From Bacteroidia bacterium (GTDB taxonomy: Bacteria > Bacteroidota > Bacteroidia > Cytophagales > Cyclobacteriaceae): DNA of 64,000 bases. Of this stretch, positions 1 through 64,000 are shown in pieces. The DNA is taken from the NCBI GenBank assembly GCA_030426345.1, contig JAUHYU010000006.1:32690-96689 (forward strand). The letters run 5' to 3'. The first letter of the stretch is position 1. Every line of letters begins with the position of its first letter. Below the pieces are notes generated by a model that was given only the letters and a program-made list of their open reading frames with translations, was not told the DNA's origin and ran no database searches. The position numbers and the translations under genes are program-made.

Positions 1-998
1 CCATACACCTGATATTCTACATCAAAAAACTTGGCGGAGTTGAACCACGGCCCCGGTTGGTAAGCTGTCTTTTTGCCACAGATGGTTTTGGCGACGATTT
101 CGCCGTGCATCCTGCCGGTGTACCAAACCTGTTCTATGGATTTTCGGTTGGGCAAGGCAGTTTCAAATTGTGCACAATCACCGATAGAATATACATTAGG
201 GACACTGGTTTCAAAATATTTATTGACCACTACGCCGCGATCTACATGGATTTTAGATGCTTTTACCATGTCAATATTTGGGCTAACCCCGGCAGTAAGC
301 CCAACAAACTGGCATGGTATTTCTTCGCCGTCGGTAGTTACCACAGCTCTTGCTCTTCCATTTTTATCTGCTAAAATATCTTTCATTTCCGTTACTAGCC
401 GCAAATCAACATGATGGGAACGGATGAGTCTATTGACCATCTCAGATTCTTCTGCAGGAAGTATTTTATTCCAAAAGCTAGACTCGCGCACTAAGAAGGT
501 GACTGGGATATTTCTGGAAAGCAACATTTCCGCCATTTCAATGCCGATCAATCCACCACCCACAATCACCGCCCGGTTAATGTTTTTGGTATAAACCTCC
601 ATGTTTTCCAAATCCTGAAATGAGTACATTCCCTGCACACCGTCAAGATCTTGGCCAGGCCAACCAAACTTGTTGGGGCGAGATCCTGTAGCGATGATCA
701 GTTCATCGTATGCGACACCTCTTCCATTTTGTAATTCTAATTTTTGCCTATCCGTATCAATGGAAATCACGAAATCACGCACCAGATCAATTTTATTTTT
801 CTCCCAAAACCAATCTTCATAAGGCTTAGTATGTTCATACTTCATGTGTCCCATGTAGATATACATGAGCGCTGTTCTAGAAAAAAAGTGATCTGTTTCG
901 GCGGAAATCACTGTGATGGCATGATTACTCATTTTGCGGATATGTCGCGCAGCAGTAATACCAGAAATGCCGTTGCCAATGATGACAATTTTCTTCAT
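1..998 (-). CDS. NAD(P)/FAD-dependent oxidoreductase (NirB / rubredoxin-reductase-like), runs off the left edge; missing from the ORF track
   Basis: Reverse strand from ATG at 998 reads MKKIVIIGNGISGITAARHIRKMS...; dinucleotide-binding motifs GNGISG and VIVGGGLIGIE, and ATGSRPN. Confidence 0.85.
   Translation of the reverse strand, partial: MKKIVIIGNGISGITAARHIRKMSNHAITVISAETDHFFSRTALMYIYMGHMKYEHTKPYEDWFWEKNKIDLVRDFVISIDTDRQKLELQNGRGVAYDELIIATGSRPNKFGWPGQDLDGVQGMYSFQDLENMEVYTKNINRAVIVGGGLIGIEMAEMLLSRNIPVTFLVRESSFWNKILPAEESEMVNRLIRSHHVDLRLVTEMKDILADKNGRARAVVTTDGEEIPCQFVGLTAGVSPNIDMVKASKIHVDRGVVVNKYFETSVPNVYSIGDCAQFETALPNRKSIEQVWYTGRMHGEIVAKTICGKKTAYQPGPWFNSAKFFDVEYQVY
245..266 (+). repeat. 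Dispersed CATGGATTTT motif copy (inside CDS)
   Basis: catggattttagatgcttttac. Confidence 0.7.
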
Positions 999-1297
999 AG
1001 TTAGAATTCAGTTGGTTTGGTCAAGTTAAGATAAATTTGGTGTAACCTGATAATTTTATGGATTTGAAGCACATTTTCAAGCTATAACTTATCTATCGAT
1101 CCGAAGTGCAAAATTCATGATCACAAGTTAACTATGCGTCAGGAAGGGGACAATACACCAGTTTATGCTGTTTGTTTATATGACGAAATTTGTGCTTGGC
1201 ACGGAACATATCAATTCAAATATTTTGTGATTTAATAATCCGGTTTTAGATTGAAAATATTTTTCTGATGGGGTTACCATGAATGGTAAAATCTATC

Positions 1298-1320
1298 AAA
1301 AAGCCTTTAAATTCCATGAA
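1298..1320 (-). repeat. Dispersed CATGGATTTT motif copy
   Basis: aaaaagcctttaaattccatgaa. Confidence 0.75.
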
Positions 1321-1384
1321 ACCAGCAGGGAGGCAAGCACAAAACGGATAACGTATTCCCTGACAATTATAAATTTATAACTAC

Positions 1385-3460
1385 ATGAAATATTTTCTAT
1401 TTATACTCTTTTTAAGTTCTGCATATTTGGCCAATGCGCAGGAAAGAACTTTATATATCTCACCCGATGGCTATGACGAATGGCCAGGAACAGAAGCTAG
1501 ACCATTGAAAAGCCTCGAAGGGGCAAGGGATAAAATCAGGGAGTTGAAGGAATCAATTACTTTCACTGACACGATCAGAATATTGGTAAAACCTGGACAG
1601 TACAGGCTGATGAATAGTTTCGTGTTAAAACCTGAGGATAGCGGAACTCCATCGGCACCAATTGTTTATGAAGCCATTGATGGAAAAAATACGGCTTTTA
1701 GTGGTGGCATGGAAATCAAAGGCTTTCGAGAGATCGAAAATGGCTTATGGGTAGCGCATGTGCCGGAGGTCAATTATTGGAATTGGACATTTGATCAATT
1801 GTATGTCAATGGCAAAAGAGCGACACGCGCCAAAAGCCCGAATACAGGATATTTCCATATTAAGGATATTTGGGAGAATGTATGGGTGCAAGGAAATGGG
1901 CGAAGCCCTGAAAAAGCGCAACAAGTTGTTGTCACCAAAGATGAAGCTACAAAGCAGTTAAACTCCATGAATTCGAACGAAATAGAAAATGTAGTCATGA
2001 CGGCATTCCATAAATGGAATATTACCAAGCGGCATATCGACAAGTACGAAAATGACACCATTTACACATCAGGGCAAGGCATGAAGCCTTGGAATCAGTG
2101 GAAGGAAAACCAGCGATACATCCTCGAAAATTATCTTGGAGCACTTGATACTCCGGGAGAATGGTTTTTGGATCGCGATGGTACGTTATATTATCAACCA
2201 TTTCCTGATGAGCAGATCGCAACAGCTACGGTGATAGCCCCGGTTGTGGAGCAGCTAGTTCGGATCGAAGGAAACGCAGCGCAAGGTGAATTTGTACATG
2301 ATGTAACTTTCAAGAATCTGAATTTTGAACATGTAGCTTATGTCTTGCCGAAGTCTGGCTTTGAACCATACCAAGCCGCCATCACCATCGATGCGGCCAT
2401 AGAACTGAACGGCGCCAAGAACATTGATTTTCTTAATTGTCAGTTGAGCCATACAGGCGGGTATGGACTTTGGTTGAACCAGGGTGTAAGCGATTGTGAG
2501 GTAAAACATAGTTATTTCCATGACCTTGGCGCAGGGGGCATCCGGATTGGGGAATTGGCGATTAGGGATGAGGACAACCTTCAGACACATTCCAACATTA
2601 TTGACAACAATATCATCACTTCCGGTGGCTTTGAATTTGCGCCGGGAGTTGGGGTGTTGATAGGCCAGAGTGCCTACAACCAAGTCATGCACAACGACAT
2701 TGGCGATTTTCGATATACGGGGGTTTCTGTCGGTTGGGTCTGGGGATATACGCCAAGTCCGGCCAAGGGAAATAAAATCAAGTACAACCATATCCACCAC
2801 ATAGGCTGGGGCGTGCTCAGCGATATGTCCGGCGTTTATACACTTGGGATTTCCGAAGGGACCGAGGTGTCCAACAACCACATCCACCACATTTATGCAT
2901 ACGACTATGGCGGATGGGGGCTTTATACAGATGAGGGATCCAGCCATATCCTTATGGAAAATAACCTCGTGCACCATACCAAAACCGGTGGCTTTCACCA
3001 GCATTACGGTAGGGAAAATATCCTACGAAACAATATTTTTGCTTTCAGCAAAATGTACCAGTTGCAGGCCACACGGGTAGAAGATCACCTGTCTTTTTCA
3101 TTTACGAATAATATCGTGATTTATAACGAGGGCGTTTTGTTTCAAGGTCCATGGGAAAAAATGCAGGTGTCTCTGGATCGTAACCTATATTGGAAAACCA
3201 ATGGGCCGATACAATTTAAAGGAGGTGATTTAGCCTCTTGGCGCAAAAATGGATATGATAAAAAATCGGTCATTATGGATCCGTTGTTCAAAGATCCGTT
3301 TCACGGAGATTTTACATTCGGCCGTTTGCGTGCCGCCAAAAAAATCGGATTCAAGCCTTTTGATTATTCCACGTATGGCGTGTATGGAAGTGAGGAATGG
3401 AAGGAAAAAGCAGAGTTGCCTAAGGAAACACTAGAGGCATTTGACAAGCTTTATGAGTGA
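1385..3460 (+). CDS. Secreted right-handed parallel beta-helix repeat protein (polysaccharide-active)
   Basis: Signal peptide MKYFLFILFLSSAYLANAQ; repeated NNxIxxx rungs (NIIDNNIITSGG, NKIKYNHIHHIG, NNHIHHIYAYDYGG). Confidence 0.8.
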   Translation: MKYFLFILFLSSAYLANAQERTLYISPDGYDEWPGTEARPLKSLEGARDKIRELKESITFTDTIRILVKPGQYRLMNSFVLKPEDSGTPSAPIVYEAIDGKNTAFSGGMEIKGFREIENGLWVAHVPEVNYWNWTFDQLYVNGKRATRAKSPNTGYFHIKDIWENVWVQGNGRSPEKAQQVVVTKDEATKQLNSMNSNEIENVVMTAFHKWNITKRHIDKYENDTIYTSGQGMKPWNQWKENQRYILENYLGALDTPGEWFLDRDGTLYYQPFPDEQIATATVIAPVVEQLVRIEGNAAQGEFVHDVTFKNLNFEHVAYVLPKSGFEPYQAAITIDAAIELNGAKNIDFLNCQLSHTGGYGLWLNQGVSDCEVKHSYFHDLGAGGIRIGELAIRDEDNLQTHSNIIDNNIITSGGFEFAPGVGVLIGQSAYNQVMHNDIGDFRYTGVSVGWVWGYTPSPAKGNKIKYNHIHHIGWGVLSDMSGVYTLGISEGTEVSNNHIHHIYAYDYGGWGLYTDEGSSHILMENNLVHHTKTGGFHQHYGRENILRNNIFAFSKMYQLQATRVEDHLSFSFTNNIVIYNEGVLFQGPWEKMQVSLDRNLYWKTNGPIQFKGGDLASWRKNGYDKKSVIMDPLFKDPFHGDFTFGRLRAAKKIGFKPFDYSTYGVYGSEEWKEKAELPKETLEAFDKLYE

Positions 3461-3511
3461 TATGCGGATTAGCTAAAGCCATGAAAAAATCATGGTTTTT
3501 TAATGGCTTTC

Positions 3512-5044
3512 TCAGTCCTGAGGGTGCAATTGAATTAATGGTTTATCGGTATTTCTGCCTTTTGGTATTTTATAATTCAGACGAAGTACTAAAGGGTAAT
3601 TTTCCGTGATAGCGCATTTTTGACCGAGTTCCGCTTTAGAAGCGACGCTGATTTCATTTATTTTGAGTCGAGAATCCATTTTAATATTGATGCCGGGCAA
3701 CTCCCATTTTTTGTTTTTGAAATTTCCTTTTTCAATGCCGGAAGCATAAACATATAGGTTTATTTCTGTAGTGCTTTCATCAGCTAGATAAATGTCCATC
3801 ACATCATTGGCAATGCGCACATTCGTTTTTCCATCACCTGGCACGAGCAACCATCCAATTTCGTTTTCATTTTTCCAGTGGATAGTCCCTGTTTTTATTT
3901 GGCTCCATGACCTTCTGTATCCCCACAAACCACCCATCATCCAATCCTCCTTCATCTGCATTGTCACTTCTTTTTCAGAACTTCGGCTGTAAACCAATCT
4001 CTTTTCAAATCTTTCCGAAGTAAATTCTTTAAAATGGATTTCGTCTTCTTGGGGAACTACCCAGCCTAGATGGAAAATTGGCGCGATATTACTCAATTCG
4101 AAATATTTGGATCCGTGCTTTCTTGGCAATGGTGCAGGATATTTTCCATCGAGCAAGAGTGCTATCCAAATACCAATAATAGAATTGTATTTTTGCATGT
4201 CCATCCCATAACTTCTGAAATGTGGCCCCGGCATATTTTGTAAACCTGCATGATAAAACAGGGCAATCTCGTGCCAAAACTCCTTTTCGAGAATTTCTCC
4301 CATTTCTCTTATCTCTTGATTTTTGGCATATTTTCTCCACAGCGCAATGGCCACCATATTCACTCCATAGTATGTTGGTGAGTTGTATTCACTAAAAGTT
4401 TTATGCTTTTGATACAGGTTGAAAACATCGGTTGCCTTCTCAATTCCAAATGATTTGAGTTTAGGTTCACTAAATGTTGTTCCGACATATTCTGTCAGAA
4501 ATGCACTCATGATGGCGATATTGGTGTATTCCGGAACGACGTTTCTTACGATAGCTCCGCGAGCAGCATGTTTCAAACTTGCGTCGATTGTCATGAGTAA
4601 TTCATCAGGGAGTAGATCGCTGTAATTTTCCCTTATCAAAATGAGCTCACATCCAATAAACTCTCTCCAGTTTTGATCGAACTTTTTACCTGCCGGTGTT
4701 GAACTCCAAACCCCGTAATCCTTGCTGCTGACATCCTGATTTTGGAGTGGCAAAAGCCAATTTAAAATGGTAATTGCATCTTGAATGTCTCCCGGTTTAT
4801 TTCTAAATAGCAATGCTTCCGCAAGTCTGACTTTATTTCGTACACTTGTCGAAGTGGTTAAAACGTCATTTATGTTGCTGCCGGAGGGTATTTCTATTAA
4901 TAGAAATTCATCAAAGATTGCTTTCTGAAAGGGAGACAAATTGCCATACGACATTGAGTCTTCGGTTTTAACCTTTGTGTCGGCACAATCAGCCTCAAGT
5001 ATCTTGAAAGCAAAAATCAAAAGAAAGAATAAAGCCTTATTCAT
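3512..5044 (-). CDS. Secreted protein of unknown function, possibly alpha/alpha-toroid lyase-like
   Basis: 510-aa ORF with signal peptide; helical N-terminal half, C-terminal beta-rich half; family not recognised. Confidence 0.55.
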   Translation of the reverse strand: MNKALFFLLIFAFKILEADCADTKVKTEDSMSYGNLSPFQKAIFDEFLLIEIPSGSNINDVLTTSTSVRNKVRLAEALLFRNKPGDIQDAITILNWLLPLQNQDVSSKDYGVWSSTPAGKKFDQNWREFIGCELILIRENYSDLLPDELLMTIDASLKHAARGAIVRNVVPEYTNIAIMSAFLTEYVGTTFSEPKLKSFGIEKATDVFNLYQKHKTFSEYNSPTYYGVNMVAIALWRKYAKNQEIREMGEILEKEFWHEIALFYHAGLQNMPGPHFRSYGMDMQKYNSIIGIWIALLLDGKYPAPLPRKHGSKYFELSNIAPIFHLGWVVPQEDEIHFKEFTSERFEKRLVYSRSSEKEVTMQMKEDWMMGGLWGYRRSWSQIKTGTIHWKNENEIGWLLVPGDGKTNVRIANDVMDIYLADESTTEINLYVYASGIEKGNFKNKKWELPGINIKMDSRLKINEISVASKAELGQKCAITENYPLVLRLNYKIPKGRNTDKPLIQLHPQD

Positions 5045-5134
5045 GTCTATTCGTTAGTCAATAATAATTTTAGTTGTGCTCTATTTTACAGAATAGAATC
5101 ACTTCATGTTAGATTAACCAAATATATCAAAATC

Positions 5135-5154
5135 CATGGATTTTGGAGGCTTTT
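5135..5154 (+). repeat. Dispersed CATGGATTTT motif copy
   Basis: catggattttggaggctttt. Confidence 0.85.
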
Positions 5155-5210
5155 GATAGACTTTATGAGTGATATGACGATTAAAAAACTATGAAAAATT
5201 CATGGTTTTG
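5146..5210 (+). pseudogene. Orphan copy of the 3' end (EAFDRLYE*) of beta-helix gene 1385-3460 plus its downstream sequence
   Basis: Aligns to 3434-3500 with a 2-nt length difference; shares GAGGC, CTTTATGAGTGATATG and ATCATGGTTTT-type blocks. Confidence 0.88.
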
Positions 5211-5367
5211 GAACAGTATTGTATGAGATTTCTTTGCGTTCATCTAGCCACCAAATCGATTGTACACCTTAATTCATTTCATTTGTTCTAAGGATTATTA
5301 TACGCTCCTGTTTGCAAAGTGTAATGTCAAAGGCAAGAAATCTACTTATAGAAGAAGTTGAAGGAGT

Positions 5368-6009
5368 TTAGTTTTCTCCAAGGTCAAAGTCTAGTCGTCT
5401 GTCTTTATAACTCCCAAACTTTAGTGTAAGCTCAGTATATCGCTTTTCGTACTCAGCTTTGTTAATTACATCGTTATTAAATAACCAAAGCAAATTTTGA
5501 TGGTTATGGTCATATGGCAACATGGTATTAATTTCCCCATACTTTTGATCCAAAAATTGGTTTCTCCTTGTTGTGAGGGTTTCGATAAATTCATCTAGCT
5601 CTTTTTTTGAAGGACTGTTGTAGATGAATTCGATTCCATTATTATGACCTGGGTCAATTAGATAAAACTTTCTTTTATATGTGATCATGAAAATGACAAT
5701 ACAAAAGACTCCTAAAAGAAGATAAAAAATTTCTGCACCTGATCCGACTTCTCCGCCAGTCCATCTAGTAATTGTTAAGATTGCCGCAAGTACAAAACCA
5801 ATAATAGAAGCACCGAACCATCCGTTTCTACCAAATTTTTCTTTAAGTGGACGAATACCAATATTATCGTAATCAACAAAATATTCTCTTGAATTAAGAA
5901 ACCCTGTCTGTCGTACACTTAATCCAGTCTCGGCAAGCTCGTAAACTCTTTTATTAAAAAATCGATCTTTCTGAACTAATGTGTTCCTCATTAACTTGTT
6001 TTCGTACAA
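5368..6009 (-). CDS. Hypothetical membrane protein (two TM segments)
   Basis: 213-aa ORF; WFGASIIGFVLAAILTI and IFYLLLGVFCIVIFMITY hydrophobic segments. Confidence 0.6.
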   Translation of the reverse strand: MYENKLMRNTLVQKDRFFNKRVYELAETGLSVRQTGFLNSREYFVDYDNIGIRPLKEKFGRNGWFGASIIGFVLAAILTITRWTGGEVGSGAEIFYLLLGVFCIVIFMITYKRKFYLIDPGHNNGIEFIYNSPSKKELDEFIETLTTRRNQFLDQKYGEINTMLPYDHNHQNLLWLFNNDVINKAEYEKRYTELTLKFGSYKDRRLDFDLGEN

Positions 6010-6109
6010 TTTAAGGTGAATATATAATTATGAGCAATCCCCATTCACCAAAATTAACCGAATCTCACAAAGTATCAAGATAGCAGACTAGTTTCACTTG
6101 CCAATGAAC

Positions 6110-6146
6110 AAAAAAAGGAGACCACATAAAGCGACCTCCTTTTTTA
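6110..6146. terminator. Hairpin with A-tract and T-tract, candidate terminator
   Basis: AAAAAAAGGAG ... CTCCTTTTTT inverted repeat. Confidence 0.55.
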
Positions 6147-6151
6147 GAATT

Positions 6152-6174
6152 CATGGGTTTTTGAGGCTTTTTTT
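6152..6174 (+). repeat. Dispersed CATGGATTTT motif copy
   Basis: catgggtttttgaggcttttttt. Confidence 0.8.
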
Positions 6175-6210
6175 ATTTCAAAAATTCATGAAGCCATTGT
6201 GGGGTGATGA

Positions 6211-7638
6211 TTATCTATTTAGATAATCATCAACTGCAGCTGCACGTTGCGCCACATGTGATTTTAGTTGATTAATGGCATTTTGAAAGTCCGAGCTACT
6301 ATTTAAAAATGTATAGCCAGAAACTTCTGTAGTAGCATATGGTTCTATCAGCGAGGCATAACTTGTGTACAAGGCTTGCATGTCAGTTGTATTAAATACA
6401 CCATCAGCTATTTCAGCTACATAATCGTCGTACTTAGCTTTGTAAATAGGGTCATTGTATAAATAACCTATCAAGGGCCAACTGCTGGCAGATAATCCGC
6501 TAAAATTCAGAGATAATGCGCCGCCCTGTTTGCCGCTTTGAAGTGCCTCGTTGTTATCCCAAGGAATCCACGTCAGCTTCTTTGTATCTAGATTGTTATA
6601 TAAGAAATAGTTATGCGTCATTCGCCCATAGGTATCCCAGTTTTGAATGGTGGTATTGACTGCCAGATATTTTAAGAAAGTTTCAGTGTCAAAAACGGAT
6701 TCCAGATTGTCTCTCCATGTAGTTGGGTCGCCAGTTCGTGCGTCATCATGCAATACCGAGAATAAATTGGTGATATCAGACCAATCAGCATCATCTTCGT
6801 TTGTTTTCTTCTCAAAAACGGATTCACTAAAGGTGCCGGATGCAAAACTTGCACCGTTTCCATCTGGTTTGTACAAATTACCGTCATTATCAGAGAACTG
6901 CGTATCTATCACCGTGTCATCCACTTCTTCGACCATGGTATAAACGCCGAAATATTTTGGGCCGTCGCCATAATCCACATAAAGCGTATAAAAAGCAGTA
7001 TGAGAACTAGCCAAACCTGCATTTCTAAAGATATCCCCAGCTACTTTTTCGCGCAACATAGATTTGTCGTCAAAGTTGTTCTTGAGGCTTAATTTTTTGA
7101 ATCCATAAAAACGTTGATTTTTTATCTGAGGATAATCATCTTCAAACTCGTCAAAATCAAGTTTAAATGACAACTTCAGATTTCCTGACTTCCAGGTTGA
7201 CTGCAAACTAGAATTTCCCTTGAATCGAACGCCAACCCTATACCATTCTTTATCCCCATAAAAAATTTCAGCTGGTACAAATATTGGGTTTTCATCCGAA
7301 CTGGATAAGCCCCCGGGGCCGCCAGTGCCAAAAGATCCATACTTGGCAGTCATATCATCCAGCATGCTTTGCCATCTTAACTCCGTAATGACGATATCCA
7401 ACCTTTTTACGGCGTTGTCTTCAAACACTTCAGTGAAATTAGGATCCACATCGTTGCTATGTGTTGCCTCTGTCCAATCTGTGGCTTCAAAGTCAGTATC
7501 ATCAATTTGAGTCATGATCTCTTCTTCGTCGGTTATCATGTCTTCATCTTCTGAACAAGATGTCATAAATGTGAAGCATAAAACTAAAAATGAAGCCTTA
7601 GCTAAATTTAGAAATTGATTACTAATAGAATATTTCAT
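6211..7638 (-). CDS. CotH kinase family secreted protein
   Basis: Lipoprotein-like N-terminus; VRFKGNSSLQ, FGVYTMVEEVDD, NYFLYNN...WIPWDNNEAL are CotH-type motifs. Confidence 0.85.
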   Translation of the reverse strand: MKYSISNQFLNLAKASFLVLCFTFMTSCSEDEDMITDEEEIMTQIDDTDFEATDWTEATHSNDVDPNFTEVFEDNAVKRLDIVITELRWQSMLDDMTAKYGSFGTGGPGGLSSSDENPIFVPAEIFYGDKEWYRVGVRFKGNSSLQSTWKSGNLKLSFKLDFDEFEDDYPQIKNQRFYGFKKLSLKNNFDDKSMLREKVAGDIFRNAGLASSHTAFYTLYVDYGDGPKYFGVYTMVEEVDDTVIDTQFSDNDGNLYKPDGNGASFASGTFSESVFEKKTNEDDADWSDITNLFSVLHDDARTGDPTTWRDNLESVFDTETFLKYLAVNTTIQNWDTYGRMTHNYFLYNNLDTKKLTWIPWDNNEALQSGKQGGALSLNFSGLSASSWPLIGYLYNDPIYKAKYDDYVAEIADGVFNTTDMQALYTSYASLIEPYATTEVSGYTFLNSSSDFQNAINQLKSHVAQRAAAVDDYLNR

Positions 7639-7847
7639 AGTAATAATTTATAATTTGTTTCGTGGGTTTAGACGTCGATGATTTTAAAATCCCTCGGGAA
7701 GAATATTATTTTTATTGATTTTTTTTACAAAAATGTTAACTGAACAGAGTCCGTCTCAGGGAATCAGTTGATGATTGAGCAAGTCATTTTGGCAATTTCA
7801 GTTGTTATAGAATAATATTGAGGAGGAGGAATTCTTCAAAACAAATC

Positions 7848-7867
7848 CATGGGTTTTAGATGCTTTT
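7848..7867 (+). repeat. Dispersed CATGGATTTT motif copy
   Basis: catgggttttagatgctttt. Confidence 0.8.
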
Positions 7868-7910
7868 CTTAGGGTTAAAAGCTTTGAGGGGTGGTGTAAC
7901 TACGATGATG

Positions 7911-10205
7911 TTACTTCCCCATTTCTAGTTCCAAAACGCCGCCATTCACGATTTCGCTATGTGTGATCCAATATCTATCGAGATTTTCTCCATTCAGTTT
8001 CATGGATTTTATATAGATATTTTCTTTAGAATTGTTGTGGGCGAGGATCGTGAACTTCTTGCCATTGTAATATTCCTTATCCAGTTGCAGTTCGATTTTA
8101 TTAAACACAGGACTAGTGATCTGATACTTGTTATCTCCCGGGTTAATCGGGTGAATTCCCATGGCCGCCAGCACATACCATGCAGACATTTGGCCAACAT
8201 CTTCATTGCCACACAAACCAAAGGCATCTGTGCCATAAGCCTTTTCGCAAATTTGCCGTGTCCATTTTTGAGTTTGTCGCGGTAGGCCAATCTCATTAAA
8301 TATAAATGGAACATGGTGAACGGGTTCGTTAGGATGATTGTAATAATCATTCCACAGAAAGTCATCAGGTACCTGCTCAAAGAAGTGATTGAGCTGATTT
8401 TGTATCGAATCTTTTCCTCCCATCAAATTGGTGAGATCAGCAATGTTATGTGGAACAAACCAACCTTGCTGATATGGATTGCTTTCGGTACACCCTTGCC
8501 CGTGTTTCGTTTTTCCTTGCCATTTAATCCAATTATTATCTTCGTCTTTGGCGCGGAACCAGTTCACTTCAGGATCCCAAATATTTCTATAACTCAAGCT
8601 TCGTTGATTGTATTCCTGGGCCAATTCCGGTTTGTTCATCGATGTTGCAAAACGCCCAAAACACCAATCGGTATAAGCGTATTCTAGTGTTTTGGAGACA
8701 GATTTTGGCGTGAAGCCAAGCTCTCTATTTGAAAAAGTATCAACGCTGTTTTTAGAATATTCAAAGGCCTTTTCAATGTCATAATTTCTGATGCCTTTTT
8801 CGTAGGCATCTACTACTACGGAAACAGCAGGATTTCCCAACATACAACCTGAATATATATTCAAAAATTCCCATCGTGGAAAATATTTTTTGTCACTCAG
8901 TTCAGCCATCTGAATCAAAGAATTTATCTCATCATTTACCAAGCTTGGATTGATGATCGTTTGCAATGGAAACTGGGACCGAAAAACATCCCAACCACTA
9001 AAAATAGTTCGATAAGTGAAATCTTTGGATTCGTGTACTTGCTTATCTGCCCCGATATATTTCCCATCTGCATCTGAAAATGCCCTGGGGTCAATCATGG
9101 TATGATACATTGCTGTATAAAAAATTTCCCTGTCGCGCTCTGTAGCTCCTTCAGTATTCACTGAGTTCAAAGCATCGGCCCATAGTGATTTGGCATTTTT
9201 AGTTACGTTGTCAAAATCCCAATCCGGAATATCAGATTCGAGATTTAGTTTTGCCCCTGCTACACTCACAAATGAAATTCCACTTTTTACCAAAACTTGT
9301 TCATTTTCCTTTGTGGCAAAATTTGAGAAAAAACCAATGTGTTTACCTGCGAATTCCTTGGGGTTCTTATGAATCGTAGCTTTAGAAACCAGTTCTTGAA
9401 ATTCTTTTCCGGTAACCTGTACTCGTTTTCGAACCATGTTTTCAGGGACATCGACACTCCAAACGCCATAATCTTTCAGCGATTTACTAAACTGGCAATA
9501 GAAATATACGGTATAGTCTCCACCACCATCTCCATTGCCCCATCCTCCACCTTCGGGAGGACATTTCATCCAACCGGAAATTGTATTTTCATTTTCTACT
9601 TTGATGTATTGTTCGGTTGAGGTGCCGCCAACCCTTCTAGACAAATCAACCTGGATTCTTGAGCTATCATGTTTTGGGAATGTGAAACGCAGGATTCCGG
9701 CTCTTGGAGCTGCGCTCAATTCGGCTTTTATATTATAATCAGAAAGCTGTACACTGTAGTAGCCCGCCGATGCAGATTCATTGTCATGTGAGAATCGCGA
9801 TCTGTAGCCGGCCTCCGGGTGATCATCTTCTCCTTTGGCAGTATGCAGTTTTCCGGTAGTTGGCATAACTAAGAAATTACCTAAATCACCATACCAACCA
9901 ACACCACTCATATGCGTGAAACTAAACCCTTCAATAGTAGTGTGGTTCCATGAATATCCTGAACCGTTGTCGCCGCCGGTGCGGGTGTCAGGGCTAAGCT
10001 GCACCAATCCAAAAGGAGTTGCCGCACCTGGAAAAGTCTTGCCAAACCCATGAGCATCTTCGGACTTTTCTCCGTAAGTCACTGATCCAATAAATGGATT
10101 TATATAATCGACTTTTGACTTTTCGTCGACTTTTGGCTTTTCAACATTGCAGCTTAGAAAAAACATTGACAGTGTGAGAATTATGGGTGTGTATTTCAAG
10201 ACCAT
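7911..10205 (-). CDS. GH92 family alpha-mannosidase-type glycoside hydrolase
   Basis: VDYINPFIGS...HGFGKTFPGAATPFGLVQLSPDT; GLCGNEDVGQMSAWYVLAAMGIHPINPG. Confidence 0.92.
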   Translation of the reverse strand: MVLKYTPIILTLSMFFLSCNVEKPKVDEKSKVDYINPFIGSVTYGEKSEDAHGFGKTFPGAATPFGLVQLSPDTRTGGDNGSGYSWNHTTIEGFSFTHMSGVGWYGDLGNFLVMPTTGKLHTAKGEDDHPEAGYRSRFSHDNESASAGYYSVQLSDYNIKAELSAAPRAGILRFTFPKHDSSRIQVDLSRRVGGTSTEQYIKVENENTISGWMKCPPEGGGWGNGDGGGDYTVYFYCQFSKSLKDYGVWSVDVPENMVRKRVQVTGKEFQELVSKATIHKNPKEFAGKHIGFFSNFATKENEQVLVKSGISFVSVAGAKLNLESDIPDWDFDNVTKNAKSLWADALNSVNTEGATERDREIFYTAMYHTMIDPRAFSDADGKYIGADKQVHESKDFTYRTIFSGWDVFRSQFPLQTIINPSLVNDEINSLIQMAELSDKKYFPRWEFLNIYSGCMLGNPAVSVVVDAYEKGIRNYDIEKAFEYSKNSVDTFSNRELGFTPKSVSKTLEYAYTDWCFGRFATSMNKPELAQEYNQRSLSYRNIWDPEVNWFRAKDEDNNWIKWQGKTKHGQGCTESNPYQQGWFVPHNIADLTNLMGGKDSIQNQLNHFFEQVPDDFLWNDYYNHPNEPVHHVPFIFNEIGLPRQTQKWTRQICEKAYGTDAFGLCGNEDVGQMSAWYVLAAMGIHPINPGDNKYQITSPVFNKIELQLDKEYYNGKKFTILAHNNSKENIYIKSMKLNGENLDRYWITHSEIVNGGVLELEMGK

Positions 10206-10361
10206 TTTAATTTTAGATAAGCGATAAGGAGGAATGTCTATTATGGCATCGTTCTTCCAAATTTAGCCTTATTAAGCAAAGTGTCAAGGAGGCCGTGCAA
10301 TTTCCATTGCAAGAGATGACATTAAAGGTTTTGCTCGAAGCGAACCCCCTTAATAAAAGTC

Positions 10362-10384
10362 CATGGATTTTAGAGGCTTTTTTA
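10362..10384 (+). repeat. Dispersed CATGGATTTT motif copy
   Basis: catggattttagaggcttttttat. Confidence 0.85.
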
Positions 10385-10678
10385 TCTGAAATGGCCATTG
10401 CCAAATCAATAGCCATTTGATGGTTAATGCTACATAAACATAAGTAGATTCCAAAATGCCCCTTTTTTCCATGAATGAATTGCTGTACATTTGAAATTGG
10501 CCATCCAAGATATTTGGATTGAACTAGAATCATTTTATGACGCACGTAAAAATGATATAAAAATAAGCCGTCAAAGGTTTTAATTCCTGTTTTTATAATT
10601 ATCTGAAAAAAAGCGCATTCTCATTACGGGTTTTTTTTGTTGAAATTGTTTTTATACCTGAATGCGCCCGAAGTTCTC

Positions 10679-11713
10679 ATGAAAGAGCATAAAGACATAG
10701 ATCAAAAAATTACGAACTACCTAAGTGGTACGCATACCGCGCAGGAAAGAATGGATGTTGAGGAATGGATTCAGAGTTCCAAGGAAAATGCCTTCCAAAT
10801 CCATGAATTCCAACAATTTTGGAAAGAAAGAACTACTGACTACAAACTGATTGATCATGAAACTCAAAAATCCAAAATTTGGTCGGCTTACCTAAATCAA
10901 TCAAACGCACCAAGTCTAGGCAAGCAAAGATTTTTGAACCAAAGCATTTTGGTGAAAATAGCAGCAGCTATTTTGATCTTGATCATTCCTACAATTCTAA
11001 TTTACCAGCGCATATCTGATCGCGAAAATAACCTTGCGCAAGTCGAAATGTCGAGTGAAATCGTAAAGTACAATCCCTCTGGTCAAAAATCTCAAATAAA
11101 GCTTCCTGACGGATCGACAGTTTGGCTTAATGCAGAGAGCACACTAACTTATTCAGGAAATTTTTCTACTACCTTTCGCGAAGTCAAATTGGAAGGGGAA
11201 GCCTTTTTTGAAATCAAAAGAGATACGCTTAGGCCGTTTTTTGTGAATACGGAGAAACTTCAAGTAAGTGTACTAGGCACTGGATTTAATGTGAGTACAT
11301 ATAAAGATGACGAAAACATAACAGTTGCTCTGATCCATGGGTCTGTGAAAGTCATGATTGATGATGAACCTAATAATGTAGTCTTATCACCAGGAAATGC
11401 CTTAACATACTCAAAAGACACAAAAACCCATGAAACTTTATTCTTTGCTGACGACGCACTTTTGTACGACAAGTATAATTCATGGCGCAATGGCACATTA
11501 ATATTTGACGATCAGGACTTCGATGGATTTGTTCAGAAGATCAGCCGATGGTATGGCTTAGAAGTTACTGTTTCTGGTGTTCCGCCTCACGACTGGCACA
11601 TAAGGGCTTCTTTTCAAAATGAATATCTAAGCAATATTCTTGAAGCGATATCATTTAATAAAGACTTTGATCATGAACTAAAGGATAAAAAACTAAAACT
11701 AATTTTTAACTAA
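10679..11713 (+). CDS. FecR family anti-sigma/signal transducer
   Basis: QIKLPDGSTVWLNAESTLTY and GTGFNVSTYKDDENITVALIHGSVKV; likely start at MKEHKDIDQ rather than the track start 10637. Confidence 0.9.
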   Translation: MKEHKDIDQKITNYLSGTHTAQERMDVEEWIQSSKENAFQIHEFQQFWKERTTDYKLIDHETQKSKIWSAYLNQSNAPSLGKQRFLNQSILVKIAAAILILIIPTILIYQRISDRENNLAQVEMSSEIVKYNPSGQKSQIKLPDGSTVWLNAESTLTYSGNFSTTFREVKLEGEAFFEIKRDTLRPFFVNTEKLQVSVLGTGFNVSTYKDDENITVALIHGSVKVMIDDEPNNVVLSPGNALTYSKDTKTHETLFFADDALLYDKYNSWRNGTLIFDDQDFDGFVQKISRWYGLEVTVSGVPPHDWHIRASFQNEYLSNILEAISFNKDFDHELKDKKLKLIFN

Positions 11714-11752
11714 ATTTAGAGGTATGAATGATACTTAGAAATCAAAAAAAAA

Positions 11753-11782
11753 TACCGCAAAGATCTGCCAATCGATGCGGTA
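11753..11782. promoter_or_regulatory. Inverted repeat in the fecR-susC leader
   Basis: TACCGCA (11753-11759) / TGCGGTA (11776-11782) perfect arms. Confidence 0.4.
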
Positions 11783-11825
11783 AAAGTGAACAGTGCTTAA
11801 AAATAAATTCTAAACAATTAAAATT

Positions 11826-14800
11826 ATGAAAAAAGGAATACTAAAACTATTGCTAATGGGGATATTATATTCTTCAATTGGTCTTGTTTGCCAGTTTTTT
11901 CTGGTAAATGTTTTGTTCGCATCAGGACTTGAAGCGCAGCAAATTAAAAGTGTCAAAGAGGTGTCTGTTCAATTGGATATCCAGAATGAAAAAATCATCA
12001 ATGTTTTTCATTTGTTGGAAAAGAATACAGACTTCAAATTTGTGTATGACAAGGGGGATGATTTTTTGTATCACAGAATCAACTTTTCCAAGAGGGAATC
12101 TACAGTTGAAAATGTTTTGCTCGAAATATCCCGTCATTCAAAATTGAGTTTTAAGCAAATCAACAATAACATCAGCGTGAAGCGGGTGGAGAATAAAACG
12201 AACTCGATTGAAATCATCATACAAGGCATCACTATCACTGGCCGAATCACTTCTTCACAAGATAATGAAGGACTTCCAGGAGTGAATGTGATTGTGAAAG
12301 GAACTGCTAATGGAACGGTAACGGATCTTGACGGAAAATATAAATTGGATGTACCGGATCAAAACACTGTTCTTGTAATTAGTTCAGTTGGCTTTGTTTC
12401 TCAGGAATTTACCGTTGGAAATAATTCAGTGATTGATGCTGTTTTAGATGTAGACGTCAAGACGTTGGGTGAAGTAGTTGTTACGGCACTTGGCATTTCC
12501 CGTGAGAAAGAATCACTTGGATATTCAGTTGGAACAGTTAGCGGTGAGGAATTAAATGAAACACCTCAGGCTAGTGTACTCAACTCAATGCAAGGAAAGG
12601 TTGCTGGTGTACAGATTTCTCAAACCTATGGAGTTAAAGGTTCTTCTGTGAATATGGTAATTAGAGGAGCGACATCGTTAAACTCTGACAATCAGCCTTT
12701 ATTCGTTATCGATGGTGTGCCGCTTTACAATTCTACGGCTAATGGATTCAATGAGGCTGACCTTGGTAATGCTATATCAGATCTAAATCCCGAGGATATA
12801 GAATCAATTTCAGTATTAAAAGGACCCAGTGCTGCAGCTCTTTACGGTTCACGCGCAGCGAACGGGGTTGTTCTTATTACTTCGAAATCAGGTTCAGGAA
12901 AGAAACAAGGTATAGGGGTGGATTTCAATACATCATTTATTACAGATAACCCGTATGACTATCTTCCTCATCAAAATAAGTTTGCTTCGGGGCAAGAAGG
13001 TGCATTTGTATTTGAAAACGATGCGTATGAATTTTGGGGACCTGAGTTAGACAAAGGTTTTATTGCGCAACAAAGAAATCAGGATAGTCCAAGCGAATTG
13101 ATTTCTCATGAAAACAATATAAATCGTCAGCAAGATTTTTATCAAAACGGCTGGACACAAACAAACAATGTGGGTATTAGCGGAAACTACGATAAAGCCA
13201 ATTTTCGCGTTTCTTTAGGTAACTACGATAACAAAGGCATTATGCCGAATGTAGATTTAAAAAAGAATAATATTAGCATTAATGGAACGATGAATCTGAC
13301 TGATAATTTAGACGTAACTGTAATGACGTCTCTGAATGAGTCAAAATCAGGTAACAGACCAAACACTGAGAATAGTTTTTTGACTCCAACAAGAGCTATT
13401 CTAACTATTGGGCCACAAGTTGACATGGCTCCTTATATTAATCCAGAAACATGGTGGATGCCTAACAAGGAAGGTGTAGAACAACGCAGATGGAAAGAAA
13501 GGTGGAACAATCCTTATCTGATGCAAGAGTTGGCAACAACTTCTTTTGATCGTAGACAGGCAATGACGAAAATACAAGTGAGTTGGGAATTTGTTAAGGA
13601 TCTTCGCTTTACAGCAAAATATTTACGAAGTAATTTAAACCAAAAAGCTGTAAATCAAAGACCATGGGATACCAATAGATCACCTAATGGAAATTTTGAT
13701 ATTGAAAACTCCAGTTTTAGAGAACAAAATTGGGAGGGCCTTTTTTCTTATGACAAAACATGGACCGATTTCACCCTATTGGCCAATGTTGGTGGAAATC
13801 TTCGAACCAATTATCAAGATAAAATTTTTAACGCGACAACTAACCTTGTTATTCCCGGTTTATATACCATTAGTAATGGAGGTCCTGGTTCGGTGACATA
13901 TACTAACTCTTGGAGTGAAAAGAAAGTAAACAGTGTATTTGGGCAAGCGTCTTTAGGCTATAAAAATATGATATATCTTGATCTTACGGCGAGAAATGAC
14001 TGGTCTAGTACATTGCCCAAAGATGAAAGCTCGTATTTTTATCCATCAGCTTCTCTTAGTCTGCTCGTACATGAAATGATTGAAATGCCAGAATGGGTTA
14101 GCCAAGCGAAGGTACGTGCAGGATATGCACAGGTAGGGAATGATGTAGATCCTTATCAGCTTCAAAGATATTACGATTTTGGGGAAGATTGGGGAAATAC
14201 TAAAAGAGCCTCTCTTTCTAAGACTGCTAGGAATGCCCAACTAAAACCGGAAATAGCTACATCTCAAGAAATTGGAGTAGACTTGTCTTTCTTTGATCAC
14301 AGAATATCCCTGGATGCCACATACTATACGATGGATAATGAAAACCAGGTACTTGGCATTAGTACGCCAATTACTTCAGGAGCAAACAGTAAGCAAATAA
14401 ATGCTGGATTGGTAAGAAGTAATGGATGGGATATAACTCTAAACACCTCTATTATCAGGCGAAACGATTTTTCTTTTGATTTAGGATTAAATTTCACCCG
14501 AAATAGAACTACCATTATAGAGCTTGCTGATGGGATTGAATATTTTGGGTATAAAGTTGGGTATGCTTATTTTTATACTTATCCGGGTGATCAAGTAGGA
14601 GATTTTTATCAAGCTCCTTTCTTTAAAGTAGAGGATGAAAATTCTGAGTACTATGGACAACCCATAATATTTACTAATGGCAAACCTCAAACAGATAATA
14701 ATCCTGAGAATTTTGAGAAAATTGGAAACTACAATCCCGATTTTATAATGGGAATAAACCCTAGTTTCGTATACAAAAACTTTAGTCTTAATGCAGTTTT

Positions 14801-15464
14801 TGACTGGAGATCAGGAGGGGAATTCTATTCAGAGACTCTGAGGCAAGGAAAGAATGATGGAAGGTTTCCGGAATCAATGAATGGAAGTGTAGATTATGAT
14901 CCTAATGTGGATATAGCGCAGCAAATCAAAGCGAATCCTGATAAATACTTAAATGATTGGGTAGGAGGCCGAACTGCTGAATATGGAGGTTTTGCATGGG
15001 AAGACCCAGTGAAAAGAGAAGAAAGAAGTTATATAAACGCATCCGGAGAGAAGATTTATGTAGATGATGCCAGTTTTGATGTAGGAGTCCAAGACAATGG
15101 AGATGGTACCTATACTGAGAATTATGGAGGACCGGGAACAATATGGCTAAGTCCGTATAATGCGCAAAAGGGAGCGGATAGATATTTGGCATCAGCTAAT
15201 ACTTTCAGTTCAACTTATGTGAAATTAAGAGAGGTATCTCTTACGTATAGGTTTCCGAAGTCTTTAATAAGTAAAGCGAAACTGCAAAATTTGTCTTTAT
15301 CTCTGATCGGTCAAAATTTGTTTATGTGGACAAAGCACAATGTATGGATCGATCCGGAAACGGCTTATACCCCCATTGGTAATACTACACAACCGGGCTA
15401 TGAGTTTTACTCTGTTATTCCTCGTACCCGTAGTTTCGGTTTGAAATTAAATGTTGGGTTTTAA
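11826..15464 (+). CDS. SusC/RagA family TonB-linked outer membrane protein with STN and carboxypeptidase-regulatory-like N-terminal domains
   Basis: GLPGVNVIVKGTANGTVTDLDGKY, TonB-dependent receptor plug with LKGPSAAALYGSRAANGVVLITSKSG; STN-like region NVFHLLEKNTDFKFVYD. Confidence 0.95.
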   Translation: MKKGILKLLLMGILYSSIGLVCQFFLVNVLFASGLEAQQIKSVKEVSVQLDIQNEKIINVFHLLEKNTDFKFVYDKGDDFLYHRINFSKRESTVENVLLEISRHSKLSFKQINNNISVKRVENKTNSIEIIIQGITITGRITSSQDNEGLPGVNVIVKGTANGTVTDLDGKYKLDVPDQNTVLVISSVGFVSQEFTVGNNSVIDAVLDVDVKTLGEVVVTALGISREKESLGYSVGTVSGEELNETPQASVLNSMQGKVAGVQISQTYGVKGSSVNMVIRGATSLNSDNQPLFVIDGVPLYNSTANGFNEADLGNAISDLNPEDIESISVLKGPSAAALYGSRAANGVVLITSKSGSGKKQGIGVDFNTSFITDNPYDYLPHQNKFASGQEGAFVFENDAYEFWGPELDKGFIAQQRNQDSPSELISHENNINRQQDFYQNGWTQTNNVGISGNYDKANFRVSLGNYDNKGIMPNVDLKKNNISINGTMNLTDNLDVTVMTSLNESKSGNRPNTENSFLTPTRAILTIGPQVDMAPYINPETWWMPNKEGVEQRRWKERWNNPYLMQELATTSFDRRQAMTKIQVSWEFVKDLRFTAKYLRSNLNQKAVNQRPWDTNRSPNGNFDIENSSFREQNWEGLFSYDKTWTDFTLLANVGGNLRTNYQDKIFNATTNLVIPGLYTISNGGPGSVTYTNSWSEKKVNSVFGQASLGYKNMIYLDLTARNDWSSTLPKDESSYFYPSASLSLLVHEMIEMPEWVSQAKVRAGYAQVGNDVDPYQLQRYYDFGEDWGNTKRASLSKTARNAQLKPEIATSQEIGVDLSFFDHRISLDATYYTMDNENQVLGISTPITSGANSKQINAGLVRSNGWDITLNTSIIRRNDFSFDLGLNFTRNRTTIIELADGIEYFGYKVGYAYFYTYPGDQVGDFYQAPFFKVEDENSEYYGQPIIFTNGKPQTDNNPENFEKIGNYNPDFIMGINPSFVYKNFSLNAVFDWRSGGEFYSETLRQGKNDGRFPESMNGSVDYDPNVDIAQQIKANPDKYLNDWVGGRTAEYGGFAWEDPVKREERSYINASGEKIYVDDASFDVGVQDNGDGTYTENYGGPGTIWLSPYNAQKGADRYLASANTFSSTYVKLREVSLTYRFPKSLISKAKLQNLSLSLIGQNLFMWTKHNVWIDPETAYTPIGNTTQPGYEFYSVIPRTRSFGLKLNVGF

Positions 15465-15475
15465 TTATAATAATC

Positions 15476-17152
15476 ATGAAGAAAATACTTAAAATAATAT
15501 TAACAGTAGCTCTTATTCCTATTTCCATGTCATGTGATGATTTTGAGGAAATAAATGTAAGTCCTAATGATGTGAGTAAGGTCGATCCAAGTTTTCTATT
15601 CACAACAAATACGAGGAATATAGCCTATACGTATAGCGAGCAAGGTTATTGGAATGCACAAATTGCTTCCACAGTACAGTATTTCAATGTTGGCGATGGC
15701 TATCAATCGGAGCAGTATAATGCTCTATTATGGACACCAGGATTCGCTAGCCCGTGGGAATCTATATACTCAAATTTAGTAGATGTTCAAGCTATGTCCG
15801 ACCTTGCTGTAGAGGAAGGTAACACTTTTTTGGAGGCAGTAGCTTTGGTCTATCGGGCTATGTTTATAGATTTGGCAGCAAAGATGTATGGAGATGTTCC
15901 CTTTTCGGAAATTAATAAGCTGGATGAAGGAATTGTTTTTCCAAAATATGATACTCAGAAAGAGATTTATGAGACCATTTTAATTGATTTGAAAACAGCA
16001 AAGAATATGATAGAGGGAATTTCTGGCAATGAAGTTCCTGTTTTGGATGGATATGACTTGTTGTACGACGGAGATAAAAGTAAGTGGATAAAGTTTGTCA
16101 ATTCTCTCAGAATCAGGATGTGCTTGTTATTAAACAATAAAAAAGCAGAGTTAAGTGTGAACGTAGACGCAGAATTTCAGGATGCTGCTCAAAACGTTTT
16201 CACGAGTAGTGATGACAATGCTGTTTTGAATTATCTTGGAAATTCAGGAGGTACTTCTTTTTCTAGAGGCCCAATTAATTCCAGTGAACTTACCTATGCT
16301 GATAGAATGGGGTTAGGCTTTGTTAATACTTTAAGAGATCAAAATGATCCGAGATTGTATAGGTGGTTACGACCTGTTGAAAAGAAATGGGATATGGATG
16401 TTGCTACAGCAACAACAGTCGAATATACTGACCCACTGGGACAGAGCTTCCCTGTTGAAGTATTACCATACCCTAATGGCTATAATGATTTGGATACAAG
16501 TTTGTACGTTGGATTACCAGTTGGTTATCAAAAGTCATGGACCTCATATAATGCTGGTCCCCAAGCTTCATCAGTAGAACCCAAAACGACTCCGTTTAAT
16601 AGCCGTCTTGCTGAAATGTATTTTCAAAATGCTAATGAATATGTTGGAATGGTTATTATCACCTATTCTGAAGTTGAATTTATATTGGCAGAAGCAGCAG
16701 CCATTGGTGCTTTTGGTGTCAACGATGCAGAATCTCACTATAAAAATGCAATAGAAGCTTCCATGGATGATTGGGGGATACTTGGTGACTATGTAGGAGG
16801 TTTTGATTTTGATGAATATTATAGTCAGGAAGAGGTTGACTTGAGTCAAGCAACAAATGAGCATGAGCGCATTATGATTCAAAAATATGTATCCATGTTT
16901 TTCAGACCAGAGTCATGGTTTGATTGGCGTAGAACAGGTTATCCTGATCTTGAACCGCCCGTCGATGCAGATCAGCCTGCAATTCCTATTAGGTATCTTT
17001 ACGATACACCTAATCCACCAGATCCTGCGTATGTTGCATACTACAATGAAGCTGTTGATAGATTAGAAAAATCTAACTTTGTGCAGAGGCCATCAAATGA
17101 TGATACTCGCTCACGAATGTGGTTATTACAAGGTACGGGCTTGCCTTATTAA
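15476..17152 (+). CDS. SusD/RagB family nutrient-binding lipoprotein
   Basis: Directly follows susC; lipoprotein MKKILKIILTVALIPISMSCDDFEEINVSPN; ARMFIDLAAKMYGDVPF-like SusD motifs. Confidence 0.93.
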   Translation: MKKILKIILTVALIPISMSCDDFEEINVSPNDVSKVDPSFLFTTNTRNIAYTYSEQGYWNAQIASTVQYFNVGDGYQSEQYNALLWTPGFASPWESIYSNLVDVQAMSDLAVEEGNTFLEAVALVYRAMFIDLAAKMYGDVPFSEINKLDEGIVFPKYDTQKEIYETILIDLKTAKNMIEGISGNEVPVLDGYDLLYDGDKSKWIKFVNSLRIRMCLLLNNKKAELSVNVDAEFQDAAQNVFTSSDDNAVLNYLGNSGGTSFSRGPINSSELTYADRMGLGFVNTLRDQNDPRLYRWLRPVEKKWDMDVATATTVEYTDPLGQSFPVEVLPYPNGYNDLDTSLYVGLPVGYQKSWTSYNAGPQASSVEPKTTPFNSRLAEMYFQNANEYVGMVIITYSEVEFILAEAAAIGAFGVNDAESHYKNAIEASMDDWGILGDYVGGFDFDEYYSQEEVDLSQATNEHERIMIQKYVSMFFRPESWFDWRRTGYPDLEPPVDADQPAIPIRYLYDTPNPPDPAYVAYYNEAVDRLEKSNFVQRPSNDDTRSRMWLLQGTGLPY

Positions 17153-17178
17153 TAAATATTGACAATCAATTAGTTACA

Positions 17179-17216
17179 AAAGGTTTACTGAAAGTTATTT
17201 CAGTAAACCTTTTTTT
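17179..17216 (+). terminator. Rho-independent terminator after susD
   Basis: AAAGGTTTACTGAAA-GTTA-TTTCAGTAAACCTTTTTTT. Confidence 0.9.
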
Positions 17217-17335
17217 GTATATAAAAATCCACAAAAAGCGAGGTACTGGGCTTGTCGAAGTTAGGAGTGTTTGGATGAGGAAACCGGATGAGACATTGGT
17301 TATAACCTAAATTATCACCTAAACAACAAATTAAA

Positions 17336-17463
17336 CGTCATTCGCGGCTTGGGAGCGCAGGGACCTTGATCGGGAATCTGTCTGCTATGAGTAGTATTCT
17401 CGCAAGCTACATATCCAAAATTAGGAGATTCCCGATCTCCGCTGAGCTCCGTCAGGAATGACG
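17336..17463. repeat. Palindromic REP/MITE-like intergenic element
   Basis: Outer arms CGTCATTC (17336-17343)/GAATGACG (17456-17463), inner perfect 12-bp arms GATCGGGAATCT (17368-17379)/AGATTCCCGATC (17426-17437). Confidence 0.65.
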
Positions 17464-17506
17464 GAGGAATTTATAATCCAACTCAGGTTTTGAAATATTC
17501 TATTGG

Positions 17507-17528
17507 CATGGATTTTAAGGGCTTTTTA
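17507..17528 (+). repeat. Dispersed CATGGATTTT motif copy overlapping a stop codon
   Basis: catggattttaagggcttttta. Confidence 0.85.
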
Positions 17529-19814
17529 GCCTATTTTTTTAACAGGAGGACTAATTACCCCTAGAAATCTTCCCATCCAGTAAGGCAATAGGTATGTGTC
17601 ACCAGCACTGAGTTCGCTTTGTCGATCTTTTGCATCAAGATTGAAAAGGGATCTGTTATGTTTTAATTCTGGTCGCTCGTCCGGAGGTAATACCTCAGAA
17701 GTATTTTGTCCCCAAAAGCCGGGCTCTAAAAATACGAGATCCTTTCGATGGCTATTTCTGGTTTCAAATTGTATCAAGTCCAAAGGAAATTCTTTGAGGT
17801 GCCAGATAGATTCGTCTAGATCAAATTCCGTGGCACCAGTCATGGCATAGCAGAAGTTCCAGAGCGAATTTTTCTCTGGACGCTCCAAGTTCCAATGATC
17901 CCGGATAGCTTCTTGGTAAATATCCTTTAGCGTGTCATTGAATGCGTAAGGGTATAAACCCCAATAGGCAAGGAAATACATTTCGTCATCAGAGTGATTC
18001 CATCCACTTGAAAGCATCTTGCTCCACGGATCCGCATCTTCAGGGGCGGGGCCAATCTCCGAGACAGGTCTGGCTAGATTTTCCAAATAGCCATGTTTTT
18101 CCATAAGTTCAGTGGCTTTTTCTTTGTACATTTTCTTTCCTGTAAAGTGATAGGCCGTTTGCAAGAATGCAATGATGTTAGAAGAGCATACTTTTCTGTC
18201 TCCGATCATGGTGCCAAAGCGGTTGACATATTCGGGATTCCACCTGCCCCAGAGTGAAGGAAGGCCATTGACATCCACCAAGTTCATGTCATTTTCTACG
18301 ATGTAGTTCATCAGATCATCTATTAATTTAATCGCCCTATTTTTCCATGCTTCATCATCGATGTATTCGGCTACGAGCGTCAGCGCAAAGATCTGGCCAA
18401 CCGTCTGGTCGCTGCTGGAAGTAGCTTGCCAATCCCATTCTGGATCTTCTGCATGTTGCCAACTGATATTGCCCTGATAGCCCTCATACCAATAATTATC
18501 CACGTAGGAGCGGTATTCCTTGTCGAATTTCTGATATCCCCGACGCTCAAAAGACCTTCCAAAAAGTCCCTGAATTCCATTGATTTCATGCATGCGCTCC
18601 ATGGCTTCAAATGATTCGTAGCAATTTTGTCTCGCTTCTTCTGATCCTGTGGCGAGATATCTAAAAAGCTGGCTACCGAGGTACATGCCTGTCCAGAGAT
18701 TGTCGCTGGGTGCCACTTTGTTTTGAGCTGTAGCGAGATCGTGGTTTTGCAATCGCGTCACATTGCTGTTAATGCCATAGCGAATTTGTCGTTGGCGAAC
18801 TTGTTTTTCAAAAGCCATTGCTTTGTCTTCGAGCGTCATTTCTTCAAAATGAATTTGTCCCAAACCTTTGTCTGTCAAGATCAAAACAGAATTTTCTGGT
18901 CCAGCGGAAATGTGTTTTACCTCTTCTCCCGGCAGCCATCGTTGGCCAAAATAATAGTTGAATTTTCCATCTTCCTTGAGCATGAAAGCGCCTTTCATTG
19001 ATCCAAACCATAATTTTTTATCGATCTCTGCAATGGATGTCAACTCTGTCCATGGTAGTTTTTTGTTGATTTCTCCCTTGGCTTTGCCCGATGCGTCCAA
19101 AGTGATGTATCCATCGTTTGTGCCGATCAGCAGGTCACCGTTTGTTTTAGCAATTTCAAAGCATGTAAAATCCATGCCGCTGTAAATTTTATTCAGTTCA
19201 TTTTCTTCCGGTGAAAAAGTGTAAAGCTCATGTTCGCTAAGGATATAATAGCGCTTTGTCGCTGAATTGTATTTCATGGAAATTATGGCCTTTTTAGGTA
19301 ATGAGCCTTGCCAAACCGTTCCAGAATCATGGATTAGGGATAGTTTTTTTTCATTAGAAATTAGAAAAGTAAAATCATCTCCTGCACAAATATTATTTGC
19401 CGCAACCATGTTATGACGGGAAAATAGCTTCCCTGCCCATGCATTGCTAAAGACCGCCTGATCATCTACATACACGAATTGATTTTGATAAACCATCATG
19501 TCAGCAACTTGCTTATCGGCCATCGGAATGTAAGTGATGTCCTTTTCCAAAGTTCCGGGGTATTGGAAATGCCCATTATTTGGACGGTAAAGGCCTTCTG
19601 TAGTCAGTATTTGTATGACATCGTTTCTGTCAGTAAAAACCTTTTTTAGTTCTATATCCTGATCTTCTATCAAATATTTCACAGCATAATCCTGTAAATA
19701 GGGGACGTCCTGATAAACCGGTTGCTTGGAAACATCAGGGATTTTCTTTTCCTGCGAACAGGAAAAGAGAAACGCAGAGATAACTAGGAATAGAATGTTA
19801 AATAGATATTTCAT
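17526..19814 (-). CDS. Secreted lipoprotein: propeller-like N-terminal half plus alpha/alpha-toroid-like C-terminal half
   Basis: Signal FLFSCSQEK; repeated GLYRPNNGHF / GTNDGYITLD / DKGLGQIHF; C-terminal helical glycosidase-like region. Confidence 0.55.
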   Translation of the reverse strand: MKYLFNILFLVISAFLFSCSQEKKIPDVSKQPVYQDVPYLQDYAVKYLIEDQDIELKKVFTDRNDVIQILTTEGLYRPNNGHFQYPGTLEKDITYIPMADKQVADMMVYQNQFVYVDDQAVFSNAWAGKLFSRHNMVAANNICAGDDFTFLISNEKKLSLIHDSGTVWQGSLPKKAIISMKYNSATKRYYILSEHELYTFSPEENELNKIYSGMDFTCFEIAKTNGDLLIGTNDGYITLDASGKAKGEINKKLPWTELTSIAEIDKKLWFGSMKGAFMLKEDGKFNYYFGQRWLPGEEVKHISAGPENSVLILTDKGLGQIHFEEMTLEDKAMAFEKQVRQRQIRYGINSNVTRLQNHDLATAQNKVAPSDNLWTGMYLGSQLFRYLATGSEEARQNCYESFEAMERMHEINGIQGLFGRSFERRGYQKFDKEYRSYVDNYWYEGYQGNISWQHAEDPEWDWQATSSSDQTVGQIFALTLVAEYIDDEAWKNRAIKLIDDLMNYIVENDMNLVDVNGLPSLWGRWNPEYVNRFGTMIGDRKVCSSNIIAFLQTAYHFTGKKMYKEKATELMEKHGYLENLARPVSEIGPAPEDADPWSKMLSSGWNHSDDEMYFLAYWGLYPYAFNDTLKDIYQEAIRDHWNLERPEKNSLWNFCYAMTGATEFDLDESIWHLKEFPLDLIQFETRNSHRKDLVFLEPGFWGQNTSEVLPPDERPELKHNRSLFNLDAKDRQSELSAGDTYLLPYWMGRFLGVISPPVKKIG

Positions 19815-19887
19815 ATGTTGATGTTGTATAGAGTAATGCTAAAGGGAGAAAGGCAAAAAGGCATAAAAATCCATGAAAATATATTTT

Positions 19888-22215
19888 TTATCGTTTGAGT
19901 AGCCACACATCGGAAACGCTGGAATAAAACCTCCATCGCAAATGCGATTCTTCCGGCTTGTCGAAAGTGACTCGCAGCCGACCGTCACCCACTGCCTGAC
20001 GGGGAACCACAAACTCCTTGAAACCATCGCGCTCCTTATCATAGACCAAAGGCTCCAGCCGACGCCCATCAACACGAATCAAGGCGTCACCGTATCCTGC
20101 CACACGAATGATGTATCGTGCATTGGGGTCTAAATTTTCATATTCAAGGATTGGATCGTTTTGATACACTTGCGAAGAAAGTCTCCAGCGTGAATATCCC
20201 GATTCCCACCATCCAAAATCCACAGCATCATAAACAGTAGTCGTGACATGCGGGCTGTTGGAGATATTTGAAACATCATCATAATAGCTTCCTACACCGG
20301 GGTTTTCCCAAGAATAGATCACCTTGATGCGATCTGTTTTTTCTTTTTCAGAATCCATTTTGGCGATCGCTTCAAACTGATCTGCCAGCCACCATCTGTT
20401 GTTGAGCGGATAATCCACAAAGTCGAGGATACATCCGCGCTGAGAATTGCTGGCTTGAAAAAGCTCCACACTGGTTTGTAGACCGATTGATTTATATAAG
20501 TTATGGCAATAATTGTCAATTGCCTTTCGTAAATCCTGTGCGATCGGTTCTGTGTCTGCTAGGTTTACCAAAGCCAAGGCTTGTTTCATTGCTTCATCCG
20601 ACCCTAGCGTTTCTACATGTTGAAGGATTTTATTGGCATGGATTTCAAGGGCTTTTTCATTGATGAGCCGAAGCCGAACATAAGCATCGTAGTATGCCCG
20701 CACAACCAGCATTTGCCATCTCCAATTATTGGAAAGATCGGGATATTGATTTTCGAGGGTTTGCCAAAAAGCAAGTGTAGGAGCCACACTTCCATTGTTT
20801 TGCAAAGGGCCATCCCAGTTTTTCTCCAAACCAAGAATGCCTTCTGTAGCGTCCTTCTCCACTTTATTTCCAAAGAAAAACCTACTGTATTCCATCAAAA
20901 TATCTCGGACACTTTTTTTCGTGTCCCAACCTCTTTGACTCCAAATAATTTTATTGACATCATCGTGGCATCCATCAGAATAGGAGATGAAACCATCCGT
21001 GAAAGGGGCGTATTTTCCATGGACATTGGCATAATAAACCGGCATCGGATTGATCCCTTCCCGACCAATAGTCAGGGCGAAGGCCTGATCAAAATTGGGT
21101 GCTGGATAGTCGCAGCGCACATTGTGTGTGATGTCTGGATAATGCCGGTGTTTGTATTGGGCAGGTAATCGAAAGCGTGTTTCCGAGATAGAAGGGCTAC
21201 TTGGACCAGAAACCACACCACGAAGCCAAGTTGGTTTATTTTGTTTTAAATATTGGTAAAAATAGTCTATTTGTTCCTGGCTAAACCCTTGAAGCGAAAT
21301 CCAAATCCCGGCCTGTGGGTGATATTTCACCAAACGCTCATGAAGGTCTTTCAAAAAAGGAAGAACCTCTCTCGGGTGGTTGTGACCTGGGTCACCTCCC
21401 GGGAAGAAAATATTATCAAGACGTGGCACTTTTTTATAATTGGCTTCATGGAATTCGAGCTCTTTTTGGCGCAATTCCGGATCGGTAAGGTCAACTTCAG
21501 CAGGAGTCCAGACCCAATACTCTATGTCGTAGGCATCGCATATCTCGCTCATTTTCACATTCATCTCTTCGCGAGAAATAGGAAAATGTGGGCTATCATC
21601 TTTTTTGAGTGGCGGGATATTTTCTATGGCATTGGTGCCAAAGAGCGCGAGATCGCGAATGTATTGATCGTATTGATCCGCAGTCCAAGCATCGTAGGAA
21701 TTGGCAGTATTGCGATAACCGATCTGATGTCCACGAAGTGAATAAGCAGGGGAGGAGGCGATGTCAAAATCTTCTGCTATGGTGATTTTATTAGATTCCA
21801 TATTGGCATTGCGCAGTAGCTCGCCAATGCCAAAAATGATTGCGCGAGAATCCGCGCCAATGATCCATAAAGTAGAATTTTTCTTATCTATGAAAGTGTG
21901 AAATCCTTCAGGTTGCCACTCAGGAAGGCTTTTATCTTCACGATTTGGGACGATATTTCCGACTAATTTCTTATCGCTTGAGAGCGCAAGGGCAATGGTG
22001 ATATTACTGTTTCCCCATTTATTTGCGGTGGAAAAAGTGATTCCGGTGCGTTTGCTGATTTCTTCCTGTAGAATGATAACCACAGATTTTTGAACTGTTG
22101 GTTTGATGTTTTTGGAAATAATTATTGAACTGTTTGAGATATCTATTGGTGCAGACATTGCAAAGGTGGTCGACACCAATAGAATGAAAATGGAAAAGAT
22201 GACTTTGTAGCTCAT
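19888..22215 (-). CDS. Secreted glycoside-hydrolase-like protein with alpha-glucuronidase-type N-terminal domain; paralogue of 23000-25645
   Basis: IIILQEEISKRTG..., GIGELLRNANM, SPAYSLRGHQIGYR, C-terminal SWENPGVGSYYDDVSN similar to DYENPGEGGFYDNLG in 23000-25645. Confidence 0.6.
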   Translation of the reverse strand: MSYKVIFSIFILLVSTTFAMSAPIDISNSSIIISKNIKPTVQKSVVIILQEEISKRTGITFSTANKWGNSNITIALALSSDKKLVGNIVPNREDKSLPEWQPEGFHTFIDKKNSTLWIIGADSRAIIFGIGELLRNANMESNKITIAEDFDIASSPAYSLRGHQIGYRNTANSYDAWTADQYDQYIRDLALFGTNAIENIPPLKKDDSPHFPISREEMNVKMSEICDAYDIEYWVWTPAEVDLTDPELRQKELEFHEANYKKVPRLDNIFFPGGDPGHNHPREVLPFLKDLHERLVKYHPQAGIWISLQGFSQEQIDYFYQYLKQNKPTWLRGVVSGPSSPSISETRFRLPAQYKHRHYPDITHNVRCDYPAPNFDQAFALTIGREGINPMPVYYANVHGKYAPFTDGFISYSDGCHDDVNKIIWSQRGWDTKKSVRDILMEYSRFFFGNKVEKDATEGILGLEKNWDGPLQNNGSVAPTLAFWQTLENQYPDLSNNWRWQMLVVRAYYDAYVRLRLINEKALEIHANKILQHVETLGSDEAMKQALALVNLADTEPIAQDLRKAIDNYCHNLYKSIGLQTSVELFQASNSQRGCILDFVDYPLNNRWWLADQFEAIAKMDSEKEKTDRIKVIYSWENPGVGSYYDDVSNISNSPHVTTTVYDAVDFGWWESGYSRWRLSSQVYQNDPILEYENLDPNARYIIRVAGYGDALIRVDGRRLEPLVYDKERDGFKEFVVPRQAVGDGRLRVTFDKPEESHLRWRFYSSVSDVWLLKR
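20637..20658 (+). repeat. Dispersed CATGGATTTT motif copy (inside CDS)
   Basis: catggatttcaagggctttttc, nearly identical to the 17507 copy. Confidence 0.85.
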
Positions 22216-22293
22216 GGGTAGATGCTTAAAATTTAAAATCTACCTTTCATACTTCAATAGACTAAGGATTGACTATTTGAATCTACTTTTTGT

Positions 22294-22515
22294 TCATTCA
22301 CATTCTCCAGATGAATATTCTTTGATTCCAGAACATTCAGCCGAGCAGGCGTTGCCATAAGTTTTACCATTGCAGCCACATACAGGATCGTATTGCAATG
22401 TGCAACCGCATTCAGGTTCGATTACTTCTATGCATTCGTCAGCAGATTTCTCGCAAGCGAGACTTACTAAAATCAGTGAAGAGAACAGAACTATACTTAT
22501 TACAATTGTTTTCAT
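22294..22515 (-). CDS. Small lipoprotein with Kazal-type protease-inhibitor domain
   Basis: CGCTLQYDPVCGCNGKTYGNACSAECSGIKEYSSGEC matches Kazal cysteine pattern. Confidence 0.85.
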   Translation of the reverse strand: MKTIVISIVLFSSLILVSLACEKSADECIEVIEPECGCTLQYDPVCGCNGKTYGNACSAECSGIKEYSSGECE

Positions 22516-22757
22516 AGAATTAGAACAGTGATCTTATAGAAGACACCAACAAAAGTAAATAGTTTGAATTGAAAAATATAATGATTTATAATGGCCTTTT
22601 TCGGATTGGGAACAGTCCCTTTTTTAGTTGTACCACAAATTTATTGGAATACTATAAGAAGGTGAAAAGTGAATTTGGAAAAAAGTATAATCAGAAAAAA
22701 TCCTGAACGATAAAATAGTTTTCAGAAAAGTAGTGGTCCGCATTAGGTGCTTAGGCC

Positions 22758-22810
22758 TGAACAAACGGCAAGGGGCGCGTAGGGAAGCGGGTGGTAGCAT
22801 CGTTTGTTCA
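22758..22810. repeat. Long-stem hairpin with G-rich loop
   Basis: Perfect 10-bp arms TGAACAAACG (22758-22767)/CGTTTGTTCA (22801-22810), loop GCAAGGGGCGCGTAGGGAAGCGGGTGGTAGCAT. Confidence 0.6.
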
Positions 22811-22999
22811 TGAATTTTCTTTGGTTTGTTTCTTTTTTTCATAGAAAAAGAAATGAACTACCATGGAAATTGAATGCTTTTTAGAAGTATAATGAGAAAA
22901 AATAATAAAGCTAAGACCAAAATACAAAATCCGAATTAAGGGATTTCCATTAAAAACACAATAGAACCCTTATATTAAACCCTTATTTACACCACAATT

Positions 23000-25645
23000 A
23001 TGAAATACAATTCCCGAAATAGTCTGGCTCAATGGCTCAATTTACGATTTGTCGCTTTTGTCGCGCTTGCCATTCTTTTTGCAAATGTAAAATCTGAAGC
23101 ACAAAAGGCCTATAAATCCATAGCGATCAGCACCGGGCAAGATGCCAATGATGTAGAATTAAAAATCGCCAATTTGCTCAAAGATCGTATGCTGGAGTTG
23201 GGGAATTTGTCAGTGAGGATAGAGCAAGCAACTACTTCAAACAGTGATAATGAACTACTTATTTACTTTGGTCGGCAAGACCATCACCATGGATTTGAGA
23301 GGCTTTTTGAAGCCAATCGCATTCCAAAGCTTACCGAGTTGGCACCAGGCCCTGAGGGATTCTTACTGCAGCAAATAAACAACAATAGTTTAATCGCTGC
23401 GGGAATTGATGACCGGGGTTGCCTCTATGCAGTCGGGGAATTATTGAGACAAATATCCATAAGAAATGATTTATTGACCATGCCTGAAGGATTGAATATC
23501 CGTACTGCTCCAGCTTTTGAAATTCGTGGAACTCAGTACGGACAGAGTCATGTGGCTAAGCGTTTGGCCAAAGTTCGGGAATGGACAGATGAAGAAACGC
23601 AAAGGGTAATTCTGGATTATGCGCTTGCCGGGGCAAATGTCTTTAGCACCAATGCAGGGGAGATGTACGACTTTATCAAATCATACGGTTTGATGACACA
23701 GGGTAGGTTTGGAGCTAATACCGCACATGAAATCAAAAACCCGGAATGGTTGGGGTCAGAATCTATTGGCAGAAATGGCTACGTATGTCTCTCTGTGCCT
23801 GAGGCGCGTAGTTACATGTTGGAGAAAATTGAAAAATTTGTTCAAGAAAACCCTTCGTTTGATTATATAAAATTTCAAGGTGGTGATGGAGGTGGTTGTG
23901 AATGCGATCGATGCAAGCCTTATGGTCTGAAGTTTATCACCTTGGTAGAGCAAATGGCCAACATCATCCACAAGTATCATCCAGAGACCAAGATTTATTT
24001 TACAAATCAGAAATTTGACAATGCAGACGACAAGGCGATTTTTTCCTATTTGCAGGAAAAGCCGAGGGATTGGCTGTGGGCGTGGGGCTACGGCCCGGGC
24101 TCTGACGCCACTTCTTGGCAACCCGGGCACAGACAGACCCACCGCATGGATTTGTTCCGCTATCCCGGTTTTGGACCTTATGGATTATACCCCAAAGAGG
24201 TTTTACACCAATTGCCACCGCAGCAAAAACTGGTTTATTACAATGAAATAACCCATTGGAAATACGCCCAACACGCATACATCCAGATGTATCCGCGAGC
24301 TGACCGCAATGGCGATTTGCCGCCACATTGGAGTCACGATATCTATGAGCGACAACCGGATCAATACCTGACCATGGTATATAATCGCCTGACCTTTTTT
24401 GCATGGCCACGGCAATATTATCGGGTGTTTCAGGATTTGATGCCTTTTGGGGTTGGCGACATTACGCATTCTAGTGGGCATCATGACCACTTCAATCAGT
24501 GGATGTGGCAGCGATTGCTTTGGAATCCTCGCACTTCGGTAGAGGATGTCGTGGATGAGTATTGCGAGGTATGGTTTGGAGTGGAGGCCGCGCCAGAAAT
24601 GGCGGAAGCTATTTTTCAATTGGAAGAAAATATAGAAGAAATACCGGGAAACCCATTGCCGGAAAAGGCGGGCATCGTCAACTATTATAACCTAGTGAAG
24701 AAAGCAGGCGATAAAATACCTTCAAAATCCATAGAAAATAACTGGCTCTGGAGTATGTACATGCAAAAAGGGGCCTTGGATCGCTACGTGCAGCTTTGCG
24801 CTCAACAACAAATTGAGCGAGAAAAGGCCACAAAATCCATGGTTGAGGATATTATGAAAAATAAACTGAGCAAAGAGCAGATTGAAAATGCGATTGAATT
24901 TGCTGAAAAGGAATTGGTGGAAACCGAAGAAATGAAAGCGCTGCGAGAAGAAGCCGGGAAATTGGGAGAGGAGAGCAACGAACTTTTTGGCGTGCGTAAC
25001 GATGGTTATTTCAATCTGGAACATGACTTTCTTGGTTTTGGTTGGACGATCCGCCAATTGAAGCGCGCGCTGGATGCTCCAAAGAAAGAACGTGCAGATT
25101 TGCTGGCCATGATTGTCGATTATGAAAATCCTGGAGAAGGTGGGTTTTATGATAATCTCGGCACGGCGAATCCTGCGCCAAATGTTGTTGTTGGATATCC
25201 CTACGATCATGGACAACCTTATGTAGACGACATGCTTTCAGAGGGAAATCGTCCCAGCCAGCGATCGATGCACTTTACCCAAGATGAAACTCAGGGAGTT
25301 ACGTTGCAGTATCGTGATCTTGACCCCAATGCTACTTATCGGATCAGGTTTACATTGGTGCGTCCATGGTACCAGGATCGCTATGCCATGCGGATGAACC
25401 AGAAGTCAGAGACTATTTATGCAGATGATGTGCTATTGGTGGATGATCTTCAGTTGCCTTTGCAGATGAGTGATCAATTTACATTTGATATTCCTAAGCA
25501 AACTACTGTGGATGGTAAATTAGAAATTCGATTTCAAAAGGCGGCTGATGTAGCTGCAGGAGATCGGGTTTCAGTGGAGCAATGGCGCAATTCAGGTGGA
25601 TGGGGAACCATAGTATCTGAGGCTTGGTTGATAAAGAAAAAATAA
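23000..25645 (+). CDS. Secreted glycoside-hydrolase-like protein (alpha-glucuronidase-type N-terminal domain, DUF4838-like Cys motif)
   Basis: RGCLYAVGELLRQ; GGGCECDRCKPYGLKFITLVEQMANIIHKYHPETKIYF; C-terminal beta-domain IRFQKAADVAAGDRVSVEQWRNSGGWGTIVSEAWLIKKK. Confidence 0.6.
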   Translation: MKYNSRNSLAQWLNLRFVAFVALAILFANVKSEAQKAYKSIAISTGQDANDVELKIANLLKDRMLELGNLSVRIEQATTSNSDNELLIYFGRQDHHHGFERLFEANRIPKLTELAPGPEGFLLQQINNNSLIAAGIDDRGCLYAVGELLRQISIRNDLLTMPEGLNIRTAPAFEIRGTQYGQSHVAKRLAKVREWTDEETQRVILDYALAGANVFSTNAGEMYDFIKSYGLMTQGRFGANTAHEIKNPEWLGSESIGRNGYVCLSVPEARSYMLEKIEKFVQENPSFDYIKFQGGDGGGCECDRCKPYGLKFITLVEQMANIIHKYHPETKIYFTNQKFDNADDKAIFSYLQEKPRDWLWAWGYGPGSDATSWQPGHRQTHRMDLFRYPGFGPYGLYPKEVLHQLPPQQKLVYYNEITHWKYAQHAYIQMYPRADRNGDLPPHWSHDIYERQPDQYLTMVYNRLTFFAWPRQYYRVFQDLMPFGVGDITHSSGHHDHFNQWMWQRLLWNPRTSVEDVVDEYCEVWFGVEAAPEMAEAIFQLEENIEEIPGNPLPEKAGIVNYYNLVKKAGDKIPSKSIENNWLWSMYMQKGALDRYVQLCAQQQIEREKATKSMVEDIMKNKLSKEQIENAIEFAEKELVETEEMKALREEAGKLGEESNELFGVRNDGYFNLEHDFLGFGWTIRQLKRALDAPKKERADLLAMIVDYENPGEGGFYDNLGTANPAPNVVVGYPYDHGQPYVDDMLSEGNRPSQRSMHFTQDETQGVTLQYRDLDPNATYRIRFTLVRPWYQDRYAMRMNQKSETIYADDVLLVDDLQLPLQMSDQFTFDIPKQTTVDGKLEIRFQKAADVAAGDRVSVEQWRNSGGWGTIVSEAWLIKKK
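23288..23309 (+). repeat. Dispersed CATGGATTTT motif copy (inside CDS)
   Basis: catggatttgagaggctttttg. Confidence 0.8.
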
Positions 25646-25747
25646 TAACCAGAACTTTAATACGAGGCAGGCCAGTAAATACCAAAATGGATAAAAGGAA
25701 TAAAATAACTCATCCACTCCATAACTGAAATATATCCTTTTATTATC

Positions 25748-25776
25748 TGTCCCATTAATTATCTATTTTCGGGACA
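25748..25776. promoter_or_regulatory. Candidate AbiEi operator 1
   Basis: TGTCCC-N17-GGGACA. Confidence 0.65.
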
Positions 25777-25801
25777 AAATATCCTAGAAACAAACTTGAT
25801 T

Positions 25802-25830
25802 TGTCCCATATTTTTAACATTTTTGGGACA
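25802..25830. promoter_or_regulatory. Candidate AbiEi operator 2, abutting the start codon
   Basis: TGTCCC-N17-GGGACA followed directly by ATG at 25831. Confidence 0.65.
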
Positions 25831-26412
25831 ATGTTAAATTTAGAGACTATAAAAAACAAATTCAATAATGGAGATATATTCTTTATCTCTGACTTTACTG
25901 AATTAGGAGCTTATGAAGCAATAAGGAAGTCACTACAACGGCTAACTACTGAAGAAGAAATTAGCAGAATAGCCAAGGGCATTTACTTCTTACCCAAAAA
26001 GAATGAAAGACTTGGCATCATGTTTCCTCATGCAGAACAAATAGCTGAAGCAATTGCAAAACGAGATAAAGCTCGAATAATCCCTACGGGAATAACGGCT
26101 CTCAACAAATTAGGACTTTCTGCTCAAATCCCGTTAAAAGCTGTTTATTTAACAGATGGCTCTGCTCGTCAAATTGAGGTGGGCAACCAAACAATTCAGT
26201 TCAAAAAAACAAACCCCAAAAACCTCAGTATTGATCACCAACTAAGTAATTTGATTATACAAGCTCTCAAAGCAATTGGAGAGAAAAACGTAACAGGGGA
26301 ACAGGTTCAAAAGATTCAAAAGATTATTTACCAAAGTCAAGAACAAGAGTTAATCTTTAAAAATTTAAGAAATGCCCCTGTTTGGATTCAAAAAATTATA
26401 ATAACAAGATGA
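25831..26412 (+). CDS. AbiEi-type antitoxin / DUF6088-like transcriptional regulator (type IV TA)
   Basis: GDIFFISDFTELGAYEAIRKSLQRLTTEEEISRIAKGIYFLPK; ATG at 25831 preferred over TTG at 25801. Confidence 0.8.
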   Translation: MLNLETIKNKFNNGDIFFISDFTELGAYEAIRKSLQRLTTEEEISRIAKGIYFLPKKNERLGIMFPHAEQIAEAIAKRDKARIIPTGITALNKLGLSAQIPLKAVYLTDGSARQIEVGNQTIQFKKTNPKNLSIDHQLSNLIIQALKAIGEKNVTGEQVQKIQKIIYQSQEQELIFKNLRNAPVWIQKIIITR

Positions 26413-27398
26413 ATAACTGGCTAACTTTATCGAAAGAAGATCAAGTTGAGTTATTCACTCAAGTCGGGGTTCGTTTAAACCTCCCTCCACAAGCCGTTGA
26501 AAAAGATGCCTGGGTTACACTCATGCTTCGAATGATTTTTAACTCTAAGCTGGCTAAACAGTTTATCTTCAAAGGAGGAACATCATTAAGTAAAGCCTTC
26601 AATCTCATTCAAAGATTCTCAGAAGACATTGACCTTGGAATAGACCGTTCGTATTTAGGGCTAAAAGGTAAATTAACCAAAGGAGAAATCAGAAAGCTCA
26701 GAAGGGCTTGTCATACGTTTGTATCAGAAGAATTAACTTCAATTCTCTCAAATGAACTTGAAAATTATGGGGTTGATGGGCGCATATATGACATACTTGT
26801 AGAAAACGAAAAGATTTCCGATCAGGATCCTGAAACGATTCAGGTGAACTACCAATCTGTTTTCGAGGAAGTTTTTTACTTACCAACAAGAGTCCTGATA
26901 GAAGTAAGTGCAAGATCGTTGCGAGAACCTTACAAAGAATTAAAAATCAATTCTCTTATTGATCAACAATATCCAGAAATGGATTTCTCAGAAACTCCGT
27001 TCGAAGTTCAAGTGACTAATCCACAAAAAACTTTCTTAGAAAAACTGATTCTGCTACACGAAGAATTTCAGAAGCCGGCAGAAAAAATTAGACACCTAAG
27101 AATGTCTCGTCATTTTTATGACATTGGAAAAATACTCGATTCTGAATTTGGAAAAGATGCTTTACAAGATACAAGACTTTTCAAAAACATAATCGAACAC
27201 AGAAAGGTATTAACTCCTGTAAAAACTACGGATTATAATTCATTGAGTTTGAAAGCACTCAATATAACTCCTCCTGATAAGCAAATGAAAAACTTCCAGA
27301 CGGATTACAGCGAAATGCAAAAAAATATGATTCAGGGAAGCTCGGAAGAATTTGATGTATTGCTAGATAAAATCATTAACTACTTAAGAGAAGCATAA
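26409..27398 (+). CDS. AbiEii/AbiGii-family nucleotidyltransferase toxin
   Basis: FIFKGGTSLSKAFNLIQRFSEDIDLGIDR (nucleotidyltransferase GGTSLSK...DIDL motif); ATGA overlap with antitoxin stop. Confidence 0.9.
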   Translation: MNNWLTLSKEDQVELFTQVGVRLNLPPQAVEKDAWVTLMLRMIFNSKLAKQFIFKGGTSLSKAFNLIQRFSEDIDLGIDRSYLGLKGKLTKGEIRKLRRACHTFVSEELTSILSNELENYGVDGRIYDILVENEKISDQDPETIQVNYQSVFEEVFYLPTRVLIEVSARSLREPYKELKINSLIDQQYPEMDFSETPFEVQVTNPQKTFLEKLILLHEEFQKPAEKIRHLRMSRHFYDIGKILDSEFGKDALQDTRLFKNIIEHRKVLTPVKTTDYNSLSLKALNITPPDKQMKNFQTDYSEMQKNMIQGSSEEFDVLLDKIINYLREA

Positions 27399-27444
27399 AA
27401 TATTATGGCACCTTCAATAGGACCAAATATTACAGGTTTAGCTA

Positions 27445-27555
27445 AGGGGAACGATTGTATCTGAGGCTTGGCTGATGAAGAAAAAATAATAGCCAGGGCT
27501 TTAACACGAGGCAGACCAGTAAATACCAAAATGGATAAAAGGAACAAAAAAACTC
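27445..27555 (+). pseudogene. Orphan copy of the 3' end (TIVSEAWLMKKK*) plus downstream sequence of gene 23000-25645
   Basis: Ungapped alignment to 25601-25711, about 85-90% identical by eye. Confidence 0.92.
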
Positions 27556-27676
27556 CACCCTCTACGGGGATATTGCCATTTTTGGCTAATTTCAAAGCAA
27601 ATGTATAAGCCATATGGTAGATAAAGGGCATGTAGAGCGCTACATATGTTAGTTGGGCACCATATAAAACGAAAAA

Positions 27677-28966
27677 ATGAACTATATAGATTACGTAAAA
27701 ATTGATGGGTTTTGGGGAGACAAAACTGTGGAAATTGATTTTGATAAGGATATTAATTTCATTATCGGTGTCAATGGTTCGGGTAAAACGACCTTCATCA
27801 ACTTAGTTGTTGCAACTCTTATGCTTGACTTCCCTGTTCTTGACAGAATTCAGTATGACAAAGTTCACGTCCGACTAAGAAGTTTTCATAATAACAAATT
27901 CAAGCCTTTTATTGAAATAGAAAAAAAGAAGTCCGACTTAACTCCATATCCGCAAATTGTTTTCAGAATAAAAACTTCTTCTAAGGAAAAAATTAAAGAA
28001 TACCCTCTTAATGAAATTGAAGAAGAAAACCTATTCAGATATCGTTCCGAATTCGCTCATCAGAGACTGATGGGTAGAAGAAGACGAGAATATGATGAGG
28101 ACATTTACGAACAAATAAAATCTTTGATAAACATAAACTGGCTCTCAATTCATAGAGTTAGTAACAGAAACTCCAGAGAAGAGAATAATGAGTCATCTGT
28201 TGACCAAAAAATCAAAGAATTGAACAATTCTTTTTTAAGATATTTTTCAGTACTTCAACGTCAAGCAGCTTCAGAAACTGAATCATTCCAAAGATTTATT
28301 TTCTTGTCGCTTCTGGCTGACGAATCTCAAGAAGAACTGTTTAAAGTATTAAATACAATCAAATCTTCCGATGAACAAAGGTATTTAAAAGACATCTTTT
28401 CAGAATTCAAATTACCTGAAAGATCTTATGCCAAAAAGCTTGACAAACACTTTGAATCATATGATAAATCGATTAACAAGTTTAAATTAAAGGAACGCCT
28501 TGATGTAAATGATTTGTCCTTTTTAATTGGAACAAGAAGAATTCATGGTGTCGTCCAGAAATGGAGTGAACTTATTTCAAAACAAAAGGAGATTTTCAAG
28601 TATAGAGATACTTTTCTTGAAGTAGTAAATGGATTATTACAACGCAAGAAGCTGATCTTTTCTGAAAGAAATGAACTCCTTATTGAGACCGAGAGTGGGA
28701 AAAAATTCCCACTTCAGCATCTGTCCTCAGGCGAAAAACAATTAATTATTATCCTGGGCGAAAGTCTCTTACAACAATCGACTCCCCATGTATATATTGC
28801 AGATGAACCAGAACTATCACTTCACGTAGCATGGCAAGAAAAGCTTGTAAGTAGTTTAAAGGCAATAAACCCGAATTCACAAATTGTATTCGCAACACAT
28901 TCACCCGATATCGTTAGTAGTTACGCAAATTCCGTTATAAAAATTGAAAATCATATAACGGCATGA
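27677..28966 (+). CDS. AAA ATPase, PARIS AriA-like defence protein
   Basis: Walker A GVNGSGKTTFINLV; LSSGEKQLIIILGESLLQQ; Walker B VYIADEPELSLH; FATHSPDIVSSY; overlaps the downstream gene. Confidence 0.7.
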   Translation: MNYIDYVKIDGFWGDKTVEIDFDKDINFIIGVNGSGKTTFINLVVATLMLDFPVLDRIQYDKVHVRLRSFHNNKFKPFIEIEKKKSDLTPYPQIVFRIKTSSKEKIKEYPLNEIEEENLFRYRSEFAHQRLMGRRRREYDEDIYEQIKSLININWLSIHRVSNRNSREENNESSVDQKIKELNNSFLRYFSVLQRQAASETESFQRFIFLSLLADESQEELFKVLNTIKSSDEQRYLKDIFSEFKLPERSYAKKLDKHFESYDKSINKFKLKERLDVNDLSFLIGTRRIHGVVQKWSELISKQKEIFKYRDTFLEVVNGLLQRKKLIFSERNELLIETESGKKFPLQHLSSGEKQLIIILGESLLQQSTPHVYIADEPELSLHVAWQEKLVSSLKAINPNSQIVFATHSPDIVSSYANSVIKIENHITA

Positions 28967-29841
28967 GCTTTACAAGAACATCAAACGGGCTAGCCAATCA
29001 ATGCCTATTTTACAATGTAGATGCTGTGGTTTTCACAGAAGGTGGAAATATGAGTTGGTCAATCGAGGACATTTATTCCAAGGAATACAACGAAAAAGCT
29101 ATTGACATAATTTTTTGGCGGAAATTATTCAATAGGTTCACTAACGACCTAAATCTGAAATTTAAGGCGGTGGGTTCTAAAACCACTGTAAATGCTATTG
29201 CTCTTGAAATTGAGAGTCATCAAATTACCACGGTGATCGCAGCTATGGATTCAGAGTTTGATGAATTGTATAACAAGAAAATCAATAACCCGAATGTTCT
29301 TTATACAAGAGGATATAGCTGGGAAAATGATGTATGGAATGCCGACATCACAGTTTCAATCCTTGAAGATTTGTCAGGTGAGCAGGTTGACAAAAAAATA
29401 GTCAATGACAGTATCGAACAATTTCACTCAGAAATCGTTGAAGGTGTTTATGCTGATGCAATGCTATTTGGCACTGACTCATCATTCCTACCTAGAAAAG
29501 GGCATCTTAAGTGCGTTGATTGTTCTCTCGACACAGCACCTAGAATTAAATCTGATTTTATAGAAAACCTTTTGACAACAGCTGGAGTGTCACGGAGTTT
29601 AATTAAATCCTTTGGAAAGTACAATAAAATAAATAGCCCACAACATTGTTATGGTCATTTGCTTAACGATTTCTACTTTCATTTAGTAAGATATATATCT
29701 AATTCAATACTGAAAATTAAAGTCATTAATAAAGACCTATTAGAGAATTTGGCCATTTCCAAATTTAATCAATTGATGCCTAGTGAAATACAGGACTATT
29801 ATGAAATACTAGTAAAAAATACGGTGCCCAACAAGCGCTAA
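28963..29841 (+). CDS. DUF4435-like (TOPRIM-type) protein, PARIS AriB-like effector
   Basis: VVFTEGG...FWRKLFNRF...GSKTTVNA...AAMDSEFDEL...YTRGYSWENDVW; ATGA overlap with the upstream ATPase. Confidence 0.65.
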   Translation: MSFTRTSNGLANQCLFYNVDAVVFTEGGNMSWSIEDIYSKEYNEKAIDIIFWRKLFNRFTNDLNLKFKAVGSKTTVNAIALEIESHQITTVIAAMDSEFDELYNKKINNPNVLYTRGYSWENDVWNADITVSILEDLSGEQVDKKIVNDSIEQFHSEIVEGVYADAMLFGTDSSFLPRKGHLKCVDCSLDTAPRIKSDFIENLLTTAGVSRSLIKSFGKYNKINSPQHCYGHLLNDFYFHLVRYISNSILKIKVINKDLLENLAISKFNQLMPSEIQDYYEILVKNTVPNKR

Positions 29842-29950
29842 GAAAACATGCACTTCGGGGCACGTTTCTTTGCGAAGGCCGTTTTGAGACATTTCTTAAG
29901 AATTTAAGATCGATTCAAAACAGATCCAACTTAATGGCTAATTGTTGGGT
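29826..29950 (+). other. attC-like cassette recombination site at the 3' end of the ATPase/DUF4435 pair
   Basis: R''-like GCCCAAC (29826-29832), R'-like GTTGGGT (29944-29950), nested pairing CCCAACAA/TTGTTGGG and TAAG/CTTA; the cassette start carries GTTGGGC (27652-27658), exact complement of R''. Confidence 0.5.
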
Positions 29951-29960
29951 TGGTTCCGCT

Positions 29961-30038
29961 ATTCGATTTCAAAAGGCCGCGGATGTGGCTACAGGTGATC
30001 ACGTGACCGTAGAGTATTGGCGCAATTCAGTTGGATGG
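29961..30038 (+). pseudogene. Orphan fragment (IRFQKAADVATGDHVTVEYWRNSVGW) homologous to the C-terminus of gene 23000-25645
   Basis: Ungapped alignment to 25526-25603, about 80% identical by eye. Confidence 0.9.
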
Positions 30039-30046
30039 ATTGAGAT

Positions 30047-30712
30047 TTACTCATCTATCTCCACATTGTTCCATTCTAAATGAAGATAAATTATTCCCTT
30101 TTTCACTTTTTCGTCCTTGAACTTTTCCTTATCTATTTTCGTGTCTTTGCCCATGAAATTCAACGGTATTTTTATTTTCTCTACTTCAAACTCGATGATG
30201 ACTTCACTTGGCAGCAGGGAATCAGAAGCATAACTCATTTTGATGGTATAAGACCCTTCGTTGCGCGTGGTGATTTCCGAGACAATGATCTGATTCAGCA
30301 CCGTGTCAATCTTCAATGTCATGATGGCAAAATCAGCTTTGTTGTCAGCAGGGATCGCATTGAGCACTTTTAGCATTTTCCCATTCACCAGCTCGGTGCC
30401 GCGATCAACCGTAAAAAAATCATATTTAAACAATTCGTTCCACGAAAAATCAAGTCCGCGCTTGGGTATAAAAATAAAATCTTCGGTGGTGTAGCTGATC
30501 GGTTTCCCTTTTTTAAAATGAAGGTCTGCATGCTTTACGGGCATGTTGATGAAGCTCACATGGAGCTCCAGCGTAGCCTTGGCATACGCTTCTTGCACAG
30601 ATTCCAGCTTTTCTTTGATGCGCAACAAATCCGGATCGATGCCCTGTCCATGAGCATAGGCAACGATTAAAAAACAGCATGTCATGGAAAAAAGTGCCTT
30701 CATCCTATGTCT
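30047..30712 (-). CDS. Secreted LolA-like/periplasmic protein of an ABC operon
   Basis: Probable start MKALFSMTCCFLIVAYAHGQ downstream of the track start; followed upstream by ABC genes. Confidence 0.5.
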   Translation of the reverse strand, partial: RHRMKALFSMTCCFLIVAYAHGQGIDPDLLRIKEKLESVQEAYAKATLELHVSFINMPVKHADLHFKKGKPISYTTEDFIFIPKRGLDFSWNELFKYDFFTVDRGTELVNGKMLKVLNAIPADNKADFAIMTLKIDTVLNQIIVSEITTRNEGSYTIKMSYASDSLLPSEVIIEFEVEKIKIPLNFMGKDTKIDKEKFKDEKVKKGIIYLHLEWNNVEIDE

Positions 30713-31524
30713 TTTTTTACAAATAAAAAGGTGCCAAAACCCATGAAAACCAGGGTGTAGCACAGCAACAAAATATGGTTGTGGTGCACAGCTGGCCAGG
30801 GAATTTCATAATGGAAAAAATATTGCCACGTGTCTACCAGTTTTGGCAGGAACCAGCTGTCCGCACTACCAAAATCAATTTTCAAAAGTAGGGTATTGAG
30901 AATGAGAAATAAAGCACATAAAATCCATGTGATGGTCATTTCCTTGAAAACCACTGCGATGGTGATGCTTGTGACGCTATAAAAAATCATGAGCAATGTA
31001 CCGGACATAAAAGCCATGCCGATCCTGCGGAATGCTTCATTCGATTCATAAAAGTTGAGGCCGTTGATATAAACAATCAGATCTCCCTGACCAAAAATAC
31101 CGTATGCCAACAGGGAGGCGCTGGCCATCAACAGCGAAAGAACGATCAGGGTAAAAATGATGGCGATGATGTATTTTGACAGGATATAATCCTGCTTTCT
31201 AACGGCTTGCAGCAATACTGTTTGCAGGGTTTTGTCTTTGTATTCATTGGTGACAAATCCCGAAACGATGATCATGATGATGAGCGGAAGGTTGAACCAA
31301 AGCGCATTCAATACAATGTAAAGCACGAGATGGCCATTGAGCAGGTTGCCTTCGAGGTAGAAGTTTTGCGATAGATTTTCCAGGATCATATCGATGATGT
31401 CATTTCCCTGAAACCACGCACCCGCCATGATAAAAAGCTCTATGATCAAGATAGCGGCCAGTCCATAATAGGTCCTTTTTTGCCTGAATACCATGTACAA
31501 TTCTGCCCGGATCAATGCGATCAT
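30700..31524 (-). CDS. ABC transporter permease
   Basis: Six hydrophobic segments, overlaps ATP-binding gene. Confidence 0.8.
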   Translation of the reverse strand: MIALIRAELYMVFRQKRTYYGLAAILIIELFIMAGAWFQGNDIIDMILENLSQNFYLEGNLLNGHLVLYIVLNALWFNLPLIIMIIVSGFVTNEYKDKTLQTVLLQAVRKQDYILSKYIIAIIFTLIVLSLLMASASLLAYGIFGQGDLIVYINGLNFYESNEAFRRIGMAFMSGTLLMIFYSVTSITIAVVFKEMTITWILCALFLILNTLLLKIDFGSADSWFLPKLVDTWQYFFHYEIPWPAVHHNHILLLCYTLVFMGFGTFLFVKKDIG

Positions 31525-32369
31525 TTGCTTTGGTATAGTTGGCCGAGGTTCATTTCTGAACCGAAATAAGTAATGTCGATACCTTCATCGACGAGCGATT
31601 TTAGCAAATTAGGGGCGTCTGCTGCCGTGAGCGGCAGGGAGGCATAATCTCCTTCTATCATTGCCGCCCGGTTTTTGAGTTCCATGGATTTCAGGAGGTT
31701 TTTTCCTCGGATCACATAGGTATTGGATGTGAGGTTCAATATGTGGTCTTTTGTCCCCGATTGAATGATTTCTCCTTTGCTGATCACGTTGAGTGTGTCA
31801 CACGTTCTGCTCAATTCGTCGAGCAGGTGAGAAGATATCAGGATGGTGAGGTTGTCTTTGTGCGCCAGTTTCTGGATCAATTGCCGCAGTGATTGCATGC
31901 CCAGCGGATCGAGGCCAAGAAAAGGCTCGTCCAATATCAGGCAGTCGGGTTGGTTGAGCAGGGCGATGGCGATGCTCAATCTTTGCTTCATGCCCATCGA
32001 ATAGTTTCTGACGCAGTCTTTCCTTTCTGGCGACAGCCCCACTTCCTCCAACGCCATTTCGATGGTTTTCTGATCACTTGGCGCTTTCTGGATTCTCGAC
32101 AACATCAATAAATTTTCGTAGGCAGAGAGATATTCAAAGAGTGACGGCTTTTCGATGATGGCGCCGAGTGGCTTTTTCTTGATGGATTCGATGCGGAAGC
32201 TGCCAGAATCAGGTGTGACCAGCTTACACAAAATCTTGAACAGCGTGCTTTTACCAGCACCATTGGGCCCGAGGATCCCGCATATTTCTCCTGATTTCAC
32301 CGTAAGGCTCACATCTCTTAAAGCCCTGATGTCTTTGTACGATTTGCACAATCGCTCAGCAAATATCAT
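31521..32369 (-). CDS. ABC transporter ATP-binding protein
   Basis: GILGPNGAGKSTLFKIL, YSMGMKQRLSIAIAL, CLILDEPFLGLDP. Confidence 0.95.
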   Translation of the reverse strand: MIFAERLCKSYKDIRALRDVSLTVKSGEICGILGPNGAGKSTLFKILCKLVTPDSGSFRIESIKKKPLGAIIEKPSLFEYLSAYENLLMLSRIQKAPSDQKTIEMALEEVGLSPERKDCVRNYSMGMKQRLSIAIALLNQPDCLILDEPFLGLDPLGMQSLRQLIQKLAHKDNLTILISSHLLDELSRTCDTLNVISKGEIIQSGTKDHILNLTSNTYVIRGKNLLKSMELKNRAAMIEGDYASLPLTAADAPNLLKSLVDEGIDITYFGSEMNLGQLYQSK

Positions 32370-32971
32370 TGGAGATATGATTCTTGAGAAAGTTGACAGA
32401 AATTGATTTTTGACTTGTAGTATTTCCTGTTAAAGGTGCGCTTCCAATAGTATTCTTTAAAGATAAATAAGGGGTCACGGACCATGAAATCTGGCACAAA
32501 ATGATGCCAACGATAGCCAAGCTCATAGAGATATGCATTCGTTTCATCCAGATATCCCAACTCTTCTGCGGCAGTTTGCACGGCGTTGCGTTGACACCTC
32601 GATCCGGCATATTGCCTGATGATTTTTTTCTTAAACCCATATAAAAACAACTGGTCTTTGACGCGTTTGTAATCCTGAAATCGCGACCAGCTATCTGCCT
32701 GTACCAAAAAAATATGTAGAAATGAAAAGAGGAAGAAAACTACCCAAAAGGCTGTCCAGAATTTTGACTGATAGCTCAGGGCATTTTGGAGCATAACCCA
32801 ATACCAATACGCCTCTAGCACAAATAAAATCATGGATAAATGCAGCAATCGCCCAGTGGCCAGGTAAGAAACAATACGCAAGGGTTGCCGTGCAATAGGC
32901 TGGATAATATTATCCTGAGAATCGATCATTTGATTTCGCAAGTGTGAAAAAGTCGGTGTTGTTAGAACCAA
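32366..32971 (-). CDS. Hypothetical membrane protein translationally coupled to the ABC operon
   Basis: 201-aa ORF overlapping 31521-32369 by 4 bp; hydrophobic N-terminal half. Confidence 0.6.
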   Translation of the reverse strand: MVLTTPTFSHLRNQMIDSQDNIIQPIARQPLRIVSYLATGRLLHLSMILFVLEAYWYWVMLQNALSYQSKFWTAFWVVFFLFSFLHIFLVQADSWSRFQDYKRVKDQLFLYGFKKKIIRQYAGSRCQRNAVQTAAEELGYLDETNAYLYELGYRWHHFVPDFMVRDPLFIFKEYYWKRTFNRKYYKSKINFCQLSQESYLQ

Positions 32972-33151
32972 AAGTGAATAAATAAATAATTTGATTGAAT
33001 TGCAAAATAAAAGTGCCTATAAGTCAAAATAGCCAATAGATTATCTGCAAGCACAGAGTTAATGAAACAATTATCTCTTTTTCCTAATTCTTGGTAGTTT
33101 CGCAGTTTATAATTTCATATTATTTCGCTTGCATTTGGTCAAGCGAAAATA

Positions 33152-36076
33152 TTAGATTTTTTTTCTTCTATCTATCATAGCCCTAATCCCTTCAAGCGGT
33201 AATGCTGCACTTGCCAGATAATTTGATAGTCGGTAGGTGGAACCAAAAATCCATTCATTTGCACCATTTTCCTTAAAGTCATTGACCATGTCCACGACGG
33301 TTTGGTCAGCTAGTTTGGGGTCAACAAGATCAAGTGTGTAAACAAACCAACCCGTAGGAGTTGCCCAAAAGGCACCGTTTTGGTAGTCGTCGCGCTTGCG
33401 GGCCACTTCCCAATAAACGCCGCCCGGCAAATGCCGAATTTGTCCTTTTTGTACTATCTCATTGTATTGAGACTGAAAGTATTTGGCTATGGAAAAGGAC
33501 TGCTTTTCATCAGCTATTCCGAGGTAAACGGCAAAAGCCGAGCCCCAAATATCAGGTTCTTTGCATTGAACCGTGGCGGCTCTAAAGAGGCCAATACTAT
33601 CATCCCAAAATACATTTCGGATGTTTTTTTCTATCTTAACACTTTCATTCTTCCAATGTTTGGATTCTTCTGTACGATCAAGACTTGATAGTAAATCAGC
33701 AAGCCGTCTGCTCGCCTGAACGAACAAAAGTGAGCAAAAAAGTAAGTCTCCCTGCTTGCCGACTGTATCTGTAAATCCATACGGACAACGCTCTTGTTCC
33801 TCACCGGGAATGATATGTACCAGATGTGTATTTGGGTTGCGTGGCACCGCATTCATAGTTTTTATCAATGGCTCAATCATGGATTTTAGCAGCTTTTTGT
33901 CTTTAGTTTTCTGATAGGTATTCCAAGCAACATTTACAGTAAACTGTGAGCCGTCTGCCACCGGGTTTTTTCCCATGGTGCCAAAGCCCGGTTTATAAAT
34001 ATTCGTGCCATCAAATTTGATACAATCAACACCTGCACCACCGTCATTCATCCCATTGACGAAAAGACGACAGGCATCATTAAGTTCCTTGTCAGAATAT
34101 GAATCGATAGAACCTTCCAAGGTATAGGAATAATCGCGCAACCAAAAAGCCTCGTACCCAAGACCAACTTGTGGCGGAAAGGCCTCTGTGCCGTCATCCA
34201 TTGTTCTGACGGATTCGCGTATGATTCGATCTGCTTCGAATCCCAGCCAAGAAACCGCATCTTGAAATGATTGATCACCGTGAAAAAGCACATTTGCAGG
34301 AATTTCTACTTTCTCGAAATCGTCACTTTGCCAGGATAGCGTCAATGTGCTTCCTCCACCTTGCTGGAAATAGTTGAGCGAGATTTTATGCATACCTGCT
34401 TTCATGGAAATAGAAGCCTTTTTTTCATAATTTCCATGTGCCCCGTCATTGTCAATAAGTATGTAGTCATTCAGGAATAATACACTTCCATCGTTTGATT
34501 CAAGAAAAAGGGTGTATAATCCATCTTTTGGGACATTGATATATCCATTAAAGATGTAACCGAAATTTTCTGTTTGCTTACTGTTTTCTATGGAAAATTG
34601 AGGTATTATACCCGATGTTGATTCCCGCTTTTTTTCGATGGCTTTCGCATTGTCGAATGCTCCATTGTAAAATTTATAGTGGAGTCCGGGTGTTGGTTTC
34701 TCCGTCAGTTGCTGTGCTTCTTCGAAAATATCATTGCCAATTTCGACAGAGACGATCTGACTGGGCGTTTTGTCATGTGAAAATGCCTGCATCCGCAGTT
34801 GGGCTTTTTTATGGATTTTGATAGGATTTTTATATAAAAACATGCTATCTTGCGTTGGTAGAGAACTATCAAGGGTATAATATATTTGAGATGTTTCTTC
34901 GTGAGCTGCCAATTGGATATTTCCATTTTTATCTGATGCCACACGGGGATCTGGAGTAGCATCCTGATAAATCCAATCCAGACTAAGGCGTGTGATTTGC
35001 GTAGTAGCCAATCCATGCCCTCCCTTTCTATCTCCGGCACAATGTCCCAAAAGCACATGATTTTCCATGAATTCTATGGCGGTGTAGCAATACCACCCGT
35101 CAGGATCGCTTTCAATGGTTTTGATTTTCTCCCAACTTTTTCCTTCATCTTTTGATATGGCAAGGTTGAATGGGGTTCGATAGCCACCGTCTCTTGACTC
35201 TTCGTAGTTATTATTCCAAACTAACAGCAAGTCGCCTGTTTTTGGAATGCGCTCGATCGAGGCTGGGGAAAGTGGAGATTTTATATTTCCCGCTACGATC
35301 GGCGACCAGGTTTCCCCCTTATCTTCCGAATAAGAGAAGTATTGTACACCGGCATCTGTTCGACAAAAAAGCATCAATTTTCCATGATCTAATTCCACGA
35401 TTCCTGGCTCTTGCAACACGACGTTGTTAGGATTGGGAACCTCCATGGATTTTGACCAGTTTTTTCCAAGATCATCCGAGAAATAGCTATAGATCCTTCC
35501 ATTAGCAATCATTCTGGATTCAAGCTGTCCATGTAGTGCTGTGGGATAAATGATCCTGCTATTGGGCAATTGAACCAATCTGTCGTTATTGACAACATGG
35601 TATCCTTCGTCATTCATACACCTGATCGGATCACTCCAAGTTTTTGCCTCGTCGGTAGAGATGCGCATGAATGGTATACAGTCCGTTTCGGAGTTTTTTC
35701 TAATGTAAAAAAGGGCCAAACTTCCATCACTTAGCCGCAATAGAGAAACAGACATCACATTCATTCCGCCTTCATTAGCTATGATCATTTCATCTTCTGT
35801 TGTCCAGGTTTTTCCGCCATCACTAGAATATCTTCCGGCCAAATAAGCTTGGGCATGATCACCCGTTCCTCCGGTAAAATGTGTGTAAACAAACAATATC
35901 CGACCATCTTTAAGCTGGATAAAATCTCCTTCGCTATTTCTGGGATTTTCAGCTGATGGTGTAAGACGTAAGGTGATTTCCTTGCCGGAATCTTCCTGCG
36001 GAGTTGTTTTACAACCCATGGAAAATGAGGCCATTATCAGGAATAAAAAGAGGTAATTGTGGTTAGGGTAGTTCAT
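33152..36076 (-). CDS. Multidomain secreted lipoprotein: BNR/sialidase propeller + chitobiase-C-like + PA14-like + alpha/alpha-toroid
   Basis: YSSDGGKTWTTEDE Asp-box repeats; IYYTLDSSLPTQDS; FGYIFNGYINVPKDGLYTLFLESNDGSVLFLND; GYEAFWLRDYSYTLEG. Confidence 0.75.
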   Translation of the reverse strand: MNYPNHNYLFLFLIMASFSMGCKTTPQEDSGKEITLRLTPSAENPRNSEGDFIQLKDGRILFVYTHFTGGTGDHAQAYLAGRYSSDGGKTWTTEDEMIIANEGGMNVMSVSLLRLSDGSLALFYIRKNSETDCIPFMRISTDEAKTWSDPIRCMNDEGYHVVNNDRLVQLPNSRIIYPTALHGQLESRMIANGRIYSYFSDDLGKNWSKSMEVPNPNNVVLQEPGIVELDHGKLMLFCRTDAGVQYFSYSEDKGETWSPIVAGNIKSPLSPASIERIPKTGDLLLVWNNNYEESRDGGYRTPFNLAISKDEGKSWEKIKTIESDPDGWYCYTAIEFMENHVLLGHCAGDRKGGHGLATTQITRLSLDWIYQDATPDPRVASDKNGNIQLAAHEETSQIYYTLDSSLPTQDSMFLYKNPIKIHKKAQLRMQAFSHDKTPSQIVSVEIGNDIFEEAQQLTEKPTPGLHYKFYNGAFDNAKAIEKKRESTSGIIPQFSIENSKQTENFGYIFNGYINVPKDGLYTLFLESNDGSVLFLNDYILIDNDGAHGNYEKKASISMKAGMHKISLNYFQQGGGSTLTLSWQSDDFEKVEIPANVLFHGDQSFQDAVSWLGFEADRIIRESVRTMDDGTEAFPPQVGLGYEAFWLRDYSYTLEGSIDSYSDKELNDACRLFVNGMNDGGAGVDCIKFDGTNIYKPGFGTMGKNPVADGSQFTVNVAWNTYQKTKDKKLLKSMIEPLIKTMNAVPRNPNTHLVHIIPGEEQERCPYGFTDTVGKQGDLLFCSLLFVQASRRLADLLSSLDRTEESKHWKNESVKIEKNIRNVFWDDSIGLFRAATVQCKEPDIWGSAFAVYLGIADEKQSFSIAKYFQSQYNEIVQKGQIRHLPGGVYWEVARKRDDYQNGAFWATPTGWFVYTLDLVDPKLADQTVVDMVNDFKENGANEWIFGSTYRLSNYLASAALPLEGIRAMIDRRKKI
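33878..33898 (+). repeat. Dispersed CATGGATTTT motif copy (inside CDS)
   Basis: catggattttagcagcttttt. Confidence 0.8.
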
Positions 36077-36213
36077 TCAAAAAAAATATTTGAGATAATT
36101 ATCACAAAACAAAATGTATTTATGCGATTAGCACGATAGCGTAAATATATGGATAATCTTAAGATGTTATTTCTTGTTTTTGCAAAGAAACGGTTGAGGT
36201 ACGAGTAGTTAAC

Positions 36214-37251
36214 TTAATGCTGTTTATTGAAGATCACGTATAGTTTGTTTTTCATTTTTTTACTGTATCGAACTTCAATAAGATATGTAATGCAGGTGGC
36301 TAAACCAATTGAACAAATCAGTGCAATAGCCGAAGCCATCCAAAAATTCATATTTAATCTATTGTTCAAAATGGGTATAACAAACCACATTGATAATTTT
36401 TGATGTATTAAATATAATGCAAATGAGATTTTGCCCAAAAACAATAAAGGTTTGCGAATGATGAATTTTAGTTTGCCATGAACAAACAAAGAAAAAATGG
36501 AAAAATAAAGAATTAACATAATAGCATATTCCCAAAAATTTATAAAAAACCTGGATTGCCCGAAAAAATCGAATAGAGCAATCTGAGAAACCAAACAAAG
36601 AATAATCATCCCATAATATTTAGTAAGGTGGGTTCTATTTGCCATGATTTTGTAAAATAGAATGCCTGAAAAAAACAAAGGCCAAAACTGCAATAAAGGA
36701 ACCCCGTAAAGCACTCTCGATACCCAAACATCATGAACAGGAAAGTATACCATTGCAACAATCAGAATGGTCAATAAAACTCCTATTTTGTCTAAATGAA
36801 TGAGCCATTTGAAATGAAATAACAATACCATGAAGATGTAGAATAACATCTCTACAATCATTGTCCAATATGGGCCGTCTAGGTTGGGGATTTTTAAGTA
36901 AAACTGAAACATTGTCATGTTGCCTAAATATTGCACAATACTTACTCGATTGAAATCCATTTTATATATCCCATGTAACACCAATAGAGTAAAAGTTATA
37001 GTAACACAAGTCCAATAAGTTGGGTATAATCTACTTATTCTATTTATTATAAATTGCCCTGATTTTTTAGTGTGTTCTAGACTTAGTAAAATTACAAATC
37101 CACTAATCATAAAAAATAAATCTACTCCGGTAACACCTAGTTTAAAGCCAAAATGAGCCTCATTTCGACTCATTGTATAATGAAAAAGTACAATCATTAT
37201 AGCTGCTAATCCTCTTAAGGCGTCTAACTCTCGAAATCTTTTTTTCTTCAT
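36214..37251 (-). CDS. Acyltransferase family 3 (OafA/YrhL-like) membrane protein
   Basis: RELDALRGLAAIMIVLFHYTMS...VDLFFMISGFVI. Confidence 0.9.
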   Translation of the reverse strand: MKKKRFRELDALRGLAAIMIVLFHYTMSRNEAHFGFKLGVTGVDLFFMISGFVILLSLEHTKKSGQFIINRISRLYPTYWTCVTITFTLLVLHGIYKMDFNRVSIVQYLGNMTMFQFYLKIPNLDGPYWTMIVEMLFYIFMVLLFHFKWLIHLDKIGVLLTILIVAMVYFPVHDVWVSRVLYGVPLLQFWPLFFSGILFYKIMANRTHLTKYYGMIILCLVSQIALFDFFGQSRFFINFWEYAIMLILYFSIFSLFVHGKLKFIIRKPLLFLGKISFALYLIHQKLSMWFVIPILNNRLNMNFWMASAIALICSIGLATCITYLIEVRYSKKMKNKLYVIFNKQH

Positions 37252-37296
37252 CTGTTTTGATTATGCAGATTATGTGTGCAACTAATATAATGTATC

Positions 37297-37319
37297 TATG
37301 GATTTTTGATGCTTTTTTT
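37297..37319 (+). repeat. Dispersed CATGGATTTT motif copy
   Basis: tatggatttttgatgctttttt. Confidence 0.8.
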
Positions 37320-37383
37320 ACACCAATTCGGCGGGAAATCCATGATAAATTCATTTGATCTGCGTGGTTGAAAGGTAAGCGTC

Positions 37384-37436
37384 AATTCCCTCTATCAATC
37401 TGATAATTCATCTAATCGATTGCTGTTATTTTTCCA
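37384..37436 (-). pseudogene. Orphan copy of the 3' end of metallophosphoesterase gene 39601-40545
   Basis: 37394-37436 aligns to 39604-39646 with about 5 mismatches (GKITAID...NYQID). Confidence 0.85.
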
Positions 37437-37564
37437 AAGGCTCCTTTTTTTGAAAAAAACCTTTTTGTGCCTTACTTGTGTTCATTTATAAATAATTTCT
37501 GGCTTGTTGATTTATTTATATATTTACATTAAATTGTAACATGACGTAACCAACCTGAACAGCC

Positions 37565-38407
37565 ATGAAAACATCTCATTCAAAAATTACCTCCCGCTTT
37601 GCTATTTTTGTTTTATTCGCCATGCTAAGCAACTTAATGGGCTGCGAAAAAATATGCTCACTGACAGACCCTGATGTTGAAGCAACCGTGATGGAAGTAA
37701 ACCCTACAAGTGTGATCATCCATATTCAGGGAAATTTCGGGAGCGACCGTTTAAGTTCTACGGATGAGGTTGGTTGTTCTGAAAGCTGTAATGTCATTGC
37801 ATGCACAACTAGTTCAATGCAAGTTAATATTGTTCCATTTGATATCAACTCACCACTATTCATCAGTTATCCTACAACAGACCAACTTAATCAATCATTC
37901 ACTTTTTCAAATCTAATGCCTGAAACCGACTACACCATTGAATTCACGGTAAGTGCTTGCGTTAGTTCGGTAAAAATGACCGTGACATTTACAACACCAG
38001 AAGAACCTTGTGATCCTCCAGTATGTAGCGAGCACGGCCAATTCACAGCAGCTACCTGCTCTTGTGAATGCGAAGAAGGATGGACAGGCGACCTTTGCGA
38101 CGAGCCGATCTTAAGTGGAATTCTTCCTACCAATCTTGTATATGATCCAAATAATCTGGTCATCAACAGTTTCGGCTCATTCTCATCGGTAATGCCCACT
38201 GTAGATGGAAGCACACCATTCACCTTTACCATAGTGGACATCACACCTGCAAATACAGCGATCTCTATCAACGCTAGCACGGGCGTTATCCAAACAACCG
38301 ATCTGCTGGAATTCGGAACAGGCCGCACGTATTTGATCGATGTGGGAGTGAGCAATTCCGCAGGTTCTGCCACTTTCACAGATGTCTACACTATTCAGGT
38401 TCAATAA
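37565..38407 (+). CDS. Lipoprotein with EGF-like segment and cadherin-like/putative-Ig C-terminal domain
   Basis: MLSNLMGCEK; CSEHGQFTAATCSCECEEGWTGDLCDEP; FTFTIVDITPANTAISINASTGVIQTT. Confidence 0.65.
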   Translation: MKTSHSKITSRFAIFVLFAMLSNLMGCEKICSLTDPDVEATVMEVNPTSVIIHIQGNFGSDRLSSTDEVGCSESCNVIACTTSSMQVNIVPFDINSPLFISYPTTDQLNQSFTFSNLMPETDYTIEFTVSACVSSVKMTVTFTTPEEPCDPPVCSEHGQFTAATCSCECEEGWTGDLCDEPILSGILPTNLVYDPNNLVINSFGSFSSVMPTVDGSTPFTFTIVDITPANTAISINASTGVIQTTDLLEFGTGRTYLIDVGVSNSAGSATFTDVYTIQVQ

Positions 38408-38472
38408 AAAGCAAAGTGGGAGTTTCAATAAATTGATATACTCAAGTTGCAAACACGTGCAAAGCAGGAAAG

Positions 38473-39594
38473 TCAATCAATGGCTTTTCCAACTATAATG
38501 TTGTCGCCTGCAGCTATTACAATATTGGTGCCATCGTATGGAAATTTAGTTGATGAAGGATTATTAAATGAGTTGCCTTCAAGAAAAATGATTCCTTTAC
38601 CAAATTCTACTGAATCGGTTTTTGATTCTTTTAGCATTATGTCTCCCCCGGATTCTGTTGAAGTATAAAACACTTTAACAAACCTATTGCCATTGTCAAT
38701 GGCTACTATCGGACGAGTTCCGAAATAACTAACATGATGCAGATCATCCCAAGTGCCATTGGATCTTCTTACAAGCAATCCAATTTTTGTGTATGAAGGA
38801 GTATCATAACTTGTTTTGACGGCTGCAAATAATTCCCCATCTGAAGTATGCTTTAAATTCAAGTGATCATCAGCCATTCCCTTACCAATATTCAATGCAC
38901 TTTGTGATGCTGGAACCTCATCACGAGACCAAATGGAAATAGAATCACCATCCTTGTGAGACTTGAAACCAAAGCGTTCTGTTGCCTGATTTGACCACAA
39001 TACACCCACTGAATTCGACATAGTCACTATTGCACTGATATCATCATCAGCAACACCTGTATAAATGTGTTCTGAGTTCGACCAACTTGTATAAGGTGGG
39101 GTTGAATTTCTGACTTCAATATTGTTGTTGGCCTCATAGGTCATCCAAAGCGTTGATTCGGAATCAAAAGCAATGGTTGCTGTTTCAGTACTGGAATCAA
39201 AAGTTATTTGGGAAATAGTGTCTCTAGGGTTCAGGAATTGATATTTTTGACCGCTCTCGTTGAATTTTAAAACTGTGAATTCTGATTTTGGTACTTGAAA
39301 TAAAAGTATGAAGACAGTGTCAGACACGACATAGCAATCGGCTTTTGAGTTTTTATTGGTGGTAAGGAGCTTATGCTGAATCCATTTATTTTTTACCAGT
39401 TTCCAAACATGGGTGCCACTGTCATTTGGGAAAACAGAATAAAATTCATCTTCATATTTCCAAATCTTCGATTGCGGTTTTTCTCCGGTGGTTGTTGAAG
39501 TTTTTATAGAAGCAATCGGTAACTGGATGCCCGTCTGGCCAAAACTGAACTTACCCACAAATAAAATCGAAAGAGCAAAAAATATAATTCTCAT
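38473..39594 (-). CDS. Secreted BNR-like/propeller protein of unknown function
   Basis: Signal peptide MRIIFFALSILFVGKFSFGQ; repeated propeller-like strands. Confidence 0.5.
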   Translation of the reverse strand: MRIIFFALSILFVGKFSFGQTGIQLPIASIKTSTTTGEKPQSKIWKYEDEFYSVFPNDSGTHVWKLVKNKWIQHKLLTTNKNSKADCYVVSDTVFILLFQVPKSEFTVLKFNESGQKYQFLNPRDTISQITFDSSTETATIAFDSESTLWMTYEANNNIEVRNSTPPYTSWSNSEHIYTGVADDDISAIVTMSNSVGVLWSNQATERFGFKSHKDGDSISIWSRDEVPASQSALNIGKGMADDHLNLKHTSDGELFAAVKTSYDTPSYTKIGLLVRRSNGTWDDLHHVSYFGTRPIVAIDNGNRFVKVFYTSTESGGDIMLKESKTDSVEFGKGIIFLEGNSFNNPSSTKFPYDGTNIVIAAGDNIIVGKAID

Positions 39595-39600
39595 AATTCC

Positions 39601-40545
39601 CTAATCAATCTGATAATTTGCCCAATCTATTGCTGTTATTTTTCCATTAATGACTTTTTCAAAGGCATATTCTTTGTCTTGGAGTTGGCGGTTATCTTTG
39701 TGGGTCATTTGATATTGTACCACCATTTTTGTCGGGTTTTTCAGCACGTGTACTTGTAGGAAACCGCTGACCAAGCTATTGCCAACTGCACCGGTATTGA
39801 AAGAAGCGGCTCCGGTATCCACACCCTTTCCCAGAAAATGATAGCGCTGAAACATGTGCGTAGTCGCCCCGAGAATCAGGTCGGCTTTGTTTATTAGTTT
39901 GGCTTTTCTTTTTGCGCTCAGTTGCTCCACCCACGGGCCATCATGCGCCAGTACCACGATAATATCCTCGTCTGTTTTGTCGATTCCATCCAACTTATCC
40001 ATGAGATATTGTCGGCTGCTTTCGTTGAATGCAAAATTTGGATCGTCCGGACTATCAGAATAGTGTAACTGAATGATGTGCACGGTGATCCCTTCATGGT
40101 TTTCGACGGCATAATATTCACATTTGTTATCCCTGATTTGCACGTTTTCTCTACTGGACAAATCAACAGAATCTAGGATGGGTGCACCTGCTCCCCAATC
40201 TCCCTGTCCATCTCCCCAGTATTCATTTTCGCCATCAGCAACATTTGGATAGAAGTGATTGTGCCATAGGGTATCATGCTTTATCAATTTCAGGAATGGA
40301 TTGAGCCTGTTCACTTTTACATGATCGCCCAAACCGAGAATAAACGCATCTCCACTTTCCCTGATCCACAGATCACATTTTTTCATGGCAGGATTTTCAA
40401 TGGAGTAGCCTTTATTGTCGCTCATGATGGAAAAGCTGAAAGCCGCCGCTTTGTCAAGGTCTTTGATAGTTATCTGCGCCCGGAGGTTCGTAAAACAAGA
40501 AAGGATGACAATAAATGGCAGAAGTAGGAGAGTCGTTTTTTTCAT
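39601..40545 (-). CDS. Secreted metallophosphoesterase-like protein
   Basis: FSFSIMSDNKGY...LGLGDHVK...VVLAHDGPW...LGATTHMFQ. Confidence 0.7.
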   Translation of the reverse strand: MKKTTLLLLPFIVILSCFTNLRAQITIKDLDKAAAFSFSIMSDNKGYSIENPAMKKCDLWIRESGDAFILGLGDHVKVNRLNPFLKLIKHDTLWHNHFYPNVADGENEYWGDGQGDWGAGAPILDSVDLSSRENVQIRDNKCEYYAVENHEGITVHIIQLHYSDSPDDPNFAFNESSRQYLMDKLDGIDKTDEDIIVVLAHDGPWVEQLSAKRKAKLINKADLILGATTHMFQRYHFLGKGVDTGAASFNTGAVGNSLVSGFLQVHVLKNPTKMVVQYQMTHKDNRQLQDKEYAFEKVINGKITAIDWANYQID

Positions 40546-40587
40546 TGTATCATAACATTTGATTTATCATAAGATAGTTTCTGGTTT

Positions 40588-40609
40588 CATGGATTTTGAG
40601 CCCTTTTTT
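40588..40609 (+). repeat. Dispersed CATGGATTTT motif copy
   Basis: catggattttgagccctttttt. Confidence 0.8.
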
Positions 40610-40813
40610 GAGCACTAAATCAACTATAAGGGGTTGGGATTGCAGTACACAAGCTTAAGATTTTCGGGAATGAAAAATAAATTCTGCATAAAAATAGATG
40701 AAAGTGCTCAAAGAATCCATTATTGTCTCAAACAAAAAAATCGTCACTTCAACGAAAGTAGAAGTGACGATTCATTGGGATTACCCCAAAGCTTTCGCTT
40801 GGTTCGGGATCGA

Positions 40814-41419
40814 TTACTTCTTGGCAGGGATGGTCACCTGCACTGTCACGTCTGGCCATAATTTGGCGACACCATCCGCCCCTGTGTGCAGGAGTGTACA
40901 CACGCCGTTGAGTGCCTTAATCGCATCAGTGCCGTTCCAGTCGGTCACGTCGATTGATGCATTCAAAACGAGTTCAGAGTCGCTGGCAACGTACGTGAAA
41001 GGGACTGTGTTGGTCATGTCGTTCATCTTCAACTCCACTTGTCCATTGCCACCGCTTGCCGATACGATCTTGCCGGTAATGGTAGGTGTGTTGAACGTGC
41101 CGAAGAAAGTCTCCCTGACCTTTGGGTCTCTAATCGAATCATTAGAATCCACACTTGATGTATTGATGGAAAAAGTGCCATTGGAGAGTACATTCTCCAC
41201 AGATCCTTCGCCACCGGCTGTCACTGATACGTCGTGGAAGGTGCCGGATACGCCGACCCGCTCCGTTAGTTTAAAGGCCGTCCATTTGACATTCGCTGCG
41301 GCGACATCATAGGCGATTCCTTTCTGTTCTTCTGATTTTTCTTCTTGTGCTTTTTTAGGTGAGCACGAGTACAACGCGAAAATCGCGATAATAACAGGGA
41401 TACAATTTCTGGTTTTCAT
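40814..41419 (-). CDS. YceI family lipoprotein
   Basis: AANVKWTAFKLTERVGVSGTF...STSSVDSNDSIRDPKVRETFF. Confidence 0.85.
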   Translation of the reverse strand: MKTRNCIPVIIAIFALYSCSPKKAQEEKSEEQKGIAYDVAAANVKWTAFKLTERVGVSGTFHDVSVTAGGEGSVENVLSNGTFSINTSSVDSNDSIRDPKVRETFFGTFNTPTITGKIVSASGGNGQVELKMNDMTNTVPFTYVASDSELVLNASIDVTDWNGTDAIKALNGVCTLLHTGADGVAKLWPDVTVQVTIPAKK

Positions 41420-41590
41420 AGGATTGTTATTTTAAGTAATTCACAAATTTAATACAATGATACATCGGAACAAGTCATATATTCAGTATTCAAAAATCAA
41501 TGGGTAAAATGCCATAAAAAACTATACCAATTCTTTGAAAACCTTCGATTATGATCATATTAGGAAATGAAAAATTAAGGAGTTGACTAT

Positions 41591-41896
41591 CTATTTTTCA
41601 GCTTTGTTCATCCTATTTTTTAATTTATAAATTAGAATGAGGGCGATTGCTCCACCAAAAAACGAAACGATGGCATTAATTATAAACAAGCCAATATTGA
41701 CTTCCTCTGATTGCACAATCGAACTTAAATCGAAACCCATTCTCCCTAGGGATTTTATGAAGAATATACTTCCAAAAACACCGGCGATGGTATTGCCTAC
41801 CAGATCAAAGGAATATTTGTTGAAAATGTATCCTGTCAGGTTGGAGCCGATGATACCAATCGAAATGCTAATAAGTGAAATCAACGTAGCAGTCAT
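41591..41896 (-). CDS. Small membrane protein, GlsB/YeaQ-like
   Basis: Three TM segments, VGNTIAGVFGSIFF. Confidence 0.5.
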   Translation of the reverse strand: MTATLISLISISIGIIGSNLTGYIFNKYSFDLVGNTIAGVFGSIFFIKSLGRMGFDLSSIVQSEEVNIGLFIINAIVSFFGGAIALILIYKLKNRMNKAEK

Positions 41897-41908
41897 TGGA
41901 TTTATTTT

Positions 41909-42982
41909 TTAATGCCCGTAATCCATATGGTCTATTTTTCCTCCCATAAGCCTTTTTTGAACTATGAGATACACAAACAACAGTATGAAACCAACAACAA
42001 ACCAATTTAAAGCAATTGACAATCCGTATTCGTGGGCGGCAGTGTTATAAATGGTTAGTGGTCCGTTGATGCTATTTGTAGATGGCAAGATGACTGGAAA
42101 TATGGAAGCCAAAGTCGATGTGATTCCTCCGACAATGATTAATGATGACAATATAAAGCCGTAGATATCCTTTTTTATTTTTTTAATAAAAAACAACCCG
42201 AAGACTCCTGAGAAGTAGATAACCGTAAAGATCAAAAGCCATGGTTTTTCCATGAAATTATCCAAAGCATCCGGATTAATCATGAGCCAAAGAGATAAAG
42301 AAAATATCGTTAGCAGAGATAGCGCAATATTTAATTTGAATATGACGGATTTGAGTTGAAGGTTTATGCTTGAGTTTGTCTTCAAGATAATCCAATTGGC
42401 CCCATGTATGGCAAGAGTGACAACAGTAATCAGACCTATCACTATTGTAAACCAATCAATCACTCCCGGTGTGCCGCTCAATGGGCTAAAGGTAGAATCC
42501 CAAAGTGGCAAGAAAAAGTAATGCGCCTCGTGAACTGAAATGCCATTTGAGGTACTTCCTAAATTAACTCCTCTGACGATATTGCCCAGAGCGATGCCAA
42601 AAAATAGGGCTAAAAACAAGCTGGAAATGCCAAAGGATTTATCCCAAATGGCTTTCCACATTTGATAATTAAATTGACTTCTAAACTCCAGACCAATAGC
42701 CCTGAAAATAATCAACCACAAAACGATGATGAGTGGCAAGTAGAACCCGCTAAAAACTGAGGCGTAAAAGGTAGGAAAAGCCATGAAAAGCATTCCTCCC
42801 GCAGCTACAAGCCAAACTTCATTCGAATCCCAAAATAGGCCCGCAGATTTGGCAATTACTTCTTTATCCTTTTCTGATTTTGCAAAAAACAAGTGGATGA
42901 TGCCGGCACCAAAATCATATCCATCAAGGATAAAAAACACCACCAAAACCATGGCAATCATTGTGTACCAAAATACTTCCAT
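41909..42982 (-). CDS. cydB: Cytochrome bd ubiquinol oxidase subunit II
   Basis: FFILDGYDFGAGIIHLF, FWDSNEVWLVAAGGMLFMAFP; adjacent cydA. Confidence 0.95.
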   Translation of the reverse strand: MEVFWYTMIAMVLVVFFILDGYDFGAGIIHLFFAKSEKDKEVIAKSAGLFWDSNEVWLVAAGGMLFMAFPTFYASVFSGFYLPLIIVLWLIIFRAIGLEFRSQFNYQMWKAIWDKSFGISSLFLALFFGIALGNIVRGVNLGSTSNGISVHEAHYFFLPLWDSTFSPLSGTPGVIDWFTIVIGLITVVTLAIHGANWIILKTNSSINLQLKSVIFKLNIALSLLTIFSLSLWLMINPDALDNFMEKPWLLIFTVIYFSGVFGLFFIKKIKKDIYGFILSSLIIVGGITSTLASIFPVILPSTNSINGPLTIYNTAAHEYGLSIALNWFVVGFILLFVYLIVQKRLMGGKIDHMDYGH

Positions 42983-42985
42983 AAC

Positions 42986-44317
42986 TTAATGCTTTTGAGG
43001 TTCTGGACCCTGATAAATCGTTTTTCCAACCAAAAGTAAAAATAACAAACCCAGCAATATGTACAGGCCAACAAAGCCCAGCAAGGTAAACAAGGTATTG
43101 CCGGACGAAACCGTCGGTGAAACCCCATCTACCGTTCTTAACAAGCCATAAACCAGATAAGGCTGCCTGCCCAATTCTGCCACATACCAGCCTGTAGTAT
43201 TGGCTATATAGGGAAATGGAAATAGAAACATGATCGTCCAAAGCAATGGCTTGAACGTGTATAATTTTTCCTTTCTAAGAAAAAACACTGCTAAAACCAT
43301 GATGCCAATAAAGATTGTTCCAAGTCCCACCATGATGTGGTAGGAATAATACAAAGCCGGAATATTGGTTGGCAATTCGTCCTCTTTGAATTGATCCATT
43401 CCCGGGATTTGCTTGTCCCATTCTCCATGCGTGAGAAAGCTGAGGATCTTAGGAACAGCAATTTTATTATCCAACTTTTTCTCCACCATGTCGGGCTGCC
43501 CAATCAACACGATTTCAGAACCCGCTTCTTCTGTTTCAAAAATTCCTTCCATTGCTGCAAAAGCTGCCGGCTGATATTTTGCGACATTTTTGGCATTCCA
43601 ATCTCCTGTGGGAAAGGCGACAAGCAAACTAGAAACCAAACCAAATATCACCCCGGTTTTCAAAAACAATTTACCATATTCAATATTTTTTTCGCTCAAT
43701 ATGTAGAATGCGCCTATGCTCGCAACTACAAAAGAAGAGGTGACCACTGAAGCGAATTGATTGTGCAAAAAAGCAGGTAAAAGCCATGGATTGCTGAACA
43801 GTGCTGAGAAATTTTTTAGTACAAATACGCCATTGTCCAATATTTCATATCCAACGGGATGTTGCATCCAGGCGTTCGTTGCCAAAATAAAATAGCCGCT
43901 AGCCCATGAACCTAAGAAAACCAGAAAACCTGTCAGGAAGTGAAGTTTTTGGCCCATGAGCTTTTCGCCAAAAATAAAAAGAGCCAAAAAAGAAGACTCT
44001 AAAAAGAAAGAGAATACACCCTCCATGGCCAATGTTTGGCCTATAATTCCACCTGTGAGTTCTGAGAATTTAGCCCAGTTGGTGCCAAATTGGAATTCCA
44101 TTGGAATCCCCGTGACCACGCCCATCGTGAAATTTATCGCAAATATCTTCATGAAGAATTTTGCAGAGTCATTGTGTTTTTCTTCTTTTTTCCTGAGGTA
44201 TTTCCATTTGAAAAAGACGATGATCAGCGATAGACCCATGGTCAGCTGTGGAAATAAATAATGAAAGGTGATAGTAAATGCAAATTGCAGCCTATCATAA
44301 AAAATCATGTCTTCCAT
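42986..44317 (-). CDS. cydA: Cytochrome bd ubiquinol oxidase subunit I
   Basis: YDRLQFAFTITFHYLFPQLTMGL, GIPMEFQFGTNWAKFS, GWYVAELGRQPYLVYGLLRT. Confidence 0.96.
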   Translation of the reverse strand: MEDMIFYDRLQFAFTITFHYLFPQLTMGLSLIIVFFKWKYLRKKEEKHNDSAKFFMKIFAINFTMGVVTGIPMEFQFGTNWAKFSELTGGIIGQTLAMEGVFSFFLESSFLALFIFGEKLMGQKLHFLTGFLVFLGSWASGYFILATNAWMQHPVGYEILDNGVFVLKNFSALFSNPWLLPAFLHNQFASVVTSSFVVASIGAFYILSEKNIEYGKLFLKTGVIFGLVSSLLVAFPTGDWNAKNVAKYQPAAFAAMEGIFETEEAGSEIVLIGQPDMVEKKLDNKIAVPKILSFLTHGEWDKQIPGMDQFKEDELPTNIPALYYSYHIMVGLGTIFIGIMVLAVFFLRKEKLYTFKPLLWTIMFLFPFPYIANTTGWYVAELGRQPYLVYGLLRTVDGVSPTVSSGNTLFTLLGFVGLYILLGLLFLLLVGKTIYQGPEPQKH

Positions 44318-44402
44318 ATGCTATGTTTTTGTAAAGCCTATTGAGAACAACACACTTCTTCAGAATTTAATAATTCTCTGCTGACCTAAATGTCTAATTT
44401 TC

Positions 44403-46412
44403 TCATTCAACCTTTGTTTTTTGCCAGTCAGCATCTTTGCGTTCATAGGTTGTTCCATCTTGATCCTGGCGATATAAGTTTCCATTTTGATCAGCATACA
44501 TATGAAATGGAGCTGATTCATTGTTATATTCTAAGATTATAGGTTTCATAGGATCATCTCTTTGGGCGTCTTCTGTTTTGATAATTCCTATTTTTCTGTT
44601 GTTATAGATATTTTTTGGGTCTATGGGTTTTTCACGTTTATTGTTGTCATTATTGAAAGTGACTGTTTCTGATCTATAACTGAGGGTTGAGTAAGACGCT
44701 TCATTGGGATCAATACTATTATAAACTCCACCTTCATACCCTCCGTATGGATACATTCCAGGATATCCGCCAAAACCATAGCCCATACCCGGATAACCCA
44801 TTCCATAGCCATAACCCATACCTGGGTAGCCCATTCCATAACCTGCAGAAACTGACACGGTAACATTAACTGGTTTTTTCTTGGCTCCATTGCCATAGGT
44901 TGTTGGTCTGGGAATATAGCGACTTCCATACCATGGCTTGTATTTATATCCTGTTCCATAATATACAACTCCATGGTAAAGAAAAGCCCCAGTATATCCT
45001 GCTGTATAGCCCAGATATACTATGTCAGAAGTAGCATCATAAACGGAGACAAACTTAAGATTGAATACCGGGCAGCTTGGTGGAATATTCTTAACTTCTT
45101 TTGGGAAAACATCAGCGACTTTCCATGGTCCTGAAGGATTGTCAGAAACAAACCAAACAGCCTGATCTACTGCGTAGTATGTCGAAGTGCTATCCTGTAG
45201 CACGCTTCCATTGGTATTTACACCATATTTTAGAGATGTTCCTTCTATTGCCTCAAATTGTGGGTCGCCATCAAATTCTAATTGCATGGTGGCTTTTGTT
45301 CGATCTACAATAGCAGTTTGCGGAATGGTATTATCAAGTGCGGCACTTATTGATTCAGGAGTGCCTGGTATACTCATGCGGATATGTGACACAGATGAAG
45401 TTGGGGGGATTTCTTTGAAAAAATCAGGGAGCTCTTCTGGAGCAACAAAGGCCCACGTGCCACGCTCCATGTTTTTAGTTTTATACCATCTTCCCGCGAT
45501 CAGTACATAATAGTAATCGGAATTGGCATCAAAAAGGATTTCATCATTTGAATTGGTGACATGAAGGAGGCTTTCATAAACTAAGGCAATCTCCGGTTCC
45601 CCGTTAGTTTGAATCAATTCAGCTGGATCTTTTGTGATAATTAGTTTAGGTGCAGTGTCCGGATCTCCATTTTGATTATTATCACTGCTGCCTAATTCCT
45701 TTGCTCCTTTTGCCAATTGCGAAATATAGGCAGGTGGAGTTTCTATTGATTTCCAAGTGCCTAACGGATCAGATGCGGTGTACCACCAATTACCTCCATA
45801 AAGGTAATATTGCTTATCGCTACTGCTTCTAATTAGGAATTGTGGTGTATTTACAATATACTGATACATTTCTGAACCATTGATATTGGCCAATATTGGG
45901 TCACCATCGATTGAAACCAATGCAGTTGGTGATTTCGAATAAATAATCTTTGGGGGATTGCTTTTTAGATTTTCGCTGTAAGCATTATTGATGCCGATGA
46001 CATTCAGGTTTTTATAAAATGATTTCAAGATGCTATTGAAATGCCAATTAGGTGCTGATTCAGCAATCATCTTTTGCAAACCCTGAATAGTTTCTGCAGT
46101 TGCATCAGGAAAACTGGCGTTTACCAATCGGATATCTTCAAAATTAACCTCATTATTTTTTACGTCCGTTTGGACCCGACACTCAAACCACATCGCCCCA
46201 AACACAGGCAAATTGTTATTGTCATGCATACTGAATGCAGCACGCGCATCTAAAATGTTATTAGTGAAATTTTCTGGTTCTGGAGCATAAATTGTCAGCA
46301 CATAGTCATCCTGTAGCTGAATCTGCTTGGGCCAATATGCCACGGAGTCTTGTGCCTTTGAAGCAATAGAAAATAATAAGAGCACAACAATCGTAAATAA
46401 CTTTTGCATCAT
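44403..46412 (-). CDS. Large secreted protein with three related ~80-aa repeats and a Gly/Tyr/Met/Pro-rich low-complexity tract
   Basis: Repeats around KIIYSKSPTALVSIDGDP, KLIITKDPAELIQTNGEP, VDRTKATMQLEFDGDP; YGMGYPGMGYGYGMGYPGMGYGFGGYPG. Confidence 0.7.
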   Translation of the reverse strand: MMQKLFTIVVLLLFSIASKAQDSVAYWPKQIQLQDDYVLTIYAPEPENFTNNILDARAAFSMHDNNNLPVFGAMWFECRVQTDVKNNEVNFEDIRLVNASFPDATAETIQGLQKMIAESAPNWHFNSILKSFYKNLNVIGINNAYSENLKSNPPKIIYSKSPTALVSIDGDPILANINGSEMYQYIVNTPQFLIRSSSDKQYYLYGGNWWYTASDPLGTWKSIETPPAYISQLAKGAKELGSSDNNQNGDPDTAPKLIITKDPAELIQTNGEPEIALVYESLLHVTNSNDEILFDANSDYYYVLIAGRWYKTKNMERGTWAFVAPEELPDFFKEIPPTSSVSHIRMSIPGTPESISAALDNTIPQTAIVDRTKATMQLEFDGDPQFEAIEGTSLKYGVNTNGSVLQDSTSTYYAVDQAVWFVSDNPSGPWKVADVFPKEVKNIPPSCPVFNLKFVSVYDATSDIVYLGYTAGYTGAFLYHGVVYYGTGYKYKPWYGSRYIPRPTTYGNGAKKKPVNVTVSVSAGYGMGYPGMGYGYGMGYPGMGYGFGGYPGMYPYGGYEGGVYNSIDPNEASYSTLSYRSETVTFNNDNNKREKPIDPKNIYNNRKIGIIKTEDAQRDDPMKPIILEYNNESAPFHMYADQNGNLYRQDQDGTTYERKDADWQKTKVE

Positions 46413-46526
46413 CAGTTTTTAAATGAAATACAAACTTAAAACAATTCTTTGAGGTGCAATGATTTTCTTGTTCAGTATATCTTATGAGTATATATTGTAT
46501 GTCAATTTTTGAATTGATAATACCAT

Positions 46527-49094
46527 TTACTCCACACTTTCCATCTGCGTTTTGAAGGCTTCAAAGTGTGGCTTTCCAGCCTCGGCAAAATGTGTGATCC
46601 CTTCTCTTTCTGCAATTTCTAAAAGTCGGTCATAGCTACCATCATATTTGGCGTTTACAGGGCTTCTTTTACATTTTAGATACATCAGGGGTAGTCTGGC
46701 CATCTCCACTCTTTCCAGCAGTTCCTTACTTTCTGCGACGCTCTCAGCCCTGTCAAATGTTTCATCTGCGGCCTGTATAAATCTATCCGAGAAGATCTTA
46801 TCCTCAGGAGTCAGCCCCAAATGGATATGTGTGTCTGGAGTGACCTGATCATGTAATAAGTCAAAATATTCTTGGACGAATTGGCCACTTCTTCCATAAT
46901 ATCCAAACATAAAATCATCAATTACCTCCTCGACATTGCTCTCATCGTTCCATAGTAGTTTTGAGAGCAAATAAGCCCGTAACTCTGCAAACTCACCGCC
47001 TCTGCTCTGGTAGGCCGCCTGCTCCATGATCCCGATGGATTTGTTTTCCAAAAAGGTTTTAATATTTGGCTGCAGCACGTTGAAATTGGGGTAGGGCATG
47101 ATGTAATGGCTGAAATTGACCACATAATCCCAAATATAAAGATGCGGTGAGATCGCCGACCACCCTTCCAGATCGGCCAGAAATTGGCGGTTCTCAGGAC
47201 AGCTTTTGAAGTCATGGGCAAAACAACATTCTATACTGCAAAAACGGATCACGACATTTTCTCTTGGCACGATATTTTTAGGCGGTTTTCTTGTGTATTG
47301 ATAGGCGAGTGTGCCAATATATTTGTTGGGAAATTCATCTTTGACCCTGTCAGCCACCTGATTGACAAACCAAACCATCACACCGGCTTCACTATCTTCT
47401 TCCTTGGCTATTTTCTGGCAGTTATTGCACTGACATGGATTTCTCCAGTCATTTTGCGAAACAGAATAAATCAGGTTGCTGGGGTTTTCGCGCATTTTCA
47501 CTTTCAATCGTGTTGTAATGATATCCAATACAGCGGGATTGGTAAGGCATAATTGTGCATTGTCATGGATTCTTTTTCCATCGATCAAGCTATAGTATTC
47601 CGGGTGTTCATTATAAAATTCAGTTGGCGGCATCAACGGAAAAAAAGTATGTACAGACCAATAACCTTCGATATCTCCATGTTGCTTACGAAAACCCATG
47701 GCTCCATTTATTTTATTGTGCGCTGCCCAAGTTGGATCAAAAGCCTCGTAGTAAAAATCGTTCCTTACCTGAAGTGTTGGCTTTTCATGATGATATAAAT
47801 AATCAAAACTATATTTTTCACGCCTGGGAACTACCGTTACTTCGGGTGTATACCAGCGAACTCCCAGGACATTTTCCAGAAATGAAAAAACGGCATACAT
47901 CGTTCCGCGCTGTTTACCACCGAGTAAGACAATATTGGCTCCTATGTTTTTATAAAAATAGGATTCATCCATTAACTCAGGATTTTTGAAATTACCTCCT
48001 AGTAATTCTTGGGAGTGTTTGTTATATCCAATGATCAATTTCTTGCCAGTGATTGGCATATCGTCATTTACTATTTCGAAGTTGGCCCCACTTATTTCCT
48101 TAAGGGATTTTTGCAGTTCGGCGGCTGCCCATTGCTCTGATTCTGAAGCGTCTGCCCCAAGAACGATCTGGTAATCGGTTTTTCCATTCTCAAAAAGGGA
48201 GTAGTCAATCCTTTTGCCTGAATGAAATTTAATCTCGTCTTTCCAAACTCGTTCGTCTTTGGTGTTAGCCTTTAACTTTAATAAATAGGGTTGATATGCT
48301 TGATTCATGGATTTTAGAGACATTTTAGCCTTCCTGTTCCACTCCCCCGACCAGATGGGGTGCGAGTTATTGTCATCAGAATATATTTCCAGTTTCACCT
48401 CATTGAACAGATTTTCACTGGCGGCTTCACTTAAGAAAAACCGCAATTCAGATTCGCCGCTTGGTAACGTGGCAACTTTGAAAAGAGATTTGTTTTTTGT
48501 AAAAATATCAATATTGAAAGGAAGAATTCTGGCGCAAAATCCCCAGCTATTTCCTCGTTCTTCTACTTTGATCAAGATTTTATTTATTCCTTTTTTGAAA
48601 TAGACAGGGATTAAATCTGAGTCGGGTGTGCAGGCACGTGCGCCGGGATAATCCCAAACTTCGGTGCCATTGATCCAAAGCTTTCCTCCATCATTCGATC
48701 CCAAGGAGAAAATATAAATCCCCTCTTCATCGCTATGGATTTCTTTGTAAGCATAGGCAGCGACATACGATCTTTTTGAAACGGCTTCGTCCAGATTTAT
48801 GATCGAATCTGGGTCATTATGATGAATCCATTTTAGTTTGGTGTTGCCCACTTTTACAGTTTGGCCAACCTTTACCTTTGGGTTAGTTTCTCCACCACTT
48901 TTCGCCAGAAAATCCTTTTCAAAGTCGGGTAGGTGGATGGATTCATTAGCACTTTCTTCAAGGGGCAAGGGGCCAAGAAGATTCCATCCTGTCATCCATT
49001 TGTGAAGTTGGACCTTATCTGCTTGTGCAAAAATCAGGTTTGGGGTTAAAAGGAGGACAACGATTTTGACTCTAAAAATGCCTTTAAAATCCAT
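46527..49094 (-). CDS. DUF4838-type secreted glycoside-hydrolase-like protein
   Basis: AAELQKSLKEISGANFEIV..., GTMYAVFSFLENVLGVRWYTPEVTVVP, CQCNNCQKIAKEEDSEAGVMVWFVN. Confidence 0.75.
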   Translation of the reverse strand: MDFKGIFRVKIVVLLLTPNLIFAQADKVQLHKWMTGWNLLGPLPLEESANESIHLPDFEKDFLAKSGGETNPKVKVGQTVKVGNTKLKWIHHNDPDSIINLDEAVSKRSYVAAYAYKEIHSDEEGIYIFSLGSNDGGKLWINGTEVWDYPGARACTPDSDLIPVYFKKGINKILIKVEERGNSWGFCARILPFNIDIFTKNKSLFKVATLPSGESELRFFLSEAASENLFNEVKLEIYSDDNNSHPIWSGEWNRKAKMSLKSMNQAYQPYLLKLKANTKDERVWKDEIKFHSGKRIDYSLFENGKTDYQIVLGADASESEQWAAAELQKSLKEISGANFEIVNDDMPITGKKLIIGYNKHSQELLGGNFKNPELMDESYFYKNIGANIVLLGGKQRGTMYAVFSFLENVLGVRWYTPEVTVVPRREKYSFDYLYHHEKPTLQVRNDFYYEAFDPTWAAHNKINGAMGFRKQHGDIEGYWSVHTFFPLMPPTEFYNEHPEYYSLIDGKRIHDNAQLCLTNPAVLDIITTRLKVKMRENPSNLIYSVSQNDWRNPCQCNNCQKIAKEEDSEAGVMVWFVNQVADRVKDEFPNKYIGTLAYQYTRKPPKNIVPRENVVIRFCSIECCFAHDFKSCPENRQFLADLEGWSAISPHLYIWDYVVNFSHYIMPYPNFNVLQPNIKTFLENKSIGIMEQAAYQSRGGEFAELRAYLLSKLLWNDESNVEEVIDDFMFGYYGRSGQFVQEYFDLLHDQVTPDTHIHLGLTPEDKIFSDRFIQAADETFDRAESVAESKELLERVEMARLPLMYLKCKRSPVNAKYDGSYDRLLEIAEREGITHFAEAGKPHFEAFKTQMESVE
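48306..48327 (+). repeat. Dispersed CATGGATTTT motif copy (inside CDS)
   Basis: catggattttagagacatttta. Confidence 0.75.
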
Positions 49095-49191
49095 GAGTAG
49101 TAAATTTTTGGGTGTGTTTATGGGTAAATATTTAATCTACTGATCCACACCTAACTTTAACTAGACGGGTGTGAAACAGAGATTGTCTCAA

Positions 49192-50208
49192 TTAATATTC
49201 ATAGTCTTTTTCCTTATAATCCGGCGCGACGTTTTCCATTTGGATCTCGCCACCATCTCCCGGCAAGGTGATCAATTTACCGCCAGGAGGATAGGCGTAT
49301 TTTGTAGCTTCTCCGCTAATGTATCCATACGCCAGCGTGATCTCACCTTTGTACTTGCCCCAATAATTATTATAGTGGTCGTGTCCACAGAATGTGGCTT
49401 CGATGTTTCCAACGTCCAGAAAGGTTTTATAAACAGACCCATCGTCTTCCTCATACCAAACTTTCTCTCCAACTTTGCCATACTTTTTGATGGACTTGTC
49501 ATCTTGTAAATATTGGTATTCGATCAATGGGATATGAAAGATGGAAATCGCTCTGGTGTCTTGACCAAACTTCTTCGCAGAGTTTTCTGACATATTCTTG
49601 TACCAATCTAACTGGTCTTGCTTTATGGATTTGTAGCCCTTTTTAGATCCCGAATCAAAGCCATATATCTGCCAAGCTGGTTTTTTCTGATCTGTATACG
49701 CTACGTTTACAACGTAATCGTATTTTTTTTTATACTCGTTGTCCACAGGGTGATTGCCGAGAATTCCCCACTTTGATACGGAAAAAACCTCTGCAATTTG
49801 ATCTCTGCCGAAACCTCCCTCAGGATCATGATTTCCAAATACATAAAGCCAAGGCCGCTCTAATCCGTCAAAAAAGTTAACGACAGATGCGCACAGTAAC
49901 GTGCCAAATGGCTTTTCCCCTGTCAGTAGATCACCTGTAATCGCGATCATGTCAGGATCGTAAGTATCTACCAATTGCTTGATCCGGCGAAAAGTAATGA
50001 TGTCTTTTTTCCATTTTCCTTCATCGGTACTACCAAGGTGCAAATCTGTCACTTGCAATATTTTGATAGGTGAAGATGATGATCTGGAAATTTCAATTTC
50101 GAATTTATCGTCAGCGAGCTGCTTGATATTTGTCTGTGCATTGGCATTGGCCATGAGCATTAACCCAAGAAAAAAAATGCTTAAATATTTAATTCTACTG
50201 TAATTCAT
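49192..50208 (-). CDS. Secreted metallophosphoesterase
   Basis: ILQVTDLHLGS...ITGDLLTG...FGNHDPEGG...FCGHDHYNNYWG. Confidence 0.92.
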   Translation of the reverse strand: MNYSRIKYLSIFFLGLMLMANANAQTNIKQLADDKFEIEISRSSSSPIKILQVTDLHLGSTDEGKWKKDIITFRRIKQLVDTYDPDMIAITGDLLTGEKPFGTLLCASVVNFFDGLERPWLYVFGNHDPEGGFGRDQIAEVFSVSKWGILGNHPVDNEYKKKYDYVVNVAYTDQKKPAWQIYGFDSGSKKGYKSIKQDQLDWYKNMSENSAKKFGQDTRAISIFHIPLIEYQYLQDDKSIKKYGKVGEKVWYEEDDGSVYKTFLDVGNIEATFCGHDHYNNYWGKYKGEITLAYGYISGEATKYAYPPGGKLITLPGDGGEIQMENVAPDYKEKDYEY

Positions 50209-50253
50209 GAATATTCTGTTGTTTTATAAAATGAATAAAAATGTATAATTGTG

Positions 50254-51450
50254 TTAAAAGGCAGTTGGCATCGTCAGCTTACCCAATTCTTTGATATTTA
50301 TTTTCAATACTTCGACGGACTGCTTTCCTCCCGAAAATGCAATCAATAAAAAGCCATCCTGCTCAATGACGTGTGGATAGTCGATGCGCCTGCCACCAAA
50401 AAGATAGCCCATTTTATTAAATATAATTCCATCTTCACTGATGGAAAGAGCTAGCGGATCGCGTTTTTCAGGGTTTGGATTGGAAATCAAAATATATTGG
50501 CCATTACTTAGTTGCAGGCCATTGAACTTCGAACTGGCATCTGGAAAATCAGTGCGTACCGGCCTGCTCCAGCTACGACCTAGATCGGTAGAGAATGCGC
50601 GGAAAAGGTAGCCACTTTTGGCATTGTCTCGAAACAAAGCCAGTAAATTTCCATCAGGGAGTACCCACCAGTAAGGTTCTTCGGGCAACAATTCACTTTC
50701 GTCAACACGCACAACTGAGTGACTTTCCCACTGATCGAAAGCTTTTATGCCTCCTGTAAGTATGAAGACATGCCGATCATACGATCTACGTGTCATCATC
50801 CATTCTCCGTTGGGCAACAATTTAGGGGGGAAATTATTGATTGTATTGTCATAAACTAGGCCAATATCCTCCCAAGTTTCTTTGTCAGGATCTAATTTAA
50901 AAGCCCTGAGTTCTAAGCTTTCTCCAAAAAATCCATCAGCTTCATCCAAAGAAACTAGTGCCAATAATTCACCTTCTCGCTGCCAGAATCCACGTGAAAT
51001 ATAGCGATTTCCTTTGTCTGTTCGGGTATTATAATATTCAGAATCTGGACTGGAGTTGGGAGGGTAGGGTGTCATGAATTTCTTTTCACTCCATGTCAAA
51101 CCATCCGTGCTTGTTGCATAGGCAACACGCTGGCCAACACGATCTTCCACCCCTGGGCCTTCACTCCACATGAGCCAATATTTATCTTCGTGAAACACCA
51201 GATAATTGTGCTGGTTTACTCCTTCTACTGCACGAACATCACTCACGATAACATGTTCACTGGGGATGCGTGGCAAATTGTTGAAGTCAATATCCTGCGG
51301 ATTGTCAGGAACCCAATCACCTTGAAGCATGATTGGAGAATCAGGATTGAGCTCAGGGTGAGGCGAATTCTTATCTACCGAGCTGCAACTCGACATGATT
51401 ATTAAACTAAAAAAGATAATTGAATTGAATTTTGATATGCTAGTGCTCAT
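50254..51450 (-). CDS. Sialidase/BNR-type exo-hydrolase lipoprotein
   Basis: ATSTDGLTWSEKKF, AFSTDLGRSWSRPV Asp-box motifs. Confidence 0.75.
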   Translation of the reverse strand: MSTSISKFNSIIFFSLIIMSSCSSVDKNSPHPELNPDSPIMLQGDWVPDNPQDIDFNNLPRIPSEHVIVSDVRAVEGVNQHNYLVFHEDKYWLMWSEGPGVEDRVGQRVAYATSTDGLTWSEKKFMTPYPPNSSPDSEYYNTRTDKGNRYISRGFWQREGELLALVSLDEADGFFGESLELRAFKLDPDKETWEDIGLVYDNTINNFPPKLLPNGEWMMTRRSYDRHVFILTGGIKAFDQWESHSVVRVDESELLPEEPYWWVLPDGNLLALFRDNAKSGYLFRAFSTDLGRSWSRPVRTDFPDASSKFNGLQLSNGQYILISNPNPEKRDPLALSISEDGIIFNKMGYLFGGRRIDYPHVIEQDGFLLIAFSGGKQSVEVLKINIKELGKLTMPTAF

Positions 51451-51459
51451 CTCTGATCA

Positions 51460-52449
51460 TTATTTTTTGTCATTAGAATAGGTCAAATTCCATGGTTTTC
51501 TGATGGTATCCATGGTTTCCATAATTTGAATCGATTCATCCAAAGTCATGAATGGGGATTCTTTCAAGCCCAAATTCATGCATCGCATCACTTCTTCTGC
51601 TTCGTGGGCAAGCGCATTTCCGGGATCTTCTTCGATTACTTCCACTTCTTCATCTTTAATAAAAAGAGAAGCTTTTTTGGGGACAGCAAAAAGTGCAGGG
51701 ATTTTGATATAACCTTCCGTGCCAAAAATATATGCTTCGTCTACGGCATTCGTTCGCAACGCAAAAGAGAGATCAGCTATTTCGCCTTTATCATATTTCA
51801 AAATTGTGATCCCTTGTTCATCAGAGCCATACTCGCCAATATGACTTAATCCTATGGATTCTAGAGGCTTTTTGCCGTATATCTGGTAAGCAAAGGAGAT
51901 CACATACACTCCAACATCCAGCAGGCTTCCTCCGCCCAGATTTGGATTGAGTTGTCGTTGCTCCATTGTAAAATCCTGTCGTGCGCAGCGAGATGCTCTC
52001 ACCATTCTAACCTCTCCGATCTTTCCATCCTTTATCCATTGCACCACTTTTTTCAGCAACGGAATATGTCTTGGGATCATGGCTTCCATGAGAAAAACAT
52101 TCTCTTCACGAGCTACACGCACCATTTCTCTAGCTTCGTCAGCATTTATCGTGAGGGCTTTTTCACACAAAACGGATTTACCTTTGCGCATGCACATAAC
52201 ACTATTTTCCAAATGAAAAGAATGTGGCGTACCTATATAAACAGCATCGACATTCGGATCATCGGCGAGCTCTTGATAGCTTCCATAAGCCTTCGAAAAT
52301 CCATGCTTTTTTGCAAATTCATTGGCAGTTTTGGAGTCTCTGGAAGCTACAGCTGTTAGTTCTGCTTTTGGTAGCAACTTTAAGGCTTCAGCAAATTTCC
52401 CAGAAATATGCCCTGTACTAATGATTCCCCATTTGATAGTCTTACTCAT
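51460..52449 (-). CDS. Gfo/Idh/MocA family oxidoreductase
   Basis: WGIISTGHISGKFAEAL...VYIGTPHSFHLENSVMCMRKGKSVLCEKALTIN. Confidence 0.95.
   Translation of the reverse strand: MSKTIKWGIISTGHISGKFAEALKLLPKAELTAVASRDSKTANEFAKKHGFSKAYGSYQELADDPNVDAVYIGTPHSFHLENSVMCMRKGKSVLCEKALTINADEAREMVRVAREENVFLMEAMIPRHIPLLKKVVQWIKDGKIGEVRMVRASRCARQDFTMEQRQLNPNLGGGSLLDVGVYVISFAYQIYGKKPLESIGLSHIGEYGSDEQGITILKYDKGEIADLSFALRTNAVDEAYIFGTEGYIKIPALFAVPKKASLFIKDEEVEVIEEDPGNALAHEAEEVMRCMNLGLKESPFMTLDESIQIMETMDTIRKPWNLTYSNDKK
51853..51874 (+). repeat. Dispersed CATGGATTTT motif copy (inside CDS)
   Basis: tatggattctagaggctttttg. Confidence 0.8.
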
Positions 52450-52498
52450 TGTCTATTGTGATTTTTTTAATAGAATTTCCTTAGGTAATTGTTGTGGT

Positions 52499-53506
52499 TT
52501 ATTCATTTGGAAACCATCCTTTCAGGAATTCTTCTTGCGTTCCTGCATAACTCGCTTCCGCTAAAAATTCCTCTCCGCGCTGATTGCCCCAGGAATAGTT
52601 GATGATCAATTTACCTTTGTATTCACAAAAATCAATATCTGAGTTATTCCTATTTTCAGCATCATTGATTCTTTTTAAAGATGCTTGAGTTAGCTTTTTG
52701 TTGGCAACTTGCTTGTCTTCTTTTGACGCTTTCAAAACTGGATTTAAAGGGCTTGAAACCCATGAAATTAAATCTTTGGAACGCACAACACGCATCTCGT
52801 AACCGTTATGAGCTTCCAAATAAAAATTATAATAATAGCCGTCGAGGTAGCGCAGACAGTGTGGAGCAGTATACCTGTCTTTTGCATAATTGTGATCCGG
52901 TGACAAAAGATCCCAGCTTTTTAGATCAGTTGATGTGGCAAAGTTGGCTGTGAATTTCACCCCAGATTTCTCTTCAGGTTTGCCAATTTCAAACATCAAT
53001 ACATATTTGTCTTTAGCCCAAGTCATAGAAGTATTGAAAATGCCATAACCAGGTAAATCAAAGGCCATCCAGCTATCCCAATTTTCCATGTCGTTGGAAG
53101 AAAAAATATGGATTTGTTCGCCATCCCAAATGTTAACAGCAGTGACGTATATTGTCCCATTGTGGACCAATGCACTTCCGAGATGAAATCCTTTGGCAAA
53201 AGACTTGCTTGGTTTTCCTGTTTTATGATCTATAAATCTGAAATAAGAATCACCTGTTGGGTTGTCCCAATAGCGTTCTCTGACATATTCAAACCGATAA
53301 GCTCTATTTTTGAAAACGACAGGTGTAGTTTCCACCAAGTCAACATCTATCGTTCCTTTTTTCACGATAAGTGGTCGTCCATCGGCATCTGTTGGAGGCT
53401 GTTTTATAGAAATGGCTGATAAAAATATCAGACTTAGAAGTGCGGTGAGGTAGAAGGTGTTAATGTTTTTCATGTGTTTTTTCTTTTTTAAGTATTTGAA
53501 TACCAA
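52499..53506 (-). CDS. Secreted five-bladed-propeller glycosidase-like protein (GH43/117-like)
   Basis: FKNRAYRFEYV...GYYYNFYLEAHNGYEMRVVRSKDLISW. Confidence 0.5.
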   Translation of the reverse strand: MVFKYLKKKKHMKNINTFYLTALLSLIFLSAISIKQPPTDADGRPLIVKKGTIDVDLVETTPVVFKNRAYRFEYVRERYWDNPTGDSYFRFIDHKTGKPSKSFAKGFHLGSALVHNGTIYVTAVNIWDGEQIHIFSSNDMENWDSWMAFDLPGYGIFNTSMTWAKDKYVLMFEIGKPEEKSGVKFTANFATSTDLKSWDLLSPDHNYAKDRYTAPHCLRYLDGYYYNFYLEAHNGYEMRVVRSKDLISWVSSPLNPVLKASKEDKQVANKKLTQASLKRINDAENRNNSDIDFCEYKGKLIINYSWGNQRGEEFLAEASYAGTQEEFLKGWFPNE

Positions 53507-53562
53507 GGCCTTTAATTATGTCATTGGCATCCTTAATTTACTTGCTCCACTCATGATTATTT

Positions 53563-53584
53563 CATGGATTTTGGAGGCTTTTTT
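53563..53584 (+). repeat. Dispersed CATGGATTTT motif copy
   Basis: catggattttggaggctttttt. Confidence 0.88.
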
Positions 53585-53588
53585 GTGT

Positions 53589-55019
53589 TTATAAAGATTC
53601 AAAAAGAAGTAACCTTACCGACGATTTGGGCAAATCTACAACGATACTGAAATCCTTGCTGTTTAATATCTGTTCCCGATCCAAATCTAAATTATGTTCT
53701 TCATCCAATAAAAATTCGCTACAATTCAATTGATTTTTGAAAGGTATATTCTTGATATTGAGTTTATACTGAAAGGCTTCATCTTCAAAATTACTTAATA
53801 AAACCGCAGTTTTTCCATCGCTCAATTGCGTAGAAGCAATTATAGAAACACCCGTTTCCTGTTTGTTGCCACTGGTGGAAACTCGTGTGCCCAGTTGGAT
53901 CATTTTATTATATGCTTCTAGCGCATAAATTGCTTTTTTTGGGATTCCGGATTCGTCAAAAAGCCCGATACGAAAAATGGTACCAAAAGCAGAATAATAC
54001 TGAGCCATGTCCAGTTCGGTATCTTGCATGTAAGACATAACCGCTACTGAAAACGCCGACCCTTGGCTTCCAGATGTGCGGGCATATACATCCCTGGTTT
54101 CCTCCCTGTTTTTCTTATCAGGCCAATAAGGTATGTAATTCCACTCCGTTAGGTAGATTTCCGCATCTTCAAATCCATGTTTTGTAATTGTAGCGTTGGA
54201 TTTGGCTATTCTCTTCATAAAGTCATCCGTACTTTTGCTATAGATGTGATAGGAAACAAAGTCTAAGGGGGAATTGGTTTTTTTGCAATGGTTAAGAAAC
54301 GCCACACCAAGCTCACTATCCATATCATATGCAATTGTCGGTCCTCCAACTTTCAGGTTGGGGTCTAGTTTTTTTAAGGTCTTGGAAGTTATTTCATACA
54401 ATTGAAGATACTGCTCATCAGTTCCTGTCCAGCAATTGGCTATGTCTGGCTCATTCCAGATTTCCCAATGTTGGATATCCCACTCAAACCCATCAGCCCA
54501 GCCCATATTATAATGCTGCACTATCCGAGAACAAATTCGCGCCCATTTTTCAAAATCTTTCGGCGGGTGAATATAAAATTTAGGTTCTCCATGTTCTATG
54601 CTTTCACCCAGTCTGAAAATTACTTTTGCACCCAAGTCCAGAATTGACTTTATATAAATGTCTGTCTTCTCAAAGTGATAATTTGTCGGGTCATTTTCAT
54701 CGGCATCAAAGTTTGGAAAGATGGTATGAATATCGACCGTTTCTTCATCTGAATATCGGGTGTCATGCAGGCGAACTTGTGGAGGGTTGAATGTTTTGAA
54801 ATATTCACTATTATCGAAAGCATTTCCAAGACGGACTCTCGGGCCGCCATTCACGCCATTCAATGGTTTGAAACCACCGATATTTTTGGAAACATCTACC
54901 GTAAACTCGGGTAAGTTGTCACTGTTGTTATTTTGGGCGTGTAGTGCATTTTCAAATATTAATCCTGAGATTAGGGTTAAACAGAAAAGGGCTGATTTAA
55001 TAAGATCGTAAGACTTCAT
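53589..55019 (-). CDS. GH39-like glycoside hydrolase
   Basis: DGFEWDIQHWEIWNEPDIANCWTGTDEQYLQLYE; YLTEWNYIPYW; start moved to MKSYDLIKSALFCLTLISG (signal peptide). Confidence 0.75.
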   Translation of the reverse strand: MKSYDLIKSALFCLTLISGLIFENALHAQNNNSDNLPEFTVDVSKNIGGFKPLNGVNGGPRVRLGNAFDNSEYFKTFNPPQVRLHDTRYSDEETVDIHTIFPNFDADENDPTNYHFEKTDIYIKSILDLGAKVIFRLGESIEHGEPKFYIHPPKDFEKWARICSRIVQHYNMGWADGFEWDIQHWEIWNEPDIANCWTGTDEQYLQLYEITSKTLKKLDPNLKVGGPTIAYDMDSELGVAFLNHCKKTNSPLDFVSYHIYSKSTDDFMKRIAKSNATITKHGFEDAEIYLTEWNYIPYWPDKKNREETRDVYARTSGSQGSAFSVAVMSYMQDTELDMAQYYSAFGTIFRIGLFDESGIPKKAIYALEAYNKMIQLGTRVSTSGNKQETGVSIIASTQLSDGKTAVLLSNFEDEAFQYKLNIKNIPFKNQLNCSEFLLDEEHNLDLDREQILNSKDFSIVVDLPKSSVRLLLFESL

Positions 55020-55106
55020 GGGTTTTGGATGCATTTTGCAGTTAAAAATCCTAAGATACAATTTTAGGGGTATCTTAAAAATATTGATAATGGTCATGTG
55101 GTTTAT

Positions 55107-56459
55107 TTAAATGAAAAAGCTTAGTGCCATGGCCAGTGCAAATCCCATAACTGAAACTATTGTTACCATTACCGTCCAGGATTGCAAGGTTTGTTTTTCA
55201 CTTAAACCAAAGTATTTGCCAACAAGCCAGAAACCAGCATCATTGACATGAGATAGGATGGAGGCACCCGCTGCTATGGAAATAACAACTAATGCTAGCT
55301 GAGGTTGGCTTAGGTTAAACGCTTCAAGGATAGGGGCCATAATACCCGCAGCAGTAATCATGGCTACAGTGGCGCTTCCTTGAGTAACGCGCACCGCTAC
55401 GGCGATGAGCCATGCTAAGGCAATCGGAGGCAAGGCCGAGTTAGCCATGGATTGTGCCAGCATTTCACCAATGCCGGAATCTACCAACACTTCTTTAAAA
55501 ACGCCACCTGCTCCGGTAATCAAAATGATCAGTCCGGCTGGGCCCAAGGCTTTGGTACTGATTTCCAAAAGTTCATCTTTCCCAACGTTTCTTTTGGTTC
55601 CTAAGAAATACAAAGCACATAATGTTGCTATCGTCAATGCTGTAAATGGATGTCCTAAGAATGAAATTGCTCCAGTGAGAAAGCCTGGGGCAATAGTCCC
55701 TTGATCCACTAAAAGAGTTATCACAGTATCTAAAAGTATCAACACCAACGGAACAGATATGATGGTGGCGATCAAGCCAAAATTTGGAAGAGATGCTTTG
55801 TCAGTAGTGACCGTATGGTCAAATAAATCTGGTGGCCCTACCGGAATTATTTTACTGATATAATTACCAAATATAGGCCCTGCAACGATTGCAGTGGGGA
55901 TTCCAATGATAAATCCAAATAAGATCACCCAGCCGAGATTGGCTCCTATGATTTCCGTAACTGCAATTGGTCCGGGAGTAGGAGGGATGAAGCTATGAGT
56001 GACAGCCATGCCGGCTAATAGTGGTATTCCATAGTATAATATGGGTTTTTTGGTATCCCGTGAGAGCGCATACACAATTGGTACCAAGATGATAAATCCA
56101 ACGTCTAAAAATACAGGAATGGAAATAATGAATCCCGTTAAAACCATGGCCCATGAGCCTTTTTCCTTCCCAAATTTTTTAATCAGGTAATGGGCTAAAG
56201 ATTCTGCTCCTCCCGAATGCTCCAGCATGGCCCCAAAAATGGCTCCAAGGCCTACAACAGTAGCGACAAACCCCAACGTGCTGCCCATGCCGTTTTGGAT
56301 GCTGTTTAATACCTCTACTGGGGGCATGCCAGCTGCTAAGCCAACAAACATACTTACGAGCAAAAGAGATATAAATGCGTTTAGTTTGAACTTTAAAACC
56401 AAAAGAAGCAATAGCGCAATCCCAGCAAAAACTACAACAAGTAAAATTGTTTGTGACAT
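55107..56459 (-). CDS. GntP family gluconate:H+ symporter-like permease
   Basis: MEHSGGAESLAHYLIKKFG, ATHSFIPPTPGPIAVTEIIGANLG, SHVNDAGFWLVGKYFGLSEKQTLQSW. Confidence 0.92.
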   Translation of the reverse strand: MSQTILLVVVFAGIALLLLLVLKFKLNAFISLLLVSMFVGLAAGMPPVEVLNSIQNGMGSTLGFVATVVGLGAIFGAMLEHSGGAESLAHYLIKKFGKEKGSWAMVLTGFIISIPVFLDVGFIILVPIVYALSRDTKKPILYYGIPLLAGMAVTHSFIPPTPGPIAVTEIIGANLGWVILFGFIIGIPTAIVAGPIFGNYISKIIPVGPPDLFDHTVTTDKASLPNFGLIATIISVPLVLILLDTVITLLVDQGTIAPGFLTGAISFLGHPFTALTIATLCALYFLGTKRNVGKDELLEISTKALGPAGLIILITGAGGVFKEVLVDSGIGEMLAQSMANSALPPIALAWLIAVAVRVTQGSATVAMITAAGIMAPILEAFNLSQPQLALVVISIAAGASILSHVNDAGFWLVGKYFGLSEKQTLQSWTVMVTIVSVMGFALAMALSFFI

Positions 56460-56500
56460 ATTACTTTATTTATTAGATAACTTTATTCCTGTTTTGAACA

Positions 56501-57589
56501 CTAATACATCCTATTTCTCGCAACCACATCCCATTTTTCAGTAGCTTGATTATTTCGGACCACATAAACTTTTTCGTGCAATGCCATCGTGGGGCAAATA
56601 TGAATTGGAATGGCATACACCACATCTCCAATTGATAATGATTCATAATTTGGACTTGATACCACGAGGTGCTCCTCGCTATGGTTAATCACGTCTTCTA
56701 TTTCTAAATTTAAAAATTCCGCTCTTGGTGGCTGCATCTCTGAGGCTATGGATTTATGCCCCAAATCAAGACAAAAGCAGTTGTTTGGTTTGCTGACTAC
56801 TCGTGTGGCGATCACTGCGGCAGGGTCGAATTCCAGATCAGGGATATTCTTTTTGTATCCGGCATCCCATAAAAGTGGAGTTCCAGGGCAAAGGGTTCTG
56901 GAAGGATGCTTGGCATGGATCGGAAAGGTATAAGTACCTCCACATGCTAGCTCATCTACTCCAATATCGAAGATTTTCAAATCCTGAATTAATTGTAGAA
57001 CAGCTTTAAAGTCCTTGTCGCAATGCTCTGTTCTGAGTTTGATATCCGACTCATGGATATGGCCATCGTACACATGAAATCCTCGAAAATGCAACCATGG
57101 ATTTTCGACAATATTTTTGACCAAACCCAGAGCCTCTGTCGGTTTGATGCCTGTACGATGCATGCCGTTATCTAGGTCTACAAAAACATCGAGGATTTGA
57201 TTATGCTTTTCCGCTGCACGGCTTAATTGCTCAATTGCATAAAGTGAATCTACCGTGACGGAAAATCTCTTTTTTGGGAATTCTGCTATTATATCAAAAA
57301 AACGCCCGATAGCCGGCCCCAGAAGTGGATATGCCAACAAAATATCTTCCCCGCCATTTGATGCTGCCATGGCTACTTCGGTGAGCGTGGCGCATTTGAA
57401 TTTTCTAATATTAAGTTCTACTTGAAGCTTGACAACTTCAGCCATTTTATGAGTTTTGACATGAGGACGAAGTCTGGATGGATCCCCAGTTATTTCAATC
57501 ATTCGACGAATATTCGCCTCAATGCGGTCAGGAAATACCAAAACCGCAGGGGTGATGATCTCTGACTCGTTGGTTAGGTTATACCACAT
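56501..57589 (-). CDS. D-threonine aldolase / alanine-racemase-N-domain PLP enzyme
   Basis: TPAVLVFPDRIEANIRRMI...LRPHVKTHKMAEV...FHVYDGHIH. Confidence 0.88.
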   Translation of the reverse strand: MWYNLTNESEIITPAVLVFPDRIEANIRRMIEITGDPSRLRPHVKTHKMAEVVKLQVELNIRKFKCATLTEVAMAASNGGEDILLAYPLLGPAIGRFFDIIAEFPKKRFSVTVDSLYAIEQLSRAAEKHNQILDVFVDLDNGMHRTGIKPTEALGLVKNIVENPWLHFRGFHVYDGHIHESDIKLRTEHCDKDFKAVLQLIQDLKIFDIGVDELACGGTYTFPIHAKHPSRTLCPGTPLLWDAGYKKNIPDLEFDPAAVIATRVVSKPNNCFCLDLGHKSIASEMQPPRAEFLNLEIEDVINHSEEHLVVSSPNYESLSIGDVVYAIPIHICPTMALHEKVYVVRNNQATEKWDVVARNRMY

Positions 57590-57598
57590 ATTTAGATG

Positions 57599-58060
57599 TT
57601 AATGCAATTCAAAAATGCATTCCACCTCCACAGCGATATTTCCTGGTAACGACATGCCGACGGCACTTCTTGCGCCTTTGCCATTTTCTTCTCCAAATAC
57701 GTCAACCATAAATTGGCTGAATCCATTGATGGTTTGTGGATGATCTTCAAATTCCGGATAGCAATTGACCATGCCAAGCGTCTTAATCAACCTTTTTATT
57801 TTACCCAAATCACCAATTTGAGCTTTGATTGTGGAAAGCATAGTTAGCCCAACTTGCCTTGCAGCCAATTGTCCTTCTTCCATGGATAAATCCCTGCCTA
57901 CTTTTCCCTTAATGAGTTCTCCATCACTTTGCACAGGTCCTTGCCCCGAAACGTATAATTGTTTACCAACGATGACAACTGGATAATAGATTCCGCCCAG
58001 TGGAGGTGCTGGGGGTAATTCCAAGCTCATAGATTTAATTTTGTTCTCGATTGTGTTCAT
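57599..58060 (-). CDS. RidA family protein
   Basis: GGIYYPVVIVGKQLYVSGQGPVQSDGELIKGKVG...RSAVGMSLPGNIAVEVECIFEL. Confidence 0.92.
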   Translation of the reverse strand: MNTIENKIKSMSLELPPAPPLGGIYYPVVIVGKQLYVSGQGPVQSDGELIKGKVGRDLSMEEGQLAARQVGLTMLSTIKAQIGDLGKIKRLIKTLGMVNCYPEFEDHPQTINGFSQFMVDVFGEENGKGARSAVGMSLPGNIAVEVECIFELH

Positions 58061-58683
58061 GGTGTTAAACTAAATTTTGTATTTAAAATGCATCTAAAAC
58101 CCATGGATTTACATATGATTTTAATTGCGAATATATTGAACATATGCTTACAAAAAATCATCAATCGTTTATTTCCGAAGGATGTTTTGATGAATTTTGC
58201 TTTTTATTTTTTTGGTATGGTCACTTTATAATATCTCGTCATCCAAGCAGGCGTTGATCCCCGGCCAATCTGCTGCGCTGTCTACCTCCAATATCCAATC
58301 AATATGCCAAAGAGGTTAAGCCTAATAGAAGTTATACCATGAATATTGTGGTTGTGACTACTGGTATTGGTGAATTAATAGGATGCAGGGTTACTAAGTC
58401 CAACCATGCATTCCTGAGTTTTTATCATTTTTCTCTGGCAGTAACGTCGGCTAAGTTTGAAACAAGAGATATTGACGAACGCATTGAAATTTTCAAGGAA
58501 ACGTCAAAATAATATTGAACCCAAACATGAATGATTCAATATTATTTTGTAAATTTTCAATGAATGTGGGATTGACAACCATAGCCTTGAAAATATTGGA
58601 TTTCATCAAAATCCATTAGACACAATCATCACTTTGGTTCGACAACCATTCTCTTCAACAATGTTTTACCTAAACCTATTAAT

Positions 58684-60175
58684 TATGTCAACAAAACACT
58701 TTTTCCGACGTTTAAAGCACGCATGGTTAATTTTAATTGTGGGATTAACCGCAGCTTCCTGTACACAAAACGAGACGGAAGTCTCCATCACCGGGCAAAT
58801 TGAATTCACTGTTCCGGGCATTCCATCAAACTCTGGGGCAAGGGTCAGCGAAAGCCCAATGCCAACATCATTAGTGATCTCTGTGAAAGGCCAAACGAGC
58901 CTCAACAAGAAAAAAGTAAATCTTTATTCATTTAATGGAGAATATATCAGTGAACCGGTCCAGCTGATATTAGGGCAATATCAACTAGTCGAATTTTTGG
59001 TGCTTGACGAAAGCGACAAGGTTATCTATGCATCCCCAAAAGCAAACAGTAACTTGGCAGGGTTTGTGGATATCCCCTTGCCCATTCCATTTGAGGTTTC
59101 GGCTGCCGATATCTCCAAGGTAATCCCCGAGGTGCTCCCGGCCAAGGATTATAAACCGAAAGACTTCGGTTATACCTCGTTCAGTTTTGATGTTGTGCAG
59201 CCCATACAGGTAGTTGTTATGGGTTTTGAAGATGGCCATTATGAGTACGTCCCCACAACGTTGTATATCCTCCACGACGAGGACACGGTCACAATGGAAA
59301 ATTTGTTGCCCGCCATAAACGAAGTGGGTATAGAGAGTTCTTTTGACAATTATACTTTTATCATTGAGGAGCAGGGCTTCGCTCGGTATATGAAGACCTT
59401 TAGTGCCGATGACTTGATGGCCTACATGAGCAGCCCGCTTGAAATTATGTTGTGGCCCGCCATTACCGTTTTGTTCGATTCTAATAACGTGCCCGATATT
59501 GGGTTTGACATTACATCCAATGGGCCTTCAAAATTGTATATCGATTGGGGCAATGGCCAGCCGAAAGACTCCATCCAAGGTCCTGGGTCGTTTGAAATGT
59601 TGACAACAATGTTGAATCCCAACACCCAGTTCGTCAGTATTACAGGTGGCCTCGGAGATGTTACAAGTTTTTATAATGTATATCATTATGTAAACGATTT
59701 TGACATTCACAGCGGACCCAACCTCCAGTCACTAAGGATCGTGGGGTCGAGCATGTCCGAAGTGGATATATCGGATAATACAATGTTAAACGACCTGATA
59801 TTGGGTTTTTTTCCCAATTTGACCGAGGTCGACTTGTCCAACAATCCAGATTTGGTATATGCAGATTTCTCGTATGCTGACCTTGATTCGTTGGATGTGA
59901 GCGGCAATCCATTATTGGAGATTGTTGGTCTTGAAGGCAATGAAAATTTTAATTCGATTGTTCTCAATACTGTAGTGAACAGCATAGGCATCCCTCGGAG
60001 TAACCTAAGCCAAGCCACTGTGGACATGTTTATTCACGATGTCCTGACCTCGTTGACAGTTGCACCCAGATTAAACGGGCGTCTTACCATATTGGAAGGA
60101 AATGATGCACCATCAGCACTAGGAATGGCCGACCTGAATGATATCATTAATGTTTACCATTGGACGGTCGAGTAG
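58684..60175 (+). CDS. Lipoprotein with leucine-rich-repeat-like C-terminal half
   Basis: Likely start MSTKHFFRRLKHAWLILIVGLTAASC; MSEVDISDNTMLNDLILGFFPNLTEVDLSNNPDLVYADFS. Confidence 0.65.
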
Positions 60176-60308
60176 TATAATTGGCAGCTGACCAACACAC
60201 ATATTCATGGAAGGAATAGGAAACTCTTGGCGTTTGGCCAAGGGTTTCTGTTTTTTTCAAGTTAATAATTCGAGGTGCTGCTGCCGTTTGAGGATTTCAC
60301 ACGCTAAT

Positions 60309-61796
60309 CTACTTATAATAATCCTTTTTCACTTTCACTTCTTTGAGCAACGGGTCATCTATTTCCTTCATTTTTTGCAGGATATGCTGGTTTAAGTTTT
60401 CCTTTACCAGTCGTACTTCTTCTGTTGGTATATCGATCAGATTGATATTTTCTTCAGGGTCGAGGGCAATGTGGTACAACTCGTCACGCCCTGGGTTAAG
60501 AAAATCGCGGATTAGTTTCCACTCGGGAGTGCGGTAGCAACGCATAAATGCACTGCTATAATTGATCATGCTGTATTCTCCATAATAATCGTCATCCCAA
60601 TTTTCCACTTCCTTCCCTTGGAGTAAAGGAACCAGGCTTCTTCCGCGAATGGTATAATTTTCTGGCATTTTGGCCCCGGCCATTTCGACAATAGTAGGAA
60701 AGAGATCGAGGCTTGTAATCGTGTGATTGACGACCATGCCAGCCTTGGTAGTACCTGGCCAGATGACGAATGCAGGGACTTTGAGTGAAGTGTCGTACAT
60801 GTTGGGGCGTGATCGTGCTTCGATGTTTTCTGTGGCAGGCGGCAAGGTTTTGGTGATCCAGTTACCATTGCCTTTGTGCTCGATTCCATTATGCCCCATG
60901 TTGTAGCCATGGTCAGAAAAGAAAATAATGATGGTATTTTCCATCAATCCCAGTTCTTGCAAAAGGTCAGTGATGCGGCCGATATTGCGATCGACGCCTC
61001 GTGTACTTGCGAGATATTCACGCATTTTTCTCTTGGCCTTTTCTGTATCTAAATCAGGATATCCCGGATTGGGGAGAAGGGGATCCATATTTTCAAAAGG
61101 TGCCCAATCCTCGTCAGTAACAGGCAGCCATCGGGAATGTGGGGCGCGGGTGTTTAAGCACAAAAGGAAGTTCTTGTTTTTGTTGTCCTCAATGAATTTC
61201 AAAGCACGATCCGTCAGGATGTCTGTCGTCAATCCCTTGAACTGACTTACTTTCCCATTTTCTTCCAACTCAGGGTCGTCCGGAGTGGTGCCACCGCTTG
61301 TCAGTCCCGTGAAATAATCGAACCCGTTGTTGGTGGGATGGTATTTTTCGTTGCCCTCCATCGTCCAATCACCCAAATGCCACTTGCCCACCAAACCAGT
61401 ATAATATCCTGCTTCTTGTAGTACCTCGGCAAAAGTGATGCTTTCAGGTGCAAGGGCGGGACTGTATTTTGGGTCAAAAAGTCGATGGTTGGGGTGAGGG
61501 ATGAAGTCAAGAATATCATACTCGCTGGCATACCGACTGGTCATAATACTGGCCCGCGCCGGGCTGCAAACGGGCGTAGTGCAAAAAGCATTTTTTAAAT
61601 AAACCCCTTCTCTGAGCAGTTTGTCCATATTTGGGGTATTGGCATTGGGATCGCCAGAAGCCCCCAAAGCCCATGGCGCCTGATCGTCAGTAAGGATAAA
61701 AAGGATGTTCGGTTTTTTGTCTTGCGCTTGGAGTGAAAAGTTGGCAAACAGCAGCAGGACGCTAAATGCTTTAATTAAATTTGCTTTGAGATTCAT
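60309..61796 (-). CDS. Sulfatase (formylglycine-dependent, S1-type)
   Basis: KPNILFILTDDQAPWALG, CSPARASIMTSRYASEYD, GLVGKWHLGDW; likely start MNLKANLIKAF (61796) or MKKLLES (61817) rather than 61895. Confidence 0.93.
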   Translation of the reverse strand: MNLKANLIKAFSVLLLFANFSLQAQDKKPNILFILTDDQAPWALGASGDPNANTPNMDKLLREGVYLKNAFCTTPVCSPARASIMTSRYASEYDILDFIPHPNHRLFDPKYSPALAPESITFAEVLQEAGYYTGLVGKWHLGDWTMEGNEKYHPTNNGFDYFTGLTSGGTTPDDPELEENGKVSQFKGLTTDILTDRALKFIEDNKNKNFLLCLNTRAPHSRWLPVTDEDWAPFENMDPLLPNPGYPDLDTEKAKRKMREYLASTRGVDRNIGRITDLLQELGLMENTIIIFFSDHGYNMGHNGIEHKGNGNWITKTLPPATENIEARSRPNMYDTSLKVPAFVIWPGTTKAGMVVNHTITSLDLFPTIVEMAGAKMPENYTIRGRSLVPLLQGKEVENWDDDYYGEYSMINYSSAFMRCYRTPEWKLIRDFLNPGRDELYHIALDPEENINLIDIPTEEVRLVKENLNQHILQKMKEIDDPLLKEVKVKKDYYK

Positions 61797-61815
61797 GGAT
61801 TCTAGGAGCTTTTTC
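61794..61815 (+). repeat. Dispersed CATGGATTTT motif copy at the sulfatase start codon
   Basis: catggattctaggagctttttc. Confidence 0.8.
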
Positions 61816-61891
61816 ATAGTTCGTTTTGCGCTTAGGCACGGAAGTAACTTCCGCGCTAGTGGGGGCAAGCCTCCCGCGATTGTAGCTACCA

Positions 61892-62461
61892 TCAAATATC
61901 CTTGATAATCTGCAATAGCAAAAAAAGTCTCAATAAATCCCCTTCTACATTCATCATATCAATATTAATAAATAAGTGGTCAAGGTTAATATCAGATTCT
62001 CCACTTAAATATTTATTGAATTCTTTAATGGTCATTTTAAAATGGTCATTTCCTAAATCTAACATAACATTGTAATATGATTTAACCACTACTGCTATTA
62101 TATAAGGTTTAGCTAGTTCATGATAGTTTGGGATTTTTTCCAAATCTTCCTTATCAAATTTATCCTTCAAAGAATCATACTTCCTTAATAAATTTCGATA
62201 ACCTTCAGAATTTGCTTCTTGCATAATCCCTTTATTAATGAGCATTTCCTCTAGTTTGCCGAGTGAATTAAGAATTTGTGGATAGGACAACTCTGAGTGT
62301 GTATTTATAAAAAAGGCAACTCTCTCCTTAGCTTCCAATTCAATGGTCTTTTTATCTAGTAAATCAATTTTTTTTACCTCTTTTATCAATAAAAAATAGA
62401 GGCCGGTAATACTCAATATAAGAATGATAAAAAGACTCCTTTCTATAATTTTGTTTTTCAT
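61892..62461 (-). CDS. Hypothetical single-pass membrane protein
   Basis: 189-aa ORF, N-terminal TM SLFIILILSITGLYFLLI. Confidence 0.55.
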   Translation of the reverse strand: MKNKIIERSLFIILILSITGLYFLLIKEVKKIDLLDKKTIELEAKERVAFFINTHSELSYPQILNSLGKLEEMLINKGIMQEANSEGYRNLLRKYDSLKDKFDKEDLEKIPNYHELAKPYIIAVVVKSYYNVMLDLGNDHFKMTIKEFNKYLSGESDINLDHLFINIDMMNVEGDLLRLFLLLQIIKDI

Positions 62462-62596
62462 AACATTATTTACTTACCCCGTCACTGGTTGAGGTTACCT
62501 CCTTGTCAAATAAATTAATCAAAATGCCCCTAAAACCCATGAATTGGAAAATGAGGTTTCCCAATTGTGTTTGGCCATTTGTTTGTCGAATACGCT

Positions 62597-62645
62597 ACTT
62601 ATAATAATCTTTACTCACTTTCACTTCTTGGAGTAGCGGGGCAAT
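62597..62645 (-). pseudogene. Orphan copy of the sulfatase 3' end (IAPLLQEVKVSKDYYK*)
   Basis: Aligns to 60311-60359 (sulfatase DDPLLKEVKVKKDYYK*). Confidence 0.9.
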
Positions 62646-62707
62646 AAATGCAGATATCTTTAAAGAATATTTGTTCACGGATTTTTGGGGCATTATTATG
62701 AAAATAA

Positions 62708-64000
62708 TCAGGCAAAAAGATCGAGGATTGGTTCTCCATGTCCATCGGGCGTAGTATAAAATGGACGTCCCTCGATGACATAATTTGTTTCAGGAAGTAT
62801 GCCCAACGCATGGTAAATCGATTGATGTACTTGATCGATCACCACCGTTTTTTCTATGGACGAGCAAGGTCTTTCATCTGCTGTTTTGCCATATACCAAT
62901 CCTTTTTTGATGCCTCCTCCCCACATGAGAATTGAGCTTCCATCGGTAAAATGCCTATGCATTCCATAAAACTTTTCATCGTTGATGATGTCGGGCTGAT
63001 CTACCTGATCTTTTATTTTTTCTCCTGGTCTGCCTTCCAAGATCGCATCGCGGCTAAACTCGCTGGCGAGGATGATCAACGTTCTATCCAAATGTCCAGA
63101 TTCGTCAAGGTCTTTGATCAGTTGCGCGATAGGGCGATCAACCAACTCCTTCATTTTCACCAATCGGGTATGTCCGTTTTCGTGGGTATCCCAACCTAGA
63201 AAGGGCTCGTATTCCGTGGAAACGCTGATAAAGCGTCCGCCATTCATGGCCAGTCGCTTTGCCAACAAGCAACCCAATCCAAATCGTCCGGTATTGTAAG
63301 TGTCATAAGTTTCTTTGCTTTCCTTGCTCAAGTCAAAAACTTCAGCTTCAGGAGAATTCAATAATCTGTAGGATTGCTCCATGGAGCGCATCAGGGATTC
63401 TACTTGGTAGTCGCTGCCACGATCCATCACATTGCTTTTTCGGGCCAGTTCTTTATATAATTTATACCTCGCATCAAATCGTTTCATTGACATACCCTGT
63501 GGCGGACGCACACTATCCAATCCCGTAGATGGATCAGGAATCAGAAACGGACCATATTCACTTCCAAGAAATCCGGCCGAGTGAAAAGCTTTCAGTTCTT
63601 CAGCCTCACCAACTGTAAATCGTTGTCCCATGGCGATAAATGGTGGAATCACCGGATTGACTGGGCCTAATTCTTTGGCGATCCATGCGCCAATATGTGG
63701 TGCCTGAACTGATTGTGGTGGCTCGTAGCACGTGTGCCAATGGTATTGATGGCGCGTGTGCAGGATATGTCCCAGATCGGCCGATCGATAAGAACGTATA
63801 ATGGCCCCTTTGTCCATGACACTACCGATAGATTCCAATCCCTGAGAAAATTCTAAGCCATCGACAGCTGTTGGTACTTTGGGGAAGGTGCTGAGCACCC
63901 GCTTGCTTTCAATGCCTTTTTCATATGGGGCATAATGCTTTGGGTCGAAAGTTTCGGTATGGGCCATGCCTCCTGCCATCCACAATAAAATAACTGTGTC
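62708..64000 (-). CDS. DUF1501 family secreted protein, partial at right edge
   Basis: MWMAGGMAHTETFDPK, FGLGCLLAKRLAMNGGRFISV...WDTHENG, MHRHFTDGSSILMWGGGIKKG. Confidence 0.9.
   Translation of the reverse strand, partial: DTVILLWMAGGMAHTETFDPKHYAPYEKGIESKRVLSTFPKVPTAVDGLEFSQGLESIGSVMDKGAIIRSYRSADLGHILHTRHQYHWHTCYEPPQSVQAPHIGAWIAKELGPVNPVIPPFIAMGQRFTVGEAEELKAFHSAGFLGSEYGPFLIPDPSTGLDSVRPPQGMSMKRFDARYKLYKELARKSNVMDRGSDYQVESLMRSMEQSYRLLNSPEAEVFDLSKESKETYDTYNTGRFGLGCLLAKRLAMNGGRFISVSTEYEPFLGWDTHENGHTRLVKMKELVDRPIAQLIKDLDESGHLDRTLIILASEFSRDAILEGRPGEKIKDQVDQPDIINDEKFYGMHRHFTDGSSILMWGGGIKKGLVYGKTADERPCSSIEKTVVIDQVHQSIYHALGILPETNYVIEGRPFYTTPDGHGEPILDLFA

Follow-up and report, generated by a model that had tools for sequence, protein, structure and literature searches.

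How a set of defense genes came to lie among displaced fragments of the 3' end of an ordinary metabolic gene, with those fragments in permuted order, is the question raised by a locus of a Cyclobacteriaceae genome (GenBank GCA_030426345.1, contig JAUHYU010000006.1). The window, meaning the whole stretch of DNA analyzed, comprises 64,000 nucleotides of a metagenome assembly of 5.1 Mb in 182 contigs. The anchor gene encodes a DUF4838 carbohydrate-active protein whose orthologs are about 70% identical in relatives and occur in many phyla. A preliminary description of the locus proposed that a circular molecule carrying a second copy of the gene 3' end had opened at one point on integration, leaving the right half of the copy before, and the left half after, a pair of genes resembling the PARIS defense system.

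Gene-End Fragments at the Locus

Matches to the gene 3' end are found by BLAST at only three places in the whole assembly: the intact gene and two fragments, orphan 2 and orphan 3 (Table 1). Orphan 2 is identical to positions 25602-25711 at 99 of 110 bases (E = 8.6e-37) and orphan 3 to 25526-25603 at 64 of 78 bases (E = 2.3e-15); with these E-values and no other matches in the genome, neither fragment can be attributed to chance. Both had been recognized as copies of the gene 3' end before, and only the start of orphan 2 moves by one base, from 27445 to 27446. The two halves, described as meeting within 3 bp, share the G-tract GGAT/GGGG with a 2-bp overlap, orphan 2 opening with GGGG and orphan 3 closing with its GG. 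Their permuted order also stands, with orphan 2 (the right half) before and orphan 3 (the left half) after the AriA/AriB genes.

The codon changes in orphan 2 comprise three silent substitutions and one Ile to Met replacement, Met being the commonest residue at that site, as if the fragment had recently been part of a working gene. In orphan 3, Gly866 is replaced by Val at a position that is Gly in 73 of 73 orthologs, Gln861 by Tyr, which is never seen at that site among the orthologs, and Arg856 by His. The more distal fragment is thus the more degenerate as judged by changes at conserved residues, the raw divergence (14/78 for orphan 3 vs. 11/110 for orphan 2) not differing significantly (Fisher p = 0.13).

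The stretch from the intact gene to orphan 2 contains an AbiEi regulator gene followed by an AbiEii nucleotidyltransferase gene, the composition of an AbiE type IV toxin-antitoxin system. No close relatives of AbiEii were found in the viral contigs searched. This pair (25801-27398) was missed in the preliminary description, as was the dispersed attI-like repeat into which the "3' UTR" part of orphan 2 continues. The cargo genes of the island include no integrase or transposase.

Table 1. Coordinates of features at the anchor gene and the adjoining island (positions within the window).
Feature	Position	Strand	Remarks
Anchor gene, DUF4838 carbohydrate-active protein, intact 3' end	23000..25645	+	881 aa; Pfam DUF4838 1.2e-14
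Left 3'-end segment of intact gene, counterpart of orphan 3	25526..25603	+	
Right 3'-end segment of intact gene, counterpart of orphan 2	25602..25711	+	Stop codon, UTR, first attI-like bases
AbiE insert between 110-bp direct repeats	25712..27445	+	No attC found
AbiEi / DUF6088	25801..26412	+	Pfam 1.9e-65; PADLOC AbiEi 2e-63
AbiEii nucleotidyltransferase toxin	26382..27398	+	Pfam 3.6e-37; PADLOC 7e-96
Orphan 2: last 44 bp of gene again, UTR and attI start	27446..27555	+	90% over 110 bp
attI-like site, dispersed repeat, ends G/TT	27534..27652	+	Directly before cassette, ~120 bp
Integron-type cassette with PARIS-like pair	27653..29881	+	Joined ends form attC hairpin; complementary ends
AriA-like ATPase	27677..28966	+	PADLOC AriA 1.2e-37; PDB AriA 8ux9 1.6e-16
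AriB-like DUF4435 effector	28963..29841	+	PADLOC AriB 1.9e-11; DUF4435 3.8e-10
Right-end part of cassette attC	29823..29881	+	R'' GCCCAAC
Spacer between cassette and orphan 3	29882..29960	.	79 bp; read directly
Orphan 3: degenerate copy of 25526-25603	29961..30038	+	82% over 78 bp
Right-flank conserved gene, 3' end complete	30047..30763	-	Stop codon 8 bp from orphan 3

The PARIS-Like Pair as an Integron-Type Cassette

PARIS provides anti-phage activity that is triggered by phage inhibitors. The genes between the two fragments are PARIS-like, as first described: an AriA-type ATPase gene adjoins an AriB (DUF4435) gene, in the same order as in known PARIS systems. The best PDB matches of the AriA-like protein are the AriA structures 8ux9, 8v45, and 8v46. 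The pair differs from known PARIS in that its sequence is distant from these solved structures and in being carried as an integron-type cassette. At E ≤ 1e-60 the only AriA match among 395 genomes of the class is its own; no close relatives occur in the viral contigs, and only distant AriA was found, on two plasmids.

The two ends of a circular integron cassette form an attC site, in which R'' and R' are complementary and a single strand folds into a hairpin. If the PARIS segment was once a circle, its closed junction should therefore be an attC, and the joined ends do fold as one. The sequence preceding AriA finishes G/TTGGGCACC (the slash marking the junction) and the end of AriB continues into GGTGCCCAACAAGCGC; these ends are complementary over 12 bp with one mismatch (0/60 shuffles). 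When the right end (29823-29881) is joined to the left end from 27653, a 68-nt hairpin results (-18.8 kcal/mol, z about -4.3). In its present context the right end has no fold (z -0.5), and none of the 300 random left ends tried gave a hairpin as good as that of the real junction. Both junctions carry the GTT core with insertion between G and TT, the left reading G/TTGGGC and the right G/TTTTGA. The R'' motif has a second copy behind a rhomboid gene on contig C57 of the same genome. A right attC boundary at 29949 (124 nt) was considered and dropped for the junction at 29881, given the folding of the joined ends, and no known RNA family matched the locus.

The joined-end test is also positive at seven other loci, of which six follow the same attI-like element. 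These include the C57 rhomboid gene (z -5.1) and a locus on C53 (z -2.2) in the source genome, and a ParDE-like pair in the congener G004 (z -4.8). G557 and G487, which belong to two other genera, contribute loci with z from -3.5 to -6.0, and in G068 a locus that follows a related recombinase has z -5.3. At each of the loci other than C57 (z -2.2 to -6.0), none of 200 random left ends matched the real one.

Judged from its ends, the AriA/AriB pair is an integron-type cassette that was circular before insertion and was captured at the attI-like site, and a circular intermediate opened at 27652/27653 and 29881/29882 is well supported. The circular molecule proposed earlier is thus retained for the PARIS pair, but it opened at attC and not in the gene 3' end; both gene-end fragments lie outside the cassette boundaries 27653-29881. 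In common with integron attC cassettes carrying defense cargo, the segment has complementary ends that rebuild attC, G/TT capture, and an attI-like head site. It departs from them in that no intI lies alongside, many copies of the attI-like site are scattered downstream of host genes, and the recombinase adjoining the same attI in a relative has no IntI-specific domain.

A Dispersed attI-Like Element

The attI-like site belongs to a dispersed repeat, for which model R1 has its sole match in the window at 27534-27657 (102 bits). A profile built from five copies recovered at least 13 strong copies in the source genome and three in a congener, with further copies in G487, G511, G557, and G583, from two other genera; only 6 of the family's 347 genomes have the element at E ≤ 1e-4. 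What the copies share is sequence and not fold, and they typically end in a TTGTT core. As it does not fold, the element was rejected as an attC. Most copies in the source genome sit immediately beyond the 3' end of a host gene that has the same orientation, with accessory genes coming next, among them PARIS, a homolog of Shedu SduA (4.2e-96), toxin-antitoxin-like genes, DUF4238, and others; a PDC-M33 candidate defense operon, in convergent orientation, is also found next to a copy. At most of these copies no paired cassette ends were found, so that not every copy demonstrably holds a cassette. No recombinase lies beside the copies in the source assembly, and the pattern of the element was not found in viral contigs. 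The copies may have spread by recombination of blocks.

Integron cassettes are known to insert at attG sites (Loot et al., 2024, as cited in PMC11023631), and here too cassettes are found outside an integron, in ordinary chromosomal positions. According to PMC12901181, attG sites diverge from classical att sites, whereas the landing site here is a conserved element of about 120 bp.

Recombinases in Related Genomes

In the relative G557, one copy of the element directly follows the stop codon of a gene for a tyrosine recombinase of about 305 aa and stands at the head of an array of cassettes whose attC sites are classical; by position, this copy would be its attI. Elsewhere in G557, and in G511, copies come after mere fragments of the 3' end of this same recombinase gene. 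The best PDB match of the G557 recombinase is the integron integrase IntI4 (5.4e-41), with Xer-type recombinases close behind. The catalytic residues R-K-HxxR-H-Y are complete in this protein and in related recombinases of G063, G068, and G027, which are likewise followed by cassettes with paired ends. The IntI additional domain has been described as essential for integron function (PMC8138268). These cassette-associated recombinases lack it: the alignment with IntI4 passes over the region of the domain, the G557 protein is about 40 residues shorter, that domain included, and the spacing from Lys to HxxR is 62 residues in G557 and 62-67 in the other three vs. 103 in the canonical IntI of G031.

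Integrons have been reported as rare in Bacteroidetes (PMC9024848). A canonical IntI above the curated cut-off was found in 1 of 59 relatives, with no attC array beside it, and none was found in the source genome, which has no complete integron of integrase, adjacent attI, and cassettes. That arrangement is present in G557, but with a non-canonical recombinase. An integrase encoded on contig C139 of the source genome has no attI-like element adjoining it and no paired cassette was found there; it is not demonstrably the cognate enzyme. In the "reverse" integrons of Spirochaetota (PMC9668308) the integrase is reported to lie in reverse orientation. The G557 recombinase gene similarly has the orientation of its cassettes, and attI adjoins its 3' end; the integrases of Spirochaetota are IntI, however, and the G557 protein is without the additional domain.

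Cassette capture would be the work of a recombinase without the IntI domain. It is conceivable, at slightly below even chances, that the Bacteroidota harbor an overlooked integron-type system, in which attC cassettes are captured by such a tyrosine recombinase, whose own 3' end bears attI, and in which attI has been scattered to at least a dozen host gene ends, giving defense-rich loci without a resident integrase. Were this true, a domain-less recombinase heading real attC arrays would offer a direct test of integron requirements, and the attI copies by PARIS, Shedu, PDC-M33, and toxin-antitoxin genes would mark an overlooked route for collecting and spreading defense genes.

Duplicated 3' Ends at Orthologous Loci

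Extra gene 3' ends were sought across 80 orthologous loci and found at three. Two of these, L056 and L076 (Bacteroidia), have a RelBE-type pair behind the gene and then a 129-133-bp copy of the 3' end that finishes at the stop codon. In the third, L085 (Bryobacterales), a gene for a 321-aa hydrolase-like protein is followed by a decayed 208-bp copy. Other cargo thus does lie next to the same gene in relatives, a comparison that the preliminary description had suggested. In six relatives of L056 and L076 the gene directly adjoins the neighbor that is found beyond the copy in those two loci, so that these represent empty sites for RelBE. For the locus in the window, neither an intermediate nor an empty site was found. 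The RelBE block is nearly identical in L056 and L076 whereas the flanking gene ends clearly differ, a sign of recent transfer by way of this region.

The copies begin 131 and 124 bp before the stop codon at the RelBE loci and 204 bp before it at L085, compared to about 44 and 120 bp for orphans 2 and 3. With breakpoints that differ across loci there is no single cut site, and a site-specific cut within the gene was rejected. The scars at the orthologous loci also show that cargo and a duplicated 3' end arise without permutation. The anatomy in the window and at the three orthologous loci is compatible with homology-facilitated illegitimate recombination, in which one side would pair with a homologous anchor and the other would be joined without homology, at a point that varies. 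Found at orthologous loci in different phyla, the gene-3'-end scars also illustrate how a conserved gene can acquire defense and toxin-antitoxin modules downstream of it even when these bring no dedicated enzyme.

Proposed History of the Locus

The gene 3' end is probably, and we hold this with moderate confidence, an anchor that gathers defense modules by two processes, cassette capture and recombination events at the gene end. The sequence shows the AriA/AriB circle to have been captured as a cassette at the attI-like site behind the gene; the enzyme would have been a tyrosine recombinase like that preceding the same attI in G557, which may have acted in trans or may since have been lost. 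The gene-end fragments would be the traces of two other events, older or separate, in each of which DNA of a related genome paired on one side with the conserved gene 3' end while its other side was joined illegitimately, whether through homology-facilitated illegitimate recombination or through a single crossover of equivalent effect. Every such event would have displaced the previous gene 3' end downstream. The AbiE event would have produced orphan 2, and an older event bringing the attI unit would have produced orphan 3, later truncated beside the neighboring gene. Under this proposal the permuted order arises because each fragment is the survivor of a different event. Sequential displacement predicts a younger age for the fragment closer to the gene, and orphan 2 is both nearer and less decayed. 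The order of events is our inference, the source being a metagenome assembly and no intermediate having been found.

Sequential displacement leaving orphan 3' ends has been proposed for the T6SS arrays of Vibrio, via homology-facilitated illegitimate recombination (PMC5361080). As in the Vibrio T6SS and Rhs arrays, a new module sits beside a conserved gene and older 3' fragments are pushed downstream; here, in contrast, the anchor is a metabolic gene, the cargo consists of AbiE, RelBE, and other modules, and an integron cassette is present in addition.

Orphans 2 and 3 are best understood as traces of successive recombination events anchored in the gene 3' end, and not as a single gene end that a circle had divided. 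That two breakpoints meet in one G-tract is not predicted by separate events and stays partly unexplained: independent breakpoints are expected to coincide within 2 bp in about 3-5% of cases by our own estimate, and GC-rich microhomology in the tract may, as a conjecture, have helped. The shared tract still favors a circle with the order R'-attI-PARIS-L', carrying a contiguous foreign gene 3' end, whose opening in the G-tract would have been followed by insertion, through microhomology or some unknown site-specific enzyme, between AbiE and the gene on the right. Recombination between flanking direct repeats, which do flank cargo at orthologous loci, could have generated a circle of this kind, and it would explain why the orphans abut within 2 bp in permuted order, GG being common to target and circle. 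We regard it as unlikely nonetheless, since the circle boundary supported by the sequence is attC and not the G-tract, all other loci have different breakpoints, the two fragments have decayed differently, and neither target duplication nor enzyme was found. With the same unequal decay and differing breakpoints, a single second copy cut at one point, as originally proposed, is not established.

Still less probable is a tandem partial duplication of the host's own 3' end by slippage or unequal crossing-over, followed by independent insertion of AbiE and PARIS and decay of the copy. In its favor, the resident gene is the closest match of all the copies, but their divergence of 10-18% and the silent or conservative changes in orphan 2 suggest evolution in a working gene, and the RelBE block shared by L056 and L076 despite their differing gene ends points to transfer. 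A chimera, in which the metagenome assembler joined unrelated contigs through short repeats, might be suspected of a genome in 182 contigs, yet it is very improbable: the repeats are short and merely 82-90% identical, the cassette ends match one another, and the same repeat occurs at many independent loci.

On the reading of successive gene-end events and cassette capture, the AbiE and PARIS-like proteins presumably work by the mechanisms known for their families, and both pairs would defend against phages here. On the right flank, homologs of the conserved gene in G003 and G075 terminate at about the same place as the gene in the window.

Recombinase Gene Ends and Cassettes at Other Loci

In two relatives' genomes (G511 and G557), orphan copies of the recombinase gene's own 3′ end occur at four loci (L279, L281, L282, and L284), in varied lengths and some with stop codons, each followed by the attI-like element. 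This unit of gene 3′ end and landing site is the same as that in the window. The arrangement of a recombinase lacking the IntI additional domain followed by cassettes extends beyond the attI of the source genus, because such recombinases precede cassettes with complementary ends at L149, L148, and L151 (genomes G063, G027, and G068, respectively). Within the source genome (G000), a locus on contig C57 (L153, 2051-4650) carries a ROK-family gene, then rhomboid and HNH-like genes, with both the attI-like leader and an attC; upstream of this leader lies a short stretch, SSPLDRLADV*, resembling the C-terminus of the G557 recombinase.

AbiEii Relatives and Other Features of the Window

Attachment-type (attC-like) sequence lies 3′ of AbiEii relatives in other Bacteroidia (L165 and L174), which suggests that AbiE may also travel as an integron cassette. 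Repeated boxes upstream of AbiEi resemble a putative operator for autoregulation. A second orphan 3′ end, which repeats that of a sulfatase gene, is separated from the gene by a 189-aa gene and flanked on its far side by a DUF1501 gene.

Coordinates of additional features in the window
Feature	Position	Strand	Remark
GGGACAAA/TTTGTCCC boxes	25712-25800		5′ of AbiEi
Direct repeat, 43 bp	37394-37436 and 39604-39646		88% identity
Sulfatase gene	60309-61895	minus	last 49 bp repeated in the orphan 3′ end
Orphan 3′ end	62595-62643	minus	repeats last 49 bp of sulfatase gene, 86%
Sulfatase and orphan region	60309-62643	minus	whole span
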